DNA of 64,000 bases, taken from Brachybacterium sp. YJGR34 (GTDB taxonomy: Bacteria; Actinomycetota; Actinomycetes; Actinomycetales; Dermabacteraceae). Shown one piece after another: positions 1-64,000 of this stretch (positions are counted from its first letter, which is position 1; each line of letters begins with the position of its first letter). The notes beneath the pieces were generated by a model, which did no database searches, was not told where the DNA came from, and saw nothing but the letters and a program-made list of their open reading frames with translations. The DNA lies in assembly GCF_003347015.1 (NCBI RefSeq), contig NZ_PNFB01000003.1, positions 1 to 64,000 of the forward strand. The letters are read 5' to 3'. The translations under genes were made by a program, and so were the position numbers.

Positions 1-126
1 CGCATTCGCACCCTTCACATACGTCGCATGATGCTTCGAGTGATGCAGCTCCATGATCCGGCCCGAGATCGAGGGATCCAGCGCCCCGTAGTCGTAATCG
101 AGATCCGGAAGCGTGTAGTCCGCCAT
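1..126 (-). CDS. sodA: Superoxide dismutase (Fe/Mn family), N-terminal fragment
   Basis: The first 42 codons of a gene that runs off the left edge. The peptide begins [20 protein letters not shown] and continues to [14 protein letters not shown]. This is the classic Fe/Mn-SOD amino terminus, with the LPxLxYxYxALxPxIS opening and the HHxKHHxTYV helix whose first histidine is a metal ligand. The enzyme dismutates superoxide to peroxide and oxygen in the cytoplasm. The start is fixed by an AAAGGA ribosome site about 8 bases upstream of the ATG. The promoter upstream has the 19-bp spacing typical of SoxR/MerR activation, so the adjacent SoxR-like regulator probably controls this gene. The metal (Mn or Fe) cannot be told from this fragment. 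Confidence 0.93.
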
Positions 127-156
127 GATCAGTCCTTTCGTGAGATCGATGGCTCA

Positions 157-187
157 ACCCTAAGACTTCGAGCGCGCTTGAGGTCAA
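157..187 (-). promoter_or_regulatory. SoxR-type promoter of sodA
   Basis: On the minus strand, TTGACC (187-182) and TAGGGT (162-157) are separated by exactly 19 bp. A 22-bp imperfect dyad (164-185, halves close to CCTCAAG/CTTGAGG) fills the spacer. Over-long 19-bp spacers with a dyad are the hallmark of MerR/SoxR-activated promoters. The predicted transcript starts about 25 bases before the sodA ATG. Confidence 0.65.
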
Positions 188-241
188 CCGGGTCCGTCAT
201 CGGTGGACACCTCGGTCCGGAGCGTCCGTCGGCTCCGCACC

Positions 242-715
242 TCAGAGCTCGTCCGCCCCCGGGAGATCCTGCAGGCGCCGCGGCCCGGCGCCGGTCTCGG
301 CGAGGGCGTCGTCCGGGTTCAGCAAGGCACAGGCCTTCAGGGAGAGGCAGCCGCAGCCGATGCAGCCGGTCAGCTCGTTCTCGAGCCGCTCGATCGCGCG
401 CCGCCGCTCCTCCAGCCGCCGCTTCCACCGGCGGGAGGCGCGCTGCCAGTCGTCGTGGGAGGGTGTGCTCTCCATCGGGACGTCCCCGAAGGCCTCCTTG
501 ACGTCCCGCAGCGGCATGCCGAGGCGCTTGGCGACGGAGATCAGGGAGACCCGGCGCAGCATGTGGCGGGGGTAGCGGCGCTGATTGCCGACCGTGCGCA
601 CCGAGCCCACCAGGCCCAGCTGCTCGTAATAGCGCAGGGCGGAGGGGGCCACGCCGGTGCGCCGGCTCATCTCCCCGATCGTCAGCAGCTCCTCGGGCTC
701 GTGCACGGCGTTCAC
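242..715 (-). CDS. soxR: SoxR-like redox-sensing MerR-family regulator
   Basis: A 157-residue MerR-family protein. An N-terminal winged helix (LTIGEMSRRTGVAPSALRYY, about residues 11-30) is followed by a long dimerisation helix (about 90-115). A cysteine cluster CIGCGCLSLKAC follows, with C118, C121, C123 and C129 in the CX2CXCX5C spacing that holds the [2Fe-2S] cluster of SoxR. SoxR senses redox-cycling compounds or superoxide stress by cluster oxidation and untwists promoters with 19-bp spacers. The GTG start at 715 follows a GGGAG site; a second in-frame GTG lies three codons in. It is divergent from the ferredoxin gene, with a near-perfect SoxR box between them, and a second box lies before sodA. 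The small local regulon is inferred from these sites. Confidence 0.88.
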   Translation of the reverse strand: MNAVHEPEELLTIGEMSRRTGVAPSALRYYEQLGLVGSVRTVGNQRRYPRHMLRRVSLISVAKRLGMPLRDVKEAFGDVPMESTPSHDDWQRASRRWKRRLEERRRAIERLENELTGCIGCGCLSLKACALLNPDDALAETGAGPRRLQDLPGADEL

Positions 716-741
716 AGTTCGACTCCCGGCGTCGTCATCGC

Positions 742-772
742 TTGACCTCAAGTGCACTTGAGATCCTACGCT
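742..772 (+). promoter_or_regulatory. SoxR box and 19-bp-spacer promoter of the ferredoxin gene
   Basis: TTGACC (742-747), a 19-bp spacer, then TACGCT (767-772). The spacer carries the palindrome CTCAAGTGCACTTGAG (748-763), very close to the E. coli soxS operator core. The site lies between the divergent SoxR-like gene and the ferredoxin gene and probably serves both. Transcription should start near 779. Confidence 0.72.
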
Positions 773-802
773 CCTGGCAGAACCCGATCGGAAGGACGCC
801 CC

Positions 803-1132
803 GTGACCTATGTGATCGCACTGCCGTGCGTGGACGTGAAGGACCGCGCCTGCGTCGACGAATGCCCCGTGGACTGCATCTACGAGGGCGACCGGATGCT
901 GTACATCCAGCCGGACGAGTGCGTGGACTGCGGCGCCTGCGAGCCGGTGTGCCCGGTCGAGGCGATCTTCTACGAGGACGACACCCCGGACCAGTGGGCG
1001 GACTACTACAAGGCCAACGTCGAGTTCTTCGACGACCTCGGGGCGCCGGGCGGCGCCGCGAAGATGGGCGTGATCGAGAAGGACCACCCGCTCGTCGCCG
1101 CCCTGCCCCCGCAGCCCAACCCGCTGGAGTGA
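803..1132 (+). CDS. fdxA: 7Fe ferredoxin (FdxA family)
   Basis: A 109-residue ferredoxin closely resembling actinobacterial FdxA. Cysteines C9, C17, C21 and C25 in the first half and C40, C43, C46 and C50 in the second (CVDCGACEPVCP) give the [3Fe-4S]/[4Fe-4S] pattern. The family adds a C-terminal arm of about 50 residues, present here (DQWADYYKANVEFFDDLG). It is a soluble low-potential electron carrier. The GTG start at 803 has a GGAAGGA ribosome site and yields the family-typical TYVIALPCVD opening; the upstream ATG in the same frame lies inside the promoter. The SoxR-type promoter implies induction under redox stress. Its electron partner is not encoded nearby. Confidence 0.93.
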   Translation: MTYVIALPCVDVKDRACVDECPVDCIYEGDRMLYIQPDECVDCGACEPVCPVEAIFYEDDTPDQWADYYKANVEFFDDLGAPGGAAKMGVIEKDHPLVAALPPQPNPLE

Positions 1133-1189
1133 GCCGCCGCCGCGGTGCACCCTTGACCGATGCCGGGTCGGGGGCGTTCGCTGGTCGCC

Positions 1190-1519
1190 ATGAGCACACC
1201 CTCCGTCCCTGAGCCCGTCGCCTCCTTCATTGAGGCCGTCAACCGTCATGACCAGGCAGGATTCCTCGGCGCCTTCACGGCCGACGGGGTCGTCGACGAC
1301 TGGGGCCGGGAGTTCACGGACCCTGCCGCGATCACCACCTGGAGCGACCGGGAGTTCCTCGGCGCCCAGGGCGTCCTCACGCCGGAGGAGGTCACGGTGG
1401 ACGGCGACCGCATCACCGTCGTCGGCGACTGGCGCAGCACCCACGCCAACGGCCGCAGCTCCTTCGCCTTCGACGTGGTCGGCGACCGGATCGCCCGGAT
1501 GACCATCCGCGAGGGCTGA
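1190..1519 (+). CDS. SnoaL/NTF2-like small protein
   Basis: A 109-residue protein with the NTF2/SnoaL layout: an N-terminal helix (FIEAVNRHDQAGFLGAF), the conserved TADGVVDDWGREF turn and four beta strands ending GDRIARMTI. The fold is used by ketosteroid isomerase-like enzymes and by many non-catalytic ligand-binding proteins. No function can be assigned. The start was chosen at ATG 1190; an in-frame ATG at 1160 would add ten residues. Neither has a clear ribosome site, so translation may be weak or from a leaderless message. It is convergent with the sensor kinase gene that follows, 13 bases away. Confidence 0.7.
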   Translation: MSTPSVPEPVASFIEAVNRHDQAGFLGAFTADGVVDDWGREFTDPAAITTWSDREFLGAQGVLTPEEVTVDGDRITVVGDWRSTHANGRSSFAFDVVGDRIARMTIREG

Positions 1520-1532
1520 GCCGCCTTCGCCC

Positions 1533-2639
1533 TCAGGGCTCCGGCGTGAACGGCAGCCTGAGGTGGAGCCGCCCGCCGCCGTCGGGCCCGGCCTCCAGGA
1601 CCAGCGTCCCGCCGCGCGCCTCCGCCCGGGCGCGGTGGCGGGCCAGCCCGGAGAGCACGGGCGCCCCGGGGCCCGGTCCGCTCCCGTCGTCGTCGACGAC
1701 GAGGTCGAGGATCCAGGGCGGGTCCGGGGCCGGCTCGACCTCGGCGCGCACGACGACGCGCGCGGCCCCGCCGTGCTTGAGCGCGTTGGTGACGGCCTCC
1801 TCGACCGTGTAGACCACCACCAGCCGGTCCAGCAGCGGCAGCAGTGCGCGATGGGCGTCCACGTGCGCCTGCATTCGGGGGCCGAGCTCCACGGTGGCGG
1901 CCACGCTCGTGGGCAGGCGGTCCAGCAGCGCACGGATCGCCTGGTAGGTGCCCAGATCGGCCCCCGAGGGGAAGAGGCTGTGGCTGAGCGATCGCACGTG
2001 CTCCTCCCGCAGCTCGTCGAGGTCCTCCGCCCACCCGCGCAGCTCCCCCGCCCGCGCGCTCCCTTCCTCGGCCTCCGACGCGGCCTGCTCGAGACCGCTG
2101 GCGATGACGACCAGGCGGTGCTGCACGGTGCCGTGGAGCCGGTCCGCGACCATCCGGCGCACCCGCAGCTCCTCGTCCTCGAGCTCGGCGACCGCCCGGC
2201 GCGCCGTGCGCTCCTCGGCCTCGCGCCGCTCCCGCTCGCGGTCCTCCCGCTCCAGCAGCGCGGCGACCAGGAACCCGGCTCCGAGCGCGACGGAGTACCC
2301 GAGCATCCCCGTGGCCCAGACGGCCACCCCGCCCGGAGCGCCCGGCTCGACGGTGGTGGCCGGCAGCAGCAGCGCCGCGCGCACGAGCGCCTGGATCGCC
2401 GCCAGCGCCGGGGCGAGCACGAGGCGCCACCTCCAGGAGCGCACCCGCATCGCCAGCAGCATCACGGCCGCGACCAGCACGAGCCCGACCACGAGCGTCA
2501 CCCCGCCCACCCACCACATCAGGGCGGCGGCAGACCAGGCGGTGCTCCACTCGGTGGCCTGCTCTGCCACGAGGAGAGCGAAGGCGGCCACGTTGAGCGT
2601 CGCGACCAGGGCCGCGATCGGTGCCCGATGCCCCCTCAT
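1533..2639 (-). CDS. Membrane sensor histidine kinase (NarL-system type)
   Basis: A 368-residue kinase with four predicted membrane spans in residues 8-128 and a charged coiled coil at about 130-160. A dimerisation/phosphoacceptor motif DRLHGTVQHRL places the likely phospho-histidine at H169. A C-terminal HATPase domain has an N box (EEAVTNALKHGG) and a glycine-rich lid (GSGPGPGAPVLSGLARHRAR). The first phosphoacceptor box deviates from the usual LHDxxQH form by having glycine after the histidine. It has almost no extracellular loop, so it probably senses a membrane or intracellular cue. Its ATG overlaps the response regulator stop (ATGA), so the two are translationally coupled. The pair is divergent from the SipW operon and is its most likely regulator. 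Confidence 0.85.
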   Translation of the reverse strand: MRGHRAPIAALVATLNVAAFALLVAEQATEWSTAWSAAALMWWVGGVTLVVGLVLVAAVMLLAMRVRSWRWRLVLAPALAAIQALVRAALLLPATTVEPGAPGGVAVWATGMLGYSVALGAGFLVAALLEREDRERERREAEERTARRAVAELEDEELRVRRMVADRLHGTVQHRLVVIASGLEQAASEAEEGSARAGELRGWAEDLDELREEHVRSLSHSLFPSGADLGTYQAIRALLDRLPTSVAATVELGPRMQAHVDAHRALLPLLDRLVVVYTVEEAVTNALKHGGAARVVVRAEVEPAPDPPWILDLVVDDDGSGPGPGAPVLSGLARHRARAEARGGTLVLEAGPDGGGRLHLRLPFTPEP

Positions 2640-3325
2640 CGCTGCCAGGTGCGGCCGGTCTGCTCGAGGAAGGTCAGCACCGCGCGCACCCGGCGGTTCG
2701 CCCCCTCGCCGTCCACATCCAGCCGGCGGTAGATCGACAGCAGGTGGCTCTCGACGGAACGCACCGAGAGGTGCAGCCGGTCGGCGACCGCCTCGTTCGA
2801 GAGCCCCTCGGCGACCAGGCGCAGCACCTGGAACTGCGCGCTGGTCAGCCCCGCGACGGGAGTGCCGGCGCGCGGCCGGGACCGCTGGACGAGCGAGGGG
2901 TCGATGACCACATCGCCGTCGGCGGTCGCCGCGATCGCGCCCAGCAGCACGTCCCGGGTGAAGGTGGAGCGCTTGGAGAGATAGCTCCACGGCTCGCTGA
3001 CCTGGTCCTGGACGGAGAGGAACAGTCCCATCACGTCGAGGCTGGACAGCAGCAGGACGGCCAGGCGCGGATCCGCCCGCTGCAGCTCGAGCCCCAGGGC
3101 GATGCCGTTGCCGTCCCCGAGGTTCACGTCGAGCAGGGCCACGTCCGTGCTGCGCGGGGCGATCGCCAGGCGCGCGGCGGCGGCGCCGTCGAGCTCGTGG
3201 ACCACGCGCATGGTCGGGGCCTCGTCGATCGTGCGCACCAGCATCGAGCGCATCAGCGCCTCGTCCTCGACGACGCTCACACGCAGGGGGCGCGGCCTCG
3301 CCCGGCCGTCGACCCTGCTGTGCAT
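2636..3325 (-). CDS. NarL/FixJ-family response regulator
   Basis: A 229-residue response regulator. The receiver domain contains the acidic pair (VVEDEALM), the phospho-acceptor D66 in VALLDVNLGDGNG and a lysine at KRSTF. A C-terminal LuxR-type helix-turn-helix (LTSAQFQVLRLVAEGLSNEAVADRL...SVRSVESHLLSIYRRL) binds DNA. The start at 3325 has a strong GGAGAGGA site; an upstream in-frame ATG at 3349 is less well placed. The gene leads a two-gene operon with the kinase. It lies back to back with the SipW-substrate operon across a 137-bp gap containing inverted repeats that could be its operators. Confidence 0.9.
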   Translation of the reverse strand: MHSRVDGRARPRPLRVSVVEDEALMRSMLVRTIDEAPTMRVVHELDGAAAARLAIAPRSTDVALLDVNLGDGNGIALGLELQRADPRLAVLLLSSLDVMGLFLSVQDQVSEPWSYLSKRSTFTRDVLLGAIAATADGDVVIDPSLVQRSRPRAGTPVAGLTSAQFQVLRLVAEGLSNEAVADRLHLSVRSVESHLLSIYRRLDVDGEGANRRVRAVLTFLEQTGRTWQR

Positions 3326-3415
3326 CGCGCGTCCTCTCCGAGCCACCACGGCTGTTCATGCGTGCTTCCACGCAGGGTCCCGTCCCGAGGCGGTCTCCCG
3401 GTCGTTCCATTGTGG

Positions 3416-3436
3416 TGCCAGCTCCACCGGCTGGCA
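3416..3436. promoter_or_regulatory. Inverted repeat upstream of the SipW operon
   Basis: A perfect 7-bp inverted repeat TGCCAGC/GCTGGCA with a 7-bp spacer lies 27 bp before the first SipW-substrate gene. A second one (TGCGTG-CTTC-CACGCA, 3359-3374) lies further upstream. Either could bind the divergently encoded LuxR-type response regulator. This is inference only. Confidence 0.35.
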
Positions 3437-3462
3437 AAGACACCGCAGCGATGGAGGATCCC

Positions 3463-4059
3463 ATGACCACCGACACCACCAAGAAGAGCCCGAGGCGACG
3501 CCGGCTCCTCGCCCTCACCGCCGGAGGCCTCGTCCTCGGCATCAGCGGGATGGTCACCCTCGCCTCGTGGACGGACACCGAGGTCGCCGAGGGAAGCTTC
3601 GCGGCCGGCACGTTCGCCCTCGAGTCGAGCACCGACGGAGAGACCTTCTCCGACACCACGCCCCCGGCCGAGGCCCTGAGCCTGTCCTTCGACCCCCTGG
3701 CCCAGAACCTCTCGCCCACGGACTCCGCCTCCGCGGTCTACGCGATCCGCCTCGACCAGTCCTCGAGCAACGCGGCGACCGTGGACGGCGCCGTGACCGC
3801 GAGCGGCAGCGCGGCCGACAACCTCGACTACACGATCGAGCAGGTCAGCGACATCGACGCCACCGAGACCATCGGCACCCTGGTCAGCGGGGAGTCGGTC
3901 GCCGCCGGCACCTCCCACGCGGATCTCTTCACGCTCGACGAGCTCAGCGACGTCGTCTACCTCAAGGTGACCGTCTCCGCCGACGCCGATCTGGGCCAGG
4001 GCGAGACGGCGGACGTGACCTGGACGCTGACCGGCACCTCGGGCGCCGGCCTGTCGTGA
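3463..4059 (+). CDS. SipW-dependent-type exported protein (CalY/TasA-like), first copy
   Basis: A 198-residue protein. The basic N-terminus (KKSPRRRRLLALTAGG) and hydrophobic stretch run into ASWTDTEVAEGSFAAGTF. This is the SipW-cognate signal type: a long hydrophobic segment, a small-residue cleavage zone, then a W-x-D-x-E motif. The mature part is acidic, lacks cysteine and is beta-rich, as in the TasA/CalY fibre proteins of Bacillus. A GGAGG site six bases before the ATG fixes the start. Its stop overlaps the GTG of the next, related gene. The role as an extracellular fibre or coat subunit is inferred from signal type and operon partners; overall identity to TasA cannot be judged here. Confidence 0.75.
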   Translation: MTTDTTKKSPRRRRLLALTAGGLVLGISGMVTLASWTDTEVAEGSFAAGTFALESSTDGETFSDTTPPAEALSLSFDPLAQNLSPTDSASAVYAIRLDQSSSNAATVDGAVTASGSAADNLDYTIEQVSDIDATETIGTLVSGESVAAGTSHADLFTLDELSDVVYLKVTVSADADLGQGETADVTWTLTGTSGAGLS

Positions 4060-4697
4060 CCGGGCGCCGCGGCGCCCGGGCGCTGGGCCTCCTCGCGGGA
4101 GGCCTGGCACTCGGCGTGGCCGGCTCGCTGACCGTCGCCTCGTGGCAGGATTCCGAGGCGGCGGCCACCACCTTCGTGGCCGGCACCTTCGAGACCCAGT
4201 CCCAGGGTGCCGGCGGCGACTGGGCGCATCACGCCCCGGGCTCCGCGGCGAGCCTGTCCGCGGACCTCAGCGACCTCGCCCCGGGCGGCACCTGGGACGC
4301 CCCGACCGCCGGCGCATCCCACTACGGGGCGCTGAACGTGCGCACCGCACGGGGCAGCACGCGCGGCGGCGAGGTGCTCCTGGAAGGGGTCACCGCCGAA
4401 GGCGCCCTCGCGGACGCCGTCGAGTACCGGGTGGTGGCCCGCAGTGCCTCCTCGGCACCGTGCACCGCCGCGGACTTCGGTCCCGACGCCCGCTACCTCG
4501 CCGGCGGGCCGGACTCCTACGTCGACCTCGGCGCACCGCTCGACGCGACCAGCGCGGAGGTGGGCGCCGACGGCGCGGACCCCCTCGGGCTGTGCCTGGA
4601 CCTGCGCGCGGCCGCCCCGACCACCGGGGCGACCGGCGCGGAGGTGCAGGGCACCAGCGCCCGGATCGACCTGACCCTCACCGTCACCCAGCTCTGA
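4056..4697 (+). CDS. SipW-dependent-type exported protein, second copy
   Basis: A 213-residue paralogue in signal architecture. RRGARALGLLAGGLALGVAG leads to VASWQDSEAAATTFVAGTF, which aligns with the first copy's ASWTDTEVAEGSFAAGTF. The mature region is richer in glycine and alanine and contains two cysteines (in SAPCTAADF and LGLCLDL) that could form a disulfide; the first copy has none. The GTG start overlaps the previous stop (GTGA), giving translational coupling. Ten bases separate its stop from the signal peptidase start. It probably forms part of the same extracellular structure. Confidence 0.72.
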   Translation: MTGRRGARALGLLAGGLALGVAGSLTVASWQDSEAAATTFVAGTFETQSQGAGGDWAHHAPGSAASLSADLSDLAPGGTWDAPTAGASHYGALNVRTARGSTRGGEVLLEGVTAEGALADAVEYRVVARSASSAPCTAADFGPDARYLAGGPDSYVDLGAPLDATSAEVGADGADPLGLCLDLRAAAPTTGATGAEVQGTSARIDLTLTVTQL

Positions 4698-4707
4698 GGA
4701 GACCCCG

Positions 4708-5271
4708 ATGACCGTCACCGCCCCCGCCCTCCCCGCCGCGCCGGCAGCCCGTCGGCGCCCCCGGCACCGCACCGCCCTGCGTCTGCTGGGCGATCTGCTG
4801 CTCGCCGCCGCGGCCGCCCTGGGCCTGCTGTGCATGGTCCTCGCCCTGCTCACGGGGGTCTTCGGGTTCCGCGTGATGCTCTTCAGCTCCGGGTCGATGG
4901 AGCCCTCGATCCCCGTGGGCTCCGCCGCACTGGTCGCCCCGACCGCGGCGGCCGACGTGGAGGTCGGGGACGTCGTCACCGTGGACCGCGCAGCGGGAGA
5001 GCTGCCCGTCACCCACCGCGTGGTGGCCGTGGAGGGCGCCGACGACCCGGCGCAGCGGCTCCTGACCCTGCGCGGGGACGCCAATGCGCAGAACGATCCC
5101 ACCCGCTATCTCGTGGACGAGGTGGGACGGGTGGTCGTCTCCGCCCCCGGCGTCGCGCCGCTGGTCGCCTCGGCCGGGACTTCCCGGGTCCTCGCCCCGC
5201 TGGGGGTCGTGGCGGCCGGCTGCGTGGTCTGGGCCCTGTGGCCCCGCGGCGGCACCGGGAGCCGGGAATGA
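4708..5271 (+). CDS. SipW-like (ER-type) signal peptidase I
   Basis: A 187-residue membrane peptidase. There is one N-terminal span (about 27-52), the catalytic serine S63 in SSGSMEPSIPVG, then H103 in VTHRVV in the place where ordinary bacterial type I peptidases carry lysine. RGDANAQND supplies the conserved aspartate, and a second span lies near the C-terminus. A Ser-His catalytic pair is the signature of the archaeal/ER-like SipW class, which in Bacillus processes TasA and TapA. Here it sits among three genes with SipW-type signals, which are its obvious substrates. It has a good GAGGAGA ribosome site, and its stop overlaps the next ATG (ATGA). Confidence 0.88.
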   Translation: MTVTAPALPAAPAARRRPRHRTALRLLGDLLLAAAAALGLLCMVLALLTGVFGFRVMLFSSGSMEPSIPVGSAALVAPTAAADVEVGDVVTVDRAAGELPVTHRVVAVEGADDPAQRLLTLRGDANAQNDPTRYLVDEVGRVVVSAPGVAPLVASAGTSRVLAPLGVVAAGCVVWALWPRGGTGSRE

Positions 5272-6242
5272 GCACCGTGCGGCGGATGATCGCACTGCTG
5301 GGCCTCGCCCTCGCGCTGCTCCTCGGGGTGCCCGCACTCTCCCACGCGGAGGGGCCGCAGCAGGTGGTCCGCGGCCAGCACCTCGAGCTGTTCGCGGAGG
5401 GGCTCGAGGGCGCCCATGCCCTCACCCCCGGCGCCACCGCGCGCTGGGCGGTGCGGGTGGCGGCGCCGGAGGTCGAGGAGGGCACCATCCACCGGGAGCT
5501 GATCGTGGACGGGGACCTGGCCGCCTGGGTGCAGGTCTCGGTCGCGTCCTGCACCCAGCGCCCCGCGGCGAGCTGCGCCGGGAACCGGCCGCTGGTCGCG
5601 GAGCACACCCCGGAGGCCGGCGCGGCCATCGACCTCGGGCAGCAGGACGCGCGCGCCGAGGACTGGCTGCTGGTGCGGATCACCCTCGATGAGGACGCGC
5701 CTCCGGCCGCCCAGGGTCTCTCGGGATCGCTGCGCCTGGTGGCGCACGGCGCCGGGGAGCAGATCTCCGTCGCCCCCGAGGAGGAGGGGCCGGGCACCGA
5801 GGACGGCGGGCCGGGCACCGGCGGTCCCACGTCTCCCGCGGACCCGGACGGCGACTCCTCGGATCCCGCGGGCTCGGACGGCGACTCGGCGAGACCCGCG
5901 GACCCGGGCACCGGCTCGGACACGGGCACGGCGGGCACGGGCTCGTCGGCCGACGGCGACACGGGCTCCGGGACCTCCGGGGCAGGGGGCTCGAGCGGAT
6001 CGTCGTCGGCCCCCGCGGGCGACGCCACCTCCGTCGCGACCGTGCGACCCGTCACGAGCTCCGCCACCGGCGGGAGCTCCGCCGAGGGCGGTCTCCTGGG
6101 CCGCCTCGCCGCGACCGGCACCGACCCGCGTCTCCTCCTGCTCGCCGCCCTCGCGGCGCTGCTGCTGGGAGCCGCGCTCCGCGCCCGCCGCGAGCCGGCA
6201 CGGGCCGGCACCACCGCACACCGAGGAAGGAGCCGATCATGA
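5268..6242 (+). CDS. LAxTG-anchored surface protein of the SipW operon
   Basis: A 324-residue secreted protein. A conventional signal peptide (MIALLGLALALLLGVPALSHA) precedes a folded domain of about 140 residues with two cysteines. A long Ser/Gly/Asp/Thr-rich linker follows, then LAATG, a hydrophobic span (LLLLAALAALLLGAAL) and a basic tail. LAxTG is the recognition sequence of class E sortases in high-GC Gram-positives, so the protein is predicted to be covalently linked to peptidoglycan. No sortase is encoded in this window. It overlaps both neighbours by ATGA junctions, so it is part of the same translational unit. By position it could be the wall anchor for the SipW-processed subunits, as TapA is for TasA. 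Confidence 0.72.
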   Translation: MSTVRRMIALLGLALALLLGVPALSHAEGPQQVVRGQHLELFAEGLEGAHALTPGATARWAVRVAAPEVEEGTIHRELIVDGDLAAWVQVSVASCTQRPAASCAGNRPLVAEHTPEAGAAIDLGQQDARAEDWLLVRITLDEDAPPAAQGLSGSLRLVAHGAGEQISVAPEEEGPGTEDGGPGTGGPTSPADPDGDSSDPAGSDGDSARPADPGTGSDTGTAGTGSSADGDTGSGTSGAGGSSGSSSAPAGDATSVATVRPVTSSATGGSSAEGGLLGRLAATGTDPRLLLLAALAALLLGAALRARREPARAGTTAHRGRSRS

Positions 6243-6784
6243 GGACCACCGAGACCGCACCGCGGGGGCTGCGCGGCCGAGCGGCCCTAGCCGCTTCGCT
6301 GCTGCTGGCCCTCGTGCTGGGCGCCTCGGCCGTGCCGACGCAGCCGACCGACGCCGCCTGGATCTCCGAGGAGGCCGGCACGCTGACGGCGACGGCGGGG
6401 TCCGTGGCCGCCCCGGACACCACCTGCACCGGGCGGAGCGCCGCTCCCAACCTGCTGACCCTCACCCCGCCGGACGAGGGCCTCGAGGTCACCGCCTACC
6501 GGGTGACCGTCCTGGTCCAGGACGGGGACGGCACGGTCCCCGGCGGCTGGCAGAGCGGCACCACCAGCGAGGGATACCCGCTGCTGCCGGCGAACACGCC
6601 CACCGTCGTGCCCGCCTCGACCACCGCCGTCGCCTGGGGGATCTCCGGGGATTGGAACAACGAATGGAAGGGCATCGTGACGGTCGAGGCGCTGGGCCCG
6701 GGCGGGTGGAGCTCGCAGAGCGTGCAGCACGACTGGACCATCGGCTTCGATTGGCTCGGCATCGGCTACGGCACCTGCACCTGA
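6239..6784 (+). CDS. Exported protein, third SipW-type substrate
   Basis: A 181-residue protein. A hydrophobic segment (AALAASLLLALVLGASAV) is followed by DAAWISEEAGTLTATAGSV, matching the W-x(2)-E and A-G-T/S pattern seen after the signal regions of the two earlier copies. The mature part contains two cysteines (DTTCTG near the start, YGTCT at the end) that could tie the chain ends together, plus Trp-rich beta-like segments. Its ATG overlaps the previous stop. It is the last gene of the operon; the convergent VOC gene ends 23 bases on. I recognise no enzymatic motif. A minor or capping subunit of the extracellular structure is one possibility. Confidence 0.65.
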   Translation: MRTTETAPRGLRGRAALAASLLLALVLGASAVPTQPTDAAWISEEAGTLTATAGSVAAPDTTCTGRSAAPNLLTLTPPDEGLEVTAYRVTVLVQDGDGTVPGGWQSGTTSEGYPLLPANTPTVVPASTTAVAWGISGDWNNEWKGIVTVEALGPGGWSSQSVQHDWTIGFDWLGIGYGTCT

Positions 6785-6806
6785 CGCAGTGCCGGGAGGT
6801 GCACGC

Positions 6807-7283
6807 TCAGCCCCGGGCGGCGGCCTCCAGCCGCTCCACGTCGAGCTTCTGCTGGGTGAGCATCTCCGCCGTGACGGCGGCGGCCTGCGGGCCGGCCAGC
6901 AGGTCGTAGAGCTGCTGCGGGATCACCTGCCAGGAGACGCCGAAGCGGTCCCGGCACCAGCCGCATTGGGATTCCTGCCCGCCGTCCGCGATCAGCGCAT
7001 CCCAGAGGCGGTCCAGCTCCTCCTGGCTGCCGACGGTCACCTCGATCGAGGCCGCCTCGGTCTGCGGGAACATCGGGCCGCCGTTGAGGAGGACGTAGGG
7101 CACCCCGGCCAGCTCGATCTCGACCGTGAGCGATTCCCCCGCGGGCGGCGAGCCCGGGGAGTTGTCCGTGGGTGTGTAGGGCATCGACCCCACGATCCGG
7201 GAGTCCGGGAGCAGAGAAGTGTAGAACGCGGCGGCCTCGTCCACCCGGCCGTCGAACCAGAGGCATGTGCGGATCCGTGTCAT
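6807..7283 (-). CDS. VOC-family (PhnB/glyoxalase-like) protein
   Basis: A 158-residue protein of the PhnB/3-demethylubiquinone-methyltransferase-like branch of the VOC superfamily. It starts MTRIRTCLWFDGRVDEAAAFYTSLLPDS and contains the GGPMFPQTEAASIEV strand and the diagnostic CGWCRDRFGVSWQVIP block. Family members bind a metal or small ligand in a cup formed by paired beta-alpha-beta-beta-beta units, and many have no known substrate. It lies 31 bases downstream of the AHSA1 gene on the same strand, so the two are probably cotranscribed, a frequent pairing in actinobacteria. Confidence 0.85.
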   Translation of the reverse strand: MTRIRTCLWFDGRVDEAAAFYTSLLPDSRIVGSMPYTPTDNSPGSPPAGESLTVEIELAGVPYVLLNGGPMFPQTEAASIEVTVGSQEELDRLWDALIADGGQESQCGWCRDRFGVSWQVIPQQLYDLLAGPQAAAVTAEMLTQQKLDVERLEAAARG

Positions 7284-7314
7284 GGAGTCAGCGTGCGCCT
7301 GCGGGGGCGCCGGG

Positions 7315-8184
7315 TCAATGGTCCGCCGGCAGCTCCGTGAGCAGCGGCGTCCAGTCGTCGCCCAGCGCGTGCAGGCGCGCGAGCTCGGCGAGGGCGGCGA
7401 GCCACCCGGCCTCGTGCTGGGCGGCGCTGTCGCGCTCGTCCTCGAGATAGCCGGTCTGGAGGAAGGTCAGGACCGTCCCGCCGCCGGACTCCTCGAGCTC
7501 CCAGCGGATCCTCGCACCCTCCGCATCGGACCAGGCCAGGGCCCTGCCGGGCTCGACCTCGTCCACCGTGCCCTCGAGGCCGAAGGTGGTGGACCCTCCC
7601 ACTCGCGCATCGAGCTCGACCTCCCAGCCGAACCACCGCGCGATCTGCTCCGGGTCGACCAGGGAGGCGAAGACCGCCTCGCGCGGGGCCGCGATCTCCA
7701 CCCTCGCCCGGATCTCGAGCGGCCGATCGGGACGGAAATCCGCGCCCGGCGTCAGCGGGCGGCCCTCCACGTGCTCGGTGAGCCGGGCGAGGGCCAGGCC
7801 CCAGAAGGTGTGCATGCTGTGCAGGCCGTCGCGTCGGCCCGTCGGGGCCATCAGCTGCTCGAGGGTCGGCAGGCCGTCCTGGCGCAGATGCAGCACGGCG
7901 CCCTCCTCGCCCCCGGGCTCCAGTGCGATCTCGACGACGGTGGACGTCCCGTCGAGGATCCACTCGAACCGGAGGCGGTCCTCCTCGACGGCGAGCAGGC
8001 GCTGGTGAGCGCGGTCCCCCTGCGGTGTGGTGCCGCCCCAGAACGCAAAGCGCCCCGCGGCCGGCGACACCTCGGCATTCTCCGCCAGCCAGGTGCGCAG
8101 AGCCTGCGCGTCGGTCAGGGCACGGTGTACAGCGCGGGGCGGGGCCGCCGGGCGGATCTCCAGGTGCAGCGTGCCGTCGGACAT
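7315..8184 (-). CDS. Tandem AHSA1/SRPBCC-domain protein
   Basis: A 289-residue protein made of two START-like AHSA1 domains. The first is about residues 5-135 (RALTDAQALRTWLAENAEVSPAAGRFAFWGG) and the second about 155-285 (FASLVDPEQIARWFGWEVELDARVGGSTTFGLEG). Each shows the helix-grip signature V-DPE-I-RW-----v---GG----. These domains bind hydrophobic ligands, and many bacterial copies sit beside ArsR or VOC genes. The ATG at 8184 has a GGAGG ribosome site. The fused double-domain form is less common than the single domain. The ligand is unknown. Confidence 0.82.
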   Translation of the reverse strand: MSDGTLHLEIRPAAPPRAVHRALTDAQALRTWLAENAEVSPAAGRFAFWGGTTPQGDRAHQRLLAVEEDRLRFEWILDGTSTVVEIALEPGGEEGAVLHLRQDGLPTLEQLMAPTGRRDGLHSMHTFWGLALARLTEHVEGRPLTPGADFRPDRPLEIRARVEIAAPREAVFASLVDPEQIARWFGWEVELDARVGGSTTFGLEGTVDEVEPGRALAWSDAEGARIRWELEESGGGTVLTFLQTGYLEDERDSAAQHEAGWLAALAELARLHALGDDWTPLLTELPADH

Positions 8185-8302
8185 CGAGCGGCCTCCTTCG
8201 TCCTCGGGGGTGGGCACCATTCTTCCCCGCGGGACCTCGGGCGTCGCCCGCCCCGCGGGATCAGGCGGCGGAGCACAGCGCCGGACCGGGCATGATGTGC
8301 CC

Positions 8303-8566
8303 ATGCGCTCGCGGCACAGCACACTCGGGGAGTACTCCCTGGCCCTCGGACTGGGGGCGATCGTCTGCTCGCTGATCCCCGTCATCGGTGATGCGATCGC
8401 CGCGCCGCTCGCGATCGCGGCCGTGGTCCTGGGCGTGGTGGGCATCCACCGCTACGACGCGGGACGCAGCTCGCGAGTGCTGCTGGCCGCGCTCGGCACG
8501 GCGCTCGGCGCGATCGCGCTGTTCCTCATCGCCCTGATGCTGATCGTCACGCATTCGGGCTCCTGA
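8303..8566 (+). CDS. Small DUF4190-like membrane protein
   Basis: An 87-residue protein with two hydrophobic spans (LALGLGAIVCSLIPVIGDAIAAPLAIAAVVLGVVGI and VLLAALGTALGAIALFLIALMLIV) joined by a basic loop HRYDAGRSSR. The arrangement and the first-span sequence are typical of DUF4190 proteins of actinobacteria. An in-frame GTG six bases upstream is an alternative start. There is no clear partner: the previous gene is divergent and the next has its own promoter. Function unknown. Confidence 0.68.
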   Translation: MRSRHSTLGEYSLALGLGAIVCSLIPVIGDAIAAPLAIAAVVLGVVGIHRYDAGRSSRVLLAALGTALGAIALFLIALMLIVTHSGS

Positions 8567-8614
8567 CCTCGCCGTCGCCGTGCCGTCGCGCCGCGGATAG
8601 GTCAGCGACTGCTG

Positions 8615-8634
8615 TATGGTCAGTGCATGCTGAC
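8615..8634 (+). promoter_or_regulatory. Promoter/operator of the cmtR-like operon
   Basis: A TATGGT -10-like hexamer (8615-8620) lies seven bases before the ATG, so the message is probably leaderless. The imperfect palindrome GTCAGTGCATGCTGAC (8619-8634) covers the start codon and is a likely ArsR-family operator, giving autorepression. Confidence 0.5.
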
Positions 8635-8989
8635 TCTAGCCGCGCGCACGGACGTCATGAACCGGCTGGGCCGGGCGATGGCGGACTCGAGCCGTTCCCG
8701 CATCCTGCTGACCCTCCTGGACGGGCCCGGATACCCCGCGCAGCTCGCCCACGAGCTGGATCTGACCAGGACCAACGTCTCCAACCACCTCGCCTGCCTG
8801 CGCGGCTGCGGGATCGTGGTCGCGGAGCCCGAGGGCCGTCGCACCCGCTACGAGATCGCCGATGCCCACCTCGCCGCGGCGCTCGGCGCCCTGGTGGACG
8901 TGACCCTCGCGGTGGACGAGAGCGTGCCGTGCACGGAACCGGCCTGCTCGGTGCCCGGGTGCCGCAGCGACTGCGAGGCCGCCGAATGA
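8627..8989 (+). CDS. cmtR: CmtR-like Cd/Pb-sensing ArsR-family repressor
   Basis: A 120-residue winged-helix repressor very similar to mycobacterial CmtR. It has the LTRTNVSNHLACLRGCGIVVAEPEGR recognition helix and the metal-site cysteines C57 and C61 in that helix, plus C102 in the C-terminal tail, at the same positions as in CmtR. Metal binding at this site releases DNA. The tail carries additional cysteines (ACSVPGCRSDC). Its stop overlaps the ATG of the CDF transporter. This supports a metal-induced efflux operon, probably cadmium, lead or zinc; the exact metal is inferred. Confidence 0.87.
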   Translation: MLTLAARTDVMNRLGRAMADSSRSRILLTLLDGPGYPAQLAHELDLTRTNVSNHLACLRGCGIVVAEPEGRRTRYEIADAHLAAALGALVDVTLAVDESVPCTEPACSVPGCRSDCEAAE

Positions 8990-9675
8990 CCGCGGCCCTC
9001 GCCCCGGAGCGCCGGGAGCTCCTGCGCCGCCGGATCCGGTTGGTCGTCGCCCTTACGATCACCTGGAACGTCATCGAGGCGATCGTCGCGCTGCTCGCGG
9101 GCCGCGCCGCCTCCTCCGCGGCGCTGATCGGCTTCGGTCTGGACTCGATCGTCGAGGTGCTCTCCGCCGCGGCCGTGGCCTGGCAGTTCTCCGCCCCGGA
9201 CCCGGAGCGCCGCGAGAAGGTTGCCCTGCGGATCATCGCCGTCTCGTTCTTCGCCCTCGCTCTCTACGTCGCGCTCGAGGCGGTCCTGGGGCTCGCGGGA
9301 TTCCGGGATCCGGAGCACTCCTCGATCGGCATCGCGATCGCTGCGCTGAGCCTCCTGGTCATGCCGGTGCTGAGCATGATCGAGCGGCGCACCGGTCGCG
9401 AGCTCGGCTCTGCCACGGCCGTCGCCGATTCGAAGCAGACCCTGCTGTGCGCGTATCTCTCGGCGGCGCTGCTGGCCGGCCTGCTGCTCAACAGCCTCCT
9501 GGGCTGGGCGTGGGCGGACTCCGTGGCCGCGCTGGTCATCGCCGTCTTCGCCCTGCGGGAGGGGCTCGAGGCGTGGCGGGGCGAGGCCTGCACGGCCCCT
9601 GCCGCGGTCCTCACCGGCGAGCGCGAGGGCTGCGCGGACTCCTGCGGGTCAGAGCACCGCGCCGACGGCGGCTGA
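8986..9675 (+). CDS. Cation diffusion facilitator-type transporter
   Basis: A 229-residue membrane protein with about six spans. The second span carries SAALIGFGLDSIVEVLSAAAVAW, the aspartate-containing metal site of CDF-like transporters (LxxDSxxE). A later one has WADSVAALVIAVFALREGLEAW, the second D-S motif. It lacks the large cytoplasmic C-terminal domain of classical CDFs and ends in a short Cys/His-rich tail (CTAP...GCADSCGSEH) that could bind metal. It is translationally coupled to the CmtR-like repressor by an ATGA overlap. Its 3' end overlaps the convergent nitrate-reductase flavoprotein gene by 27 bp. Confidence 0.83.
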   Translation: MTAALAPERRELLRRRIRLVVALTITWNVIEAIVALLAGRAASSAALIGFGLDSIVEVLSAAAVAWQFSAPDPERREKVALRIIAVSFFALALYVALEAVLGLAGFRDPEHSSIGIAIAALSLLVMPVLSMIERRTGRELGSATAVADSKQTLLCAYLSAALLAGLLLNSLLGWAWADSVAALVIAVFALREGLEAWRGEACTAPAAVLTGEREGCADSCGSEHRADGG

Positions 9676-11124
9676 GACCGTCTCGCCGTTCGCCGCTGCG
9701 GCGCGGGACTCCAGCAGCGCCGTCAGGTCCCCCGTGCAGGTCCCGCAGCCGGTGCCGGCCCGGGTCGCGTCGGAGAGCTCGGCCGGCGTCGAGCAGCCCG
9801 AACGGATCGCCGCGCACAGCACCCCCTTGGTCACCCCGTTGCACTGGCAGATCGTCTCCGCATCGCCCCTCTCCGCCACGGGGCGCACCGCGGCGGCGCC
9901 CTGACCGCTGAGCGGGCGGGCCAGCAGGTGGACGGGGTCCCGCGGCACGGGCGTGCGGCGGGTGAAGGCGGCGCCCAGGGTCGCGGCGATCTCCTCGTCC
10001 CCGATGACCGTCGCGGCGATGAGGTGCCCGTCGTGCACCACCACCTCGGTGTACCGCCCGCCGTAGGGATCGCTCATCCGCACCGAGCGCAGGGCATGGG
10101 CCGTGGGGGCCGGACGGTCGATCCGGCCCATCGTGACCAGCGCGAAGCCGACCGCCTTGACCCGCATCAGCTCACGGCCCGGCGGGGTCGCGCTCAGCGC
10201 GCCCGGACGCCGGGCGAGGGCGTGCACCAGCTGGCGGGACTGCTCCCAGCCCTGGGCGACCAGGCCGCTGGCGCCGCCGGGCGGCTGGGCGCAGTCGCCG
10301 ATCGCGAAGACCGCGGGGTCCTCCGCCGTGGCCAGGTCATAGCCCACGACGACCCCGTTCTCACAGGTCAGGCCAGATTCTTCAGCGAGGTCCGCGTGCG
10401 GGACGGTCCCGGCGCAGAGCACCAGGAGCTGGGCTGGGATCTCGGCGCCGTCGGTGAGCTGGACGCGCTGCAGCCGCCCGCCGGGGGCGTCGACGCCGGC
10501 CGCGCCCGTGCCCATGACCACGCGGATGCCGAGCCGCTCCACGGAGGAGCGGGCGATCTCCGAGGCATCGGGGTCCAGCTGACGCTCCATGAGCCGGTCA
10601 CGGTGATGGACCAGGGTGACCTCCAGGCCCCGGGCGGCGAGGCCCGTGGCGACCTCGAGGCCCAGCACGCCCGCGCCGAGCACCACGGCCTGGTCGGCCC
10701 GCAGGGTGGAGGCGATGATCCGTCGCGCGTCGTCCAGGTCCTTCAGCGCGCTGACCCCGCCCACGAGCTGCCCGTCGGCCCACACCCCCGGGATCTCGGG
10801 GATCCGTGGGGCGGATCCGGTCGCGAGCACGGCCCGGTCATAGGGGTGCTCCCGGCCGCGGGAGTCGAGAACCACCCGTCGGCCGCGGTCCAGGCGCACC
10901 GCGCTCACCCCGCGCAGGACCTGCACCCGTTCATGGCGCGGGGCGGCGAGGGTGAGGGCTCCGGGGTCGACGGTGCCGGCGACCAGGGAGGAGAGCATCA
11001 CGCGGTTGTACGGGTCGTGGTCCTCCTGGCCCAGCACGGTCACGCGGGCCTCGGGGTCCGCCTCGACGAGGTCCGCGGCGAAGCGGGAGCCGACCATGCC
11101 ATGTCCGATCACGACGATCCTCAT
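9649..11124 (-). CDS. NAD(P)H-dependent flavoprotein of nitrate assimilation (NasB-like)
   Basis: A 491-residue protein: an FAD/NAD(P) pyridine-nucleotide reductase module (GHGMVGSRFA at the N-terminus, GAGVLGLEVATGLA near residue 155, IGDCAQ near 275) followed by a BFD-like [2Fe-2S] domain (CQCNGVTKG...GTGCGTC). This is the front half of NirB, without the sirohaem sulfite/nitrite reductase domains. It therefore resembles the electron-transfer subunit of assimilatory nitrate reductase: it takes electrons from NAD(P)H and passes them to the molybdenum subunit. The ATG overlaps the nasA stop (ATGA), which supports complex formation. No nitrite reductase is present in the window. Confidence 0.84.
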   Translation of the reverse strand: MRIVVIGHGMVGSRFAADLVEADPEARVTVLGQEDHDPYNRVMLSSLVAGTVDPGALTLAAPRHERVQVLRGVSAVRLDRGRRVVLDSRGREHPYDRAVLATGSAPRIPEIPGVWADGQLVGGVSALKDLDDARRIIASTLRADQAVVLGAGVLGLEVATGLAARGLEVTLVHHRDRLMERQLDPDASEIARSSVERLGIRVVMGTGAAGVDAPGGRLQRVQLTDGAEIPAQLLVLCAGTVPHADLAEESGLTCENGVVVGYDLATAEDPAVFAIGDCAQPPGGASGLVAQGWEQSRQLVHALARRPGALSATPPGRELMRVKAVGFALVTMGRIDRPAPTAHALRSVRMSDPYGGRYTEVVVHDGHLIAATVIGDEEIAATLGAAFTRRTPVPRDPVHLLARPLSGQGAAAVRPVAERGDAETICQCNGVTKGVLCAAIRSGCSTPAELSDATRAGTGCGTCTGDLTALLESRAAAANGETVSAAVGAVL

Positions 11125-13265
11125 GCGAGGTCCTCCTCCTGCTCCGGGGCGCGGTGGACCTCCACCGCGGTCATCTTGAACTCCGGCATGCCGGAGAGGG
11201 GGTCGGTGGCGTCGTTGGTGAGCAGGTTGGCGCTGCCCGGGCCCGCGTAGTGGAAGGGCATGAAGACGGTGTCGGGACGGATCGCCTCGGTGAGCACCGC
11301 CGGGGCCCGCGCCTCCCCGCGGCGGGTGCGCAGGTGCACCTCCGTCCCCTCCTCGATGCCCAGCCGGTCCGCGAGCAGCGGATGCATCTGAACGAAAGAG
11401 TCCGGCCGAGCCGCGAGCAGCGAGGGCACCCGCCGGGTCTGGGCGCCGGACTGGTACTGCTCGAGCAGCCGGCCCGTGGTCAGGTGCAGGGGCGCGTCCT
11501 CGCGGACATCGTCCTGCGGGGGATGGTGCTGGACGCCGATCAGCCGCGCACGGCCGTCCGGGGTGGGGAAGCCGTCGAGGAAGACCCGCTCGGTCCCCGA
11601 ATGATCAGCCGACGGGCAGGGCCACTGCACGCCGCCCTCGCGGTCCAGCCGCTCGTGGCTGAGCCCGGCGTAGTCGGCGAGGCCGCCGGCGCTGGCGCGG
11701 GCCAGCTCGTCGAAGACCTCCGCGGCGTCCGTGGGGAAGCCGGTGTCATGGCCCAGCCGCGCGGCGAGCTGATGGAGGATCCACAGCTCGCTGCGCGCCT
11801 CGCCGGGAGCGGCGCGGGCGCGACGCCGACGGATGACGCGGCCCTCGAGGTTGGTCATGGTGCCCTCCTCCTCCGCCCACTGGGCGATGGGGAGGACGAT
11901 GTCGGCCATCTGCGCGGTCTCGGAGGGGACGGTGTCCAGCACGACGAGCAGGTCCAGGGCGGCGAGGCGCTCGCGGACGGCCCCGCTGTTCGGGGCGGAG
12001 ACCACGGGGTTCGCGCCGGCCAGCAGGAGGATCCCGGGTCCGCCCGGGCGTCCCAGGGAGTCCAGCAGCTGCACCGCCGGGACGCCGGGGCCGGGCAGGT
12101 CCGCGGGATCGACGCCCCAGACGCGGGCGACGTGCTCCCGCGCGGCGGGGTCGTCGATCCTGCGGTACCCGGGCAGCTGGTCGGACTTCAGCCCGTGCTC
12201 GCGGCCGCCCTGCCCGTTGCCCTGCCCGGTGATCGGGCCGACGCCGGAGCCGGGACGGCCGACGAGCCCGAGCAGCAGGGCGAGGTCGATCGCCGCGGTG
12301 ACCGTCGCGGTGCCCTGGGTGGACTGCTCGACGCCGCGGCCGGTGAGGATGTAGGCGCCGCGGCCACCGCGCGAGGGGGAGGCCGCGGCGAGCCGCCGGG
12401 CGATGCCGCGCAGGGCCTCCGCCCCGATGCCGCACACGGCCTCGGCCCGTTCGGGCCACCACGCGGAGGCGGCGGTGCGCAGCTCGGGGAGCCCGGTGGT
12501 GCGCTGCTCGACGTACTCCCGGTCCAGCAGGCCCTCGGCGAGGACGACATGGAGCAGAGCCAGCAGCACCACCAGGTCGGTGCCGGGGACGGGGGCAAGG
12601 TGGGTGCCCGCGCCGTCCTCGGTGAGCGCCGCCGTCGCCGAGGTCCGGGGGTCCACGACCACCAGCCCGCCCCGCTCCCGCACCCCGGCCAGGTGCTGGA
12701 CGAACGGCGGCATGGTCGCGCCCACGTTCGACCCCAGCAGCAGCACCGCGTCCGCGCCGCCGAGGTCCGCGAGCGGGAAGCCGAGACCGCGGTCCATGCC
12801 CAGCGAGCGGTTCGAGGCCGTCGCCGCGGCGGCCATGCAGAAGCGCCCGTTGTAGTCGATGTACCGCGAGCCCAGGACCACGCGGGTGAACTTCCCCAGC
12901 GCGTAGGCCTTCTCGTTGGTCAGCCCTCCCCCGCCGAAGACCGCGACCGCGTCGGGGCCCGTGGTCGCGCGAGCATGGCGCAGGTGGGCGGCGACGAGAT
13001 CCAGGACGTCGTCCCAGCTCACGTCCTGGAAGCGGCCGTCGGCACCGCGGCGCTGCGGGCGGGTGATGCGGTCCGGCGCGGTGAGCACCTCGGCCGACGT
13101 CCACCCCTTGCGGCACAGCCCGCCGCGATTGGTGGGGAAGTCGCGGCCCTGCACCTCGAGGACGGCGTCGCCGGGGGTGGGGGCGGCGGGAGCGGTGAGC
13201 GTCTGGGCGCACTGCAGGGCGCAGTAGGGGCAGTGCGTCGGCGTCCCGCGCTCCGTGGGGGTCAT
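11121..13265 (-). CDS. nasA: Assimilatory nitrate reductase-type molybdopterin subunit
   Basis: A 714-residue bis-MGD oxidoreductase. N-terminal [4Fe-4S] ligands lie in CPYCALQC and GGLCRKGW. The molybdopterin domains follow (NEKAYALGKFTRVVLGSRYIDYNGRFCM, GSNVGATMPPF, GQGNGQGGREHG) with the C-terminal molydopterin-dinucleotide domain (LHLTTGRLLEQYQSGAQTRR). A single cysteine in YNGRFCMA is the likely Mo ligand. The size and absence of a Tat signal fit cytoplasmic NasA/NarB, reducing nitrate to nitrite for assimilation. It is cotranscribed with the NasB-like flavoprotein. A 12-bp inverted repeat lies just upstream of the ATG. Confidence 0.87.
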   Translation of the reverse strand: MTPTERGTPTHCPYCALQCAQTLTAPAAPTPGDAVLEVQGRDFPTNRGGLCRKGWTSAEVLTAPDRITRPQRRGADGRFQDVSWDDVLDLVAAHLRHARATTGPDAVAVFGGGGLTNEKAYALGKFTRVVLGSRYIDYNGRFCMAAAATASNRSLGMDRGLGFPLADLGGADAVLLLGSNVGATMPPFVQHLAGVRERGGLVVVDPRTSATAALTEDGAGTHLAPVPGTDLVVLLALLHVVLAEGLLDREYVEQRTTGLPELRTAASAWWPERAEAVCGIGAEALRGIARRLAAASPSRGGRGAYILTGRGVEQSTQGTATVTAAIDLALLLGLVGRPGSGVGPITGQGNGQGGREHGLKSDQLPGYRRIDDPAAREHVARVWGVDPADLPGPGVPAVQLLDSLGRPGGPGILLLAGANPVVSAPNSGAVRERLAALDLLVVLDTVPSETAQMADIVLPIAQWAEEEGTMTNLEGRVIRRRRARAAPGEARSELWILHQLAARLGHDTGFPTDAAEVFDELARASAGGLADYAGLSHERLDREGGVQWPCPSADHSGTERVFLDGFPTPDGRARLIGVQHHPPQDDVREDAPLHLTTGRLLEQYQSGAQTRRVPSLLAARPDSFVQMHPLLADRLGIEEGTEVHLRTRRGEARAPAVLTEAIRPDTVFMPFHYAGPGSANLLTNDATDPLSGMPEFKMTAVEVHRAPEQEEDLA

Positions 13266-13295
13266 GGGCCCAGGCTGGGCGGCGAGCCTCCGGGG

Positions 13296-13341
13296 GACCG
13301 CATCGTGGTCACCGCCTGGTACCCGAGGTCACGATGCGGTC
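13296..13341. promoter_or_regulatory. 12-bp perfect inverted repeat before nasA
   Basis: GACCGCATCGTG (13296-13307) and its exact complement (13330-13341) flank a 22-bp spacer in the 109-bp gap upstream of nasA, 31 bases before the start. The geometry suits an operator with two half-sites about three helical turns apart, or a long hairpin in the nasA leader. The regulator is unknown. Confidence 0.45.
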
Positions 13342-13374
13342 ACGGGCCGCGGCCGTGGGTGACCGCGACCGGTC

Positions 13375-14928
13375 CTACCGCTCGCGGCTCTGCGGGCGAC
13401 GGCGCAGGAAGTGCCAGGCCAGGCCGAAGAGGAGGGTGAAGACGACGGCGAAGAAGAGCATGGTCGTGCGGTAGGCGTCGACGTAGGCGTCCTGGGACGC
13501 GGCGATCACCTGATCCCAGAGGTCGGTGCCCTGCGCCCAGGCGGGGATCTCGTCGTCGGAGAACCAGCCCACCACCTGGCTCTGCTGCGTCGGCGTCAGA
13601 CCGAGGGCCGCGAACCGTTCGGGCAGGTCGCGCCCCAGGCCCCCGTAGAGCAGCGTCGAGCTCAGCGCCGAGCCGAGCGCGAACGCGGCCTGACCGATCG
13701 CCGGCTTGCTCGCCACGGTGGCGCCGACGAGGTCCGCCGGCGGGATCTCGACGAAGAACTCCCCCGCGGCGGTCTCGGTGAGCATCCGGGAGAAGCCGCC
13801 CAGCACCAGCGCGATCGCGAACACCCAGTAGGGGGTCGAGGTCCCGGCGAGCACGAAGAGGTACATCGAGACGGCCACACCGCCCAGGCCGATCAGCACC
13901 AGTGCCTGCGGCCGGATGCCGCGCGCCGCGAAGCGCCCCGCGGCGAAGGCGCCGAGCACCATCGCCACCGTCGCCGGGAGCTGCCCGAGGGTCACGTCCA
14001 GCGGGGTGTAGGAGTACAGGTACTGCCACATCAGCGCGAGCTGCAGGACCATCACGGCCTGCCACATGTTGAAGGAGACGTCCGCGGTCAGCGCCCCGGC
14101 GAGGCTCCGGTCGCGGAAGACCGCCACCGGGAGCGCGGGCTCCTCATGGTGGTGCTCCCACCACAGGAACACCACCAGGGCGACGACGCCGAGGGAGACC
14201 GGGAGCAGCACCCGCACCGAGAGCCAGCCGTGGGAGGCGTCGGAGACGCCCCAGATGACCGCCACCAGCGCGATCGCGACGAGCACCAGCCCGAGGGGGT
14301 CGGACCGGCGCCGATGCACCGCCTTCGACCGCGGGACGAAGAGCTTGTTCAGCACGAGAGCGAGAGCGCCGACGACCACCACGACCAGATAGCCCAGACG
14401 CCAGTCCACCCCGACCAGCCACCCGCCGAGGACCGCCAGCGGCAGTGTGAAGCCCACCTGCCCGGTGAAGTACAGCGACATCGCCCGCGGGACCTGCTCG
14501 GGGGCCACGGTGCGGATCAGCGCCATCGACAGCGCCAGCGTCCCCGCCAGACCGATGCCGGTGACCACCCGCCCGATCAGGTAGACGGCGAAGACCGGGG
14601 CGGTCGCCGTGATGACACCGCCCACGACCAGGGCGGCCGCGCACCACAGGAGGGTGAGCCGGCGCCCGTACCGGTCGCCGATCGTGCCGATAGTGAGGAT
14701 GGAGGCGGCCAGGGCGAGGGTCGCCGCCGAGGCCGCGAACGATCGCTGGGTGGCCGACATCCCGAACTCGGCGGCGGCCGAGACCAGCGCCGTGTTGTGC
14801 AGCGACACATCGGCGGCCTGGGCGACGCCGGCGACGGTGAGGGCGAGGATCGCCGGTCCCGGGCGGCGGGCCACCCCGTCGGGCGTCGCGGTGCCCGGCG
14901 GCGCAGGCCCGGAGGGCTCGGTGCTCAC
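13375..14928 (-). CDS. DHA2-type MFS transporter, second of a flanking pair
   Basis: A 517-residue major-facilitator protein with about 14 predicted spans. The loop 2-3 motif is GDRYGRRLTLLW, and motif C-like glycines follow in GRVVTGIGLAGTLALSMAL. A central stretch (MWQAVMVLQLALMWQYLYSYTPLDVTLGQLP) is nearly shared with the MFS protein at 16581-18185. This layout belongs to the drug:H+ antiporter-2 family, though real substrates vary. The GTG start follows the amidohydrolase stop by only seven bases and has no strong ribosome site, so it is probably coupled. The two paralogues flank the amidohydrolase gene, so import of its substrate or export of its product is plausible. Confidence 0.84.
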   Translation of the reverse strand: MSTEPSGPAPPGTATPDGVARRPGPAILALTVAGVAQAADVSLHNTALVSAAAEFGMSATQRSFAASAATLALAASILTIGTIGDRYGRRLTLLWCAAALVVGGVITATAPVFAVYLIGRVVTGIGLAGTLALSMALIRTVAPEQVPRAMSLYFTGQVGFTLPLAVLGGWLVGVDWRLGYLVVVVVGALALVLNKLFVPRSKAVHRRRSDPLGLVLVAIALVAVIWGVSDASHGWLSVRVLLPVSLGVVALVVFLWWEHHHEEPALPVAVFRDRSLAGALTADVSFNMWQAVMVLQLALMWQYLYSYTPLDVTLGQLPATVAMVLGAFAAGRFAARGIRPQALVLIGLGGVAVSMYLFVLAGTSTPYWVFAIALVLGGFSRMLTETAAGEFFVEIPPADLVGATVASKPAIGQAAFALGSALSSTLLYGGLGRDLPERFAALGLTPTQQSQVVGWFSDDEIPAWAQGTDLWDQVIAASQDAYVDAYRTTMLFFAVVFTLLFGLAWHFLRRRPQSRER

Positions 14929-14935
14929 ATCGCGC

Positions 14936-16549
14936 TCACGAGGCGTCGTGGATGGTCACGCCGCGCTTGAGGGTGCGCAGCACGCGGATGTCACGGATCT
15001 CGTCCGTCGACACCCGCAGCGGATCGGCGCTGAGGACCGCGAGGTCCGCGAGCTTGCCCACCTCGATCGATCCGCGGTCGTCCTCGGTGAAGTGCTCGTA
15101 CGCGGCGTTGATTGTCAGCGCCCGCAGCCCCTCCAGCGGGGTGATCCGCTCCCCCTCGCCGAGCACCACGCCGCCGGTCGAGGTCCGCGCGACCGAGCTC
15201 CACAGCAGCAGCAGCGGGTTGATCGGCGTGACCGGGTAGTCGGAATGGTTGCTGGGCCGCAGCCCCTTGTCGATCGCGGAACGCATGGGCGAGATCCCGA
15301 ACGCCCGCTCCTCGCCGAAGTTCGCGATGTGCGTGTCCCCGAAGAGGTAGGTGTGGACGGTGAACATCGACGGCTCGAAGCCCTCGGCCGCGTACTCGTC
15401 CAGCTGCTCCCCGCGCATGACCTGGGAGTGGATGGGGATGGTGCGCCCGGTCGGGGTCGCCCCGGCCGCGACGGCGGCACGGTGCGCCGCCAGCAGCCGG
15501 TCCACGGCGCCGTCACCGTTGCAGTGGGCGAAGACCTGCACGCCCTGCTGGTAGGCCGCGGTGACGACGGTGTCGGTGAGGTCCTGGTCCATGTTCACCA
15601 GGCCGTGCCAGTGCTGCTCGCCGCCGGGCCCCCCGTGGCGGTACTCCTCGGTCACGTAGGCGGTGCGGCCCTGGGGCGAGCCGTCGATGATCAGCTTCAC
15701 GCCCTGCACGGTGTGGCCGCTGACGGAGGTGTTGAACAGGCCAGCCTGGGCCACGTCGTCGAACTCCGGATAGGCGACCAGCGACCGGACGTCGACCAGC
15801 AGCTCGCGCTCGGCGGCGAAGCCGCGCAGCTTCTCCACCTGGGCCCGGGTGGCCGCGCCGTCCTGCACCGTGGTCATGCCCCAGCGCGCGTACTCCGCGA
15901 GCATCGCGTCGGCCTCGTCGCGCCCGTAGTCCAGCAGCCCGAAGACGAAGGGCATCCACGCCTGCTCCCAGAGCACGCCGTCGGGCGCGTCCGTGCCGGG
16001 ATAGCGGCCGATGGTGCCGCCCTCGGGATCGCTCACCCCCGCCGTGTACCCCAGGTCCTCCAGCACCCGGCTGCTGACGACGCCGCCGTGGGCGGAGACG
16101 TGCACGATGACGACCGGATGATCCGGGAACTCCCGGTCCAGGATCTCGGCGGTGATCGCGCCGTCGTCGTCCATCGCGTCGGGGTAGTACCCCCATCCGA
16201 TGACGTACTCGCCGGGGGCAGGGCGGTTGCGGTCCTTGGCCTCGTGCAGCGCGCGGAGGAGGTCGTCGACGGTGCGCACGCCCCCGACCGGGGGCGCCTG
16301 CAGATCGGCGTGCTTGATGAACGGAGCGCCCATCGACACATGGCTGTGCGCGTCGACGAAGCCGGGGATCACGGTGGCGCCCTCGAGGTCGAGGGTCCGG
16401 GTGTCGGGCCCGGCGAGGGCGCCGACCTCGGCGGCGGTGCCGACGGCGCTGATCGTGCCATCGGTGACGGCGACGGCCTCGGCGATCGTGTCGGCCTCGT
16501 CCACCGTGATCACCGTCGCGCCGGTGAGGATCAGATCAGGGGTGCTCAT
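14936..16549 (-). CDS. Amidohydrolase, YtcJ/Amidohydro_3 type
   Basis: A 537-residue metal-dependent hydrolase. The N-terminal beta sandwich (LILTGATVITVDEADTIAEAVAVTDG) leads to the first metal motif VIPGFVDAHSHV. Other conserved parts include DGSPQGRTAYVTEEY, VFAHCNGDGAVDRLLA, IPIHSQVMRGEQLDEYAAEGF and the C-terminal SDYPVTPINPLLLLWSSVAR. These features define the YtcJ/NfdA group, which hydrolyses amide or formamide bonds in varied small molecules. The substrate is unknown. An AGGAG ribosome site fixes the ATG at 16549. It lies in a three-gene operon between two homologous MFS transporters. Confidence 0.86.
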   Translation of the reverse strand: MSTPDLILTGATVITVDEADTIAEAVAVTDGTISAVGTAAEVGALAGPDTRTLDLEGATVIPGFVDAHSHVSMGAPFIKHADLQAPPVGGVRTVDDLLRALHEAKDRNRPAPGEYVIGWGYYPDAMDDDGAITAEILDREFPDHPVVIVHVSAHGGVVSSRVLEDLGYTAGVSDPEGGTIGRYPGTDAPDGVLWEQAWMPFVFGLLDYGRDEADAMLAEYARWGMTTVQDGAATRAQVEKLRGFAAERELLVDVRSLVAYPEFDDVAQAGLFNTSVSGHTVQGVKLIIDGSPQGRTAYVTEEYRHGGPGGEQHWHGLVNMDQDLTDTVVTAAYQQGVQVFAHCNGDGAVDRLLAAHRAAVAAGATPTGRTIPIHSQVMRGEQLDEYAAEGFEPSMFTVHTYLFGDTHIANFGEERAFGISPMRSAIDKGLRPSNHSDYPVTPINPLLLLWSSVARTSTGGVVLGEGERITPLEGLRALTINAAYEHFTEDDRGSIEVGKLADLAVLSADPLRVSTDEIRDIRVLRTLKRGVTIHDAS

Positions 16550-16580
16550 GGGTATCTCCTGTCTCGGAGCGGCGGGGAGC

Positions 16581-18185
16581 TCAGCTCGGGTCGGTGGTCG
16601 GGTCCTCGAGAGCGGCGGGCCGCCCGTCGATGGTCAGGGGGCCGTCCACCAGGCGACCGGCCCTGCGGTCCCGGTTCGCCTTCGCGAACAGCAGCGTGCT
16701 GATGACGGCGAAGACGGTGAGGAAGCCGGCGATGATGAACATCGTCCCGTCGAAGGCGGTGACGAAGACGTCGGAGGCCTCGTCGACCACCTGCTGCACG
16801 AGCTGCGGGTCGTAGCCGGACAGGTCGCCGCCGGAGATGTACTGCTGGATCATGCCGGTGAACTGGCCCTGCTGGGCCGGCTCCACGTTGGCCTCGGCGA
16901 ACGCCTCGGCGATGCCCCGCCCGTACTGGCCGAACAGGAAGGTCGAGGACAGCGCGGTGCCCAGCGCGAAGCTGGTCTGGCCGATCGCGGTCTTCGATGA
17001 CGCCATCGCGCCGGTCAGCGCGGGCGGCGGCTTGGCGACGAAGTACTGACCCATCGTGGTCTCGTTCAGCATCCGGGCGAAGCCGCCGACGATCATCGGG
17101 ATCGCGAAGAAGAGGTAGGGCGAGGTGGTGGTGGACAGCCCGAACACCACCATCGTCCCGATCAGCAGGACGTGGCCGATGAGGAGGTTGACCCACGCCG
17201 GAACGCCCTTGGACAGCAGGCGGCCCGCGATCACCGCTCCGATCACCATCGCGATGTTCATGGGCAGCTGCCCGAGGCTGACCTGCAGCGGCTGGTACTG
17301 GTAGACGTACTGCCACAGCATCGACAGCTGGATCATCACGACGGCCTGCCACATGTTGAACGAGAAGCCGACGGCGACCGAGCCCGCGAGCTCCGGGTCC
17401 TTGAACAGCTTGACCGGGAAGGCGGGGTCGGCGACCCTGCCCTCCCACACGATGAACAGCACCAGGAACACCAGGCCCACGATCACCGGGATCAGGACCT
17501 GCGCCGACCCCCATCCGAAGCTCGCGGCATTGGAGAGGCCGTAGATCAGCCCGATCAGCGCGATCGCCACCGAGCCCAGCCCGACGTAGTCGAACCGCCC
17601 CACGTGGTCCGCCTTGGCCTCGGGCAGCCCGCGCATGCACAGGAGGAAGGCCACGGCCGCCACGATCGGCATGGCGAGGTAGCCGAAGCGCCACCCGAAT
17701 CCGGCCATCCACCCGGCGACGACCCCGAGCACCAGGGCGGCCGCCGTCTGTCCGGCCAGCCAGAACGCGACGGCCTTCGGGATCTTGTCCGGCATCACCT
17801 CGCGCAGCAGCGCGAAGCTGAGCCCGAAGGAGGCGGCGATGCCCACGCCCGTGATCCCGCGGCCCAGCATGAAGATCGCCGTGGTCGGTGCGATCGCGGT
17901 GATCACGCCGCCGAGGATCGCGACCAGGAGCCCGGCGAGCATCACGCGGCGCCGGCCCAGCCGGTCCCCCAGCGCCCCCGTGGTGAGGATGAACGCCGCC
18001 AGCGCCAGCGTCCCCACACTCGCCGCGAAGGCACGACCGGAGCTCGACATCTCCAGGTCGACGCTCGCGCCGACCACCGAGATGTTGTTGGCGGTGGGGT
18101 CGACCACCTGAAGGCACGACGCGGCCGTGAGCGCCACGAGCGCGGCCGTGGCCCCCTTCTGACGTGTAGCGGACGTGGTGGACAT
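16581..18185 (-). CDS. DHA2-type MFS transporter, first of a flanking pair
   Basis: A 534-residue transporter with about 14 spans, the motif GALGDRLGRRRVMLAGLL after span 2 and a conserved FNMWQAVVMIQLSMLWQYVYQY block. It is a clear paralogue of the product at 13375-14928. Its substrate is unknown. It is the first gene of the operon; a TTGACC/TAGCTT promoter lies 38-68 bases upstream and a GAGAGG site precedes the ATG. The next gene, an amidohydrolase, starts 31 bases after its stop. Confidence 0.84.
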   Translation of the reverse strand: MSTTSATRQKGATAALVALTAASCLQVVDPTANNISVVGASVDLEMSSSGRAFAASVGTLALAAFILTTGALGDRLGRRRVMLAGLLVAILGGVITAIAPTTAIFMLGRGITGVGIAASFGLSFALLREVMPDKIPKAVAFWLAGQTAAALVLGVVAGWMAGFGWRFGYLAMPIVAAVAFLLCMRGLPEAKADHVGRFDYVGLGSVAIALIGLIYGLSNAASFGWGSAQVLIPVIVGLVFLVLFIVWEGRVADPAFPVKLFKDPELAGSVAVGFSFNMWQAVVMIQLSMLWQYVYQYQPLQVSLGQLPMNIAMVIGAVIAGRLLSKGVPAWVNLLIGHVLLIGTMVVFGLSTTTSPYLFFAIPMIVGGFARMLNETTMGQYFVAKPPPALTGAMASSKTAIGQTSFALGTALSSTFLFGQYGRGIAEAFAEANVEPAQQGQFTGMIQQYISGGDLSGYDPQLVQQVVDEASDVFVTAFDGTMFIIAGFLTVFAVISTLLFAKANRDRRAGRLVDGPLTIDGRPAALEDPTTDPS

Positions 18186-18223
18186 ACCGACCTCTCGCGT
18201 CAGATCTTCAGTTGGCTCTTCGC

Positions 18224-18253
18224 AAGCTACTCGCGCGCGCTGTCGCAGGTCAA
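18224..18253 (-). promoter_or_regulatory. Promoter of the MFS-amidohydrolase-MFS operon
   Basis: On the minus strand, TTGACC (18253-18248), an 18-bp spacer and TAGCTT (18229-18224). It lies 39 bp before the first ATG of the operon, and matches primary sigma-factor promoters. Confidence 0.6.
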
Positions 18254-18407
18254 GAGCCTGGCGGCATCGGCACCGGGAACCAGATCCCGGTCCTGGCCGG
18301 CGGCCCCGAGCCGTACCATCCGATCGAGCAGTCCCGGCAGGTGCGCCACGGGAATCCGACCTCCCCGGCTCAGCGTCACGGCCCCGTGCAGGCTCGCCCA
18401 TCACGGC

Positions 18408-18435
18408 AGAAGGCCCCGCATCAGCGGGGCCTTCT
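18408..18435 (-). terminator. Terminator after tRNA-Ala
   Basis: A perfect 12-bp stem AGAAGGCCCCGC/GCGGGGCCTTCT with a 4-base loop, located 12 bp beyond the 3' end of the tRNA-Ala gene. It is symmetrical, so it could work in both directions, shielding the tRNAs from the MFS operon. Confidence 0.8.
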
Positions 18436-18446
18436 GTGTTCTCGAG

Positions 18447-18519
18447 TGGAGACTAGGGGGGTCGAACCCCTGACCTGAAGCTTGCAAAGCTACCGCTCTA
18501 CCAACTGAGCTAAGTCCCC
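18447..18519 (-). tRNA. tRNA-Ala (anticodon UGC)
   Basis: 73 nt without encoded CCA. The acceptor stem GGGGACT pairs with AGTCTCC and includes the G3:U70 wobble that is the alanine identity element. The D arm is AGCTCAGTTGGTAGAGC, the anticodon loop TTTGCAA, and the T arm GGGGTTCGACCCC. A strong terminator follows. Confidence 0.96.
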
Positions 18520-18550
18520 GTATGTGGTTGTGCCGATCCGCAGTGGCCGA

Positions 18551-18709
18551 TCAGACGCGGGGAGCGGCGGCGTCCTGCTCGGCGGAGACGCGCTCCGCCT
18601 CGGTCCACAGATCGTTGCGGATCCGATCGGACTCGATCTTCCGCCAGGCGAGGATCCCGGCGGCGGCCGTCCCGATCAGGACGGCGGTGACCTTGATGAG
18701 CTGTGCCAC
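18551..18709 (-). CDS. DLW-39 family small protein
   Basis: A 52-residue peptide: VAQLIKVTAVLIGTAAAG, a hydrophobic N-terminal helix, then WRKIESDRIRNDLWTEAERV and a short polar tail. The DLW motif and the position beside tRNA-Ile and tRNA-Ala near gyrA identify the actinobacterial DLW-39 family, which has no known function. The GTG start is preceded by GGAGGAAA at the right distance. Too small for most gene callers, it is well supported by its ribosome site and conserved context. Confidence 0.85.
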   Translation of the reverse strand: MAQLIKVTAVLIGTAAAGILAWRKIESDRIRNDLWTEAERVSAEQDAAAPRV

Positions 18710-18731
18710 GAGTTTCCTCCGCTCCTCGAAG

Positions 18732-18805
18732 TGGGCCTAACTGGACTTGAACCAGTGACCTCTGTCTTATCAGGACAGCGCTCTAACCGACTGAGCTATA
18801 GGCCC
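18732..18805 (-). tRNA. tRNA-Ile (anticodon GAU)
   Basis: 74 nt. The acceptor stem GGGCCTA pairs with TAGGCCC. The D arm is AGCTCAGTCGGTTAGAGC, the anticodon arm CTGTCCTGATAAGACAG has GAT in the loop, and the T arm is CTGGTTCAAGTCCAG. It has the discriminator A and no encoded CCA. Confidence 0.97.
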
Positions 18806-18942
18806 GTGGGGGCTGGGCCCCGGATCGCTCCGGACTCATCCACCGACCGACAACGCTACCTCGCGCAGGGCCCCGCGTCCAACCGGCGGGCCCGGTTGTA
18901 CGGGAGGTCACAGGAGGGTCCCCGCCTCCTCGGGATTCGCTC

Positions 18943-18970
18943 CCATCCGATCCGCCGACGGCTCCGAACC
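18943..18970 (+). promoter_or_regulatory. SigK-type promoter of the Met-rich lipoprotein gene
   Basis: CCATCC (18943-18948), a 16-bp spacer, then CGAACC (18965-18970). The mycobacterial SigK consensus is CCATCC with a 16-17 bp spacer and CGAATA. A sigK-like gene lies 0.6 kb downstream. The predicted leader is about 70 bases. Confidence 0.6.
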
Positions 18971-19048
18971 CCTTGTGCAGCACCACCTCGGTGGTGATCC
19001 GCGCCCGGCACCCCGGGCGCGAACCGCACTGAACACCAGGAGAACCTC

Positions 19049-19327
19049 ATGAAGGCTCGAAAGATCATCCCCGCCCTCGGAACGCTCGCCGCCTCGCTCG
19101 CGCTGCTGAGCGCCTGCTCCGGAGGGCCCGACGACGACTCGATGACCGAGGACTCGGGGGACGGCATGTCCACCTCGGACGGCGGCGGCATGGAGATGGA
19201 CGACGACTCCATGACCTCCGACGGCGGCGGCATGGAGATGGACGATGAGTCGATGACCTCCGACGACGGGGGCATGGAGGACGAGTCGATGGACGAGGAG
19301 TCCATGGACGAGGACGACGACATGTGA
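19049..19327 (+). CDS. Met-rich acidic lipoprotein
   Basis: A 92-residue lipoprotein with a basic start (MKARKIIPALG), a hydrophobic stretch and the lipobox LLSAC at C23. The mature chain is almost only Asp, Glu, Met, Ser and Gly, built from 14-residue repeats (SDGGGMEMDDDSMT, SDGGGMEMDDESMT, SDDGGMED...). At DNA level this is a 42-bp tandem repeat between about 19171 and 19280. There is no folded domain. It resembles the acidic spacer that follows the lipobox in fasciclin-type SigK targets (MPT83-like), but the fasciclin domain is missing. Methionine and carboxylate clusters suggest binding of copper or another soft metal, or oxidant scavenging; this is inference. A SigK-like promoter precedes it. 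Confidence 0.8.
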   Translation: MKARKIIPALGTLAASLALLSACSGGPDDDSMTEDSGDGMSTSDGGGMEMDDDSMTSDGGGMEMDDESMTSDDGGMEDESMDEESMDEDDDM

Positions 19328-19418
19328 GGGAACGCCGGGGCGCAGGCCCACTGCCCCGCCGACCCTGCCCCTCGTCGGCCGCCATCGGCGGCGACGCACC
19401 CCGTCGACGTCATCGATG

Positions 19419-19450
19419 CCGATCCGATGCTCCCCGCCATGGCGGATCGG
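19419..19450. repeat. Inverted repeat between lipoprotein and sigK
   Basis: CCGATCCG (19419-19426) and CGGATCGG (19443-19450) form a perfect 8-bp inverted repeat with a 16-base loop. It may end the lipoprotein message or control sigK. A weak SigK-like match (CCATCG, 17 bp, CGACGT at 19382-19410) lies just upstream. Confidence 0.4.
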
Positions 19451-19546
19451 CGCTGATCGGAGCACACTGCTCGCAGGCGGGCAGCGCGCGGGCACGTCTC
19501 CGGACGTCGACCCCGCACCTGTCCGCCGTGACCGAAGGAGCCGCGC

Positions 19547-20185
19547 ATGTCTCCCCCACCCACCGGTGTCGCGCCCGGGCGTGGCAGCGCCGGGGACCCC
19601 GAGGGCTTCGACCCCGCCGTCGCCGCGGAGGCCGAGGCCCCGGCATCCCTCGCTGCGCTGCTGCACCGTGCGTCGCTCGGCGACGAGGGCGCCTTCTCCC
19701 GCCTCTACGACGAGGCCGCGCCGCTGCTGTTCGCGCTGATCCGACGCGTGGTGCGGGACGTGGCGCTGAGCGAGGAGGTGCTGCAGGAGGTGTTCGTGGA
19801 GATCTGGACGCACGCGACCCGCTTCGATGCGCGCCGCGGATCGGCGCACGGCTGGATGTGCACGATCGCGCATCGCCGCGCCGTGGACACGGTCCGGGCC
19901 TCCGAGGCGACCCGGCGCCGCGACAGCGCCGAGGGCGAGCGGATCCTCGCCGAGCAGGTGGTCGATGCGGCGGAGGAGGGCGTGCGCCGCGTCGAGTCGC
20001 AGCGGGTGCAGACCGCGCTGCGCTCCCTGACCGCCCACCAGGCCGAGGCGATCCGCCTCGCCTACTTCGGCGGGTACAGCCACCGGGAGGTGGCGGCCCT
20101 GCTCGACATTCCCGTCGGCACGGCGAAGACCCGGATCCGGGACGGGATGATCGTCCTGCGGGACAGGCTGGGGGTGGCCTCGTGA
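19547..20185 (+). CDS. sigK: ECF sigma factor, SigK-like
   Basis: A 212-residue sigma-70 family factor. Region 2 spans about residues 45-110 (FSRLYDEAAPLLFALIRRVVRDVALSEEVLQEVFVEIW) with the YDEAAPLLFA and DVALSEEVLQEVFVEIW blocks typical of SigK. Region 4 has the helix-turn-helix (LTAHQAEAIRLAYFGGYSHREVAALLDIPVGTAKTRIRDGM). GAAGGAG precedes the ATG. The stop overlaps the GTG of the cognate anti-sigma gene. In mycobacteria SigK drives membrane and secreted antioxidant-type proteins. Here the likely regulon is the local lipoprotein and this operon, supported by a SigK-like promoter at 18943. Confidence 0.88.
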   Translation: MSPPPTGVAPGRGSAGDPEGFDPAVAAEAEAPASLAALLHRASLGDEGAFSRLYDEAAPLLFALIRRVVRDVALSEEVLQEVFVEIWTHATRFDARRGSAHGWMCTIAHRRAVDTVRASEATRRRDSAEGERILAEQVVDAAEEGVRRVESQRVQTALRSLTAHQAEAIRLAYFGGYSHREVAALLDIPVGTAKTRIRDGMIVLRDRLGVAS

Positions 20186-21060
20186 ACGAGCGACAGCACG
20201 ACATGACCGGCGCCTGGGCGCTCGACGCCCTCGGCGAGGAGGAGCGCGCGCGGCTCGAGGAGCTGATCGCGCAGGACCCGACGACCGCCGCTGAAGCCCG
20301 CGCCTTCCAGGAGACCGCCGGGCAGCTGGCCCGCGGGCTCGATCCCGTCCCGCCGCGCCCCGCGATCAAGGACGAGCTCATGGCCCGGATCGCGCAGACC
20401 CGCCAGCTCTCCCCGGCGCTCAGCGAAGAGGACGCAGCCGGCGCCGATGCCCCCGGAGCGGAGCCGACCGCCGCGACGGACTCCGCTGCGGACCCCGTCG
20501 GCACCGGTGTCGACACCTCCCCCGAGGCCGCGCCGGACGCCGAGGTGGTCCCCCTGGACCGCTACCGCACCGCCCGGCGACGCACCCGATGGCTCGCAGC
20601 GGCCGCCGCGCTGCTCATGGTCACGACGATCGCCGGCATCGGTCTGTGGAGCGGCGAGCGGGCGGCGGAGGAGGAGGCGCGGGCGACCATCGCGGCCATG
20701 GAGGCCGAGCGCGCCTCGCAGGAGGAGGCGATGGCCTCCACCATCATGGCGGCCAAGGACGCCACCCAGATGACGATCCCCGCGCACGGCGGCGGGAGCC
20801 TGGACCTCATGTACTCCCGGGACGAGAAGGCCATGCTCGTCAAGGCCTCCGGGCTGCCCGAGCCGCCGGAGGGCAGCGCCTACCAGCTGTGGGTGATGGG
20901 CGAGTCGATGGAGAGCGTCGGCATGATCTCGGAGGACGAGGAGATGGTGATGGCCCACGGCGAGCTGCCCGAGTCCTCGATGCTGGAGCTCACCATCGAG
21001 CCCGCCGAGGGATCCGACCAGCCCACCAGCGAGGCCATCGCGAAGGGAATGCTGACATGA
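20182..21060 (+). CDS. rskA: RskA-like anti-sigma factor
   Basis: A 292-residue membrane anti-sigma factor. The N-terminal sigma-binding domain (MTGAWALDALGEEERARLEELIAQDP) is followed by an acidic linker, one transmembrane span (about 136-156) and an extracytoplasmic RskA domain (MLVKASGLPEPPEGSAYQLWVMGESMESVGMI) ending in a beta-sandwich. RskA sequesters SigK and is released by regulated proteolysis. The extracellular domain carries many methionines (EEAMASTIMAAKDATQMTIPAHG, EDEEMVMAHGELPESSM), echoing the Met-rich lipoprotein. The GTG start overlaps the sigK stop, and its own stop overlaps the next ATG, so the three genes are translated as one chain. Confidence 0.88.
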   Translation: MNERQHDMTGAWALDALGEEERARLEELIAQDPTTAAEARAFQETAGQLARGLDPVPPRPAIKDELMARIAQTRQLSPALSEEDAAGADAPGAEPTAATDSAADPVGTGVDTSPEAAPDAEVVPLDRYRTARRRTRWLAAAAALLMVTTIAGIGLWSGERAAEEEARATIAAMEAERASQEEAMASTIMAAKDATQMTIPAHGGGSLDLMYSRDEKAMLVKASGLPEPPEGSAYQLWVMGESMESVGMISEDEEMVMAHGELPESSMLELTIEPAEGSDQPTSEAIAKGMLT

Positions 21061-22634
21061 CCGCCTCCTCCGCCCCGGCTCGCCGTATTCCCTGGTGGTC
21101 CGCTGTCGCGGGCGTCGTCGCGGGGATCGTGCTGGTCGCCGTCGCCGAGCTGCTCTCCCTCGCCTTCTCCGCCTCCTCGGCCCCCTTCGCGGCCGTGGGC
21201 GGCGCGTTCATCGACATCGTCCCGCCCGCCCTGAAGGACGCGGTGATCGCCCTGTTCGGCACCGCGGACAAGCTGGTGCTCAACGCCTCGATGGTCGCGG
21301 TCTACGCGCTCCTGACAGCGCTGATCGGGGGTCTCGGGGCGCGGCGGCCCCGTCTCGCCGCCGCGCTGCTGGCCGGGCTGGGCCTGCTCGCGGCGGCCCT
21401 CGCCCTCACCCGCGCGCAGAACACGGCCGCGGACACGGTGCCCACCCTCGTGGGCACCGCCGTCGCGGTCCCGCTCCTGCTGCTCCTGCTGCGCGCGGTG
21501 CGCGGACCGGCGCAGGCCGCGCCAGAGGCGGAGGGAGGCGACGAGGAACAGAGTGCCTGGTCGCGGCGGCGCACCCTGGTGGGAGTGGGCGCCCTGGGCG
21601 TGCTCGGCGTGCTGATCGCGGCCGGGGCTCGCGGGGTCACGGCGACGCGGGAGGCAGCACGCCGGGCCGCGGAGTACGTGCTCCCGGCACCGGCCGACCC
21701 CGCTCCGCCGGTCCCGGACGATGCGCAGGTCGACGTCGAGGGGATGGGTCCCTTCCTCACCCCGAACGAGGACTTCTACCGCATCGACACCGCCCTCGCA
21801 GTGCCGCGCGTGGACCCCTCCACCTGGGAGGTGCGGATCCACGGCCTCGTCGAGCGCGAGCTGACGCTGAGCCTCGAGGAGCTGCTCGCCGAGCCGATGA
21901 CCGAGGCGCACGTGACCCTGGCCTGCGTGTCCAACGCCGTCGGCGGGTCCCTGGTGGGCAACGCGACCTGGATGGGCGTCCCCGTGCGCAGCCTCCTGGA
22001 GCGGGCCGGCGTCCAGGAGGGAGCGGACATGGTGCTCTCCCGCTCGGTCGACGGCTTCACCGCCTCGACCCCGCTCGAGGCCCTCACCGACGACCGCGAC
22101 TCCCTGCTGGCGGTGAGCATGAACGGCGAGCCCCTGCCGCAGGAGCACGGCTATCCCGTGCGGATGGTGGTCCCGGGGCTGTACGGCTACGTCTCGGCGA
22201 CCAAATGGCTCGCCGAGCTGAAGGTGACCCGCTTCGACGAGGACACGGCGTACTGGTCCACGCGGGGCTGGTCCGAGCGCGGCCCGATCAAGATCGCCTC
22301 CCGCGTGGACGTGCCCCGCCCCTCCGCCACCGTCGCCGCGGACGAGGACGGGGCGGTGATGCTGGGCGGCACCGCCTGGGCTCAGCGGCGCGGAATCGCC
22401 GGCGTCCAGGTGCGGATCGACGACGGCGCGTGGCAGGAGGCCGAGCTCGGCGCCGACGTCGGGGTCGACGCCTGGGTGCAGTGGTCGCTGCGCTGGGCGG
22501 ACGCGACTCCCGGCCCCCACACGGCGACCGTGCGGGCGACCGGCGGCGACGGCGAGGAGCAGACCGCGACCGAGGCGAACCCCGCCCCGAACGGGGCGAG
22601 CGGCTGGCACACGGTCGACTTCACCGTGGAGTAG
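21057..22634 (+). CDS. Membrane-anchored molybdopterin oxidoreductase (sulfite oxidase family)
   Basis: A 525-residue protein. Four or five N-terminal spans (residues 12-185) are followed by an extracytoplasmic sulfite-oxidase fold. This includes PFLTPNEDFYRIDTALAVPRVD, the Mo-ligand cysteine C290 in VTLACVSNAVGG, YPVRMVVPGLYGY and the C-terminal Ig-like dimerisation domain (AWAQRRGIAGVQVRIDDGAWQEAEL). This fused architecture is common in actinobacteria and is annotated as a YedY/MsrP-like reductase or sulfite oxidase. Being cotranscribed with sigK-rskA, it may repair oxidised methionines in envelope proteins, which would fit the Met-rich lipoprotein and RskA domain. That link is my inference. 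Confidence 0.83.
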   Translation: MTASSAPARRIPWWSAVAGVVAGIVLVAVAELLSLAFSASSAPFAAVGGAFIDIVPPALKDAVIALFGTADKLVLNASMVAVYALLTALIGGLGARRPRLAAALLAGLGLLAAALALTRAQNTAADTVPTLVGTAVAVPLLLLLLRAVRGPAQAAPEAEGGDEEQSAWSRRRTLVGVGALGVLGVLIAAGARGVTATREAARRAAEYVLPAPADPAPPVPDDAQVDVEGMGPFLTPNEDFYRIDTALAVPRVDPSTWEVRIHGLVERELTLSLEELLAEPMTEAHVTLACVSNAVGGSLVGNATWMGVPVRSLLERAGVQEGADMVLSRSVDGFTASTPLEALTDDRDSLLAVSMNGEPLPQEHGYPVRMVVPGLYGYVSATKWLAELKVTRFDEDTAYWSTRGWSERGPIKIASRVDVPRPSATVAADEDGAVMLGGTAWAQRRGIAGVQVRIDDGAWQEAELGADVGVDAWVQWSLRWADATPGPHTATVRATGGDGEEQTATEANPAPNGASGWHTVDFTVE

Positions 22635-22706
22635 AGCCGAGGCGCGGCGGCCCCGCGATGGGGGCCGGACGGGCCGGACTCGCCCGTCAGGCGGTGCCGT
22701 CGCCCG

Positions 22707-22740
22707 GAGCGCCGGGCCGTCCACGGGACGGCGCCGGCTC
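22707..22740. terminator. Bidirectional terminator hairpin
   Basis: A long GC-rich hairpin between two converging genes: GAGC...CCGG...CCGTCC pairs with GGACGG...GCCGGCTC around the loop ACG. A smaller hairpin (CGGCCCC/GGGGCCG, 22648-22667) precedes it. It lies between the oxidoreductase stop and the stop of the convergent hypothetical gene. Confidence 0.65.
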
Positions 22741-22745
22741 CGGGA

Positions 22746-23543
22746 TCAGCGGGGCAGGCCGTCCTCCGCCACCAGGCCGTGGGCGAGGACCAGCTCACGC
22801 AGGGCCTCGGGGCGTGCGGCGAGCTCGCGACAGATCGTCGCGGCCTCGCCCTCCACGAGCTCGTCCCCGGTCAGGGCCGCGAGCGCGCGGAACAGCTCCT
22901 GCTGGTGCCGCCGCAGGGGCAGCGGGCGCACGCGGGCGAGGACGCCGCGGTGCGAGGCGTAGAGGTCGAGATGCGCGGGGCGCTGCCCGGTGGCCAGCTC
23001 CAGCGGGAAGTCCGCGGCATCCAGCCGCACCCGGTCGTAGTTGGGCTCGGTCTCGTCGATGGCGGCGAGCTGGTCGTCGTCGAACCAGGTCGCGATCAGC
23101 TCCCGCCGCTCGCCGACGGCCCGGAAGGGCGCGGCGGGGACGAAGCCTGCCGCGGCGGAGTTCGCGACGTACCCGACGCCCAGGCCGTGCACGGTGCAGC
23201 GCACGAAGGGGGTCGCGAGGTTCAGCGACCGGGCCGCGCGACGGTACTTGCGGGCGATCGTCGCGGGTGCCTGGTTGGAGCCGACGGCGAGCACGAGGGT
23301 GCGCTCGGCCAGCGGCGCCGCCCCGGCCGCGGCGAGGGCGCGGTCGATCTCCTGGGCGTCGACGAGCGGCGGCGTCCCCTCCGCGGCGTCGGGCGGGCCC
23401 GAGCGTCCTGTCTCCAGGTCCAGGACGCCGGCGTCGTGCAGGAGCACGGAGCGCAGGCCGCCGTCGATCCACGGATAGTCCTCCGGGGCGGGCAGGGCCG
23501 GCGGCGCGGCGATGGTCGTCGTCTCGAGCGCGGGTGAGGGCAT
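22746..23543 (-). CDS. Hypothetical protein of 265 residues
   Basis: I do not recognise this family with confidence. The chain begins with a Pro/Ala-rich lead and has a motif TLVLAVGSNQAPATIARKYRR near residue 90. This resembles the glycine-rich substrate loop (YGSN) of gamma-glutamylcyclotransferase-like proteins. Later come FVRCTVHGLGVGYVANSAAAGFVPAAPFRA and HLDLYASHRGVLARVRPLPLRRHQ. No signal peptide or membrane span is seen. It is divergent from ybaK across a 42-bp gap, so the two share a promoter region. A cytosolic enzyme of the GGCT-like fold is a weak guess. Confidence 0.6.
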   Translation of the reverse strand: MPSPALETTTIAAPPALPAPEDYPWIDGGLRSVLLHDAGVLDLETGRSGPPDAAEGTPPLVDAQEIDRALAAAGAAPLAERTLVLAVGSNQAPATIARKYRRAARSLNLATPFVRCTVHGLGVGYVANSAAAGFVPAAPFRAVGERRELIATWFDDDQLAAIDETEPNYDRVRLDAADFPLELATGQRPAHLDLYASHRGVLARVRPLPLRRHQQELFRALAALTGDELVEGEAATICRELAARPEALRELVLAHGLVAEDGLPR

Positions 23544-23585
23544 CCCCCGAGCCTAGCGAGGCGCCGGGCGACCTATCGTGGCCCC

Positions 23586-24065
23586 ATGAGCGAACAGCGC
23601 GCGATCGATGCCCTGGAGGCCTCCGGCCTCGACTACGAGATCACCCGCCACGGCCGGGTCGGCTCCCTGGCCGAGGCCGCCGCCGCACGGGGCGTCGAGC
23701 CCCGGGACCTCGTGAAGACCCTGGTGGTGCGCCGCGCCGCGGGCGATTTCCTGTTCGTGCTGGTCCCCGGCGACCGGGAGATCTCCTGGCCGCGGCTGCG
23801 CGCCCTGCTGGGCGTGAACCGCCTGTCCATGCCGGACAAGGAGGTCGCGCAGGAGGTCACCGGCTACGAGCGCGGGACCATCACGCCGTTCGGTGCGACG
23901 ACCGCGTGGCCGGTCGTCGCCGATGCCGAGCTCGCGGGCGATCCGCGGCGCCGGATCTCGATCGGCGCCGGCGCGCACGGCGTGGCCGCCACGATTCCCG
24001 CCGAGGCCGCCCTCGCCCATCTCGGCGCCCGGATCGCGGACGTCACCGAGCCCCAGGAGAGCTGA
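23586..24065 (+). CDS. ybaK: YbaK/EbsC-family aminoacyl-tRNA deacylase
   Basis: A 159-residue protein of the YbaK/ProX superfamily, which hydrolyses mis-charged tRNAs such as Cys-tRNA(Pro). Visible elements are the opening ALEASGLDYEITRHG, the catalytic lysine segment DLVKTLVVRRAAGDFLFVLVPGDREI, VNRLSMPDKEVAQEVTGYERGTITPFGA and the GAGAHGVAATI loop. Length and motif order are normal. It ends 17 bases before an 8-bp tandem repeat that abuts an IS30 element. Confidence 0.9.
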   Translation: MSEQRAIDALEASGLDYEITRHGRVGSLAEAAAARGVEPRDLVKTLVVRRAAGDFLFVLVPGDREISWPRLRALLGVNRLSMPDKEVAQEVTGYERGTITPFGATTAWPVVADAELAGDPRRRISIGAGAHGVAATIPAEAALAHLGARIADVTEPQES

Positions 24066-24081
24066 CCCGGCACTGCCGCGG

Positions 24082-24135
24082 ACGCAGGCACGCAGGCACG
24101 CAGGCACGCAGGCACGCAGGCACGCAGGCACGCAG
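24082..24135. repeat. 8-bp tandem repeat at the IS30 left end
   Basis: Six full copies and one partial copy of ACGCAGGC in direct tandem, noncoding. The last unit runs into the terminal inverted repeat of the insertion sequence. Tandem arrays of this kind vary by slippage and may have been either a target or a product of the insertion. Confidence 0.9.
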
Positions 24136-25432
24136 AATGGTGCGATTCCGTGCCAGATCCGGGCGGCGGTTTCAATGGGTCATTGCAACAGGTGCTCGGA
24201 GAGTACCTCGTAGGGAGTTGCGAACCCGAGTCGCTTGCGGGGTCGTCGGTTCATCTGGTCGGCGACGTAGTCCAGGTCTGCCTGGGAGTAGCTGCTGAGG
24301 TCGGCGCCCTTGGGGAAGTACTGCCTTAGCAGCCCGTTGGTGTTCTCGTTCGTGGCCCGCTGCCAGGGCGAGTGCGGATCCGCGAAGAACACCTCGATCC
24401 CCGTGGCCTCGGAGACTTTCTGATGCTGAGCCATCTCCCGGCCCTGGTCCCAGGTCAGCGTGCCCTTCAACGTCTCCGGCAGGCCTTCGAGCTTCGCGAC
24501 CAGCCCCTCACGCGTCGCCTCAGTGCGATTCTTCGAGGGATCCAACCAGACCAGAATCAGGTAGTTCGAGTGCCGCTCGACGACCGTGCCGATCGCTGAA
24601 CCACCGTTCTCCCCCACGATCAGGTCACCCTCCCAATGCCCCGGAATCGAACGGTCCAGTGCTTCGACGGGACGGTCCCAGATCGAGACCATGTCCTTGA
24701 TCCGACCCTGCCGAGCGTCCGGACGGCGCTTGGCCCACCGGATCGTGCGGCCCGTCCGGGTCAGGGCCTGGAGCTCACGCTTCAACCCGCCCCTGGCCTG
24801 CAGATAGATCGTCTTGTAGATCGTCTCGTGACTCACATGAAACCTCGGCTCATCAGGATGCTCGCGGCGCAGGCGCCCCGCGATCTGCTCCGGCGACAGT
24901 TTGAGGTCGAGACCAGCCTGCACATCCCCAAGTAGCTCAGGATCCGACGGGATCTTCAACGGCTTAGGACGACGCCGATTCTCCACTGCCTGACGATGCC
25001 CGGCCACGGGCCGGTACCGAGTCCGCGGCTGATCTCCCACGCTGCGCTTGATCTCCCTCGAGATCGTCGACGGGGCTCTGCCCAGGGCTTTCCCGATCGC
25101 ACGCAGCGAGGCACCTTCCTGCACCATCTCCTCGATCTGGAAACGCTCCTCGAGCGTCAACAACCGGTCCGGGTCCTTCCACCGCTGAGGCCGTATCCCT
25201 CCAGCCGCAGCCACGAAGCGATTGACCGTCGCATGACTGGTCTCGAACGAAACACTGAGCTCACGAGAAGACAGGCCCATCCCACGAGCATCCCAGAACG
25301 ACTCGATCTCCCGCCTGGACCGCTCACCGAACCCCGGCGCACCACAACGAATCACAACACCCTCCTCAGCTCAGGTGTTGCAACCACCCCTAGAACCCGC
25401 GGGCGTGAAATGGCTCCGAATCGCACCATTCT
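24134..25432. mobile_element. IS30-family insertion sequence
   Basis: About 1.3 kb, one transposase gene, with terminal inverted repeats that begin AGAATGGTGCGATTC at both ends and match over about 22 of the first 25 bases. Size, single ORF and end structure fit IS30. Everything needed for movement looks intact. I could not identify a convincing target-site duplication: the left flank ends GCACGC and the right flank begins CGACGC, so the flanks may have changed after insertion. Confidence 0.88.
24180..25355 (-). CDS. IS30-family transposase
   Basis: A 391-residue transposase. Two N-terminal helix-turn-helix regions (SSRELSVSFETSHATVNRFV, and LTLEERFQIEEMVQEGASLRAIGKALGRAPSTISREIKR, the IS30 HTH) precede a DDE catalytic core. 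The catalytic residues are D244 in HWEGDLIVGE, D303 in LTWDQGREMAQH and E337 in NENTNGLLRQYFPKG. The last block NRRPRKRLGFATPYEV is the IS30 C-terminal signature. The ORF is full length and open, so the element is potentially active. It is the only transposase in the window. Confidence 0.95.
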   Translation of the reverse strand: MIRCGAPGFGERSRREIESFWDARGMGLSSRELSVSFETSHATVNRFVAAAGGIRPQRWKDPDRLLTLEERFQIEEMVQEGASLRAIGKALGRAPSTISREIKRSVGDQPRTRYRPVAGHRQAVENRRRPKPLKIPSDPELLGDVQAGLDLKLSPEQIAGRLRREHPDEPRFHVSHETIYKTIYLQARGGLKRELQALTRTGRTIRWAKRRPDARQGRIKDMVSIWDRPVEALDRSIPGHWEGDLIVGENGGSAIGTVVERHSNYLILVWLDPSKNRTEATREGLVAKLEGLPETLKGTLTWDQGREMAQHQKVSEATGIEVFFADPHSPWQRATNENTNGLLRQYFPKGADLSSYSQADLDYVADQMNRRPRKRLGFATPYEVLSEHLLQ

Positions 25433-25470
25433 CGACGCCGCGGGCTGGCGCCACCGCAGGGCCGGCGCCG

Positions 25471-25492
25471 CCGCGGTGCCCCGGCACCGCGG
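25471..25492 (-). terminator. Terminator of the gyrB-gyrA-DUF3566 operon
   Basis: A perfect 10-bp stem CCGCGGTGCC/GGCACCGCGG with a tiny CC loop, seven bases beyond the DUF3566 stop. No T-run follows, which is common in high-GC genomes. Confidence 0.6.
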
Positions 25493-25498
25493 GCGCGG

Positions 25499-26101
25499 CT
25501 ACTCGTCCGTGAAGGTCATCTTCAATCCGCCCAGCAGGGCCGCCACGAGGTTGTACAGGAAGGCCAGCAGCGTCCCGAGCGCGGTGATGATCACGACGTT
25601 CACGACGGCCACGATGGTGCCGTAGCTGGTCATCTTCGAGAAGCTGAAGAACTCCATGAACGGCAGGGGGTCGCCGCCGTTGAGGTCACGGCCCAGCTGG
25701 TCGATGCGCTCCCACAGGCCGATCGCGTCCACCAGGTTCCACAGCAGCACCACGGCGACCACGGTCGCGATGCCGATCGCGATGGCGACCAGGAAGGACA
25801 GCTTCATGACGGAGAAGGGGTCCAGCCGGGCCAGGGTCAGGCGCACCCGGCGCGGGCCGCGGCGCTCGGTGTCCGCGGAGCCGGCGGGACCGGGCGACTT
25901 CTTCGGGCTGCGGCTGGCGCCGCGCGCGGCCGATCCCGTGCCGGTGGCGAAGGACGCCTCGGCGGGGGCGGGGGCGTCGTCGACCTGCGGCACGACGGAG
26001 GTCCTCTCCTCGTGCGCGGCGTCGGTGCGGGCCGCCGCGGGCGAGTCCGTCCCCGGCGAGGCCGACGACCCGGACGTGGTCCGGGAGTCATTCGTGCTCA
26101 T
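25499..26101 (-). CDS. DUF3566 membrane protein
   Basis: A 200-residue protein. The N-terminal 100 residues are disordered, Ser/Ala/Pro-rich and charged. A DUF3566 domain follows with VRLTLARLDPFSVMKLSFLVAIAIGIATVVAVVLLW, a loop, and a second span (SYGTIVAVVNVVIITALGTLLAFLYNLVAALLGGLKMTFTDE). The family sits directly after gyrA in many actinobacteria (Rv0007 in M. tuberculosis) and its function is unknown. The ATG lies three bases after the gyrA stop, so it is cotranslated with gyrA. Confidence 0.9.
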   Translation of the reverse strand: MSTNDSRTTSGSSASPGTDSPAAARTDAAHEERTSVVPQVDDAPAPAEASFATGTGSAARGASRSPKKSPGPAGSADTERRGPRRVRLTLARLDPFSVMKLSFLVAIAIGIATVVAVVLLWNLVDAIGLWERIDQLGRDLNGGDPLPFMEFFSFSKMTSYGTIVAVVNVVIITALGTLLAFLYNLVAALLGGLKMTFTDE

Positions 26102-26104
26102 CGA

Positions 26105-28906
26105 TCACTCCTCGTTCGGGTCGACATCGTCGGCCGGCGACTGGTCGGGCTGGTCCGAGCCTAGATCATCGGCCGGAGCCGATGCGGTGCCCGCACCGTC
26201 TGCGACGGAGATCTCCTCGGTCGCAGCGGCCTCGGAATCGTCGAGCGCCGGGGCCTCGGCCTCCTCCTCATCGACCTCGCTCTCCTGACCGGTGGCCACC
26301 AGCAGGATGCGGTCACCCTTGCCGGGCTTGGCGAAGGTGACGCCCATGGTGGTGCGGCCCTTCGACGGGATCTCGTCGACCCGGGAGCGGACCACGCGGC
26401 CGCGCTCCATCACCACCAGCAGCTCCTCGTCCTCCTCGACCACCGCGGCACCGGCCAGGTGGCCGCGGTCGTCGGGAAGCTTCGCGACCCGGATGCCCAG
26501 GCCGCCGCGGCCCTGCAGGCGGTACTCGTCCACGTCGGTGCGCTTGGCGAAGCCGCCGTCGGTCACCGTGACCACGAAGGTGCCGGGGCGGACCACGTCC
26601 ATCGCCAGCAGCTCGTCGTCGTGGCGGAACTTCATGCCGGTCACGCCGCTGGTGGCGCGGCCCGTCGGCCGCAGGACGTCGTCGGCCGCCGGGAAGCGCA
26701 CCGACTGGCCGTTGCGGGAGACCAGCAGCAGCTGGTCGTCGCTGTTGACGGCCCGGGCGGCGATCACACGGTCCGGCTCGGTCCCGTCGATCCCGTCGAT
26801 GTCGCGGAGGTTGATCGCGATGATGCCGCCGGTGCGGTTGGAGTCGAAGGCCGTCATCGGCGTCTTCTTCACCAGGCCCGAGCGGGTGGCCAGGACCAGG
26901 TACTCCGCGTCCTCATAGCCGTCGATCGTGAGCACCGAGGCGATGTGCTCCTCCGGCTGGAAGGCCATGAGGTTCGCGACGTGCTGCCCCTTGGAGTCGC
27001 GCGCCGCCTCCGGCAGCTCGTACGCCTTGGCACGGTAGACCCGTCCCTGGTTGGTGAAGAACAGCATCCAGCGGTGCGTGGTCGTGGTGAAGAAGTGCTC
27101 GACCACGTCGTCCTCGCGCAGGGACGCGCCGCGCACGCCCTTGCCGCCGCGCTTCTGGGCGCGGTACTGGTCCTCCCGGGTGCGCTTGACGTAGCCGCCG
27201 CGGGTGATGGTGACGACGACATCCTCCTCGGGGATGAGGTCCTCCATCGACATGTCGCCGTCGAAGGGCAGGATCGTGGTGCGGCGGTCGTCGCCGTACT
27301 TGTCGACGATCTCCTGGAGCTCCTCGGAGACGATCTCCCGCTGGCGCACGGGGGACTCGAGGATCGCCTTGTACTCCTCGATGAGGGCCTGCAGGCGGTC
27401 GTGCTCCTCGATGATCTTCTGGCGCTCCAGGGCGGCCAGTCGGCGCAGCTGCATCGCGAGGATCGCATTGGCCTGGATCTCGTCGATCGCGAGCATCTCC
27501 ATCAGGCCGGTGCGGGCCTGATCGGCGTCGGGCGAGCGCCGGATCAGCGCGATGACCTCATCCAGCGCGTCCAGCGCCTTGAGGTAGCCGCGGTAGATGT
27601 GGATCTGCTCCTCGGCCTTGCGCAGGCGGTACTCGGTGCGCCGGATGATGACGTCGATCTGGTGCTTGGTCCACTCGCGCACGAAGGAGTCGATCGACAG
27701 GGTGCGCGGCACGCCGCCCGCGAGCGCGAGCATGTTCGCGGAGAAGTTCTCCTGCAGCTGCGTGTGCTTGTAGAGGTTGTTGAGCACCACCTTGGCCACC
27801 GCGTCGCGCTTGAGGGTGATGACCAGGCGCTGGCCGGTGCGGCCGGAGGTCTCGTCGGTGATGTCCGCGATGCCCTGGATCTTGCCCAGCTTGACCATCT
27901 CGGCGATCTTCCGCGCGAGGTTGTCGGGGTTGACCTGGTAGGGCAGCTCGGTGACCACGAGGCTGAGGCGCCCGTTGATCTCCTCGGTGGAGACCACGGC
28001 CCGCTGGGTGATGGAGCCGCGGCCGGTGCGGTAGGCGTCCTCGATCCCGGAGGTGCCCACGATGGTCGCGCCGCTGGGGAAGTCCGGGCCCTTGATGAGG
28101 CGCAGGCACGCCTCGAGCAGCTCGGGCTTGGTGGCCTCGTGGTTCGTCAGCAGCCACTGGACGGCGTCGGCGACCTCCCGCAGGTTGTGCGGGGGGATGT
28201 TGGTGGCCATGCCCACGGCGATCCCGGAGGAGCCGTTGACCAGCAGGTTCGGGAAGCGGGCGGGCAGCACCACGGGCTCGTCCGCGGTGTTGTCGTAGTT
28301 GCCCTGGGTATCGACCGTCTCCTGGTCGATGTCCCGCACCAGCTCGAGAGCCAGCGGCGCCATCTTGCACTCGGTGTACCGGGGGGCGGCCGCGCCGTCG
28401 TCGCCGGCGGAGCCGAAGTTGCCCTGCCCCAGGATCAGCGGGTAGCGCATCGACCACGGCTGCACGAGACGCACCATGGCGTCGTAGATCGCGGAGTCGC
28501 CGTGGGGGTGGTAGTTGCCCATCACCTCGCCGACGACCTTCGCACACTTGGAGAAGGAGCGGTCGGGACGGTAGCCGCCGTCGTACATCGCGTAGACGAT
28601 CCGACGGTGCACGGGCTTGAGGCCGTCGCGCACGTCGGGCAGCGCCCGGGCGACGATGACGCTCATCGCGTAGTCGAGGTAGGAGCGCTGCATCTCCTGG
28701 TTGAGGTCGATCTGGGTGATGCGGTCGACCTCGTTCTCGTCGAGCGGGTCGACGAGGGTGACGGTGCGGCGCGCCGCCTCCTCGGCGGAGACCTCCTGAG
28801 AGCCGGCGGGCATCTCCTGACCACCGACGCCGACGCTCTGCGCGGGGGTCGGCTCGGTCTCCGGGGTCTGGTCGGGGTTCGTGGGGTCCTGCGGGGTGTC
28901 GCTCAT
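26105..28906 (-). CDS. gyrA: DNA gyrase subunit A
   Basis: A 933-residue GyrA, the DNA-cutting and resealing subunit of gyrase. The catalytic tyrosine is Y177 (APRYTECKM). The quinolone-resistance region reads [19 protein letters not shown], with S138 and D142 at the E. coli 83 and 87 positions, the quinolone-sensitive residues. The C-terminal wrapping domain has six blade repeats and the GyrA box (QKRGGKGV). An acidic C-terminal tail of about 60 residues (rich in Glu, Asp, Ala, Ser) and an N-terminal extension of about 55 residues before the DRITQIDL core are lineage-specific additions. It lies 85 bases downstream of gyrB in the same operon. Confidence 0.98.
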
Positions 28907-28991
28907 GGCGAGGAGGGCCTTTCGGGTGGGGCCGATGGATCAGGGGACCCCGGGGGCGCGCGGGCGGGCCGGCGCCGCTCCGGAGTCGACG

Positions 28992-31145
<2,154 letters not shown>

Positions 31146-31562
31146 CGGATGTGGCTCCTCGCAGTCCAGGGTCCCCCGTCAGGCGGTGGCGGGGGTGGTT
31201 CGGCGTGCCTCGGGAACGCTTCCTCCGGCAGGCTCTTTCACGCGGGCGGCCCACGCAGGCCTCCTGCGCGCACACGCGCGCGCGAGGCGATCCGTGGGCC
31301 ACGGTGCTCGAGCCGGCGCCGCCCGCATCCGCCGTGGCGTCCGGGGCGTCGGCCGAACCGTCCCCGAGTCTATCGGACAACGGCCCGTGAACCTATTAAG
31401 CGGGCCGATCCTGTGGATGACGCGATGCTGCGGCCGCGCCAGACGGCTCGGGACGCCCTCTGGAACAGGCTCCCGGGGCGCGGCACGGGGTCCCCTGTGG
31501 ACGACGGGGTCCTGACGCGCCACAGGGGCCTCAGCGGAGTGCCGCGACCGCCGCCGCTGCGC
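31146..31562. other. Intergenic region upstream of gyrB
   Basis: 417 bp without a supported gene, expected to hold the gyrB promoter. It contains a 7-bp inverted repeat CGGCCCG/CGGGCCG (31381-31407) with an AT-rich 13-base loop, the lowest-GC spot here. Next to it, on the minus strand, is TTGTCCGATAGACT, whose TAGACT could be a -10. I cannot place a convincing -35. The left part near 31492 holds the riboflavin operon terminator. Confidence 0.5.
31492..31528 (-). terminator. Terminator of the riboflavin operon
   Basis: A perfect 9-bp stem CCCCTGTGG/CCACAGGGG with a 19-base loop, 35 bases past the ribH stop on the minus strand. Confidence 0.55.
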
Positions 31563-33267
<1,705 letters not shown>

Positions 33268-33271
<4 letters not shown>

Positions 33272-34965
33272 CGCTGCCCCCCGCGTCCGCCCAGGAGCTT
33301 CTCGACGTGCTTGGCCAGGATGTCGACCTCGAGGTTCACGCCCTCCCCCACGGCGCGGCGGCCCAGGGTGGTGCGGGCGAGGGTCTCGGGGATCAGGCCG
33401 ATGCTCACCACTCCGTCCTCGACGGCGACCGCGGTCAGGCTGACCCCGTCCACCGCGAGCGATCCCTTGTCGACGACGTAGCGTTCGAAGCTGCCGCCCG
33501 CGGCATCCTCGGGCAGGGCGATCCGCAGCAGCGTCGTCCCCTCGTCCTCCTCGCGTGCGAGGACCTCCCCGACCCCGTCGACGTGGCCCTGGACGATATG
33601 GCCGTCCAGGCGTGCGTCCGCCCGTACCGCCCGCTCGAGGTTCACGCGGTCCCCGGGGCGCCGCCGCCCCAGGGTGGTCGCGGCGAGGGTGGTGGCGATG
33701 ACGTCGGCGCTCCAGGTCTTGCCGTCGTGGGCGGTGACGGTCAGGCAGCAGCCGTCCACGGCGATCGAGTCGCCGAGGGAGATGCCCTCCAGGACGTGCG
33801 GGGAGCGGATCTGCAGCGTGGCGGCGGAGTCGTGGTGGGTGAGGGACTCGATGGTGCCGAGCTCCTCGATGATGCCGGTGAACATGGTGGTCCTTCCAGA
33901 GGGGACGGCGCGGGGCCGCAGGGTGAGGGAGAGGTCGGTGCGCCCGTCAGGGGAGGTCAGGGGCACGGTCCGGACCAGCTCGAGGTCGAGGCGCTCGGCG
34001 ATCGTGGTGATGCCGAGCTCGCCGATGCCGGCCGGGCCGGAGCCCAGCAGGGTCGGGGCGAGGTGGACGATCAGCTCGTCCACCAGGGCGGCGCGGAGGA
34101 AGGCGGCCAGCAGGGTGGGGCCTCCCTCGAGCAGCACGTGGCGCTGCCCTCGGTCGTACAGCGCCTCGAGGGCGCTCGTCGGGGAGCGCGTGGCGAGCGC
34201 GAGCATCTCGCCGGCGCCCTCCGCGGCGGGCAGCAGCGGCACGGACCCCGTGCCCATCACCGCCCGCAGCGGCTGGCGGGCGTGCAGGGTGCCATCGGGC
34301 CGGCGAGCCGTGAGCGCCGGGCGGTCGGCACGGGCGGTGCCGGTGCCCACCAGCACGGTGTCGCAGGTGGCGCGCAGGAGATGGACCTCCTCGCGGGCGG
34401 CGGGGCCGGTGATCCAGCGGCTGCTGCCGTCCGCGGCGGCCGCCCGGCCGTCCAGGGAGAGGGCGACCTTGGCGGTCACCAGGGGACGGCCGTGCCTCAG
34501 GCCGTGCTCCCAGCCGCGGTTCAGGGCGGCGGCCGCGGCGGTGAGGTCCTCGGGCGCGTCGGGGTCCTCGTCGAGCAGGGCGATCTCGACCCCCGCCTCG
34601 GCCAGGTGCTCGAGGCCGCCGGCGGCCACGGGGTTCGGGTCGCGCCGGGCGATCACCACCCGGCGGACCCCGGCGCGGAGCAGGGCCTCGGCGCAGGGCG
34701 GGGTGCGGCCGCGATGGGTGCAGGGCTCGAGCGTGACCACGGCGGTGGCGCCGGCCGGGGAGTGCCCGGCGCGATCGGCTCGCGCGAGGGCGTCGGCCTC
34801 GGCGTGCGCGGTGCCGGCGCCACGATGACGGCCCTCGGCGAGGATCTTCCCGTCCGCGTCCAGCAGCACGCAGCCCACACGGGGGTTGGGTCCGAGGGGC
34901 ACGGCGGGGTCCGCCGCGAGCTCGAGGGCGCGGCGCAGCGCGCTGCGCTCGGTGTCGCTGATCAT
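33268..34965 (-). CDS. ribD/ribE: RibD-RibE fusion: deaminase/reductase plus riboflavin synthase
   Basis: One uninterrupted 565-codon frame. Residues 1-360 are RibD: a deaminase with zinc motif HAEADAL and PCTHRGRTPPCAEAL, then the reductase (VTAKVALSLDGRAAAADGSSRWITG, VLLEGGPTLLAAFL). From M361 (ATG at 33885) the sequence is a complete riboflavin synthase with MFTGIIEELGTIESL, DGCCLTVT, HIVQGHVDGVGEV and VDGVSLTAV, two lumazine-binding repeats. The usual ribD stop is absent; the linker VPSGRTT joins them. A GGAAGGA ribosome site sits seven bases before M361, so RibE may also be made separately (33268-33885, 205 residues). Start: GGAGGAGAG before ATG 34965, inside a regulatory hairpin. The 3' end overlaps ribBA. 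Confidence 0.9.
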
Positions 34966-34966
34966 G

Positions 34967-35006
34967 CTCTCTCCTCCGCTCCGCGATGCTCGCGGTCCGG
35001 AGAGAG
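34967..35006 (-). promoter_or_regulatory. Ribosome-site-sequestering hairpin of the rib leader
   Basis: Just before the ribD ATG, CTCTCTCC/GGAGAGAG (8 bp) and CCGCGA/TCGCGG (6 bp, loop of three) stack into one hairpin that contains the GGAGGAGAG ribosome site. It is the probable OFF structure of the FMN riboswitch, acting on translation. Confidence 0.65.
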
Positions 35007-35090
35007 GGAGGGGTCACGGGGATGCCGTCGCCGCGGGCTGCACGAGGGCGGCACGCAGGGTGCGCCGACGACAGGGCCCGAGGACGTCAT

Positions 35091-35218
35091 CGCGTGCGCT
35101 TCCCATCCGGACTCTCACCGTCGGTCCAGGAGTTCCACCTGGTCAACCGAGGGCCAGAGGCCATCGGGTCGCGGACTGTCACCGCCGGCTCGGAATTTCA
35201 CCGACCCCAGTGCACGCG
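35091..35218 (-). ncRNA. FMN riboswitch (RFN element)
   Basis: 128 nt upstream of ribD. It has the closing stem GCACGCG/CGCGTGC and the conserved RFN blocks GGGGTCGGTGAAATTCC, GGCGGTGACAGTCCGCGA, GTGGAACTCCTGGACCGACG and GGTGAGAGTCCGGATGGGA. FMN binding lowers expression of the riboflavin genes. A TAGCCT -10 at 35247-35242 on the minus strand would start the transcript just before the aptamer. The hairpin over the ribosome site at 34967-35006 is its likely expression platform. Confidence 0.96.
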
Positions 35219-35318
35219 AGCTCTTCAGCTCGTCGCCGTCCAGGCTAGCAGTGCCCTGCTCCGCCCGGTCCCCGATAACCCCCGATGACGTCGCGCCTCA
35301 CACGGGCCCGGCCGCGCC

Positions 35319-36260
35319 TCAGACGCGGCCCTCGCGCTCCCACCTCGCTGTGACCAGGGGGAACAGAGAGTCGCGGGAGGCACGCCGGTGAGCACCCAGG
35401 GCCGGCAGGGACGGGTCCTCCGGCCACCGTGCGGCATCGACGAAGAAGCCGAGGATCCCGACGAGCACGTCGGTGGCGACCTCCCGCGGCTCTCCGACCC
35501 CGTCCATGAGGCGATCGATCCGGCCGTCGACGTCGAGCACGCCCGAGGGATCGGGGATCGAGCTGAGCAGCTGGAGAGCATCGGCGAAGGCGCTCCCGCG
35601 ACTGGCCCAGGCCCAGTCGACGAGCAGGGCGGAGCCGTCCTCGGTGAGCAGGATGTTGTCCGCGCGCAGATCGCTGTGGCACAGGGTGCTGCCCGCGAGC
35701 GCCGCGATGCCCCTCCCCGCCGCCGCGCGCAGCGCGGCCAGGCGCGGGATGATCCAGGGGTCGAGATCCGTCGGCAGGTCCGCCGCGACCCGGTCAAAGC
35801 CTCGCAGGTCGCCCCCCAGGGACTCCTCGAGCGTCGGCAGATCGGACACCGGGGTGGGGGTGGCCGTCCGCCGCAGCCGGTGCAGGGCATCGAGTGCGGC
35901 GTCGAGCTCCTCCGGCACCCAGGGCTGCCGGGGCATTCTCCCCTCCACCGCCTCGATGACCAGGACGAACCAGTCCCCACAGGAGAAGGCATCGAGCAGC
36001 GCCGGGGCCGGGATCGACGCGGGCATCCTGCGCAGGGCGTCCGCCTCGCGGCGATTCAGGGTGTCGGACCCGGTGTTGATCCGAGGTGTCACCGCCTTGA
36101 CGAAGAGCTCTCGCTCCTCGGGCCCGGTCACGATCTCCGCGCTGCTCCGCGAGAATCCCCCGGTCGCGGAGCGGGTGCGGACGACAGGGCCGCCGACCAG
36201 CTCCTCGACGCGGCGCCGCACCTCCTCCGGCAGATCGCTCCACCGCAGCCTGCTGCTCAT
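35319..36260 (-). CDS. Aminoglycoside phosphotransferase-fold protein
   Basis: A 313-residue kinase-fold protein. A nucleotide-binding N-lobe (SATGGFSRSSAEIVTGPEERELFVKAVTP) precedes the catalytic loop LCHSDLRADNILLTEDG (Brenner motif HxDxxxxN) and the metal motif LVDWAWA. This is the APH/choline kinase superfamily, which phosphorylates small hydroxyl compounds. Nothing shows that it confers drug resistance. The start at 36260 with GGAGGA was preferred over the upstream in-frame ATG. It is the last gene of the dnaA-side minus-strand series, 28 bases after dciA. Confidence 0.85.
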   Translation of the reverse strand: MSSRLRWSDLPEEVRRRVEELVGGPVVRTRSATGGFSRSSAEIVTGPEERELFVKAVTPRINTGSDTLNRREADALRRMPASIPAPALLDAFSCGDWFVLVIEAVEGRMPRQPWVPEELDAALDALHRLRRTATPTPVSDLPTLEESLGGDLRGFDRVAADLPTDLDPWIIPRLAALRAAAGRGIAALAGSTLCHSDLRADNILLTEDGSALLVDWAWASRGSAFADALQLLSSIPDPSGVLDVDGRIDRLMDGVGEPREVATDVLVGILGFFVDAARWPEDPSLPALGAHRRASRDSLFPLVTARWEREGRV

Positions 36261-36288
36261 CGGGTCCTCCGCTCCCTCCAGGCGCCGC

Positions 36289-37044
36289 TCACCCGTACGT
36301 GTCCCGGGGGCCACGCCAGGTCACGGTGCGCCGTCCCTTCTTCCAGCTGCGCTCGGCCGCGGCAGGACCGGTGACCTTGAGCTCCGAGACCGCGTGGGAG
36401 CCCACGTGCTCCTCGATGGTGGTGATCAGCTGCGGGGTGAGCATCCGCAGCTGCGAGGCCCAGGCCGAGGAGGAGGCGCTGACCACCAGCACCCCGTCCT
36501 CGAAGGAGACCGGGCGGCAGTGTGCGGAGATCCGCTCGCCGACGATCTGGTCCCATTCCTCCAGGACCCTCCCCGAGGTCATGCCCGCGCTCCAACCGAG
36601 GTTGCCCAGCACGGTGCGCAGCACGATCTCGATGCCCTGGGGGTCTCGCGGATCGGGGCGGGACCCGGAGTACCCGGGCGAGCGCCCGGACCGATCGCGT
36701 ACGTCCCTGGCCTGCGTCTTCGCGGAGATCGGGAAGAGCCCGCGGTCGCGGGCCGCGGCGCGCGAACGGTTGACGGTGCGACGGGCCAGCTCGAAGGGGT
36801 CCGACGGGGCGGGCAGCTCCGGGGGGTCGAAGAAGATCCGCTCCTCGGCGTCCGCGGAGTCCGCGTCCCGCGCGCGAGGGTCCGGGGAGGAGGCGGTCCT
36901 GGTCTCCTCGTCCGCGGCGCGCACGGGAACGCGCGGCGCCGCCTCCCGATCGGCGGCGGGAGCCGGGCCGGACCAGGTGGACAGGTCGTAGGGGTTGGCC
37001 ACGCGCGGTCGCTGCGCCTCCCCGCCCGGACGCCGCGGTGTCAC
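36289..37044 (-). CDS. dciA: DciA-type (DUF721) replication helicase loader
   Basis: A 251-residue protein. The first 140 residues are low complexity with many charged and proline residues. A DUF721/DciA domain follows (VLRTVLGNLGWSAGMTSGRVLEEWDQIVGERISAHCRPVSFEDGVLVVSASSSAWASQLRML). DciA loads or activates the replicative helicase DnaB in bacteria lacking DnaC. The W-x-x-I-VG-x-x-I-x-x-H-x-x-P signature is intact. The GTG start overlaps the recF stop (GTGA). Its place after recF is the conserved actinobacterial position. Confidence 0.9.
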   Translation of the reverse strand: MTPRRPGGEAQRPRVANPYDLSTWSGPAPAADREAAPRVPVRAADEETRTASSPDPRARDADSADAEERIFFDPPELPAPSDPFELARRTVNRSRAAARDRGLFPISAKTQARDVRDRSGRSPGYSGSRPDPRDPQGIEIVLRTVLGNLGWSAGMTSGRVLEEWDQIVGERISAHCRPVSFEDGVLVVSASSSAWASQLRMLTPQLITTIEEHVGSHAVSELKVTGPAAAERSWKKGRRTVTWRGPRDTYG

Positions 37045-38300
37045 GGCCGGCCTCCGCTCTCCCGGGGCACCGCCTCGCCGAGGCGCACGTCGACCACGTG
37101 GATCTCGCCGTCCAGGGAGTCGGGGATGTCGGTGTCGTTCGCCGTGGTGATGAGCACCTGGGAGGCGGTCGTGATGATCTTCCCCAGGCGGTCCCGGCGA
37201 TGGACGTCGAGCTCGCTGAAGACGTCGTCGAGGATGAGGATCGGCTCGCCGTCGCCGAGGTCCCCCTCCTCCAGGCGCAGCAGATCGTAGGAGGCCAGCC
37301 GCAGGGCGAGGGCGAGGGACCAGGACTCGCCGTGGCTGGCGTACCCCTTGGCGGGGAAGTCGTGGAGGCGGATCTCGAGGTCGTCGCGGTGCGGCCCCAC
37401 CAGGGTGGTGCCGCGGTCGATCTCCTCGTCGTGCCGCGTGCCCAGCAGCGCCAGCAGCGCATCGTGGATCTCGGGGGCCGGCGGGAGGGTCCCCGGCGGG
37501 GCGGCCAGCTCGTCGAGCACAGCGGAGCGGTAGGCGATGTCCGCCGGGGAGGTCACCTCGCCGCGCTGGTCGGGCGGGAGATCGAGCGCCTGCTCGGCAC
37601 CCTCGTCCGTCGCGACCCGCAGGTAGGAATATCCCAGGTGGGGACGCAGACGGTTGACCAGGTGCAGACGCGCCCGCAGGAGGTCCGCGCCCAGTCGGGC
37701 CAGCTGCTGGTCCCAGACCTCGAGGGTCGAGGAGGCCGATTCCGCCGGGTCCAGGCCGCCGACGCTGCGCCCCGACCCCCCGCGGCGCATCGAGCGCATC
37801 TGCTTGAGCAGGTTGCTGCGCTGCTTGAGCACGCGGTCGTAGTCCGCCTTCACCGCGGCGTAGCGGGGGGCGATGAGGAACAGCAGCTCGTCGAGGAAGC
37901 GCCGGCGTCCTTCGGGATCGGCCTTGACCAGCCCCAGATCCTCGGGGGCGAAGAGCACCGCTCGCACCTCGCCCAGCAGATCGCGCAGCCGTGCGACGTT
38001 CTGCCCCTGGAGCCGTGCCCGGTTGGAGCGACCGGGGGTGATCTCGAGGTCCACCTGCAGCTCCCGCCCGGCGCGCAGGAAGGATGCCCGGACGATCGCC
38101 GTGCTCTCCCCGCGCCGGACCAGTGCGGCGTCATGGGGGACCCGATGACTGGACAGGGTCGCGAGGTACCACACGGCCTCGACGATGTTGGTCTTGCCCT
38201 GCCCGTTCGGTCCCACCATGACCGTGATGCCGGAGCGGACGGGCAGCGTGAGGCGGGGGTAGGAGCGGTAGTCGGTGAGCTCGAGAGCGGTCAGCTGCAC
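37041..38300 (-). CDS. recF: DNA replication and repair protein RecF
   Basis: A 419-residue SMC-like ATPase that helps load RecA at gaps and stalled forks. The Walker A motif is MVGPNGQGKTNIVEA, the signature helix HGESWSLALALRLA and Walker B ILILDDVFSELD. Opening LELTDYRSYPRLTL is typical. The GTG start is adjacent to a perfect hairpin covering its ribosome site; translation is likely coupled to dnaN, 19 bases upstream. The length is slightly above the norm, with an insertion near RRGGSGRSVGGLDPAESA. Confidence 0.96.
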   Translation of the reverse strand: MQLTALELTDYRSYPRLTLPVRSGITVMVGPNGQGKTNIVEAVWYLATLSSHRVPHDAALVRRGESTAIVRASFLRAGRELQVDLEITPGRSNRARLQGQNVARLRDLLGEVRAVLFAPEDLGLVKADPEGRRRFLDELLFLIAPRYAAVKADYDRVLKQRSNLLKQMRSMRRGGSGRSVGGLDPAESASSTLEVWDQQLARLGADLLRARLHLVNRLRPHLGYSYLRVATDEGAEQALDLPPDQRGEVTSPADIAYRSAVLDELAAPPGTLPPAPEIHDALLALLGTRHDEEIDRGTTLVGPHRDDLEIRLHDFPAKGYASHGESWSLALALRLASYDLLRLEEGDLGDGEPILILDDVFSELDVHRRDRLGKIITTASQVLITTANDTDIPDSLDGEIHVVDVRLGEAVPRESGGRP

Positions 38301-38318
38301 GGAGGGAGCACTCCCTCC
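38301..38318 (-). promoter_or_regulatory. Hairpin over the recF ribosome site
   Basis: A perfect 8-bp stem GGAGGGAG/CTCCCTCC with a 2-base loop, one base after the dnaN stop and immediately before the recF GTG. The 5' arm is the recF ribosome site, 10 bases from the start. Ribosomes ending dnaN would melt it, coupling recF to dnaN. Confidence 0.55.
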
Positions 38319-38319
38319 C

Positions 38320-39444
38320 TCAGATCCGCATCGGCATGATCAGGTACTTGTACGAGGTGTCCGGCGCGCCCTCCAGGGAATCCTGGCCGGTCATCACCGA
38401 GGGCTTGATCGAGTCGGTGAAGGTGAGCCGGGCGAACTCGGTGCCCAGCGCGCCGAGCCCGTCGAGCAGGAACCCGGAGTTGAATCCGACGACGAGGTCC
38501 TCACCCTCGAGGTGGGCCTCGAGCACCTCGCTGGCCTGGGCATCGTCCCCGGCGCCGGCCTCGAGAGCGACCTGTCCCTCGGTGAAGGAGAGCCGTACCG
38601 GCGTGTTGCGCTCGGCGACCAGGGACACGCGCTTGACCGCGTCGACCAGTGCGCCGGTGTTGACCACGGCGGTGATCGCGGAGGAGTCCGGGAAGAGGCG
38701 CCGCACCGGCGGGTACTCGCCGTCGACCAGGGTCGAGGTGGTGCGCCGGCCGCCGGCCTCGAAGCCGATGAGGTTCGCAGAGGCGTCCTCGTCCAGGGCG
38801 ATCTCGACGCTGCCGCCGGTGGAGAGCGAGCGTGCCACCTCGTGGAGGGTGCGCCCCCGCACCAGGGCGGTCAGCTCGGTGCCCGGGGTGGAGGGGTTCC
38901 AGGTCAGCTCCCGCAGCGCCAGGCGGTAGCGGTCGGTCGCCATCAGCGTCATGGTCTCCCCGCTGATCTCGGCCTTCACGCCGGTCAGCAGCGGGAGGGT
39001 GTCGTCCTTCGAGGCGGCGACCGTGACCTGCGAGATCGCCTGGGCGAAGACGTCGGCCGCGACGGAACCGGCGACCGACGGCATGGACGGCAGCTGCGGG
39101 TACTCCTCCACGGGCAGGGTGGCCAGGGCGAAGCGGGCGGAGCCGCAGCGGACCTGGAGCTTGGTCCCCTCCAGCGCGATGGAGACGTCCTTGTTGGGCA
39201 GCGCCCGGACGATGTCCGAGAGCATGCGGCCCTGAACCAGCACCTCACCGCCGGTCTCGACCTCGGCCTCGAGCCGGATCTGGGCGCTGACCTCGTAGTC
39301 GAAGGTCGACAGCTGGAGCTCCCCGCCGGAATCGGCGCGGATCCGCACACCCTGCAGGATCGGCATCGCCGGCCGGACGGGGAGGGTGCGGGTGGCCCAG
39401 GAGACGGCGTCGCCGAGGACGCCGCGATCGAGGTGGAACTTCAC
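38320..39444 (-). CDS. dnaN: DNA polymerase III sliding clamp (beta subunit)
   Basis: A 374-residue clamp with three similar domains. It starts VKFHLDRGVLGDAVSWATRTLPVRPAMPILQG and ends with the conserved MPMRI. The loop DTLPLLTGVKAEI and the ATDRYRLALRE strand belong to the second domain. The GTG at 39444 was chosen because GAAGGAG lies eight bases upstream; another GTG three codons before overlaps that site. It lies after the 567-bp origin-candidate gap that separates it from dnaA. Confidence 0.97.
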   Translation of the reverse strand: MKFHLDRGVLGDAVSWATRTLPVRPAMPILQGVRIRADSGGELQLSTFDYEVSAQIRLEAEVETGGEVLVQGRMLSDIVRALPNKDVSIALEGTKLQVRCGSARFALATLPVEEYPQLPSMPSVAGSVAADVFAQAISQVTVAASKDDTLPLLTGVKAEISGETMTLMATDRYRLALRELTWNPSTPGTELTALVRGRTLHEVARSLSTGGSVEIALDEDASANLIGFEAGGRRTTSTLVDGEYPPVRRLFPDSSAITAVVNTGALVDAVKRVSLVAERNTPVRLSFTEGQVALEAGAGDDAQASEVLEAHLEGEDLVVGFNSGFLLDGLGALGTEFARLTFTDSIKPSVMTGQDSLEGAPDTSYKYLIMPMRI

Positions 39445-40011
39445 CGTTGCCACTCCTTCGCAGTGGTCGAGTGCCTGAACTTGAACGAACGGAGCACAGC
39501 GTATCGGTTCCGCGGCGATGCCGCCGACACACCGGCGCCCTTGCTTGACTTTCCCGCTTTCCGCGGAGGCGACCGTGCGCTGGTGCTCGGCCCCCTGGGG
39601 TCCGGGCTCTTCCCGTGCCCCGGCCGCCGGCTCGCGGCGGCTCCGTCGCGGTCCCCCGCAGCCCGCCCCGTCCACACCCCCGTCGAGCCAAGAACTACAG
39701 TCCTCTTCTTCACGGCTGTGGATTCCGTGGACAACCCTCGTCGTCGCTGGTCGCCACGGCTGACGCCTCCGTGGACGGAACGTTGACCGCCGAGCGCGGC
39801 TCGTGAGCGTGCTGTGCACGATCCGCCCCCACCGTCGGATTCTTGTCATTCATCGGTGCACATCGGCTCCTGCGTGGATGGCGTTCGATCCACACTGTCC
39901 ACAGAGTTATCCACAATTGGGGAGAACTACACGATGACCAGGCGTGTTGTTCAGTGCTTGTTCAGTGCGGTGTCCGGGCCGCCTCTCGGAGGAGGCGGCG
40001 CCGGGGCGAGG
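39445..40011. other. dnaA-dnaN intergenic region, oriC candidate
   Basis: 567 bp without a gene. DnaA-box-like 9-mers: CCGTCCACA (39668), TGTGGATTC (39717), CGTGGACAA (39726), CTGTCCACA (39895) and a perfect TTATCCACA (39907). This gap is the replication origin in most actinobacteria. No strongly AT-rich unwinding element is obvious, and the number of good boxes is low for an actinobacterial oriC, which normally has more. It also must hold any dnaN promoter; I could not fix one. Confidence 0.65.
39895..39915 (+). promoter_or_regulatory. DnaA-box doublet, copy 1
   Basis: CTGTCCACA and TTATCCACA, same strand, starts 12 bp apart. The same doublet recurs inside dnaA (41357-41377) with one base different in 21, and in opposite orientation at 50847-50867. 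Confidence 0.75.
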
Positions 40012-41742
40012 TCACTTCCGAGCGCCGGAGCTGGAGCTCTTGATGCGCGCCGTCAGCTCTGTGACCTGGTTGAAGATCGCCCGGCGCTCCTTCATGAGCT
40101 CGCTGATCTTCTTGTTCGCGTGCATGACGGTGGTGTGATCGCGGCCGCCGAACTCCTCGCCGATGCGGATCAGCGGCATGTCCGTGAGCTCGCGGCAGAG
40201 GTACATGCCGATCTGGCGGGCGGAGACCAGCCGGCGCGAGCGCCCGCTGCCCACGATCTCCTCGACCGAGAGCCCGAAGTACGTCGCGGTCTGGGCGATG
40301 ATCGTCGAGGCGGTGATCTGGGCGCCGTCGTCGTGGGAGAGCAGATCCTTCAGGACGGACTCCGCGAGCGTGACGTCCATCGGCTGACGTGAGAGCGAGT
40401 GCAGCGCCTGCACCCGGATCAGCGCGCCCTCGAGCTCGCGGATGTTGGTCGCGATGTGCGAGGCGATGTACTCGAGCACCTCGTGGGGCACCTCGCCGGT
40501 GTTCTCCTGGGCGACCTTCTTGCGCAGGATCGCGATGCGGGTCTCGAGGTCCGGCGGCTGCACGTCCGTCATCAGACCCATCTCGAAGCGCGATCGCATC
40601 CGGTCCTCGAAGCCCCCCAGCTCCTTGGGCGGCAGGTCCGAGGTGATGACGATCTGCTTGTCCGAGTTGTAGAGCGTGTTGAAGGTGTGGAAGAACGCCT
40701 CCATCGTCTCCGGCGCCCGCTGCAGGAACTGGATGTCGTCGATGAGCAGGATGTCGATGTCGCGGTAGCGCCGCTGGAACTCCTGGGCCTTGCCGAACTG
40801 GCCGGACTGCACGGAGTTGATGAAGTCGTTGGTGAACTCCTCGGAGTTCACGTAGCGCACCACCACGTCCGGGTAGAGGCTCTGGGCGTAGTGGCCCACG
40901 GCGTGCAGCAGGTGCGTCTTGCCCAGGCCGGAGCCGCCGTAGATGAACAGCGGGTTGTAGGCCTTGGCCGGCGTCTCGGACACGGCCGAGGCCGCGGCCT
41001 GCGCGAAGCGGTTCGAGGATCCGATGACGAAGGTCTCGAAGGTGTACTTGCCGTTCAGTCGCGAGTCCTCGCCGAGGGTGGAGCCGCTCGGCCCGGCCGG
41101 GCGTCGCGGAGGCGGTCCGGGTGAGGGGGCGGAGGATCCGGTGAGGGCCGACAGACCGGCATAGGCGCTGGGATCGTCGGCCGCCGCCCCGCGGTAGTCG
41201 CTGTGGGTCGCGAAGCGATCCGCCCCGGAGCCGGAGGTCGCGGACGTGGCGGAGCTGCTGCTGGGCAGCACGGGCCGGCCGGGCTGATCGACCGCAGGCA
41301 GCACGGACCCCTCGTCGCGGCGGAAGGGCGCGGACCTGTGGACATCCTTCACGGCGCTGTCCACAGCGTTATCCACAGAATGTGCATCAGTGCCGGTGGA
41401 TCGAGGCGCCGGCGGCGCCGGCGGCGCGGAGTATCCACCGGACGCGGTGGAGGAGTCGTCGTCGCCGTCGTCCTCGAGCAGGAGCGTCTCGTCGACCGTC
41501 ACCGCGAAGCGGATCTCCCGGCCCGCTGCCTCGGTGAGGGCGGCCTTCAGCGAGCCCGCGATCCGGTGCTCGAACAGCTCCTTCGCCGAGGTCGACGGCG
41601 CTGCGACCAGCGCAGTGTCTGCGACGACGGCCATCAGGCGCGAGAGCGTGAGCAGCGCGATGACGCGCTGGGAGACGGTGTCGTCGCGACGCAGCGTCCG
41701 GAGCGTGTGCTCCCAGATCGCATCGGCGCTCGCGTCTGGCAT
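40012..41742 (-). CDS. dnaA: Chromosomal replication initiator DnaA
   Basis: A 576-residue DnaA. Domain I ([30 protein letters not shown]) leads into a long, variable domain II rich in Pro/Ser/Ala (about 130 residues). The AAA+ domain follows with Walker [14 protein letters not shown], Walker [12 protein letters not shown] and sensor motifs. Domain IV carries the DNA-binding signature [14 protein letters not shown]. It binds DnaA boxes and opens the origin. GGAGAG precedes the ATG. The promoter overlaps three DnaA boxes, so autoregulation is likely. Part of the domain II coding DNA itself contains a DnaA-box cluster. Confidence 0.98.
41337..41377. promoter_or_regulatory. DnaA-box cluster inside dnaA (doublet copy 2)
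   Basis: TGTGGACAT (41337), CTGTCCACA (41357) and a perfect TTATCCACA (41369) within the domain II coding region. The last two repeat the 12-bp-spaced doublet of 39895. Domain II is variable in protein sequence, so DNA sites can be kept there at little cost. Confidence 0.6.
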
Positions 41743-41782
41743 CAGGTCTCTCCCTCGGGGACGGGCGGGGCGTTCGGAACAG

Positions 41783-41826
41783 TTTTCCACAATAGCTTCT
41801 GTATTGTGGATCGCGAGTGTGGACAA
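41783..41826 (-). promoter_or_regulatory. dnaA promoter with overlapping DnaA boxes
   Basis: Minus strand -35 TTGTCC (41826-41821), 17-bp spacer, -10 TACAGA (41803-41798). A perfect DnaA box (TGTGGACAA, 41818-41826) covers the -35, TGTGGATCG (41805) lies in the spacer and TTTTCCACA (41783) covers the start site. Predicted leader about 50 bases. The arrangement implies repression by DnaA. Confidence 0.65.
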
Positions 41827-41913
41827 CCGTGAGGATGCCGACCCCGCCCGCTCCGACCACCCGTTCGACGGGTGAGAACCTGGCCACACCCCGGCTCCCC
41901 GGGCGCTGCGCCG

Positions 41914-41942
41914 TTGACCTCGTGCACCCTCGCGCCTAGCAT
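41914..41942 (+). promoter_or_regulatory. rpmH promoter
   Basis: TTGACC (41914-41919), 17-bp spacer, TAGCAT (41937-41942), a strong primary-sigma promoter. The transcript would carry a leader of about 177 bases to rpmH. The 383-bp gap 41743-42125 holds this, the dnaA promoter and no gene I can support. Confidence 0.75.
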
Positions 41943-42125
41943 CGTGCAGTCAGCGCTGCGCGCCGTCCCGATGCGGTTCCCGGGTCCACTGCGGATCCCT
42001 TCCGGTGTCGGATCGGAACTTCGGCAGCTGCCCCGCCCCGGCGGGTGCGCCCGGACACCCCGTTCGTGCAGCAGACCTACAGACCACCGCGAGCGGCACG
42101 CCCGTGCCCACGATCGAGGAGAACC

Positions 42126-42263
42126 ATGAGCAAGCGCACGTTCCAGCCGAACAACCGTCGCCGCGCCAAGAAGCACGGCTTCCGCGCCCGGATGCGCACC
42201 CGCGCCGGCCGCTCCATCCTGAACGCCCGTCGCGCCAAGGGCCGCGCCGAGCTCTCCGCCTGA
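42126..42263 (+). CDS. rpmH: 50S ribosomal protein L34
   Basis: A 45-residue L34 with the invariant [20 protein letters not shown] opening and the highly basic [11 protein letters not shown] body. It binds 23S rRNA near the exit tunnel. AGGAG precedes the ATG. It leads the rpmH-rnpA-yidD-yidC-jag-rsmG-parAB series, divergent from dnaA as in most bacteria. Confidence 0.98.
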
Positions 42264-42305
42264 GGCGGACGCGGGGAATGAGCGGCGACGAGACGTCGTG
42301 ACCCC

Positions 42306-42674
42306 GTGAGCTGGTCCCGTCACCGGCTCCGCACCGGCGACGAGTTCCGCGCCGTCACGCGCGGCGGCGTCCGCAGCGCCCGATCCCACGTGGTCGTGCA
42401 CCTCGCCCTGCTCCCGCAGGGGGACGGGGTGCCCCGCGTGGGATTCGTCGTGTCCAAGAAGGTGGGCAACGCCGTGGTCCGCAACCGGGTGACGCGTCGG
42501 CTCCGGGAGATCGTGCGCCGCCGTCTGGAGACCTTGCCGGCAGGCTCCGGGATCGTGCTGCGCGCGCTGCCGGGCATCGACGACCAGCCCTTCGCGGAGC
42601 TCCAGGAGGAGCTGGACGCCGCGCTGACCTCCGCCGAGCGCAAGCTCGCCCGGCGCCTCGAGGCACGGCGATGA
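42306..42674 (+). CDS. rnpA: Ribonuclease P protein component
   Basis: A 122-residue basic protein that helps RNase P RNA mature tRNA 5' ends. Conserved core: RLRTGDEFRAVTRGG, VGFVVSKKVGNAVVRNRVTRRLREIVR (the RNR motif). Its stop overlaps the yidD ATG, and it starts with GTG. The C-terminal helix (LQEELDAALTSAERKLARRLEARR) is longer than the minimum. Confidence 0.96.
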   Translation: MSWSRHRLRTGDEFRAVTRGGVRSARSHVVVHLALLPQGDGVPRVGFVVSKKVGNAVVRNRVTRRLREIVRRRLETLPAGSGIVLRALPGIDDQPFAELQEELDAALTSAERKLARRLEARR

Positions 42675-42967
42675 CCGGCCGCGGGCTCGTCCTGGCGATC
42701 CTGCGTCTCCCGCGGCGCGCGCTGATGGTCCTGGTGCGCGCCTACCAGGTGGGCATCTCGCCCTACACCCCGCCCGCCTGCCGCTACGACCCGGTGTGCT
42801 CGCAGTACGGCCTCGAGGCCCTGCGGGTCCACGGCGCGGCGAAGGGCACGCTGCTGACCGCCGGGCGGATCCTCCGCTGCAATCCCCTCTCCCGCGGGGG
42901 ACCGGATCCGGTCCCGGCGCCCGGCATGTGGAGCAATCCACGGCGACTGCGGCACCCGGCCCCCTAG
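42671..42967 (+). CDS. yidD: Membrane protein insertion efficiency factor YidD
   Basis: A 98-residue YidD: an amphipathic N-terminal helix (ILRLPRRALMVLVRAYQVGISPYTPPAC) then CRYDPVCSQYGLEALRVHGAAKGTLLTAGRILRCNPLSRGG, the family signature with three cysteines. It assists YidC in inserting membrane proteins. It overlaps rnpA by four bases (ATGA) and lies 85 bases before yidC. Confidence 0.95.
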   Translation: MTGRGLVLAILRLPRRALMVLVRAYQVGISPYTPPACRYDPVCSQYGLEALRVHGAAKGTLLTAGRILRCNPLSRGGPDPVPAPGMWSNPRRLRHPAP

Positions 42968-43052
42968 GGCCTACTCTTGTCCGAGACTCCCGATCACAGC
43001 CGGCACCTCGCATGAACGACATGCGCATCCGTGCGGCAGGAAGACCAGGCCG

Positions 43053-44162
43053 ATGAATCCGCTGTTCCCCATCGAATGGGCCGTCGCATGGCTCATGGTG
43101 CAGTTCCATGCGCTGCTGTCGACGTTCATGGACCCCGACGGTGGCTTCACCTGGGTGCTGTCGATCGTCGGCCTGACGGTCGTGGTGCGAACGCTCATCA
43201 TCCCGCTGTTCGTGCGCCAGATCCGAGCCTCCCGGGCCATGCAGACGGTCTCCCCGGAGCTGCAGGCCGTGCAGAAGAAGTACAAGGGCAAGACCGACCA
43301 GGCCTCGCGCCAGAAGATGGCCGAGGAGACCATGGCCATCTACAAGGAGGCCGGCGCCAGCCCGTTCTCCTCGTGCCTGCCGGTGCTGCTGCAGATGCCG
43401 ATCTTCTTCGGCCTCTTCCGCGTGCTGTACAACAAGCTCCCCGAGGCGGCCTCCGGCACCGGCTTCGGCCCGCTGACCCCGGAGCTGGCCCAGAGCGCGA
43501 GCACCGCCACCTTCTTCGGCAACGTCACGATCGCCGACAGCTTCCTGAACTCCGGCGACGGTGGGATCACCACCAAGATCGTCGCGGGCCTCATCATCGC
43601 CTGCATGAGCGCGGTCACCTTCTTCACCCAGAAGGAGCTGACCATGAAGAACATGCCCAAGGCGGCCCTCGAGGGTCCCATGGCCAGCACCCAGAAGATG
43701 ATGCTGTACATGCTCCCGTTCATCTACGTGATCACGGGACCGGGCATGCCGATCGGTGTGCTCGTCTACTGGCTGACCACCAACGTGTGGACCTTCGTCC
43801 AGCAGTACATCGTCATCCGCGCCACCCCCACGCCCGGCTCCGACGCGGAGAAGGAGCGCCAGGCGCGCATCAACCACCGGCGCGAGAAGAAGGGCCTGGA
43901 GCCCCTGGACTTCACGCCGCCCAAGAAGGTCTCCACCGAGCCGGAGCCGGAGCCCACCCTCCGGGTGCAGCCCCCTGCCAAGAACAAGGGCGGCAAGAAG
44001 CTCACCGATGAGGAGAAGCTCGAGCGCGCCCGCGCGGCCCGCGCCCAGGCCGCGGAGGAGCGCCGGAAGGCTCAGGAGGAGGCGGGCGAGGCGCCGCCGG
44101 AGCCGCCCTCCCCGGGCAGCAACGCCCTGAACAAGGGCTCGAAGAAGAAGCGCAAGAAGTGA
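43053..44162 (+). CDS. yidC: Membrane protein insertase YidC/Oxa1
   Basis: A 369-residue insertase of the short Gram-positive type. Span 1 is near the N-terminus (FTWVLSIVGLTVVVRTLIIPLFVRQIRASRAMQ), with the conserved hydrophilic-groove arginine in VVVRTLIIPL. The cytoplasmic hairpin LQAVQKKYKGKTDQASRQKMAEETM follows, then SPFSSCLPVLLQMPIFFGLFRVLY and two further spans. The C-terminal 100 residues are a lysine-rich, mostly disordered tail that may contact the ribosome, as in other actinobacterial YidC. The cysteine in FSSC could be lipid- or redox-sensitive, but it is common in the family. Confidence 0.95.
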   Translation: MNPLFPIEWAVAWLMVQFHALLSTFMDPDGGFTWVLSIVGLTVVVRTLIIPLFVRQIRASRAMQTVSPELQAVQKKYKGKTDQASRQKMAEETMAIYKEAGASPFSSCLPVLLQMPIFFGLFRVLYNKLPEAASGTGFGPLTPELAQSASTATFFGNVTIADSFLNSGDGGITTKIVAGLIIACMSAVTFFTQKELTMKNMPKAALEGPMASTQKMMLYMLPFIYVITGPGMPIGVLVYWLTTNVWTFVQQYIVIRATPTPGSDAEKERQARINHRREKKGLEPLDFTPPKKVSTEPEPEPTLRVQPPAKNKGGKKLTDEEKLERARAARAQAAEERRKAQEEAGEAPPEPPSPGSNALNKGSKKKRKK

Positions 44163-44168
44163 CCCCGC

Positions 44169-44196
44169 CTCCCGGGAGCACAGCCGCTCCCGGGAG
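44169..44196 (+). terminator. Hairpin between yidC and jag
   Basis: The palindrome CTCCCGGGAG occurs twice (44169-44178 and 44187-44196), separated by eight bases, so the copies pair into a 10-bp stem. No T-run follows; it may attenuate or stabilise rather than end the message. Confidence 0.5.
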
Positions 44197-44234
44197 TCAC
44201 CCCACATTCCCAGCAGTCCCGGAGGACGTCCCCC

Positions 44235-44897
44235 ATGAACGACACCACGCCTGATGCCGCTGCGGCCGACGCCAGCCCGGTGGAGGAGACGACCGCGCCC
44301 GCCCCGTCGACGGTGAGCCCGGCGACGGGCGACGCCGACCGTGGCACCGCGGAGAGCGCCGCGGAGCCCTCCGCTCCCTCCGCCGTGGAGGAGACCGAGG
44401 ACGAGGACCACCCGGGTGAGTCCTCCGAGGAGCGGCTGCGCCGGCTCGAGCAGGAGGGCGACATCGCGGCCGATTACCTCGAGGAGCTGCTGGACATCGC
44501 GGACCTCGACGGGGACATCGACATCGACGTGGACGGCGACCGCGCCTCCGTGGAGATCCGCGGCGCGGACCGGCTCGCCGACCTCAACCGCCCCAAGGGC
44601 GAGCTGCTGGACGCCCTGCAGGAGCTCGCGCGCCTGGCCGTGCAGACCGGCACCGGCAACCGGTCGCGGCTGATGCTCGACATCGGCGGCTTCCGCGCCG
44701 AGCACCGCAGCAGTCTCGAGGAGCTCGCAGCCGGGGCGATCGCCGAGGCGAAGTCCTCCGGCGCTCCGGTCCCGCTGCGCGCGATGAACCCCTTCGAGCG
44801 CAAGGTCGTCCATGACGTCGCCAAGCGCGAGGGTCTGCGGTCCGAGTCCGACGGTGACGGCAAGGACCGTCACGTCGTGATCTACCCGGCGTCCTGA
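44235..44897 (+). CDS. jag: Jag/KhpB-type KH-R3H RNA-binding protein
   Basis: A 220-residue protein. The N-terminal 60 residues are acidic and disordered. A KH domain follows (AADYLEELLDIADLDGDIDIDVDGDRASVEIRG, with the loop ADRLADLNRPKGELLDALQELARLAV), then an R3H domain (RNPFERKVVHDVAK-type segment AMNPFERKVVHDVAKREGLRSES). KhpB binds many RNAs and affects cell division in Gram-positives. GGAGGAC lies upstream of the ATG. It sits between yidC and rsmG, its conserved place. Confidence 0.93.
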   Translation: MNDTTPDAAAADASPVEETTAPAPSTVSPATGDADRGTAESAAEPSAPSAVEETEDEDHPGESSEERLRRLEQEGDIAADYLEELLDIADLDGDIDIDVDGDRASVEIRGADRLADLNRPKGELLDALQELARLAVQTGTGNRSRLMLDIGGFRAEHRSSLEELAAGAIAEAKSSGAPVPLRAMNPFERKVVHDVAKREGLRSESDGDGKDRHVVIYPAS

Positions 44898-44905
44898 GGC
44901 CTCCC

Positions 44906-45571
44906 GTGCTGTCCCTCCCGGACCACCTGCGCCCGTCGGCCGAACGGCTCTTCGGTGACCGGCTCGAGCTCGCCGAGCGCTTCGTCGACCTGCTCGCCGA
45001 GCAGGGGCCCGAGCGCGGGCTGATCGGTCCCCGTGAGGTCGAGCGGCTGTGGGAGCGGCACCTGATCAACTGCGCCCTCCTGGCCGACGCGATCCCCGCG
45101 GGGGCGCGCTTCGTCGCGGACGTCGGCTCCGGGGCGGGGCTGCCCGGGGTGGTCCTCGCGATCGCCCGGCCGGACCTGCGCATCGTGCTGATCGAGACCA
45201 TGCAGCGCCGCACCACCTGGCTCGAGGAGGTCGACGACCACCTGGGGCTCGACCTCGAGGTGGTCCGTGCCCGCGCCGAGGAGCTCCACGGTCGGCGCAG
45301 CTTCGAGGTGGTCACCGCCCGGGCGGTCGCGGCTCTGGACAAGCTCGCCCGCTGGACGCTGCCGCTGGTGGCCGACGACGGTGTTCTGCTGGCCATGAAG
45401 GGATCCTCGGCCGCCGAGGAGGTCGAGAAGGCCCGGCCCGTGCTGCGCCGGCTCGGCGGCGAGGACCCGACCGTCACCCGGTACGGGGTGGGCGAGGTCG
45501 AGGTTCCTACTACAGTGGTCCAAGTGCGTCGTCGAGCGATGGCGACCAGGAAGGGAGATCCACGTGGCTGA
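44906..45571 (+). CDS. rsmG: 16S rRNA (guanine-527-N7) methyltransferase
   Basis: A 221-residue SAM-dependent methyltransferase of the RsmG/GidB family. Visible motifs: EVERLWERHLINCALLADAIP, the SAM-binding ADVGSGAGLPGVVLAIARPD, VLIETMQRRTTWLEEV and TARAVAALDKLARW. It modifies G527 of 16S rRNA; loss gives low-level streptomycin resistance in several genera. GTG start eight bases after jag. Its 3' end overlaps the parA start by eight bases. Confidence 0.95.
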   Translation: MLSLPDHLRPSAERLFGDRLELAERFVDLLAEQGPERGLIGPREVERLWERHLINCALLADAIPAGARFVADVGSGAGLPGVVLAIARPDLRIVLIETMQRRTTWLEEVDDHLGLDLEVVRARAEELHGRRSFEVVTARAVAALDKLARWTLPLVADDGVLLAMKGSSAAEEVEKARPVLRRLGGEDPTVTRYGVGEVEVPTTVVQVRRRAMATRKGDPRG

Positions 45572-46487
45572 GCAGCGCGATGAGTCCTCCCCGGGACAGG
45601 GCGCGATGGAAGACACCCCGCTCATGCGCGAGCTCACCCGGGACCACGCCCGTCGCAGGAAGCTCGAGGGTCTGGAGTTCGGGCATCCGGACACCACACG
45701 CATCATCACCATCGCCAACCAGAAGGGCGGGGTCGGCAAGACCTCGACGACGGTCAACCTCGCGGCCGCCCTGTCGATGGGCGGGCTCGAGGTGCTGGTC
45801 ATCGATGCGGACCCCCAGGGGAACACCTCGACCGCGCTGAGCATCGAGCATCATGCCGAGGTGCCGAGCATGTACGAGGTCCTCGTGGAGTCCGCTCCGC
45901 TGTCCGATGTCGTGCAGGACGTCCCGGACATGCCGCACCTGCACTGCGCCCCGGCGACCATCAACCTCTCGGGCGCGGAGATCGAGCTGGTCTCCCTGGT
46001 GGCCCGCGAGAACCGTCTGCGCAACGCGATCCGGGAGTACCTCGAGCAGCGCGAGGAGCGGGGGGAGGTCCGCCTGGACTACGTGCTCGTGGACTGCCCG
46101 CCGTCCCTGGGCCTGCTGACCGTCAACGCGCTGGTCGCGGCCCGTGAGGTGCTGATCCCGATCCAGGCCGAGTACTACGCGCTCGAGGGACTCTCGCTGC
46201 TGCTGAACAACATCGACCTGATCCGCCAGCACCTCAATCCCGAGCTCGTGGTCTCCACGATCATGCTGACCATGTTCGACGCCCGTACCCGGCTGGCCTC
46301 ACAGGTCGCCCAGGACGTGCGTGACCACTTCCCGGAGCAGACGCTCGAGACCTCGATCCCGCGGTCCGTGAGGATCTCCGAGGCGCCGAGCTACGGCCAG
46401 ACCGTGCTGACCTACGATCCGGGATCCAGCGGTGCGCTGGCATACCGGGCGGCGGCCTACGAGCTGAACACACGACCCGCTCCCTGA
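45564..46487 (+). CDS. parA: Chromosome partitioning ATPase ParA (Soj)
   Basis: A 307-residue deviant-Walker ATPase. The P-loop is IANQKGGVGKTSTTVNLAAAL with the signature lysine; further motifs are LVIDADPQGNTSTAL and DYVLVDCPPSLGLLTVNALVAA. It binds DNA non-specifically as an ATP dimer and moves ParB-parS complexes. The GTG at 45564 has AAGGGAGA upstream. The N-terminal 45 residues before TRIITIAN are a charged extension common in actinobacteria. parB follows 84 bases downstream. Confidence 0.96.
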   Translation: MAEQRDESSPGQGAMEDTPLMRELTRDHARRRKLEGLEFGHPDTTRIITIANQKGGVGKTSTTVNLAAALSMGGLEVLVIDADPQGNTSTALSIEHHAEVPSMYEVLVESAPLSDVVQDVPDMPHLHCAPATINLSGAEIELVSLVARENRLRNAIREYLEQREERGEVRLDYVLVDCPPSLGLLTVNALVAAREVLIPIQAEYYALEGLSLLLNNIDLIRQHLNPELVVSTIMLTMFDARTRLASQVAQDVRDHFPEQTLETSIPRSVRISEAPSYGQTVLTYDPGSSGALAYRAAAYELNTRPAP

Positions 46488-46571
46488 CCTCCGATCGGTC
46501 GTGGGCCGCGATGACGCGCCCCGCCTCCGATCTCCCTGCTGGTGACGACATTTCTCGGAAGGACAACGGCC

Positions 46572-48524
46572 ATGACGCAGAAGCGAGGACTCGGTCGAGG
46601 ACTCGGTGCCCTGATCCCGGGCGCCGGCTCGACGCCTGCGCCGGATCCCGAGCTGCGCACCCGCACCCGTCCGTCCCCCGAGCCCGAGACGCGTGCGTCC
46701 ACCCGTCCGGTGGACATGTTCTTCTCCGGCGAGGAGGTGCGGGCCGACGGCGCCGCGCAGCGTGGGCGCCCCGGTCCCCGTGACCTGGCGACCGACATGG
46801 CCCGCGCCGCGGCACAGCGCCGCGAGCGGGCTGGTGCGCGCAGCACGGCCGCGGCGGAGGCGGAGAGCTCCCAGGTCGCCGCGGAGCCGGCCTCGACCAC
46901 CCCGACGCGCAGCACGAGCCGCTCGACGAAGGCCACGGCGAAGAGCGCCCCGAAGACCGGCTCGAAAAGTGCACCGAAGACCAGCGCGAAGAGCGCCCCG
47001 AAGACCAGTTCGACGAGCGCACCGAGTGCCGGCTCGAAGAGCGCGGGGAAGGCCTCGGCGAAGAGTGCGCCCACGGCTGCCTCCTCCACGAGTTCCTCGA
47101 AGCGTGCTGGGGCCGCGAAGAGCGAGTCCGGCACCCGCCCGACTGCCAAGAAGTCCTCCAGCGCCTCGTCGTCGCGGAAGGCTTCGACCACGAGCGGCGG
47201 CAGCCGGTCCGCGAAGGCTGCGGTGTCCTCCGGGGCGGCGGCTCCGGCCCCGCAGAGCGTCGAGGAGCAGACGTCTGCGCAGCAGCCGGCCCCGACGCCC
47301 CCCGAGGTCTCGGCACCGACTTCGCCGCCCGCTCCCGTGGCGGACGACGCTGCCGCGACCCTGCCGACGGATCCGGCCACGGACGACACCCCCGTGGTGG
47401 ACGTCGAGCCGGTCGCCTCCACCCCGGTGCGCGCCACCGCGGACGAGCCCGCTCCCGCCGCGGAGAAGGAGCCGTCCTCGGCAGCGCCCGTGGCATCGAC
47501 CGAGATCCCTGCAGAGGCCGGCACCGCCGTGGAGGCCGACTCGTCGGCGGAGACGGAGTCCGCGCCGACGAGCCCGGAGCCCGTGAGCCCGGAGCCCGCC
47601 ATCGCGGAGCGCACCAGCCCGGAGCCCGCCACTGCGGAGCCCGGGCGTTCGGAGCAGGCAGAGGACTCCTCCTCGTCGCGACTGCTCAGCGTCCCCGGGG
47701 CGGAGTTCGCGGAGATCCCGATCCATGAGGTGCGCGAGAACCCGCGCAATCCCCGCACCCTGTTCGACGAGGACGAACTCGACGAGCTCGCGTACTCGCT
47801 GCGCGAGGTCGGCGTGCTGCAGCCCGTGGTGGTCCGCCCGATCCCGGTCACGGAGGACGGCGAGTCCTTCGAGCTGGTCATGGGCGAGCGCCGGTGGCGT
47901 GCCGCCCGCCGCGCCGGCCTCACCTCGATCCCCGCGATCATCCGCGAGACGAGCGATGACGACCTGCTGCGGGATGCGCTGCTGGAGAACCTGCACCGCA
48001 CCCAGCTCAACCCCCTGGAGGAGGCGAACGCGTACCAACAGCTGCTGGACGACTTCGGCTGCACCCAGGACGAGCTCGGCGAGCGGATCGGCCGTTCCCG
48101 CCCGCAGATCACCAACACGCTCCGTCTCCTGCGCCTCCCCGCTCTCGTGCAGCGTCGCCTGGCCAGTGGTGCGATCAGCGCGGGACACGCGCGCGCCCTG
48201 CTCTCCCTGGACGATCCGGCGCTGATGGAAGAGCTCGCCCAGCGGATCGTGTCCGAGGGTCTGTCGGTGCGTGCGGTCGAGCGTCTCGTGGCTCGCGGCG
48301 AGCTGCAGCAGCCGACGCGGACGCCACGGCGCAGCACCTATGATCCCCATGTGGTGGAGCTGACCAGTCGGCTCTCGAACCGCCTCGAGGCGCCCGTCCG
48401 CATCGACGTCGGCAAGCGCAAGGGTCGGATCACGCTGGAGTTCTCGAACCTCGAGGATCTGGAGCGGCTCGTGGAGAACATGGGCCTGGACGCCACGCTG
48501 CTGGCCTCCGACGAGCACGCCTGA
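46572..48524 (+). CDS. parB: Chromosome partitioning protein ParB with a very long disordered linker
   Basis: A 650-residue ParB, about twice the usual 300-380. Residues 1-20 are the ParA-contact peptide (MTQKRGLGRGLGALIPG). The conserved core begins only at about 379. It holds box I (RENPRNPRTLFDEDELDELAYSLREVGVLQPVVV), the CTP-binding GERRWRAARRAGL (438-450), the helix-turn-helix ELGERIGRSRPQITNTLRLLRLP and the C-terminal dimerisation domain. Residues 80-375 are low complexity. One lysine-rich part has SAPKT repeats resembling histone H1/HupB tails (about 120-220); a following acidic Pro/Ala/Glu part runs to 375. The ATG at 46572 gives the canonical N-terminus; the in-frame ATG 30 bases upstream is unlikely. 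About 18 parS-like sites follow the gene. Confidence 0.95.
   Translation: MTQKRGLGRGLGALIPGAGSTPAPDPELRTRTRPSPEPETRASTRPVDMFFSGEEVRADGAAQRGRPGPRDLATDMARAAAQRRERAGARSTAAAEAESSQVAAEPASTTPTRSTSRSTKATAKSAPKTGSKSAPKTSAKSAPKTSSTSAPSAGSKSAGKASAKSAPTAASSTSSSKRAGAAKSESGTRPTAKKSSSASSSRKASTTSGGSRSAKAAVSSGAAAPAPQSVEEQTSAQQPAPTPPEVSAPTSPPAPVADDAAATLPTDPATDDTPVVDVEPVASTPVRATADEPAPAAEKEPSSAAPVASTEIPAEAGTAVEADSSAETESAPTSPEPVSPEPAIAERTSPEPATAEPGRSEQAEDSSSSRLLSVPGAEFAEIPIHEVRENPRNPRTLFDEDELDELAYSLREVGVLQPVVVRPIPVTEDGESFELVMGERRWRAARRAGLTSIPAIIRETSDDDLLRDALLENLHRTQLNPLEEANAYQQLLDDFGCTQDELGERIGRSRPQITNTLRLLRLPALVQRRLASGAISAGHARALLSLDDPALMEELAQRIVSEGLSVRAVERLVARGELQQPTRTPRRSTYDPHVVELTSRLSNRLEAPVRIDVGKRKGRITLEFSNLEDLERLVENMGLDATLLASDEHA
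46944..47090 (+). repeat. SAPKT-type coding repeat in parB
   Basis: Degenerate tandem units encoding KSAPKT(G/S)xK, built on AAGAGCGCCCCGAAGACC. Such repeats expand and contract easily, so linker length probably varies between strains. Confidence 0.75.
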
Positions 48525-48540
48525 AGTCTGCAACTGTCAC

Positions 48541-48572
48541 GACGGGGTCCGCGCGATGGCGCGGGCCCCGTC
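48541..48572 (+). terminator. Terminator of the parAB transcript
   Basis: A 14-bp stem (GACGGGGTCCGCGC with GCGCGGGCCCCGTC, one G-U pair) and a GATG loop, 16 bases after the parB stop. Confidence 0.85.
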
Positions 48573-48886
48573 GTCGTCTGGGCACCCTGACGGGCAGGCA
48601 GGGCTGACCACTCGCCGCTGTGAGCTGTGTCACAGAGGGTCCCTGGTGTAGGTCGGAGGCTCCAGCGAGCTGCTGTGCCCCGTCCCCGAACACCCGGTGG
48701 AGGGACGGTGGGTGATCTTGCGTTGGCCCTGGTCACCACCTCTTTTTCCGCTGTCCACCATTGTGCAAAAGTCTGTGGACGACGGCTGACCGCAGGCCTT
48801 GTCGTCTCCACAACAGGAATCGCGCTCGCGTATGCATTGCGGCCCGACCGCGCCCACCTAGCTCAACAAGCGCGGACTCCGGCCCA

Positions 48887-50758
48887 TGTTCCACGGGAAA
48901 CGATGCCACGGGGGTCGGTAGCGAAGGACAGTGTGTCTGCACTGGCATGTCCGATGGGGAGGGCGGACTCGTTCGGTGTCATGCGTTCTACGTGAAACTC
49001 CTCGCGTGTGCGCTGTCGCGTGTCAGCGGACCGGTGAGCATCCGGCCGCTGCTCGTCCAGAGCACCTTCTACCCATCCGATTGCGCGCGATGCCGTTTCC
49101 CGTGAAACGCTAGCGAGTGGTCGCCGTCCCGTGCTGACGGAAGGCCCCAGCCCTCGACCGGGCACGAGCGGGCCTCGCTACCGCACCTCGGCGTCGCAGC
49201 CGTCGGGTGCATCTGCGTTCCGCCCCCGGGCGTTCTATGTGAAACATGGGCGCTGCGAGTGGCATGCGCTGCAGTAGTACGGCAGAAGGTAGCGCGGGAA
49301 TCAGTTGACCTCGATGACGTGTCGCCCAGTACCGTCGAAGCGAGTTCCACGTGAAGCATGGTGGAGGAGCTTGCGCACTGGCGGCATGCAAGGGGTCACG
49401 GTTTCACGTGAATCGTGCACTCGAGCCGTCGTACTTCGCTCGTGCCATGGCCACGCTCACCGTGCGCGGTGCCACGTGAAACCCTCGCGGGCCGACGAGC
49501 CAGCTGAGCAGTACCGCCCGTCCCCGTCCCCGCTCCTGCGTTGCCAGGGCTTGAGTGCGGAAGCTGGAGCGATTGTCCTCGGACCCGCCACTGGTGCGCG
49601 CTGCTCAGAGTTTCCCGTGAAACACGGTGAGGGCAGGCGAGCTTCCGATTCCCGGCTTCCCGTGAAACGCGTTGACCCCCGGATGGCCGGCCAGTGCCGT
49701 CAACGGTGGTACCCGGCACTCGCGACCGGTGCGGATTCTGGTAGTGGACGTACACGTGCCGATCTGAGGAGCTCGTCGCGAGGCGCGCGAGTGCGCGATC
49801 GCGGACCTCTGGCCTCGAAAGATTCCTGCCATGCTCGCCATGCTGACGCTGCTACGTCGTCTCCGACGGCGTTCTACACTGCCCGATCGTGTTTCCCGTG
49901 AAACTCCGTGCAGGCCTACCCCAGAGGCCGAGAGCGTCATGCTGCGATTCTGTCGCGACTCCGCGTCCGGGGATGGAGGGAGGTTCACGTGAAACTCTCG
50001 GCGTCATCGCCACGAGACGGCCTCCGATGCTGAGGCGTTGAGGCCAGCTCCTTGCAGAGATGCATCCGGCCCGACGGGACACTGGGGAGTGTCGCTGGTC
50101 GTAGTGATCAGTGGTCACTTTACGGCCCGTGTCTCCTCGGTTCCCCGTGAAACATCAAGAGATCTCCGTACTGCGGCGTGTCCGGGGCTTGTCCACCTTT
50201 GACAACAGCAGGTGCGTGCCTTGGCGTCCGGTACACGCATGTTTGTCGTGAAACGTTGAGGCTGCGGTGCGTGTTGAGCACGAGCTGGCGCAAAGCGTGG
50301 CTCATCAAGGAGTGGCGGACATCACATGCTTTGCGTGCAGCCAGAGCGGATCGGCATGAGCGGCCCGCTGGGGAGGACGTTTCCCATGGAACCCCCCAGT
50401 TCGCGGCGCGACAACACTTCCGCACGCAGTGTTTCACGCGAAACGGCGCAGTGATCACAGCACGGTTCTGCAGGAAGTGCGGTCCATCTCGCGTTCACCG
50501 CGTGCGAGTTTCACAGTGAACGCGTGGCGAGGAGAGGTCGACGCCGCGACCCGAGCGGTGCATGAACAGAGGGTGGCGAGCAGATGGCGGCCACGCTCCG
50601 CTGCGCTCTGTCACGTGGAACAGGCGCCGGTCGTGATGCGGTGCGGAGCGGTTGTGGATACTCGCGGCGCAGCTGTGCACAGTGTGCGTAACTCTGTGGA
50701 CAACGCTCTTCCTTCCGGTGGATGACAAGAGCGTCGAGAGGATGTTCCACAGGAAACC
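48887..50758. repeat. Array of about 18 parS-like ParB binding sites
   Basis: 16-mers resembling TGTTTCACGTGAAACA start at 48887, 48984, 49094, 49231, 49343, 49400, 49468, 49609, 49654, 49890, 49981, 50139, 50240, 50378, 50430, 50507 (one-base insertion), 50607 and 50743. The best, with 14 of 16 matches, are 49609, 49890 and 50430; most score 12-13, and 50378 scores 11. None is perfect. Spacings run 45-236 bp, mean near 110. Ten sites keep GTGAAAC intact on the right half with a decayed left half, so the array has a common orientation. It directly follows parAB, making it a strong candidate for the chromosomal centromere. Confidence 0.82.
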
Positions 50759-50913
50759 GGAGATGCTGCAACCCGGCGTAGGAGCATCACTGCAGGTCAG
50801 GAGCCTTCAGTGAGTGCCTTCGCGGTACCATCCATCCACACACCACTGTGGATAACACTGTGGACGGAGGCGTGGCAGGATGTGGACGGCGGTGTGGACA
50901 GGCATGTGGACAA
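50653..50913. promoter_or_regulatory. Phased DnaA-box cluster
   Basis: TGTGGATAC (50653), perfect TGTGGACAA (50695), perfect TGTGGATAA (50847), TGTGGACGG (50859), TGTGGACGG (50881), TGTGGACAG (50893) and perfect TGTGGACAA (50905), all on one strand. Start spacings in the last five are 12, 22, 12 and 12 bp. The first pair (50847/50859) is the inverted form of the doublet found at 39895 and 41357. This is denser than the dnaA-dnaN gap and may be an origin subregion or a DnaA titration site. Confidence 0.7.
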
Positions 50914-51019
50914 GTGCGACGGTGCACGTCAGGCTGGGTCGTCGGTGTGCGGTGGCGGGGGGTGCGGGCCGCCTGCGGTCGGGGTCAGATCCGGCGACCA
51001 GCTCCCCGGGGGAGGAGTT

Positions 51020-51424
51020 CTACGGTCGCCAGACGGCTCGGGGACCGAACTCCTCATCGATCTCGTGCTTGGGCAGTGCGCCGCTGCGTCGATGCACCAG
51101 TTTCCAGGGCCCGGGGAGAGACGTCTCCTCGCCCGCCGGGGTGCGGCCGTCCAGGCGCTCGACCGTCGGCGTGGCAGGGTCGGTGGTCCCCGCCGTCGCA
51201 GGCAGCGCGCCGATCCATGTCGGCAGCACCTCGACCTGCAGTTGGTCGAGGATCTCCTCGGAGGGATCCTCGACGAGGAGTGTGGTCACCTCGGTGCCCC
51301 AGCGCCGACCGAGCTCCAGGAGCACGGTCGGCGCCGGACGGGAGGGCCCCGCCCAGTCGGCGCTCACGAGGACCACCACGGGGGCGCCCTCGTCCGGCAG
51401 GGGCGGCGTGGACGGGGTCCTCAT
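51020..51424 (-). CDS. Thioredoxin-fold protein lacking both active-site cysteines
   Basis: A 134-residue thioredoxin-like protein. The strand and active-site loop read VVVLVSADWAGPSRPAPTVLLELGRRW, so the WCGPCR of thioredoxin is WAGPSR: both catalytic cysteines are replaced. The cis-proline region is kept (VEVLPTWIG). A C-terminal extension of about 50 residues follows. It cannot be a disulfide reductase by the normal mechanism, so it may be a binding or scaffold protein. It lies 23 bases downstream of trxB, exactly where trxA is expected in actinobacteria, and no catalytic thioredoxin is encoded in this window. Confidence 0.82.
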   Translation of the reverse strand: MRTPSTPPLPDEGAPVVVLVSADWAGPSRPAPTVLLELGRRWGTEVTTLLVEDPSEEILDQLQVEVLPTWIGALPATAGTTDPATPTVERLDGRTPAGEETSLPGPWKLVHRRSGALPKHEIDEEFGPRAVWRP

Positions 51425-51447
51425 CTGTGGTCGCCGGAGCGGAGCGA

Positions 51448-52521
51448 TCAGCGGGCGGCGGGCTCGGGGAGCGCGTCGGCGGCGCTGTCGACCTCGGCGG
51501 CCGCGCGGTCGGCGAGCCAGCGCTCGGCGTCCAGGGCGGCCTGGCAGCCGGTGCCGGCGGCCGTGATGGCCTGGCGGTAGGTGTGGTCCACGACGTCGCC
51601 GGCGGCGAAGACACCGGGGAGCGAGGTGTAGGTGCTCCTCCCCTGGCAGACGATGTAGCCCTCGTCGTCGAGCTCGAGCTTCCCGCGCACGAGGTCGGTG
51701 CGGGGCAGATGCCCGATCGCCTCGAAGACGGCGGAGGTCGCCACCACCCGCTCCTGGCCGGTGACCGTGTCGCGCAGGGTCACGGACTCGACCTTCTCGG
51801 TGCCGTTGATGCTCACCAGCTCGGAGTTCCACGCGAAGGAGAGCTTGGGGTCGGACTCGGCGCGGCGCGCCATGATCTTCGAGGCCCGCAGCTCGTCGCG
51901 ACGATGGACGAGGGTGACGGACTTCCCGAAGCGGGTGAGGAAGGTGGCCTCCTCGACGGCGCTGTCCCCACCGCCGACCACGATGATGTCCTGGTCCTTG
52001 AAGAAGAATCCGTCGCAGGTCGCGCACCAGCTGACGCCCTTGCCGGACAGCTCGCTCTCACCGTCGACGCCGAGCTTGCGGTAGGCGGAGCCGGTGGTGA
52101 TGATGATGGATCGCGCGCGATAGACGGTGCCGTCGTCGAGGGTGACGGTCTTGATGTCGCCCTCGAGCTGGAGATCCACGGCGTCCTCGTAGATGACCTC
52201 GGCACCGAAGCGCTCGGCCTGCTCCTGCATGGCGGTCATGAGCTCCGGGCCCTGGATACCGGTGGGGAAGCCCGGGAAGTTCTCGACGTCGGTGGTGGTC
52301 ATGAGGGCACCGCCGGCATCCAGCGCGCCGGCGACGACGATCGGCGCCATCTCCGCACGCGCGGTGTAGACGGCGGCCGTGTAGCCCGCCGGGCCGGATC
52401 CGACGATGACGACCTCGTGGACGGTCTCGTCGGCCGGGGTCTCCGGTGCCGTGACCGGAGTGACCTTCGCGGCCGGCGCGGGGCCGCCGAGGATGTTGAG
52501 GGCCTGGATGGGCTGCGACAT
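51448..52521 (-). CDS. trxB: Thioredoxin reductase
   Basis: A 357-residue low-Mr thioredoxin reductase. FAD binding: [20 protein letters not shown]; redox-active disulfide C166/C169 in [16 protein letters not shown] binding [20 protein letters not shown]-terminal FAD contact [33 protein letters not shown]. An N-terminal extension of about 33 residues precedes the core. It reduces thioredoxin with NADPH. GGAAGGA precedes the ATG. The partner gene downstream encodes a cysteine-less thioredoxin fold, so its real substrate must be elsewhere. Confidence 0.96.
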
Positions 52522-52621
52522 GGGTGGTGTCCTTCCGTGAGGATGGTCGAGGGCGGTCAGCGGGAGGACCGTCGTCCAGTATGGAGCAGGTGGATCGTGA
52601 GGGCCGGGCCGGGGTGCGTGC

Positions 52622-53187
52622 TCAGAGCGAGCCGATCATCACGTGCCCGGACCAGAGCCGATCGGAGGCGGGGTCGGCGGTCGCATCGTCGTCTGCCCCG
52701 CACCCGGGAAGGACCACGGTCGCCGAGACCGTCCCCCCGTTCGCGCGCAGCGTGTCGCGGTCCATCGGGCCGTGGACCAGCAGCCAGCCCTGAGTCTCCT
52801 CGGCGCCCCACGCGACCTCCTCCATGATCAGGATCGATTCATCGAGCCCCTGCTCCCGCAGGCACTGACCGGCGTTGAAGCTCGTCTTGGGCTGGATCGA
52901 CCCGGTGTCGACGAGCCGCTGCACCTCCGTACCGACGGTCATCTCCGTGACAACGGGCAGACCGGAGGAATTCTTCCCGGCCCCGGAGCTCGAGTCCACC
53001 GCCGAGGCGGCCGAGAAGGACTGACTGGTGGTGGAGACCTGCAGCGATGCCGTGAGCTGAAGACCCAGCAGCCCGGCCCCGATCAGTGCGACGAGCACCA
53101 CCCATACCGGGATCCCGAGGACCATGCCGAAGCGTGATCTCGTCCCGCGCCCACGGCGCATCGTCCCCCTGCGCAGGGCGCGCGGCG

Positions 53188-53191
<4 letters not shown>
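52622..53191 (-). CDS. Single-span membrane protein of unknown function
   Basis: A 189-residue protein: a basic N-terminus ([15 protein letters not shown]), one span ([21 protein letters not shown]), then an extracytoplasmic domain with two cysteines ([14 protein letters not shown] and [11 protein letters not shown]) likely to form a disulfide. No known family is evident. Its ATG overlaps the stop of the pseudokinase-like gene upstream. It occupies the place where many actinobacteria have sigM and its anti-sigma gene. A role in the MurJ complex is possible from context only. Confidence 0.68.
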
Positions 53192-55500
<2,309 letters not shown>

Positions 55501-55555
55501 GGACCGTCCTTCTCCTTGGTCGGCGACGGTGCGCCGTTCACTGGCTTGGCCCATG

Positions 55556-57295
55556 CTACGAGGTCGCACGGCGACCGCGGCGGGTCAGCCGGGTCACGAC
55601 ACGCTGGGCGTAGCCGACCAGCACCCGGACCTCCTTCACGTGCAGCAGCCAGCCGAGGGCGGTGAACACCGCCGTCATGACCAGAGCGATGAGGCCGCCC
55701 AGCACCACCGCCGCGAGACGGCCGGACCAGATCAGCTCCCCGGCCAGCCCCACCAGAGCGGTGCCCACGGCCCAGCTCGCGACCGCCGCGCCCAGCAGCT
55801 TGGCCGCGACGACGGCGCCGGCGGCGAGGCTCGGCGGCACCGTGCCCAGGCGTGACGCCCGCCGCCGCAGCTGCCACATGCCCACCAGCCAGGCCACGAG
55901 ATTGCCGAGGCTGGTGGAGCCCGCTGCCGCCATGGTCGCCCACATCGGGTCCACCAGCAGCAGGATCAGCGGGACCGCGGCGAGGCTGATCACGGCGATC
56001 GGGATCTGGGAGAGGAAGGGGGTGCGGGCGTCCTCGTAGGCGTAGAACACACGCTTGATCAGGTACAGCGCGGCGAAGGGCACCAGCCCCAGCATGTAGG
56101 CGACCAGGACGGTGCCGTTGGCGCGGGCCGCCGTCTCGCCGGTGCCGCCGCCGATCACCCACATGATCGGTCCGGCCAGGGCGATGAACACCGCGGTGCA
56201 CAGCATCATCGGGACCGCGAGCATGCGGTTGGTCTCGGCGTAGCGCGCCAGTGCCCCGGCGTGGTCGCCGTCGACCGCGCGTCGTGAGATCGCCGGGAAC
56301 ACCGCGGTGACCACGGCGACGGCGATGATCCCCTGGGGGATCATGAAGGCCATGTAGGCCCAGTCCATGGTCAGTAGGGCGGGATAGCGGGCGGCGAGCT
56401 CGGGCTGGTCGCGCAGCTGCTCGGTCATCCGCACCGCGCCGCCGGCGGCCCAGCGCGAGGCCCAGATCCCCAGCTGGCCCAGTCCCAGCATCCCCAGCGA
56501 CCACAGCCCGATCCGGCTCAGCTTGCCCAGCCCCAGTCCGCGGAAGCCCCACCGCGGGCGCAGCTGCAGGTCGAGCTTCTTGACGTACCAGAACAGGAAC
56601 ACGACCTGCGCGGCGGAGCCGCCCACGTTGATCGCCGCCATCGCCACCACCATGGGCATCGTCCATGCGGCGGGATCCCCGGTGCTCCCCCACATGCCCA
56701 GGAACAGCAGCGCCCCGATGATGCCCACCAGGTTGTTGAGCACCGGCGCCCACTGGTACGGGCCGAAGGAGTCGTGGGCGTTGAGCAGCTGTCCGCACAT
56801 GACGTAGAGCGCGGAGAAGAAGATCTGGGGCATCATCCAGTACCCCAGCTGCACCGCGAGGGCGTAGGTCTGCGGGGGCAGGACGCCGCTGGTGAGGGTC
56901 AGCAGCAGCGGGACGGCGATCATGCAGATCACGGTGACGCCGAGCGACAGCGTCGCGACCAGGGTCATCAGGCGCGAGATGTAGTCGCTGCCGCGGTCGG
57001 GGCGTTTGACGGCGCGCACGATCGCGGGAACCAGGATCGCGTTCAGGGTGCCGCCGCCCACCAGCAGCCAGATCGTGTTGGGCAGGGTGTTGGCCGCGCT
57101 GAAGGCGCTCGCGGCAGAGGTCATCGACCCGGCGAGGATCATCCCGAACAGGAAGTTCCGCACGAAGCCGAGCAGGCGCGAGATCATCGCCCCCGCGGCC
57201 ATGACGACGCTGGCCTGCATGAGCTTCGAACGGCTCGAGGGCGTCCCCTGGCGACGATGGCGGGGGATGTGCCGGACGCGGAGCGAGGTGCTCAT
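55556..57295 (-). CDS. murJ: Lipid II flippase MurJ (MviN)
   Basis: A 579-residue MOP-superfamily transporter with about 14-16 spans. The opening is ASVVMAAGAMISRLLGFVRNFLFGMILAGS, the conserved A-x(2)-T/M-x-x-SR-x-x-G-x-x-R motif, followed by FSAANTLPNTIWLLVGGGTLNAILVPAIVRAV. Later: MDWAYMAFMIPQGIIAVAVVTAVFPAISRRA. It moves lipid II across the membrane for peptidoglycan synthesis. It lacks the C-terminal pseudokinase extension of mycobacterial MviN; that part is encoded by the next gene. The ATG overlaps the DUF6049 stop. Confidence 0.95.
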   Translation of the reverse strand: MSTSLRVRHIPRHRRQGTPSSRSKLMQASVVMAAGAMISRLLGFVRNFLFGMILAGSMTSAASAFSAANTLPNTIWLLVGGGTLNAILVPAIVRAVKRPDRGSDYISRLMTLVATLSLGVTVICMIAVPLLLTLTSGVLPPQTYALAVQLGYWMMPQIFFSALYVMCGQLLNAHDSFGPYQWAPVLNNLVGIIGALLFLGMWGSTGDPAAWTMPMVVAMAAINVGGSAAQVVFLFWYVKKLDLQLRPRWGFRGLGLGKLSRIGLWSLGMLGLGQLGIWASRWAAGGAVRMTEQLRDQPELAARYPALLTMDWAYMAFMIPQGIIAVAVVTAVFPAISRRAVDGDHAGALARYAETNRMLAVPMMLCTAVFIALAGPIMWVIGGGTGETAARANGTVLVAYMLGLVPFAALYLIKRVFYAYEDARTPFLSQIPIAVISLAAVPLILLLVDPMWATMAAAGSTSLGNLVAWLVGMWQLRRRASRLGTVPPSLAAGAVVAAKLLGAAVASWAVGTALVGLAGELIWSGRLAAVVLGGLIALVMTAVFTALGWLLHVKEVRVLVGYAQRVVTRLTRRGRRATS

Positions 57296-59667
57296 CGGCC
57301 CACCTCCTCGTCCTGGTCGTCCTGGTCGTCCTGGTCGTCCTGGTCGTCCTGGTCGTCCTGGTCGTGCCGGGCCCGGGCGGCCCAGATCCCGGCCGTCTCG
57401 TCGATGTCGGGGGTCGAGCGTCCGCTGAGGGAGAGCTCGACGGGGTCCTCGGGGCTGTGGACGGCGGGTGCCCGCGAGGAGGATCCGGTGCGGCGCGCCC
57501 GGGCCACGCCCACGATCACGAGCACGCCCATCGCGATGACCAGGACGAGCGTGGTCCAGTTCTCCCAGGACGGATTGACCGTCAGGGGCACGTGGACCGG
57601 TTCGGTGAGGGCACGGCCGTCGTCGGTGGTCAGCACCGTGGTGAGGGTGACTGATCCGTTGGCGACGGCCTCGACGTCGACCATGGCATCGACCTGGGAG
57701 CGCGCGGGGACCACCACCTCCGGGCTCTCCCCGATCCGCACCAGCGGCTTGTCGGAGGTGACCTCGGGGCGGACCGTGATCGGGGTGTCCAGATCGTTCG
57801 TGATGGTGATCGGAACGCCCGCGGTGTCCGAGATGACGTTGTAGCCGGAGGCGGGGACCACCTGGATGCGGCCCTGCAGGGTGTCGGTCATCTCCGCGGC
57901 GTCCTGCGCGTGCTGGGCGGGGACCTCGGGGTGGCCGCGCCACCGCTCGGAGGTGCCGGCGAGGACCTCCCGCCGCGGGGCGTCGAGCGCGGCGTCATCC
58001 TCCATCGCGGCCCCCAGGGCATCGAGGCGCTCCCAGGTGCGCTCGAGGTCCGTCAGCACGTGGGGGGCGAGCGGTGCGGGCCCGGTCGCCTCCGGCAGGT
58101 GCTGCCAGCCGCCCTCGGAGGTCGGGGCGCTGGGCAGCACCTCCTCGGCGCTCACGGTGCCCAGGGCGTACAGCTCGTCGTCCTCGTTCTGCGGGTCGGT
58201 GCTCCAGGTCTGACGATCGGTGGCCTCGAGCAGGTCGCCGGTGCGGCCGGTCTCCACCCAGGGCGCGTCGGCGAGGGCGTCCAGGGCCGCTCCGGCGGCC
58301 TCGGCGTCGAGCGGGACATCGGGCGAGGGGGCGATGAGGAGGTGGCGCGGCGCGGTCGTGTACTCCGAGGCGATCGTCGCGGTCTCGGCGAGCAGGCGCT
58401 GCTGGGTCTGCTCGGTGTCGGAATCAGCGGTGAGCAGGGAGAACTCCTCGGAGAGGGTGGGGTCGGGGGCGAGCAGCGGCAGCAGGGTCCCCTCGGTCCG
58501 CCCGGACGCATACAGGCCCACCGAGCTCGGGGTGACGGAGGATGAGGGGTCCTCCCGCAGGGAGCTCGAGGGCACGATCGCGGCGGTGGCACCGGTCTCG
58601 AGCACCGACTCCAGCGCCTCGGCGTCGGCGGCCGATCCCTCGATCGCCAGCGCCGAGGCCCGCGGCTCGATCCCGGTGTCCTCCCGGACCTGGTCCGAGG
58701 CGTCGCGGGCCGCGTGCTCGAGGGTGGTGGTGCCGGCCTCCTGCAGGCTGCGCATGTCCGCCCCCGCGTAGGGCATCGCGAGCACGGTGCGGTCGCCGGC
58801 CGCTTCCTGCAGGGCGGCGGCGAGCGAGGAGGATCCGGGCCCGGGCGCGTACTCCAGGATCGGACCGGAGGCGTCCTCGTCCTCGGGCGTCTGCTCCTCG
58901 GTCCCCTCGGGGGGCGGGAGCGGCTGCTGCGGCGGATCCAGCAGGGAGGGGTCCAGCCACCAGTCGACGTCCTCGCGCACGGCGAGCTGCTGGACGTCGG
59001 ACATCGGTCCGGAGGCGACGGACTCCTCGAAGGCCGCGGGATCGGAGATCGTGGCGGCGGCGTCCTCGGCCGCGACCGGGAGCAGGACGGACTGCGTGAT
59101 GGAGGCCTCGACGTCGTCGGGCCGCCACACCACGAAGGAGCGCAGCGAGCCCAGGGGCTCGTCGTCCGCGACCGCGGTGACCGACAGGCGGCGGGTGCCC
59201 CAGAAGTAGGGCTCCTCGGCGTAGCCGAGCTCCTCGGCGGTGGCCTCGACGCTCAGCGTGACCGAGGCGCCCGGCGCCAGCTGCGCGCGCTCCGCGGAGC
59301 GGGCGAGGGCGGCCCCGGAGGTGTCCGGAGCGGTCTCGGACTGCCAGCTCTCGAGCATGCTGCGATCCGTCACCCGCGCCACGCGCGTGCGCATCTCCAG
59401 GGAGAGGTCATCCAGCGGCTCGGAGGAGGTGTTGGTCACCTCGATGCGTGCCTCGACCGTCCCGCCCGGGGCCAGTGACGTGGGCGTCAGGGAGACCAGA
59501 TCCATGCTGATGCCGGCGTCCTCCGCCGCGGGCGGCGGGGCCGCGGGCGCGGCCTGCGCCGCGGGGATCACCGTCGCCGGGCCGCTCACCAGCACCGATG
59601 TGGCCACGATCAGTGCCGTCAGCAGCGCCGCGAGCACCGGGCGCACGGACGGCGGGGACAGCGACAT
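57292..59667 (-). CDS. DUF6049 secreted/anchored envelope protein
   Basis: A 791-residue protein with an N-terminal signal sequence (VLAALLTALIVATSVLVSGPATVIPAAQA), a large extracytoplasmic region and one span near the C-terminus (WTTLVLVIAMGVLVIVGVARARR), then a short cytoplasmic tail. The family (Rv3909 in M. tuberculosis) always lies upstream of murJ in actinobacteria and is essential in some species, with unknown biochemistry. The tail ends in six repeats of Gln-Asp-Asp from a 9-bp tandem repeat. The ATG at 59667 lies six bases after a TACAGT -10-like element, so the message may be leaderless. It is divergent from the CCA-adding enzyme gene. Confidence 0.88.
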   Translation of the reverse strand: MSLSPPSVRPVLAALLTALIVATSVLVSGPATVIPAAQAAPAAPPPAAEDAGISMDLVSLTPTSLAPGGTVEARIEVTNTSSEPLDDLSLEMRTRVARVTDRSMLESWQSETAPDTSGAALARSAERAQLAPGASVTLSVEATAEELGYAEEPYFWGTRRLSVTAVADDEPLGSLRSFVVWRPDDVEASITQSVLLPVAAEDAAATISDPAAFEESVASGPMSDVQQLAVREDVDWWLDPSLLDPPQQPLPPPEGTEEQTPEDEDASGPILEYAPGPGSSSLAAALQEAAGDRTVLAMPYAGADMRSLQEAGTTTLEHAARDASDQVREDTGIEPRASALAIEGSAADAEALESVLETGATAAIVPSSSLREDPSSSVTPSSVGLYASGRTEGTLLPLLAPDPTLSEEFSLLTADSDTEQTQQRLLAETATIASEYTTAPRHLLIAPSPDVPLDAEAAGAALDALADAPWVETGRTGDLLEATDRQTWSTDPQNEDDELYALGTVSAEEVLPSAPTSEGGWQHLPEATGPAPLAPHVLTDLERTWERLDALGAAMEDDAALDAPRREVLAGTSERWRGHPEVPAQHAQDAAEMTDTLQGRIQVVPASGYNVISDTAGVPITITNDLDTPITVRPEVTSDKPLVRIGESPEVVVPARSQVDAMVDVEAVANGSVTLTTVLTTDDGRALTEPVHVPLTVNPSWENWTTLVLVIAMGVLVIVGVARARRTGSSSRAPAVHSPEDPVELSLSGRSTPDIDETAGIWAARARHDQDDQDDQDDQDDQDDQDEEVGR
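57311..57364. repeat. 9-bp tandem repeat in the DUF6049 tail
   Basis: Six copies of TCCTGGTCG, encoding Asp-Asp-Gln on the minus strand in the cytoplasmic tail, just before the stop that overlaps murJ. Confidence 0.9.
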
Positions 59668-59775
59668 GGTGACACTGTAAGCGGCGGCTACCGTAGAGAG
59701 GCTGGGGTGAGCGCGTTCTCCCCCGTCGCGTCGCGCCTCCCGGCCGCCGCCCGCCCCGACCAGAAGGACCACCTC

Positions 59776-61266
59776 GTGACCGATCCCGCCGATGCGACCG
59801 ATCCCGTCGCCGCCGCGCGCCTCGAGACCGCCCGCACGCGCGCGGCCTCCATGTTCCGTGCGCTGCCCGAGGAGATCCACGAGCTCGGACGCCGCTTCGA
59901 GGCCGCCGGGCACGAGCTCGCCCTGGTGGGCGGGCCGGTGCGCGACGCCGTGCTGGGCCGCTCGAGCGCGGACCTGGACTTCACCACCTCGGCGCGCCCC
60001 GCGCAGACCGAGGAGATCCTGCACGGATGGACCCGCGACGGGGCGATCTGGGACATGGGCCGCGACTTCGGGACCCTCGGCGGGGTGCGCGACGGGGTCC
60101 GCGTCGAGATCACCACCTACCGCACCGAGACCTACGATCCGGCGAGCCGCAAGCCCGAGGTCGCCTTCGGCGACACGCTCGAGGGCGACCTGTCCCGGCG
60201 CGACTTCACGGTCAACGCGATGGCGGTGCGGCTGCCCTCGCTCGAGCTGGTCGACCCCTTCGACGGCCTCGGCGACCTGGCCCGCACCCTGCTGCGCACG
60301 CCCGTCGCCCCGGAGCAGTCCTTCGCCGACGACCCCCTGCGCATGATGCGCGCGGTCCGCTTCGTCGCCCAGCTCGGCTTCCGGATCGAGGACGCCACGG
60401 CCGACGCGATCGAGGAGCTCGCCGAGCGCATCGCCATCGTCTCCGCGGAGCGGGTGCGTGAGGAGCTGGTCAAGCTCCTGCTGGGCGCCCATCCACGCGG
60501 CGGCCTCGAGCTGATGACCGAGCTGGGCCTGGCCGCCCACGTGCTGCCGGAGCTGCCCGCCCTGCAGCTCGAGATCGACGAGCACCACCACCACAAGGAC
60601 GTCTACGAGCACTCCCTGACCGTGCTCGACCAGGCCATCGACCTCGAGAGCGCCCCCGGCTCCGGCGGGCCCTGCGAGCGGCCCGACCTGGTGCTGCGCC
60701 TGTCCGCGCTGCTGCACGACATCGGCAAGCCCGCCACCCGCCGGTTCGAGCCCGGCGGGGAGGTCACCTTCCGGTTCCACGAGACCGTCGGCGCGAAGAT
60801 GACGTCGAAGCGGATGAAGGCCCTGACCTTCGACAAGGACACCACGAAGAAGGTGGCGCGCCTGGTCGAGCTGCACCTGCGCTTCCACGGCTATGTCGAC
60901 TCCCCGTGGACGGACTCCGCGGTGCGGCGCTACGTCACCGACGCCGGTGACCTGCTCCAGCACCTGCACCGGCTGACCCGCGCCGACGTCACCACCCGCA
61001 ACCGGCGCAAGGCGCGCACCCTCGCCCGGGCCTACGACGAGCTCGAGGCCCGCATCGACCATCTCGCCGAGCAGGAGGAGATCGGGAGGATCCGCCCCGA
61101 TCTGGACGGCAACCGGATCATGGAGATCCTGGACCTCCCCCCGGGCCGCGAGGTGGGTGAGGCCTACAAGCACCTCCTGGAGCTGCGGATGGAGCACGGC
61201 CCCCTCGGTGAGGAGCGCGCGACCGAGGAGCTGCGTCGGTGGTGGGCGGACCGGGAGGGTCGCTGA
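59776..61266 (+). CDS. pcnB: CCA-adding tRNA nucleotidyltransferase
   Basis: A 496-residue class II nucleotidyltransferase that adds or repairs the 3' CCA of tRNAs; none of the two tRNA genes here encodes CCA, so it is essential. The catalytic head is LALVGGPVRDAVLGRSSADLDFTTSARP with both metal aspartates in DLD, then RRDFTVNAMAV and PLRMMRAVRFVAQL. A C-terminal HD domain has LSALLHDIGKPATR and the E-H-x-x-H-H-K-D segment. The start was chosen at GTG 59776 (GAAGGA eight bases upstream). An in-frame GTG at 59707 would add 23 residues, with a weaker site. Confidence 0.93.
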   Translation: MTDPADATDPVAAARLETARTRAASMFRALPEEIHELGRRFEAAGHELALVGGPVRDAVLGRSSADLDFTTSARPAQTEEILHGWTRDGAIWDMGRDFGTLGGVRDGVRVEITTYRTETYDPASRKPEVAFGDTLEGDLSRRDFTVNAMAVRLPSLELVDPFDGLGDLARTLLRTPVAPEQSFADDPLRMMRAVRFVAQLGFRIEDATADAIEELAERIAIVSAERVREELVKLLLGAHPRGGLELMTELGLAAHVLPELPALQLEIDEHHHHKDVYEHSLTVLDQAIDLESAPGSGGPCERPDLVLRLSALLHDIGKPATRRFEPGGEVTFRFHETVGAKMTSKRMKALTFDKDTTKKVARLVELHLRFHGYVDSPWTDSAVRRYVTDAGDLLQHLHRLTRADVTTRNRRKARTLARAYDELEARIDHLAEQEEIGRIRPDLDGNRIMEILDLPPGREVGEAYKHLLELRMEHGPLGEERATEELRRWWADREGR

Positions 61267-61279
61267 GGGTCGGCTGTGA

Positions 61280-61302
61280 TCGCCCTGTGCAGGCAGGGGC
61301 GA
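61280..61302 (+). terminator. Terminator after pcnB
   Basis: A stem TCGCCC-TG/CAGGGGCGA with one bulge and a 6-base loop, 14 bases past the stop. The 185-bp gap 61267-61451 otherwise holds the presumed promoter of the penicillin-binding protein; CATACT at 61385-61390 could be its -10, without a clear -35. Confidence 0.5.
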
Positions 61303-61451
61303 CCGGTGTGAGCGAGGAGACACGGGACGTGCACACCCTGTGTGTTTCTCCGCTGGGGCGTGACGAGGCGGCCAGGAGCGTGCTCATACTGAGGAGCTGA
61401 GCACCTTCGCGTGCTCCACCCGACCACGTCCCCGAAGGACCAGGAGCAGCC

Positions 61452-64000
61452 ATGAGCGATTCACGACGCTCGTCCCGCAGCTCGTCGGCCCGATCGAACC
61501 GATCGTCGAAGCCGACCAGCGGTGGTGCCCGTCGCGCCGCAGGAGTGCGCCGCGCACCCTCCCGCGCGTCCTCCGGGGCCGCCCCCGCCCCCAAGGGGAG
61601 CAGCCGCACCGGCCGCACCGGTGCCGCCGCCGGCTCCGGGTCCGCCCCGACCTCGCGGACCTCGGTCGGCGCCCGTCACGCCGGCACCGGCGCCGCGGCC
61701 GGCCGCCGCACGAAGGTCGCCGCGACGAACTTCCTCAACTACCCGCGCGCAGGGAAGAAGAGCCCCTGGCGCTTCCTGCCCTCGCTGCGCATGATCGTCG
61801 GTGCCATGGCGCTGGCGGTGCTCGCGGTGGCCGGGCTCGGGATCTGGGTGTACAGCACCACCGAGGTGCCCGAGCCCTCCGACTTCGCCCTCGCCCAGAC
61901 CAGCCGCGTCTACTTCGCCGACGGTGAGACCGAGATGGGGACCTTCAGCGAGGTCAACCGCACCGAGCTCCCGGCCGACGAGATCCCGCAGAACATCAAG
62001 GACGCCGTGGTCGCCAGCGAGGACGCGAGCTTCTACGAGAACCGCGGCGTCTCCCCGCGCGGCATCGCCCGCGCCTTCGTCAACAACCTGCAGGGCGGTG
62101 CCCGGCAGGGCGGCTCGACCATCACCCAGCAGTACGTCGAGCGGTACTACACCGGCACGAACACGTCCTATCTGGGCAAGGCCCAGGAGGCCGTGATGGC
62201 GCTGAAGATCGACCAGGAGCTGAGCAAGGACGAGATCCTCTCCCGCTACCTGAACACCATCTACTTCGGACGCGGCGCCTACGGCGTGCAGGAGGCCTCG
62301 CAGGCCTACTTCGACAAGGACGCCGCGGACCTCACCGATGCGGAGGCCGCACTGCTGGTGGCGGTGATCCCCGCACCGTCGTCCTACGACCCCGCCGAGA
62401 ATCCCGAGAAGGCGACCCAGCTGTGGGACCGCGTGATCACCCGCGAGGTCGCCGAGGGGATGATGACGGAGGAGGAGGCCGAGGCCCTCGAGTTCCCCGA
62501 GACCGTCGAGCCGAGCTCCGAGAACAGCCTCGGCGGCACCAACGGCTATCTGTTGGACGCGGTGCGCTCCGAGCTCGTCGCCCAGGGGTTCACCGAGGAC
62601 GAGATCAACACCGGCGGCTTCACGATCGTCTCGACGATCGACCCCTCCGTCCAGGACAACTCCGTGCAGGCGGTCGAGAACCTCCCCGAGGACCGCCCCG
62701 AGCAGAACCACGTGGGCACGATGACCCTGGATCCCTCCACGGGGGCGGTGCTGGGGATGTACGGCGGCGAGGACTTCGTCTCCCAGTCCCGCAACGACGC
62801 CACCCAGTCCCGGATGCAGGCCGGATCGATCTTCAAGACCTTCACCCTGATCGCGGCGCTGGAGGACGGCTACCCGCTGGACTCCCGCTGGGACGGCAAC
62901 TCCCCGAAGGAGTTCCCGGGCTGGGAGGTGAAGAACTTCGGCGATGTCGACTACGGTCAGGTCACTCTCGCGAAGGCCACCGAGAGCTCGATCAACACCG
63001 CCTACGCGGAGGCGAACCTCGAGGTCGGCCCCGAGCGGACCCGGGAGACCGCCGTGAACCTCGGTCTGCCGGAGGAGACGCCGGGGCTCACGGACGACGC
63101 CTCGAACGTGCTCGGCTCCGCCTCGCCGACCGTCGCCGAGATGGCCGAGGTCTACGCGACGATCGCCAACGGCGGTGTGCACCACGACGCCTACATCGTG
63201 GAGTCGGTGACCCGTCCCGACGGCTCGTCCCGCTTCCAGCACGAGGACACCGGCCAGCGGGTGATGGACGAGGACGTGGCCACCAATGCCACGGTGGCGC
63301 TGCAGGGCCCGCCGACCACCGGCTCCGCCCGTGACCTGCAGAACGTCATGGACGGCCGCCCGGTGGCCGGCAAGACCGGCACCTCGGAGAGCTTCCGCTC
63401 GGCGTGGTTCGTGGGCTTCACCCCGCAGCTGGTCACGTCGGTGGGCATGTTCCAGCCCTCCGAGGACGGCACCAGCGAGGAGCCCCTCACGCCCTTCGGC
63501 GGCGCCGAGAACATCACCGGCGGCACCTTCCCGACGGCGGTCTGGGGGGACATCATGTCGACCTCGCTGGCCGGCGAGGAGTACCTGGACTTCCCCGAGG
63601 AGGCCCAGCTCGACAACGAGACCCGGGAGCGCAGCGTGCCGGAGCCGCAGCCCACGCAGGCGCCCGCCCCGACCCAGGACCCGACCCAGGAGCCGACGGA
63701 GGAGCCCACCGAGGAGCCCACTGAGGAGCCGAGCGAGGAACCCACGGAGGAGCCCACCCAGGAGCCGACGGAGGAGCCGAGCGAGGAGCCGACAGAGGAG
63801 GAACCGGCCGAGGAGCAGCCGGCCGAGGAGTCCGAGGACCAGCCCGCCGAGCGGACCCAGGAGGAGGAGTCGCCCGCCGCCGAGGAGGGCGGCGACGACC
63901 CGGCGGCCGGGAACATCCGCCCCACCGAGCAGCCCACGGCGCAGGATGAGGACGGCGTGGAGACCGCCGGCCCGGGCAGCGGCAACGGCAATGCCGGCGG
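61452..64000 (+). CDS. Class A penicillin-binding protein (partial, C-terminus cut by the window edge)
   Basis: At least 849 residues, open to the window end. A basic, Ser/Arg/Ala-rich cytoplasmic tail (1-110) and one span (about 113-134) precede the GT51 glycosyltransferase: E190 in VVASEDASFYENRGVSPRG, then GGSTITQQYVERYYTG. The transpeptidase has S459 and K462 in MQAGSIFKTF, SIN at 513-515 and KTG at 641-643. It polymerises and crosslinks peptidoglycan. The usual QPGSxxKP at the active serine reads QAGSIFKT, a small deviation. From about residue 725 a long acidic repeat (EPTEEPT/EPSEEPT) and a Pro/Glu-rich tail follow. AGGAGC precedes the ATG. No PASTA domain is seen in the visible part. 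Confidence 0.94.
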   Translation, partial: MSDSRRSSRSSSARSNRSSKPTSGGARRAAGVRRAPSRASSGAAPAPKGSSRTGRTGAAAGSGSAPTSRTSVGARHAGTGAAAGRRTKVAATNFLNYPRAGKKSPWRFLPSLRMIVGAMALAVLAVAGLGIWVYSTTEVPEPSDFALAQTSRVYFADGETEMGTFSEVNRTELPADEIPQNIKDAVVASEDASFYENRGVSPRGIARAFVNNLQGGARQGGSTITQQYVERYYTGTNTSYLGKAQEAVMALKIDQELSKDEILSRYLNTIYFGRGAYGVQEASQAYFDKDAADLTDAEAALLVAVIPAPSSYDPAENPEKATQLWDRVITREVAEGMMTEEEAEALEFPETVEPSSENSLGGTNGYLLDAVRSELVAQGFTEDEINTGGFTIVSTIDPSVQDNSVQAVENLPEDRPEQNHVGTMTLDPSTGAVLGMYGGEDFVSQSRNDATQSRMQAGSIFKTFTLIAALEDGYPLDSRWDGNSPKEFPGWEVKNFGDVDYGQVTLAKATESSINTAYAEANLEVGPERTRETAVNLGLPEETPGLTDDASNVLGSASPTVAEMAEVYATIANGGVHHDAYIVESVTRPDGSSRFQHEDTGQRVMDEDVATNATVALQGPPTTGSARDLQNVMDGRPVAGKTGTSESFRSAWFVGFTPQLVTSVGMFQPSEDGTSEEPLTPFGGAENITGGTFPTAVWGDIMSTSLAGEEYLDFPEEAQLDNETRERSVPEPQPTQAPAPTQDPTQEPTEEPTEEPTEEPSEEPTEEPTQEPTEEPSEEPTEEEPAEEQPAEESEDQPAERTQEEESPAAEEGGDDPAAGNIRPTEQPTAQDEDGVETAGPGSGNGNAG

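Follow-up and report, generated by a model that had tools for sequence, protein, structure and literature searches.

ParB is now seen as a CTP-gated clamp whose loading takes place at parS, and for this step the palindromic consensus is commonly regarded as optimal. In Brachybacterium, the only centromere detected in the genus avoids the perfect palindrome while ParB keeps its parS-type residues, which raises a clear question: does clamp loading have its optimum at tight binding, or at fast turnover with intermediate affinity?

A packed array of imperfect parS sites after parB

The window, by which we mean the whole stretch of 64,000 nucleotides from Brachybacterium sp. YJGR34, was scanned with TGTTTCACGTGAAACA, the 16-bp parS consensus, as reference, and 17 16-mers matching it at 11-14 of 16 positions were located between 48887 and 50758, the first of them about 360 bp past parB. 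The features of the locus are as follows.

45564..46487, plus strand: parA, beside parB; AAA_31 (5.3e-54) and CbiA (3.2e-23) domains in Pfam
46572..48524, plus strand: parB; HTH_ParB, ParB_N and ParB_C domains in Pfam, conserved domain at 47688-48521
48887..50758, no strand: parS array of 17 imperfect sites with at least 11/16 matches
48887..48902, plus strand: parS-like site TGTTCCACGGGAAACG, 13/16
48984..48999, plus strand: parS-like site CGTTCTACGTGAAACT, 12/16
49094..49109, plus strand: parS-like site CGTTTCCCGTGAAACG, 13/16, the commonest core type of the genus
49231..49246, plus strand: parS-like site CGTTCTATGTGAAACA, 12/16
49343..49358, plus strand: parS-like site AGTTCCACGTGAAGCA, 13/16
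49400..49415, plus strand: parS-like site GGTTTCACGTGAATCG, 13/16
49468..49483, plus strand: parS-like site GGTGCCACGTGAAACC, 12/16
49609..49624, plus strand: parS-like site AGTTTCCCGTGAAACA, 14/16
49654..49669, plus strand: parS-like site GGCTTCCCGTGAAACG, 12/16
49890..49905, plus strand: parS-like site TGTTTCCCGTGAAACT, 14/16
49981..49996, plus strand: parS-like site AGGTTCACGTGAAACT, 13/16
50139..50154, plus strand: parS-like site GGTTCCCCGTGAAACA, 13/16
50240..50255, plus strand: parS-like site TGTTTGTCGTGAAACG, 13/16
50378..50393, plus strand: parS-like site CGTTTCCCATGGAACC, 11/16
50430..50445, plus strand: parS-like site TGTTTCACGCGAAACG, 14/16
50507..50522, plus strand: doubtful degenerate site AGTTTCACAGTGAACG, 10/16
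50607..50622, plus strand: parS-like site TCTGTCACGTGGAACA, 13/16
50743..50758, plus strand: parS-like site TGTTCCACAGGAAACC, 12/16
50653..50913, minus strand: five DnaA-box-like 9-mers, three exact (TTRTCCACA) and two with one mismatch

The initial annotation had described a dense array of about 18 imperfect sites in noncoding DNA beside parAB. The array itself is borne out, with no site above 14/16, as are 17 of its members; the eighteenth, at 50507, reaches only 10/16, its halves being apparently 1 bp apart. Between 48500 and 51000 the scan returned 11 sites with at least 13 matches, 16 with at least 12 and 17 with at least 11, compared with 0, 2 and 6, respectively, in the remainder of the window. 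Random first-order Markov DNA of matched composition (2476 bp, 64.6% GC, 500 draws) held on average 0.54 sites with at least 11 matches, 0.08 with at least 12 and none with at least 13, and dinucleotide shuffles of the window (n=100) held 0.01 sites with at most three mismatches, against 11 observed. Across all 3,993,751 bases of the assembly (44 contigs) the only matches with at most three mismatches are the same 11, all within the array. The perfect 14-bp core is absent from the entire assembly, which thus lacks a typical near-consensus parS. Sites are spaced by 45 to about 240 bp, and inspection of these spacings by eye gave no clear signal of helical phasing.

The gap after parB looks noncoding, as had been proposed: of its seven largest ORFs six were tested, none of them with a Pfam match, and it aligns little among relatives. 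No RNA family reached the gathering score between 38000 and 54000. An ORF on the minus strand at 51023-51424 appears thioredoxin-like by eye, without a Pfam match.

parA and parB are adjacent, and ParB displays ParB_N, HTH and C-terminal dimer domains (Pfam, solved relatives), with the Caulobacter-type ParB 6t1f as best PDB match. We infer the ATG at 46572 as the start of parB, within an ORF listed from 46542. ParB_N is preceded by some 370 N-terminal residues (46572-47690) that form an extension, rich in Ala, Ser, Pro and Thr and of low complexity by eye. The gene stops at 48524, with dnaA 7-9 kb upstream and dnaN, recF and gyrB farther out (dnaA and rsmG assigned by Pfam, the other three by eye); judged by this distance to dnaA, the 16-bp parS motifs lie close to the origin, as in chromosomal centromeres. 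The contig, which carries dnaA, rsmG, dnaN, recF, gyrB and two tRNA genes, does not resemble a plasmid with a packed centromere, and two relatives with such arrays (L011, L027) are complete chromosome records. GC skew in a relative, meant to place the origin, was dominated by gene strand.

Conservation of the array in Brachybacterium

The named relatives, with ParB domains up to 96% identical, belong to Brachybacterium, family Dermabacteraceae. In each of the 14 Brachybacterium loci with a name (L005-L017, L027) parS sites cluster most densely after parB, where 11-16 of them reach at least 12/16 and none reaches 16/16. Within the family, GTTNCNCGTGAAAC was matched in 44 of 47 genomes; the remaining three are 74-88% complete and also without a ParB hit. 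Our detailed set comprised 42 of the 47 genomes, namely 33 of the 38 from Brachybacterium (the other five had no usable ParB hit) and nine from five other genera. Each of the 33 Brachybacterium genomes in this set contains 10-17 sites of at least 12/16, in agreement with the conservation expected in relatives, and in 32 of them (L086 excepted) all but three sites lie within 3.2 kb past parB; these three may be chance matches.

In L086 (genome G017) the gap contains two inverted IS21-like copies, at 1157-3462 and 4652-6957, one between parB and the array and the other splitting the array into six and eight sites; IstB and Mu-type transposase domains were found by Pfam in the plus-strand copy.

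Alignment of the gap with five close relatives is limited to the DnaA-box block and a handful of 19-33 bp pieces, against an identity of 82-88% in the parB domain and 78-86% on the trxB side in the same species. Since the DNA between the sites hardly aligns even among close species, the sites are kept or renewed individually. Grouping of orthologous sites by ungapped flanks gave 422 groups from 435 sites, which is a sign of flank divergence and not a count of independent origins. Spacing in the genus is regular, with a median of 139.5 bp, a coefficient of variation of 0.44 against 0.87 under uniform placement, and only 14 of 393 inter-site gaps below 50 bp where 105 were expected.

That the sites are imperfect throughout might suggest a centromere in decay, or noncoding DNA that matches parS by chance; with 16 sites of at least 12/16 against 0.08 expected, and regularly spaced arrays in 33 of 33 genomes despite unconserved DNA in between, we consider this hardly credible. 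Because the array is far beyond chance, conserved and confined to the gap, we read it as a ParB-loading centromere, and on the sequence evidence the predicted chromosomal ParB centromere is very probably this one.

The DnaA-box consensus is TTRTCCACA, and the cluster of such boxes at 50653-50913 overlaps the array at its distal end. Counted over the 3.6 kb that follow parB, boxes of the type TTATCCACA, TTGTCCACA or TTTTCCACA number two or more in 30 of the 33 Brachybacterium genomes, one in two genomes and none in L086 with its inserted elements. Between species the gap aligns chiefly in this block, and boxes are also found around dnaA. The cluster could be an element of the origin, or a separate block for DnaA binding or titration.

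One strong defect per site

The regularity of the defect goes beyond what the initial annotation had noticed. The perfect core, GTTTCACGTGAAAC, accounts for only five of the 435 Brachybacterium sites, in two of 33 genomes. When half-sites were re-paired at random within genomes, the expectation was 56.4 perfect cores, never fewer than 39 in 2000 draws, in 28.8 genomes, and independent columns under the same detection cut gave 53.9. Four of the five perfect cores belong to genome G007 (L098), where T5-to-C cores number five and A7-to-C cores are absent; without this genome, one perfect core remains against 49.9 expected from independent columns. Likewise, among eight Brachybacterium genomes hand-picked across the ParB tree, four perfect cores, all of L098, were seen against 17.8 expected. 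The 435 sites come from related genomes and do not represent independent events.

Core mismatches number 0 in five sites, 1 in 217, 2 in 196, 3 in 14 and 4 in three. T5-to-C alone, which is known as a natural variant, was classed as mild and every other mismatch as strong, a split that was chosen after inspection of the data and on which the perfect-core tests do not depend. In 331 of 435 sites there was then exactly one strong mismatch, where column permutation gave 181.8 (144-215); 39 sites had no strong mismatch, as compared with 127.1 (108-147), and 24 of these 39 are found in a supported clade (L094, L096, L097, L098, L103), where they make up 24 of 60 sites. Position 7 is changed in both halves in two of the 435 sites, where 35.6 were expected. 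The commonest core is of the GTTTCCCGTGAAAC type (82/435), and in 159 sites the CACGTG centre is intact and the defects fall at positions 3 and 5. Sites with two mismatches do not regularly keep a perfect half, and neither half is perfect in 122 of 435, so the pattern is most safely put as roughly one strong defect in each site rather than one perfect half. Defects in Brachybacterium are thus far more even than under independent decay: sites free of strong mismatches are avoided, a single one is the norm, and sites with two or more are less frequent. In the nine genomes of the five other genera, by contrast, depletion is absent, with 52 of 115 sites perfect against 55.6 expected and strong mismatches distributed 77/33/5 against 78.7/30.3/5.5.

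The main rival to selection for such sites is drift among sites that are good enough: redundant sites above an affinity threshold would be neutral, and GC-biased mutation would erode the perfect core. In fact, most single changes run from A/T to G/C in this GC-rich genus, and with redundant sites a threshold alone would cap strong defects and even them out. Counted per side, A7-to-T (5), T3-to-G (3) and T5-to-A (1.5) are also no commoner than the perfect core (5). A7-to-C as the single change, however, occurs 41 times per side, and the base make-up of the gap (C.308, A.173) would by simple arithmetic allow a ratio to perfect cores of about 1.8 to 1; a neutral plateau accordingly predicts about 23 perfect cores, a figure that leaves out kinship and an unusual mutation spectrum, where five are seen and one without L098. 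Among GC-rich relatives (GC of the fetched regions only), perfect cores are kept in G109 (73%, 8/9), G062 (72%, 3/3) and G063 (74%, 3/3), but not in G091 (74%, 0/6) or G092 (73%, 0/9). We regard drift as a serious possibility that is nonetheless somewhat unlikely.

Packing had been considered unusual for a chromosome, which does not hold: Myxococcus xanthus has 22 sites in 3 kb (available part of PMC3899335), and 8-13 sites per 2.5 kb were found at seven of 40 surveyed loci of other families. The dense arrays that G109 (8/9 perfect) and G187 (12 perfect cores in 2 kb) carry in other families demonstrate that density alone does not demand weak sites. Nor was the suggested trade of affinity for number upheld, since Brachybacterium has 13.2 sites per genome (435/33) and the other genera, nearly half of whose sites are perfect, 12.8 (115/9). 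What is unusual is the imperfection, not the packing. Recombination, slippage or restriction might remove palindromes that are perfect or repeats that are identical, as packed identical 14-mers could recombine; given the CACGTG palindrome retained in 159 sites, and perfect cores kept at up to nine per array in other genera of the family and at 12 in G187, we judge avoidance at the DNA level very unlikely.

Two orientation tests, whose P values ignore kinship and the fact that two tests were made, gave 161 of 290 adjacent pairs in the same orientation against 146.3 (P 0.03) and the better half facing inward in 183 of 323 sites against 161.4 (P 0.01); the signal is weak, and an orientation code in Brachybacterium was not retained. 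Among the open-access literature matches listed, nothing was found that deals with parS in Brachybacterium or with perfect parS being avoided, and the one paper with both terms mentions parS only generally in its available part (PMC4255298).

The reading residues of ParB

Specificity in ParB has been assigned to positions that in Caulobacter are R173, T179, A184 and G201, of which R173 and G201 denote the parS type (available part of PMC7383237). In Caulobacter numbering, all 33 Brachybacterium ParB rows (one read by eye) have R173, T179 and G201, with R or K at 184, and are therefore of the parS type. R173 and G201 are also present in all nine genomes of the other genera (179 being S in two and M in one) and are common to 35 of 40 survey loci, those where the motif was found.

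A ParB that has come to prefer a non-palindromic optimum such as GTTTCCCGTGAAAC would explain why this type is the commonest. Residue 177, T in 24 Brachybacterium genomes and S in nine, tracks site quality, sites without a strong mismatch amounting to 10 of 323 with T177 and 29 of 112 with S177; nevertheless, L100 has T177 and six of its 10 sites lack a strong mismatch, and the association comprises only 1-2 independent pairs. With R173 and G201 as elsewhere, and defects also at positions 3 and 5 of sites with an intact CACGTG, a shifted reader seems to us improbable. A ParB substitution as the cause of weak sites was likewise discarded, as none separates the groups and residue 177, the one that correlates, fails in L100 and has the same few pairs behind it.

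Asymmetric sites elsewhere in the order

The order as grouped by the genome database comprises 248 genomes, 19 of them in the family of Brachybacterium; a perfect core was found in 193, an A7-to-C core in 54 and a T5-to-C core in 134. Three f15 g37 genomes have no perfect core and six (G092), seven (G133) and six (G198) A7-to-C cores, and G185 and G251 each have five with no perfect core. The congeners of G251 (G103, G168, G194) have 8, 10 and 7 perfect cores and no A7-to-C core, and the recognition helix of G251 equals that of G103 except for R/K at 184, a further point against the shift in reading considered above. T5-to-C sets without a perfect core were found in G144, G157 and G232 of f13 g29, whose remaining genomes have 1-3 perfect cores, and in five f14 g19 genomes (G059, G091, G132, G184, G210). 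Site orientations in f13 g29 are 7:1 in G144, G157 and G075, 9:2 in G273, 7:3 in G232 and 1:9 in G090, the last reversed relative to parB; in G185 they are mixed. Shared descent or local duplication could lie behind much of this pattern.

At L150 and L166 of f15 g37 eight asymmetric sites lie upstream of parB in a mirrored order (<<<<>>>>), which is the order of G092 and G198 in this genus, and at L140 (G118, f13) six identical asymmetric parS sites stand in tandem at 5847-6002 with 28-bp spacing. In family f8 (L112-L116), a perfect parS core is missing from 12 of the 13 genomes that were searched. The sites near parB have the symmetric core GTTCCACGTGGAAC at three of five loci, whereas those of G115 are degenerate in other ways and G053 is without a site of at least 12/16.

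A putative loading site of intermediate strength

Based on the sequence comparisons, we hypothesize, with a probability of roughly 0.6, that intermediate strength is maintained at the sites because it lets ParB clamps load and then leave fast. Selection would keep each site intermediate, often with one half good and the other weakened; the good half would anchor a ParB dimer, contact with the weak half would be only brief, and the CTP gate would then close and the clamp slide off. parS would then act as a fast-turnover loading catalyst and not as a tight anchor, and about 13 such sites, typically some 140 bp apart, would provide the loading flux. Spacers between half-sites abolish the stimulation of CTP hydrolysis by ParB, and protomers seated on the two halves have been proposed to clash and thereby to drive clamp closure and release (both from the available part of PMC8494293). 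In Pseudomonas, sites with one intact arm do bind, more weakly than perfect sites (PMC4368675, in its accessible text).

Singly weakened asymmetric parS might even be an evolved alternative centromere design at an intermediate optimum, where binding would suffice to recruit ParB and yet let the closed clamp go. It would have arisen repeatedly in the order while the known reading residues stayed the same in ParB, and its asymmetry may direct loading, as would be allowed by the co-oriented sites of f13 g29 (four of the six genomes at 7:1 to 9:1) and the mirrored ones of f15 g37; we consider this broader proposal unlikely. Ready comparisons are offered by dozens of natural arrays, by those other genera in the family that have perfect sites, and by G251 versus G103, G168 and G194.

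Comparison with known systems

Like the ParABS systems of Bacillus, Caulobacter, Streptomyces and Corynebacterium, the locus has parA-parB near dnaA, a ParB with R173 and G201, and sites similar to TGTTTCACGTGAAACA; unlike these canonical chromosomal systems, the best site of Brachybacterium sp. YJGR34 is only 14/16 and the sites are packed in 1.9 kb. The full NBS, the site of Noc, has a symmetric CCCGGG centre. The changed centre CCCG of Brachybacterium resembles half of an NBS, whereas its ParB lacks the Q173 and R201 of Noc (available part of PMC7383237), having R173 and G201, and both halves are non-A at position 7 in only two of 435 sites.

An asymmetric T5-to-C site, TGTTCCACGTGAAACA, has already been used as parS (PMC8299390, as far as its available text goes). 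The array of M. xanthus is likewise close to parAB, in about 3 kb, and its 22 sites occur in forward, reverse and palindromic forms, in contrast to Brachybacterium with a consensus, TGTTCCACGTGGAACG, whose core is palindromic (same part of PMC3899335). In Pseudomonas aeruginosa perfect palindromes stand beside sites with one intact arm, and defects cut binding, more so in CACGTG; its strong sites near oriC are those that segregate, while the Brachybacterium array is without a strong site (PMC4368675, same text). Finally, GTTTCAC has been recognized as a half-site in half-parS binding, which involves isolated half-sites across the genome and narrow ParB peaks (available part of PMC7022226), whereas the sites of Brachybacterium have both halves, one of them usually weakened.
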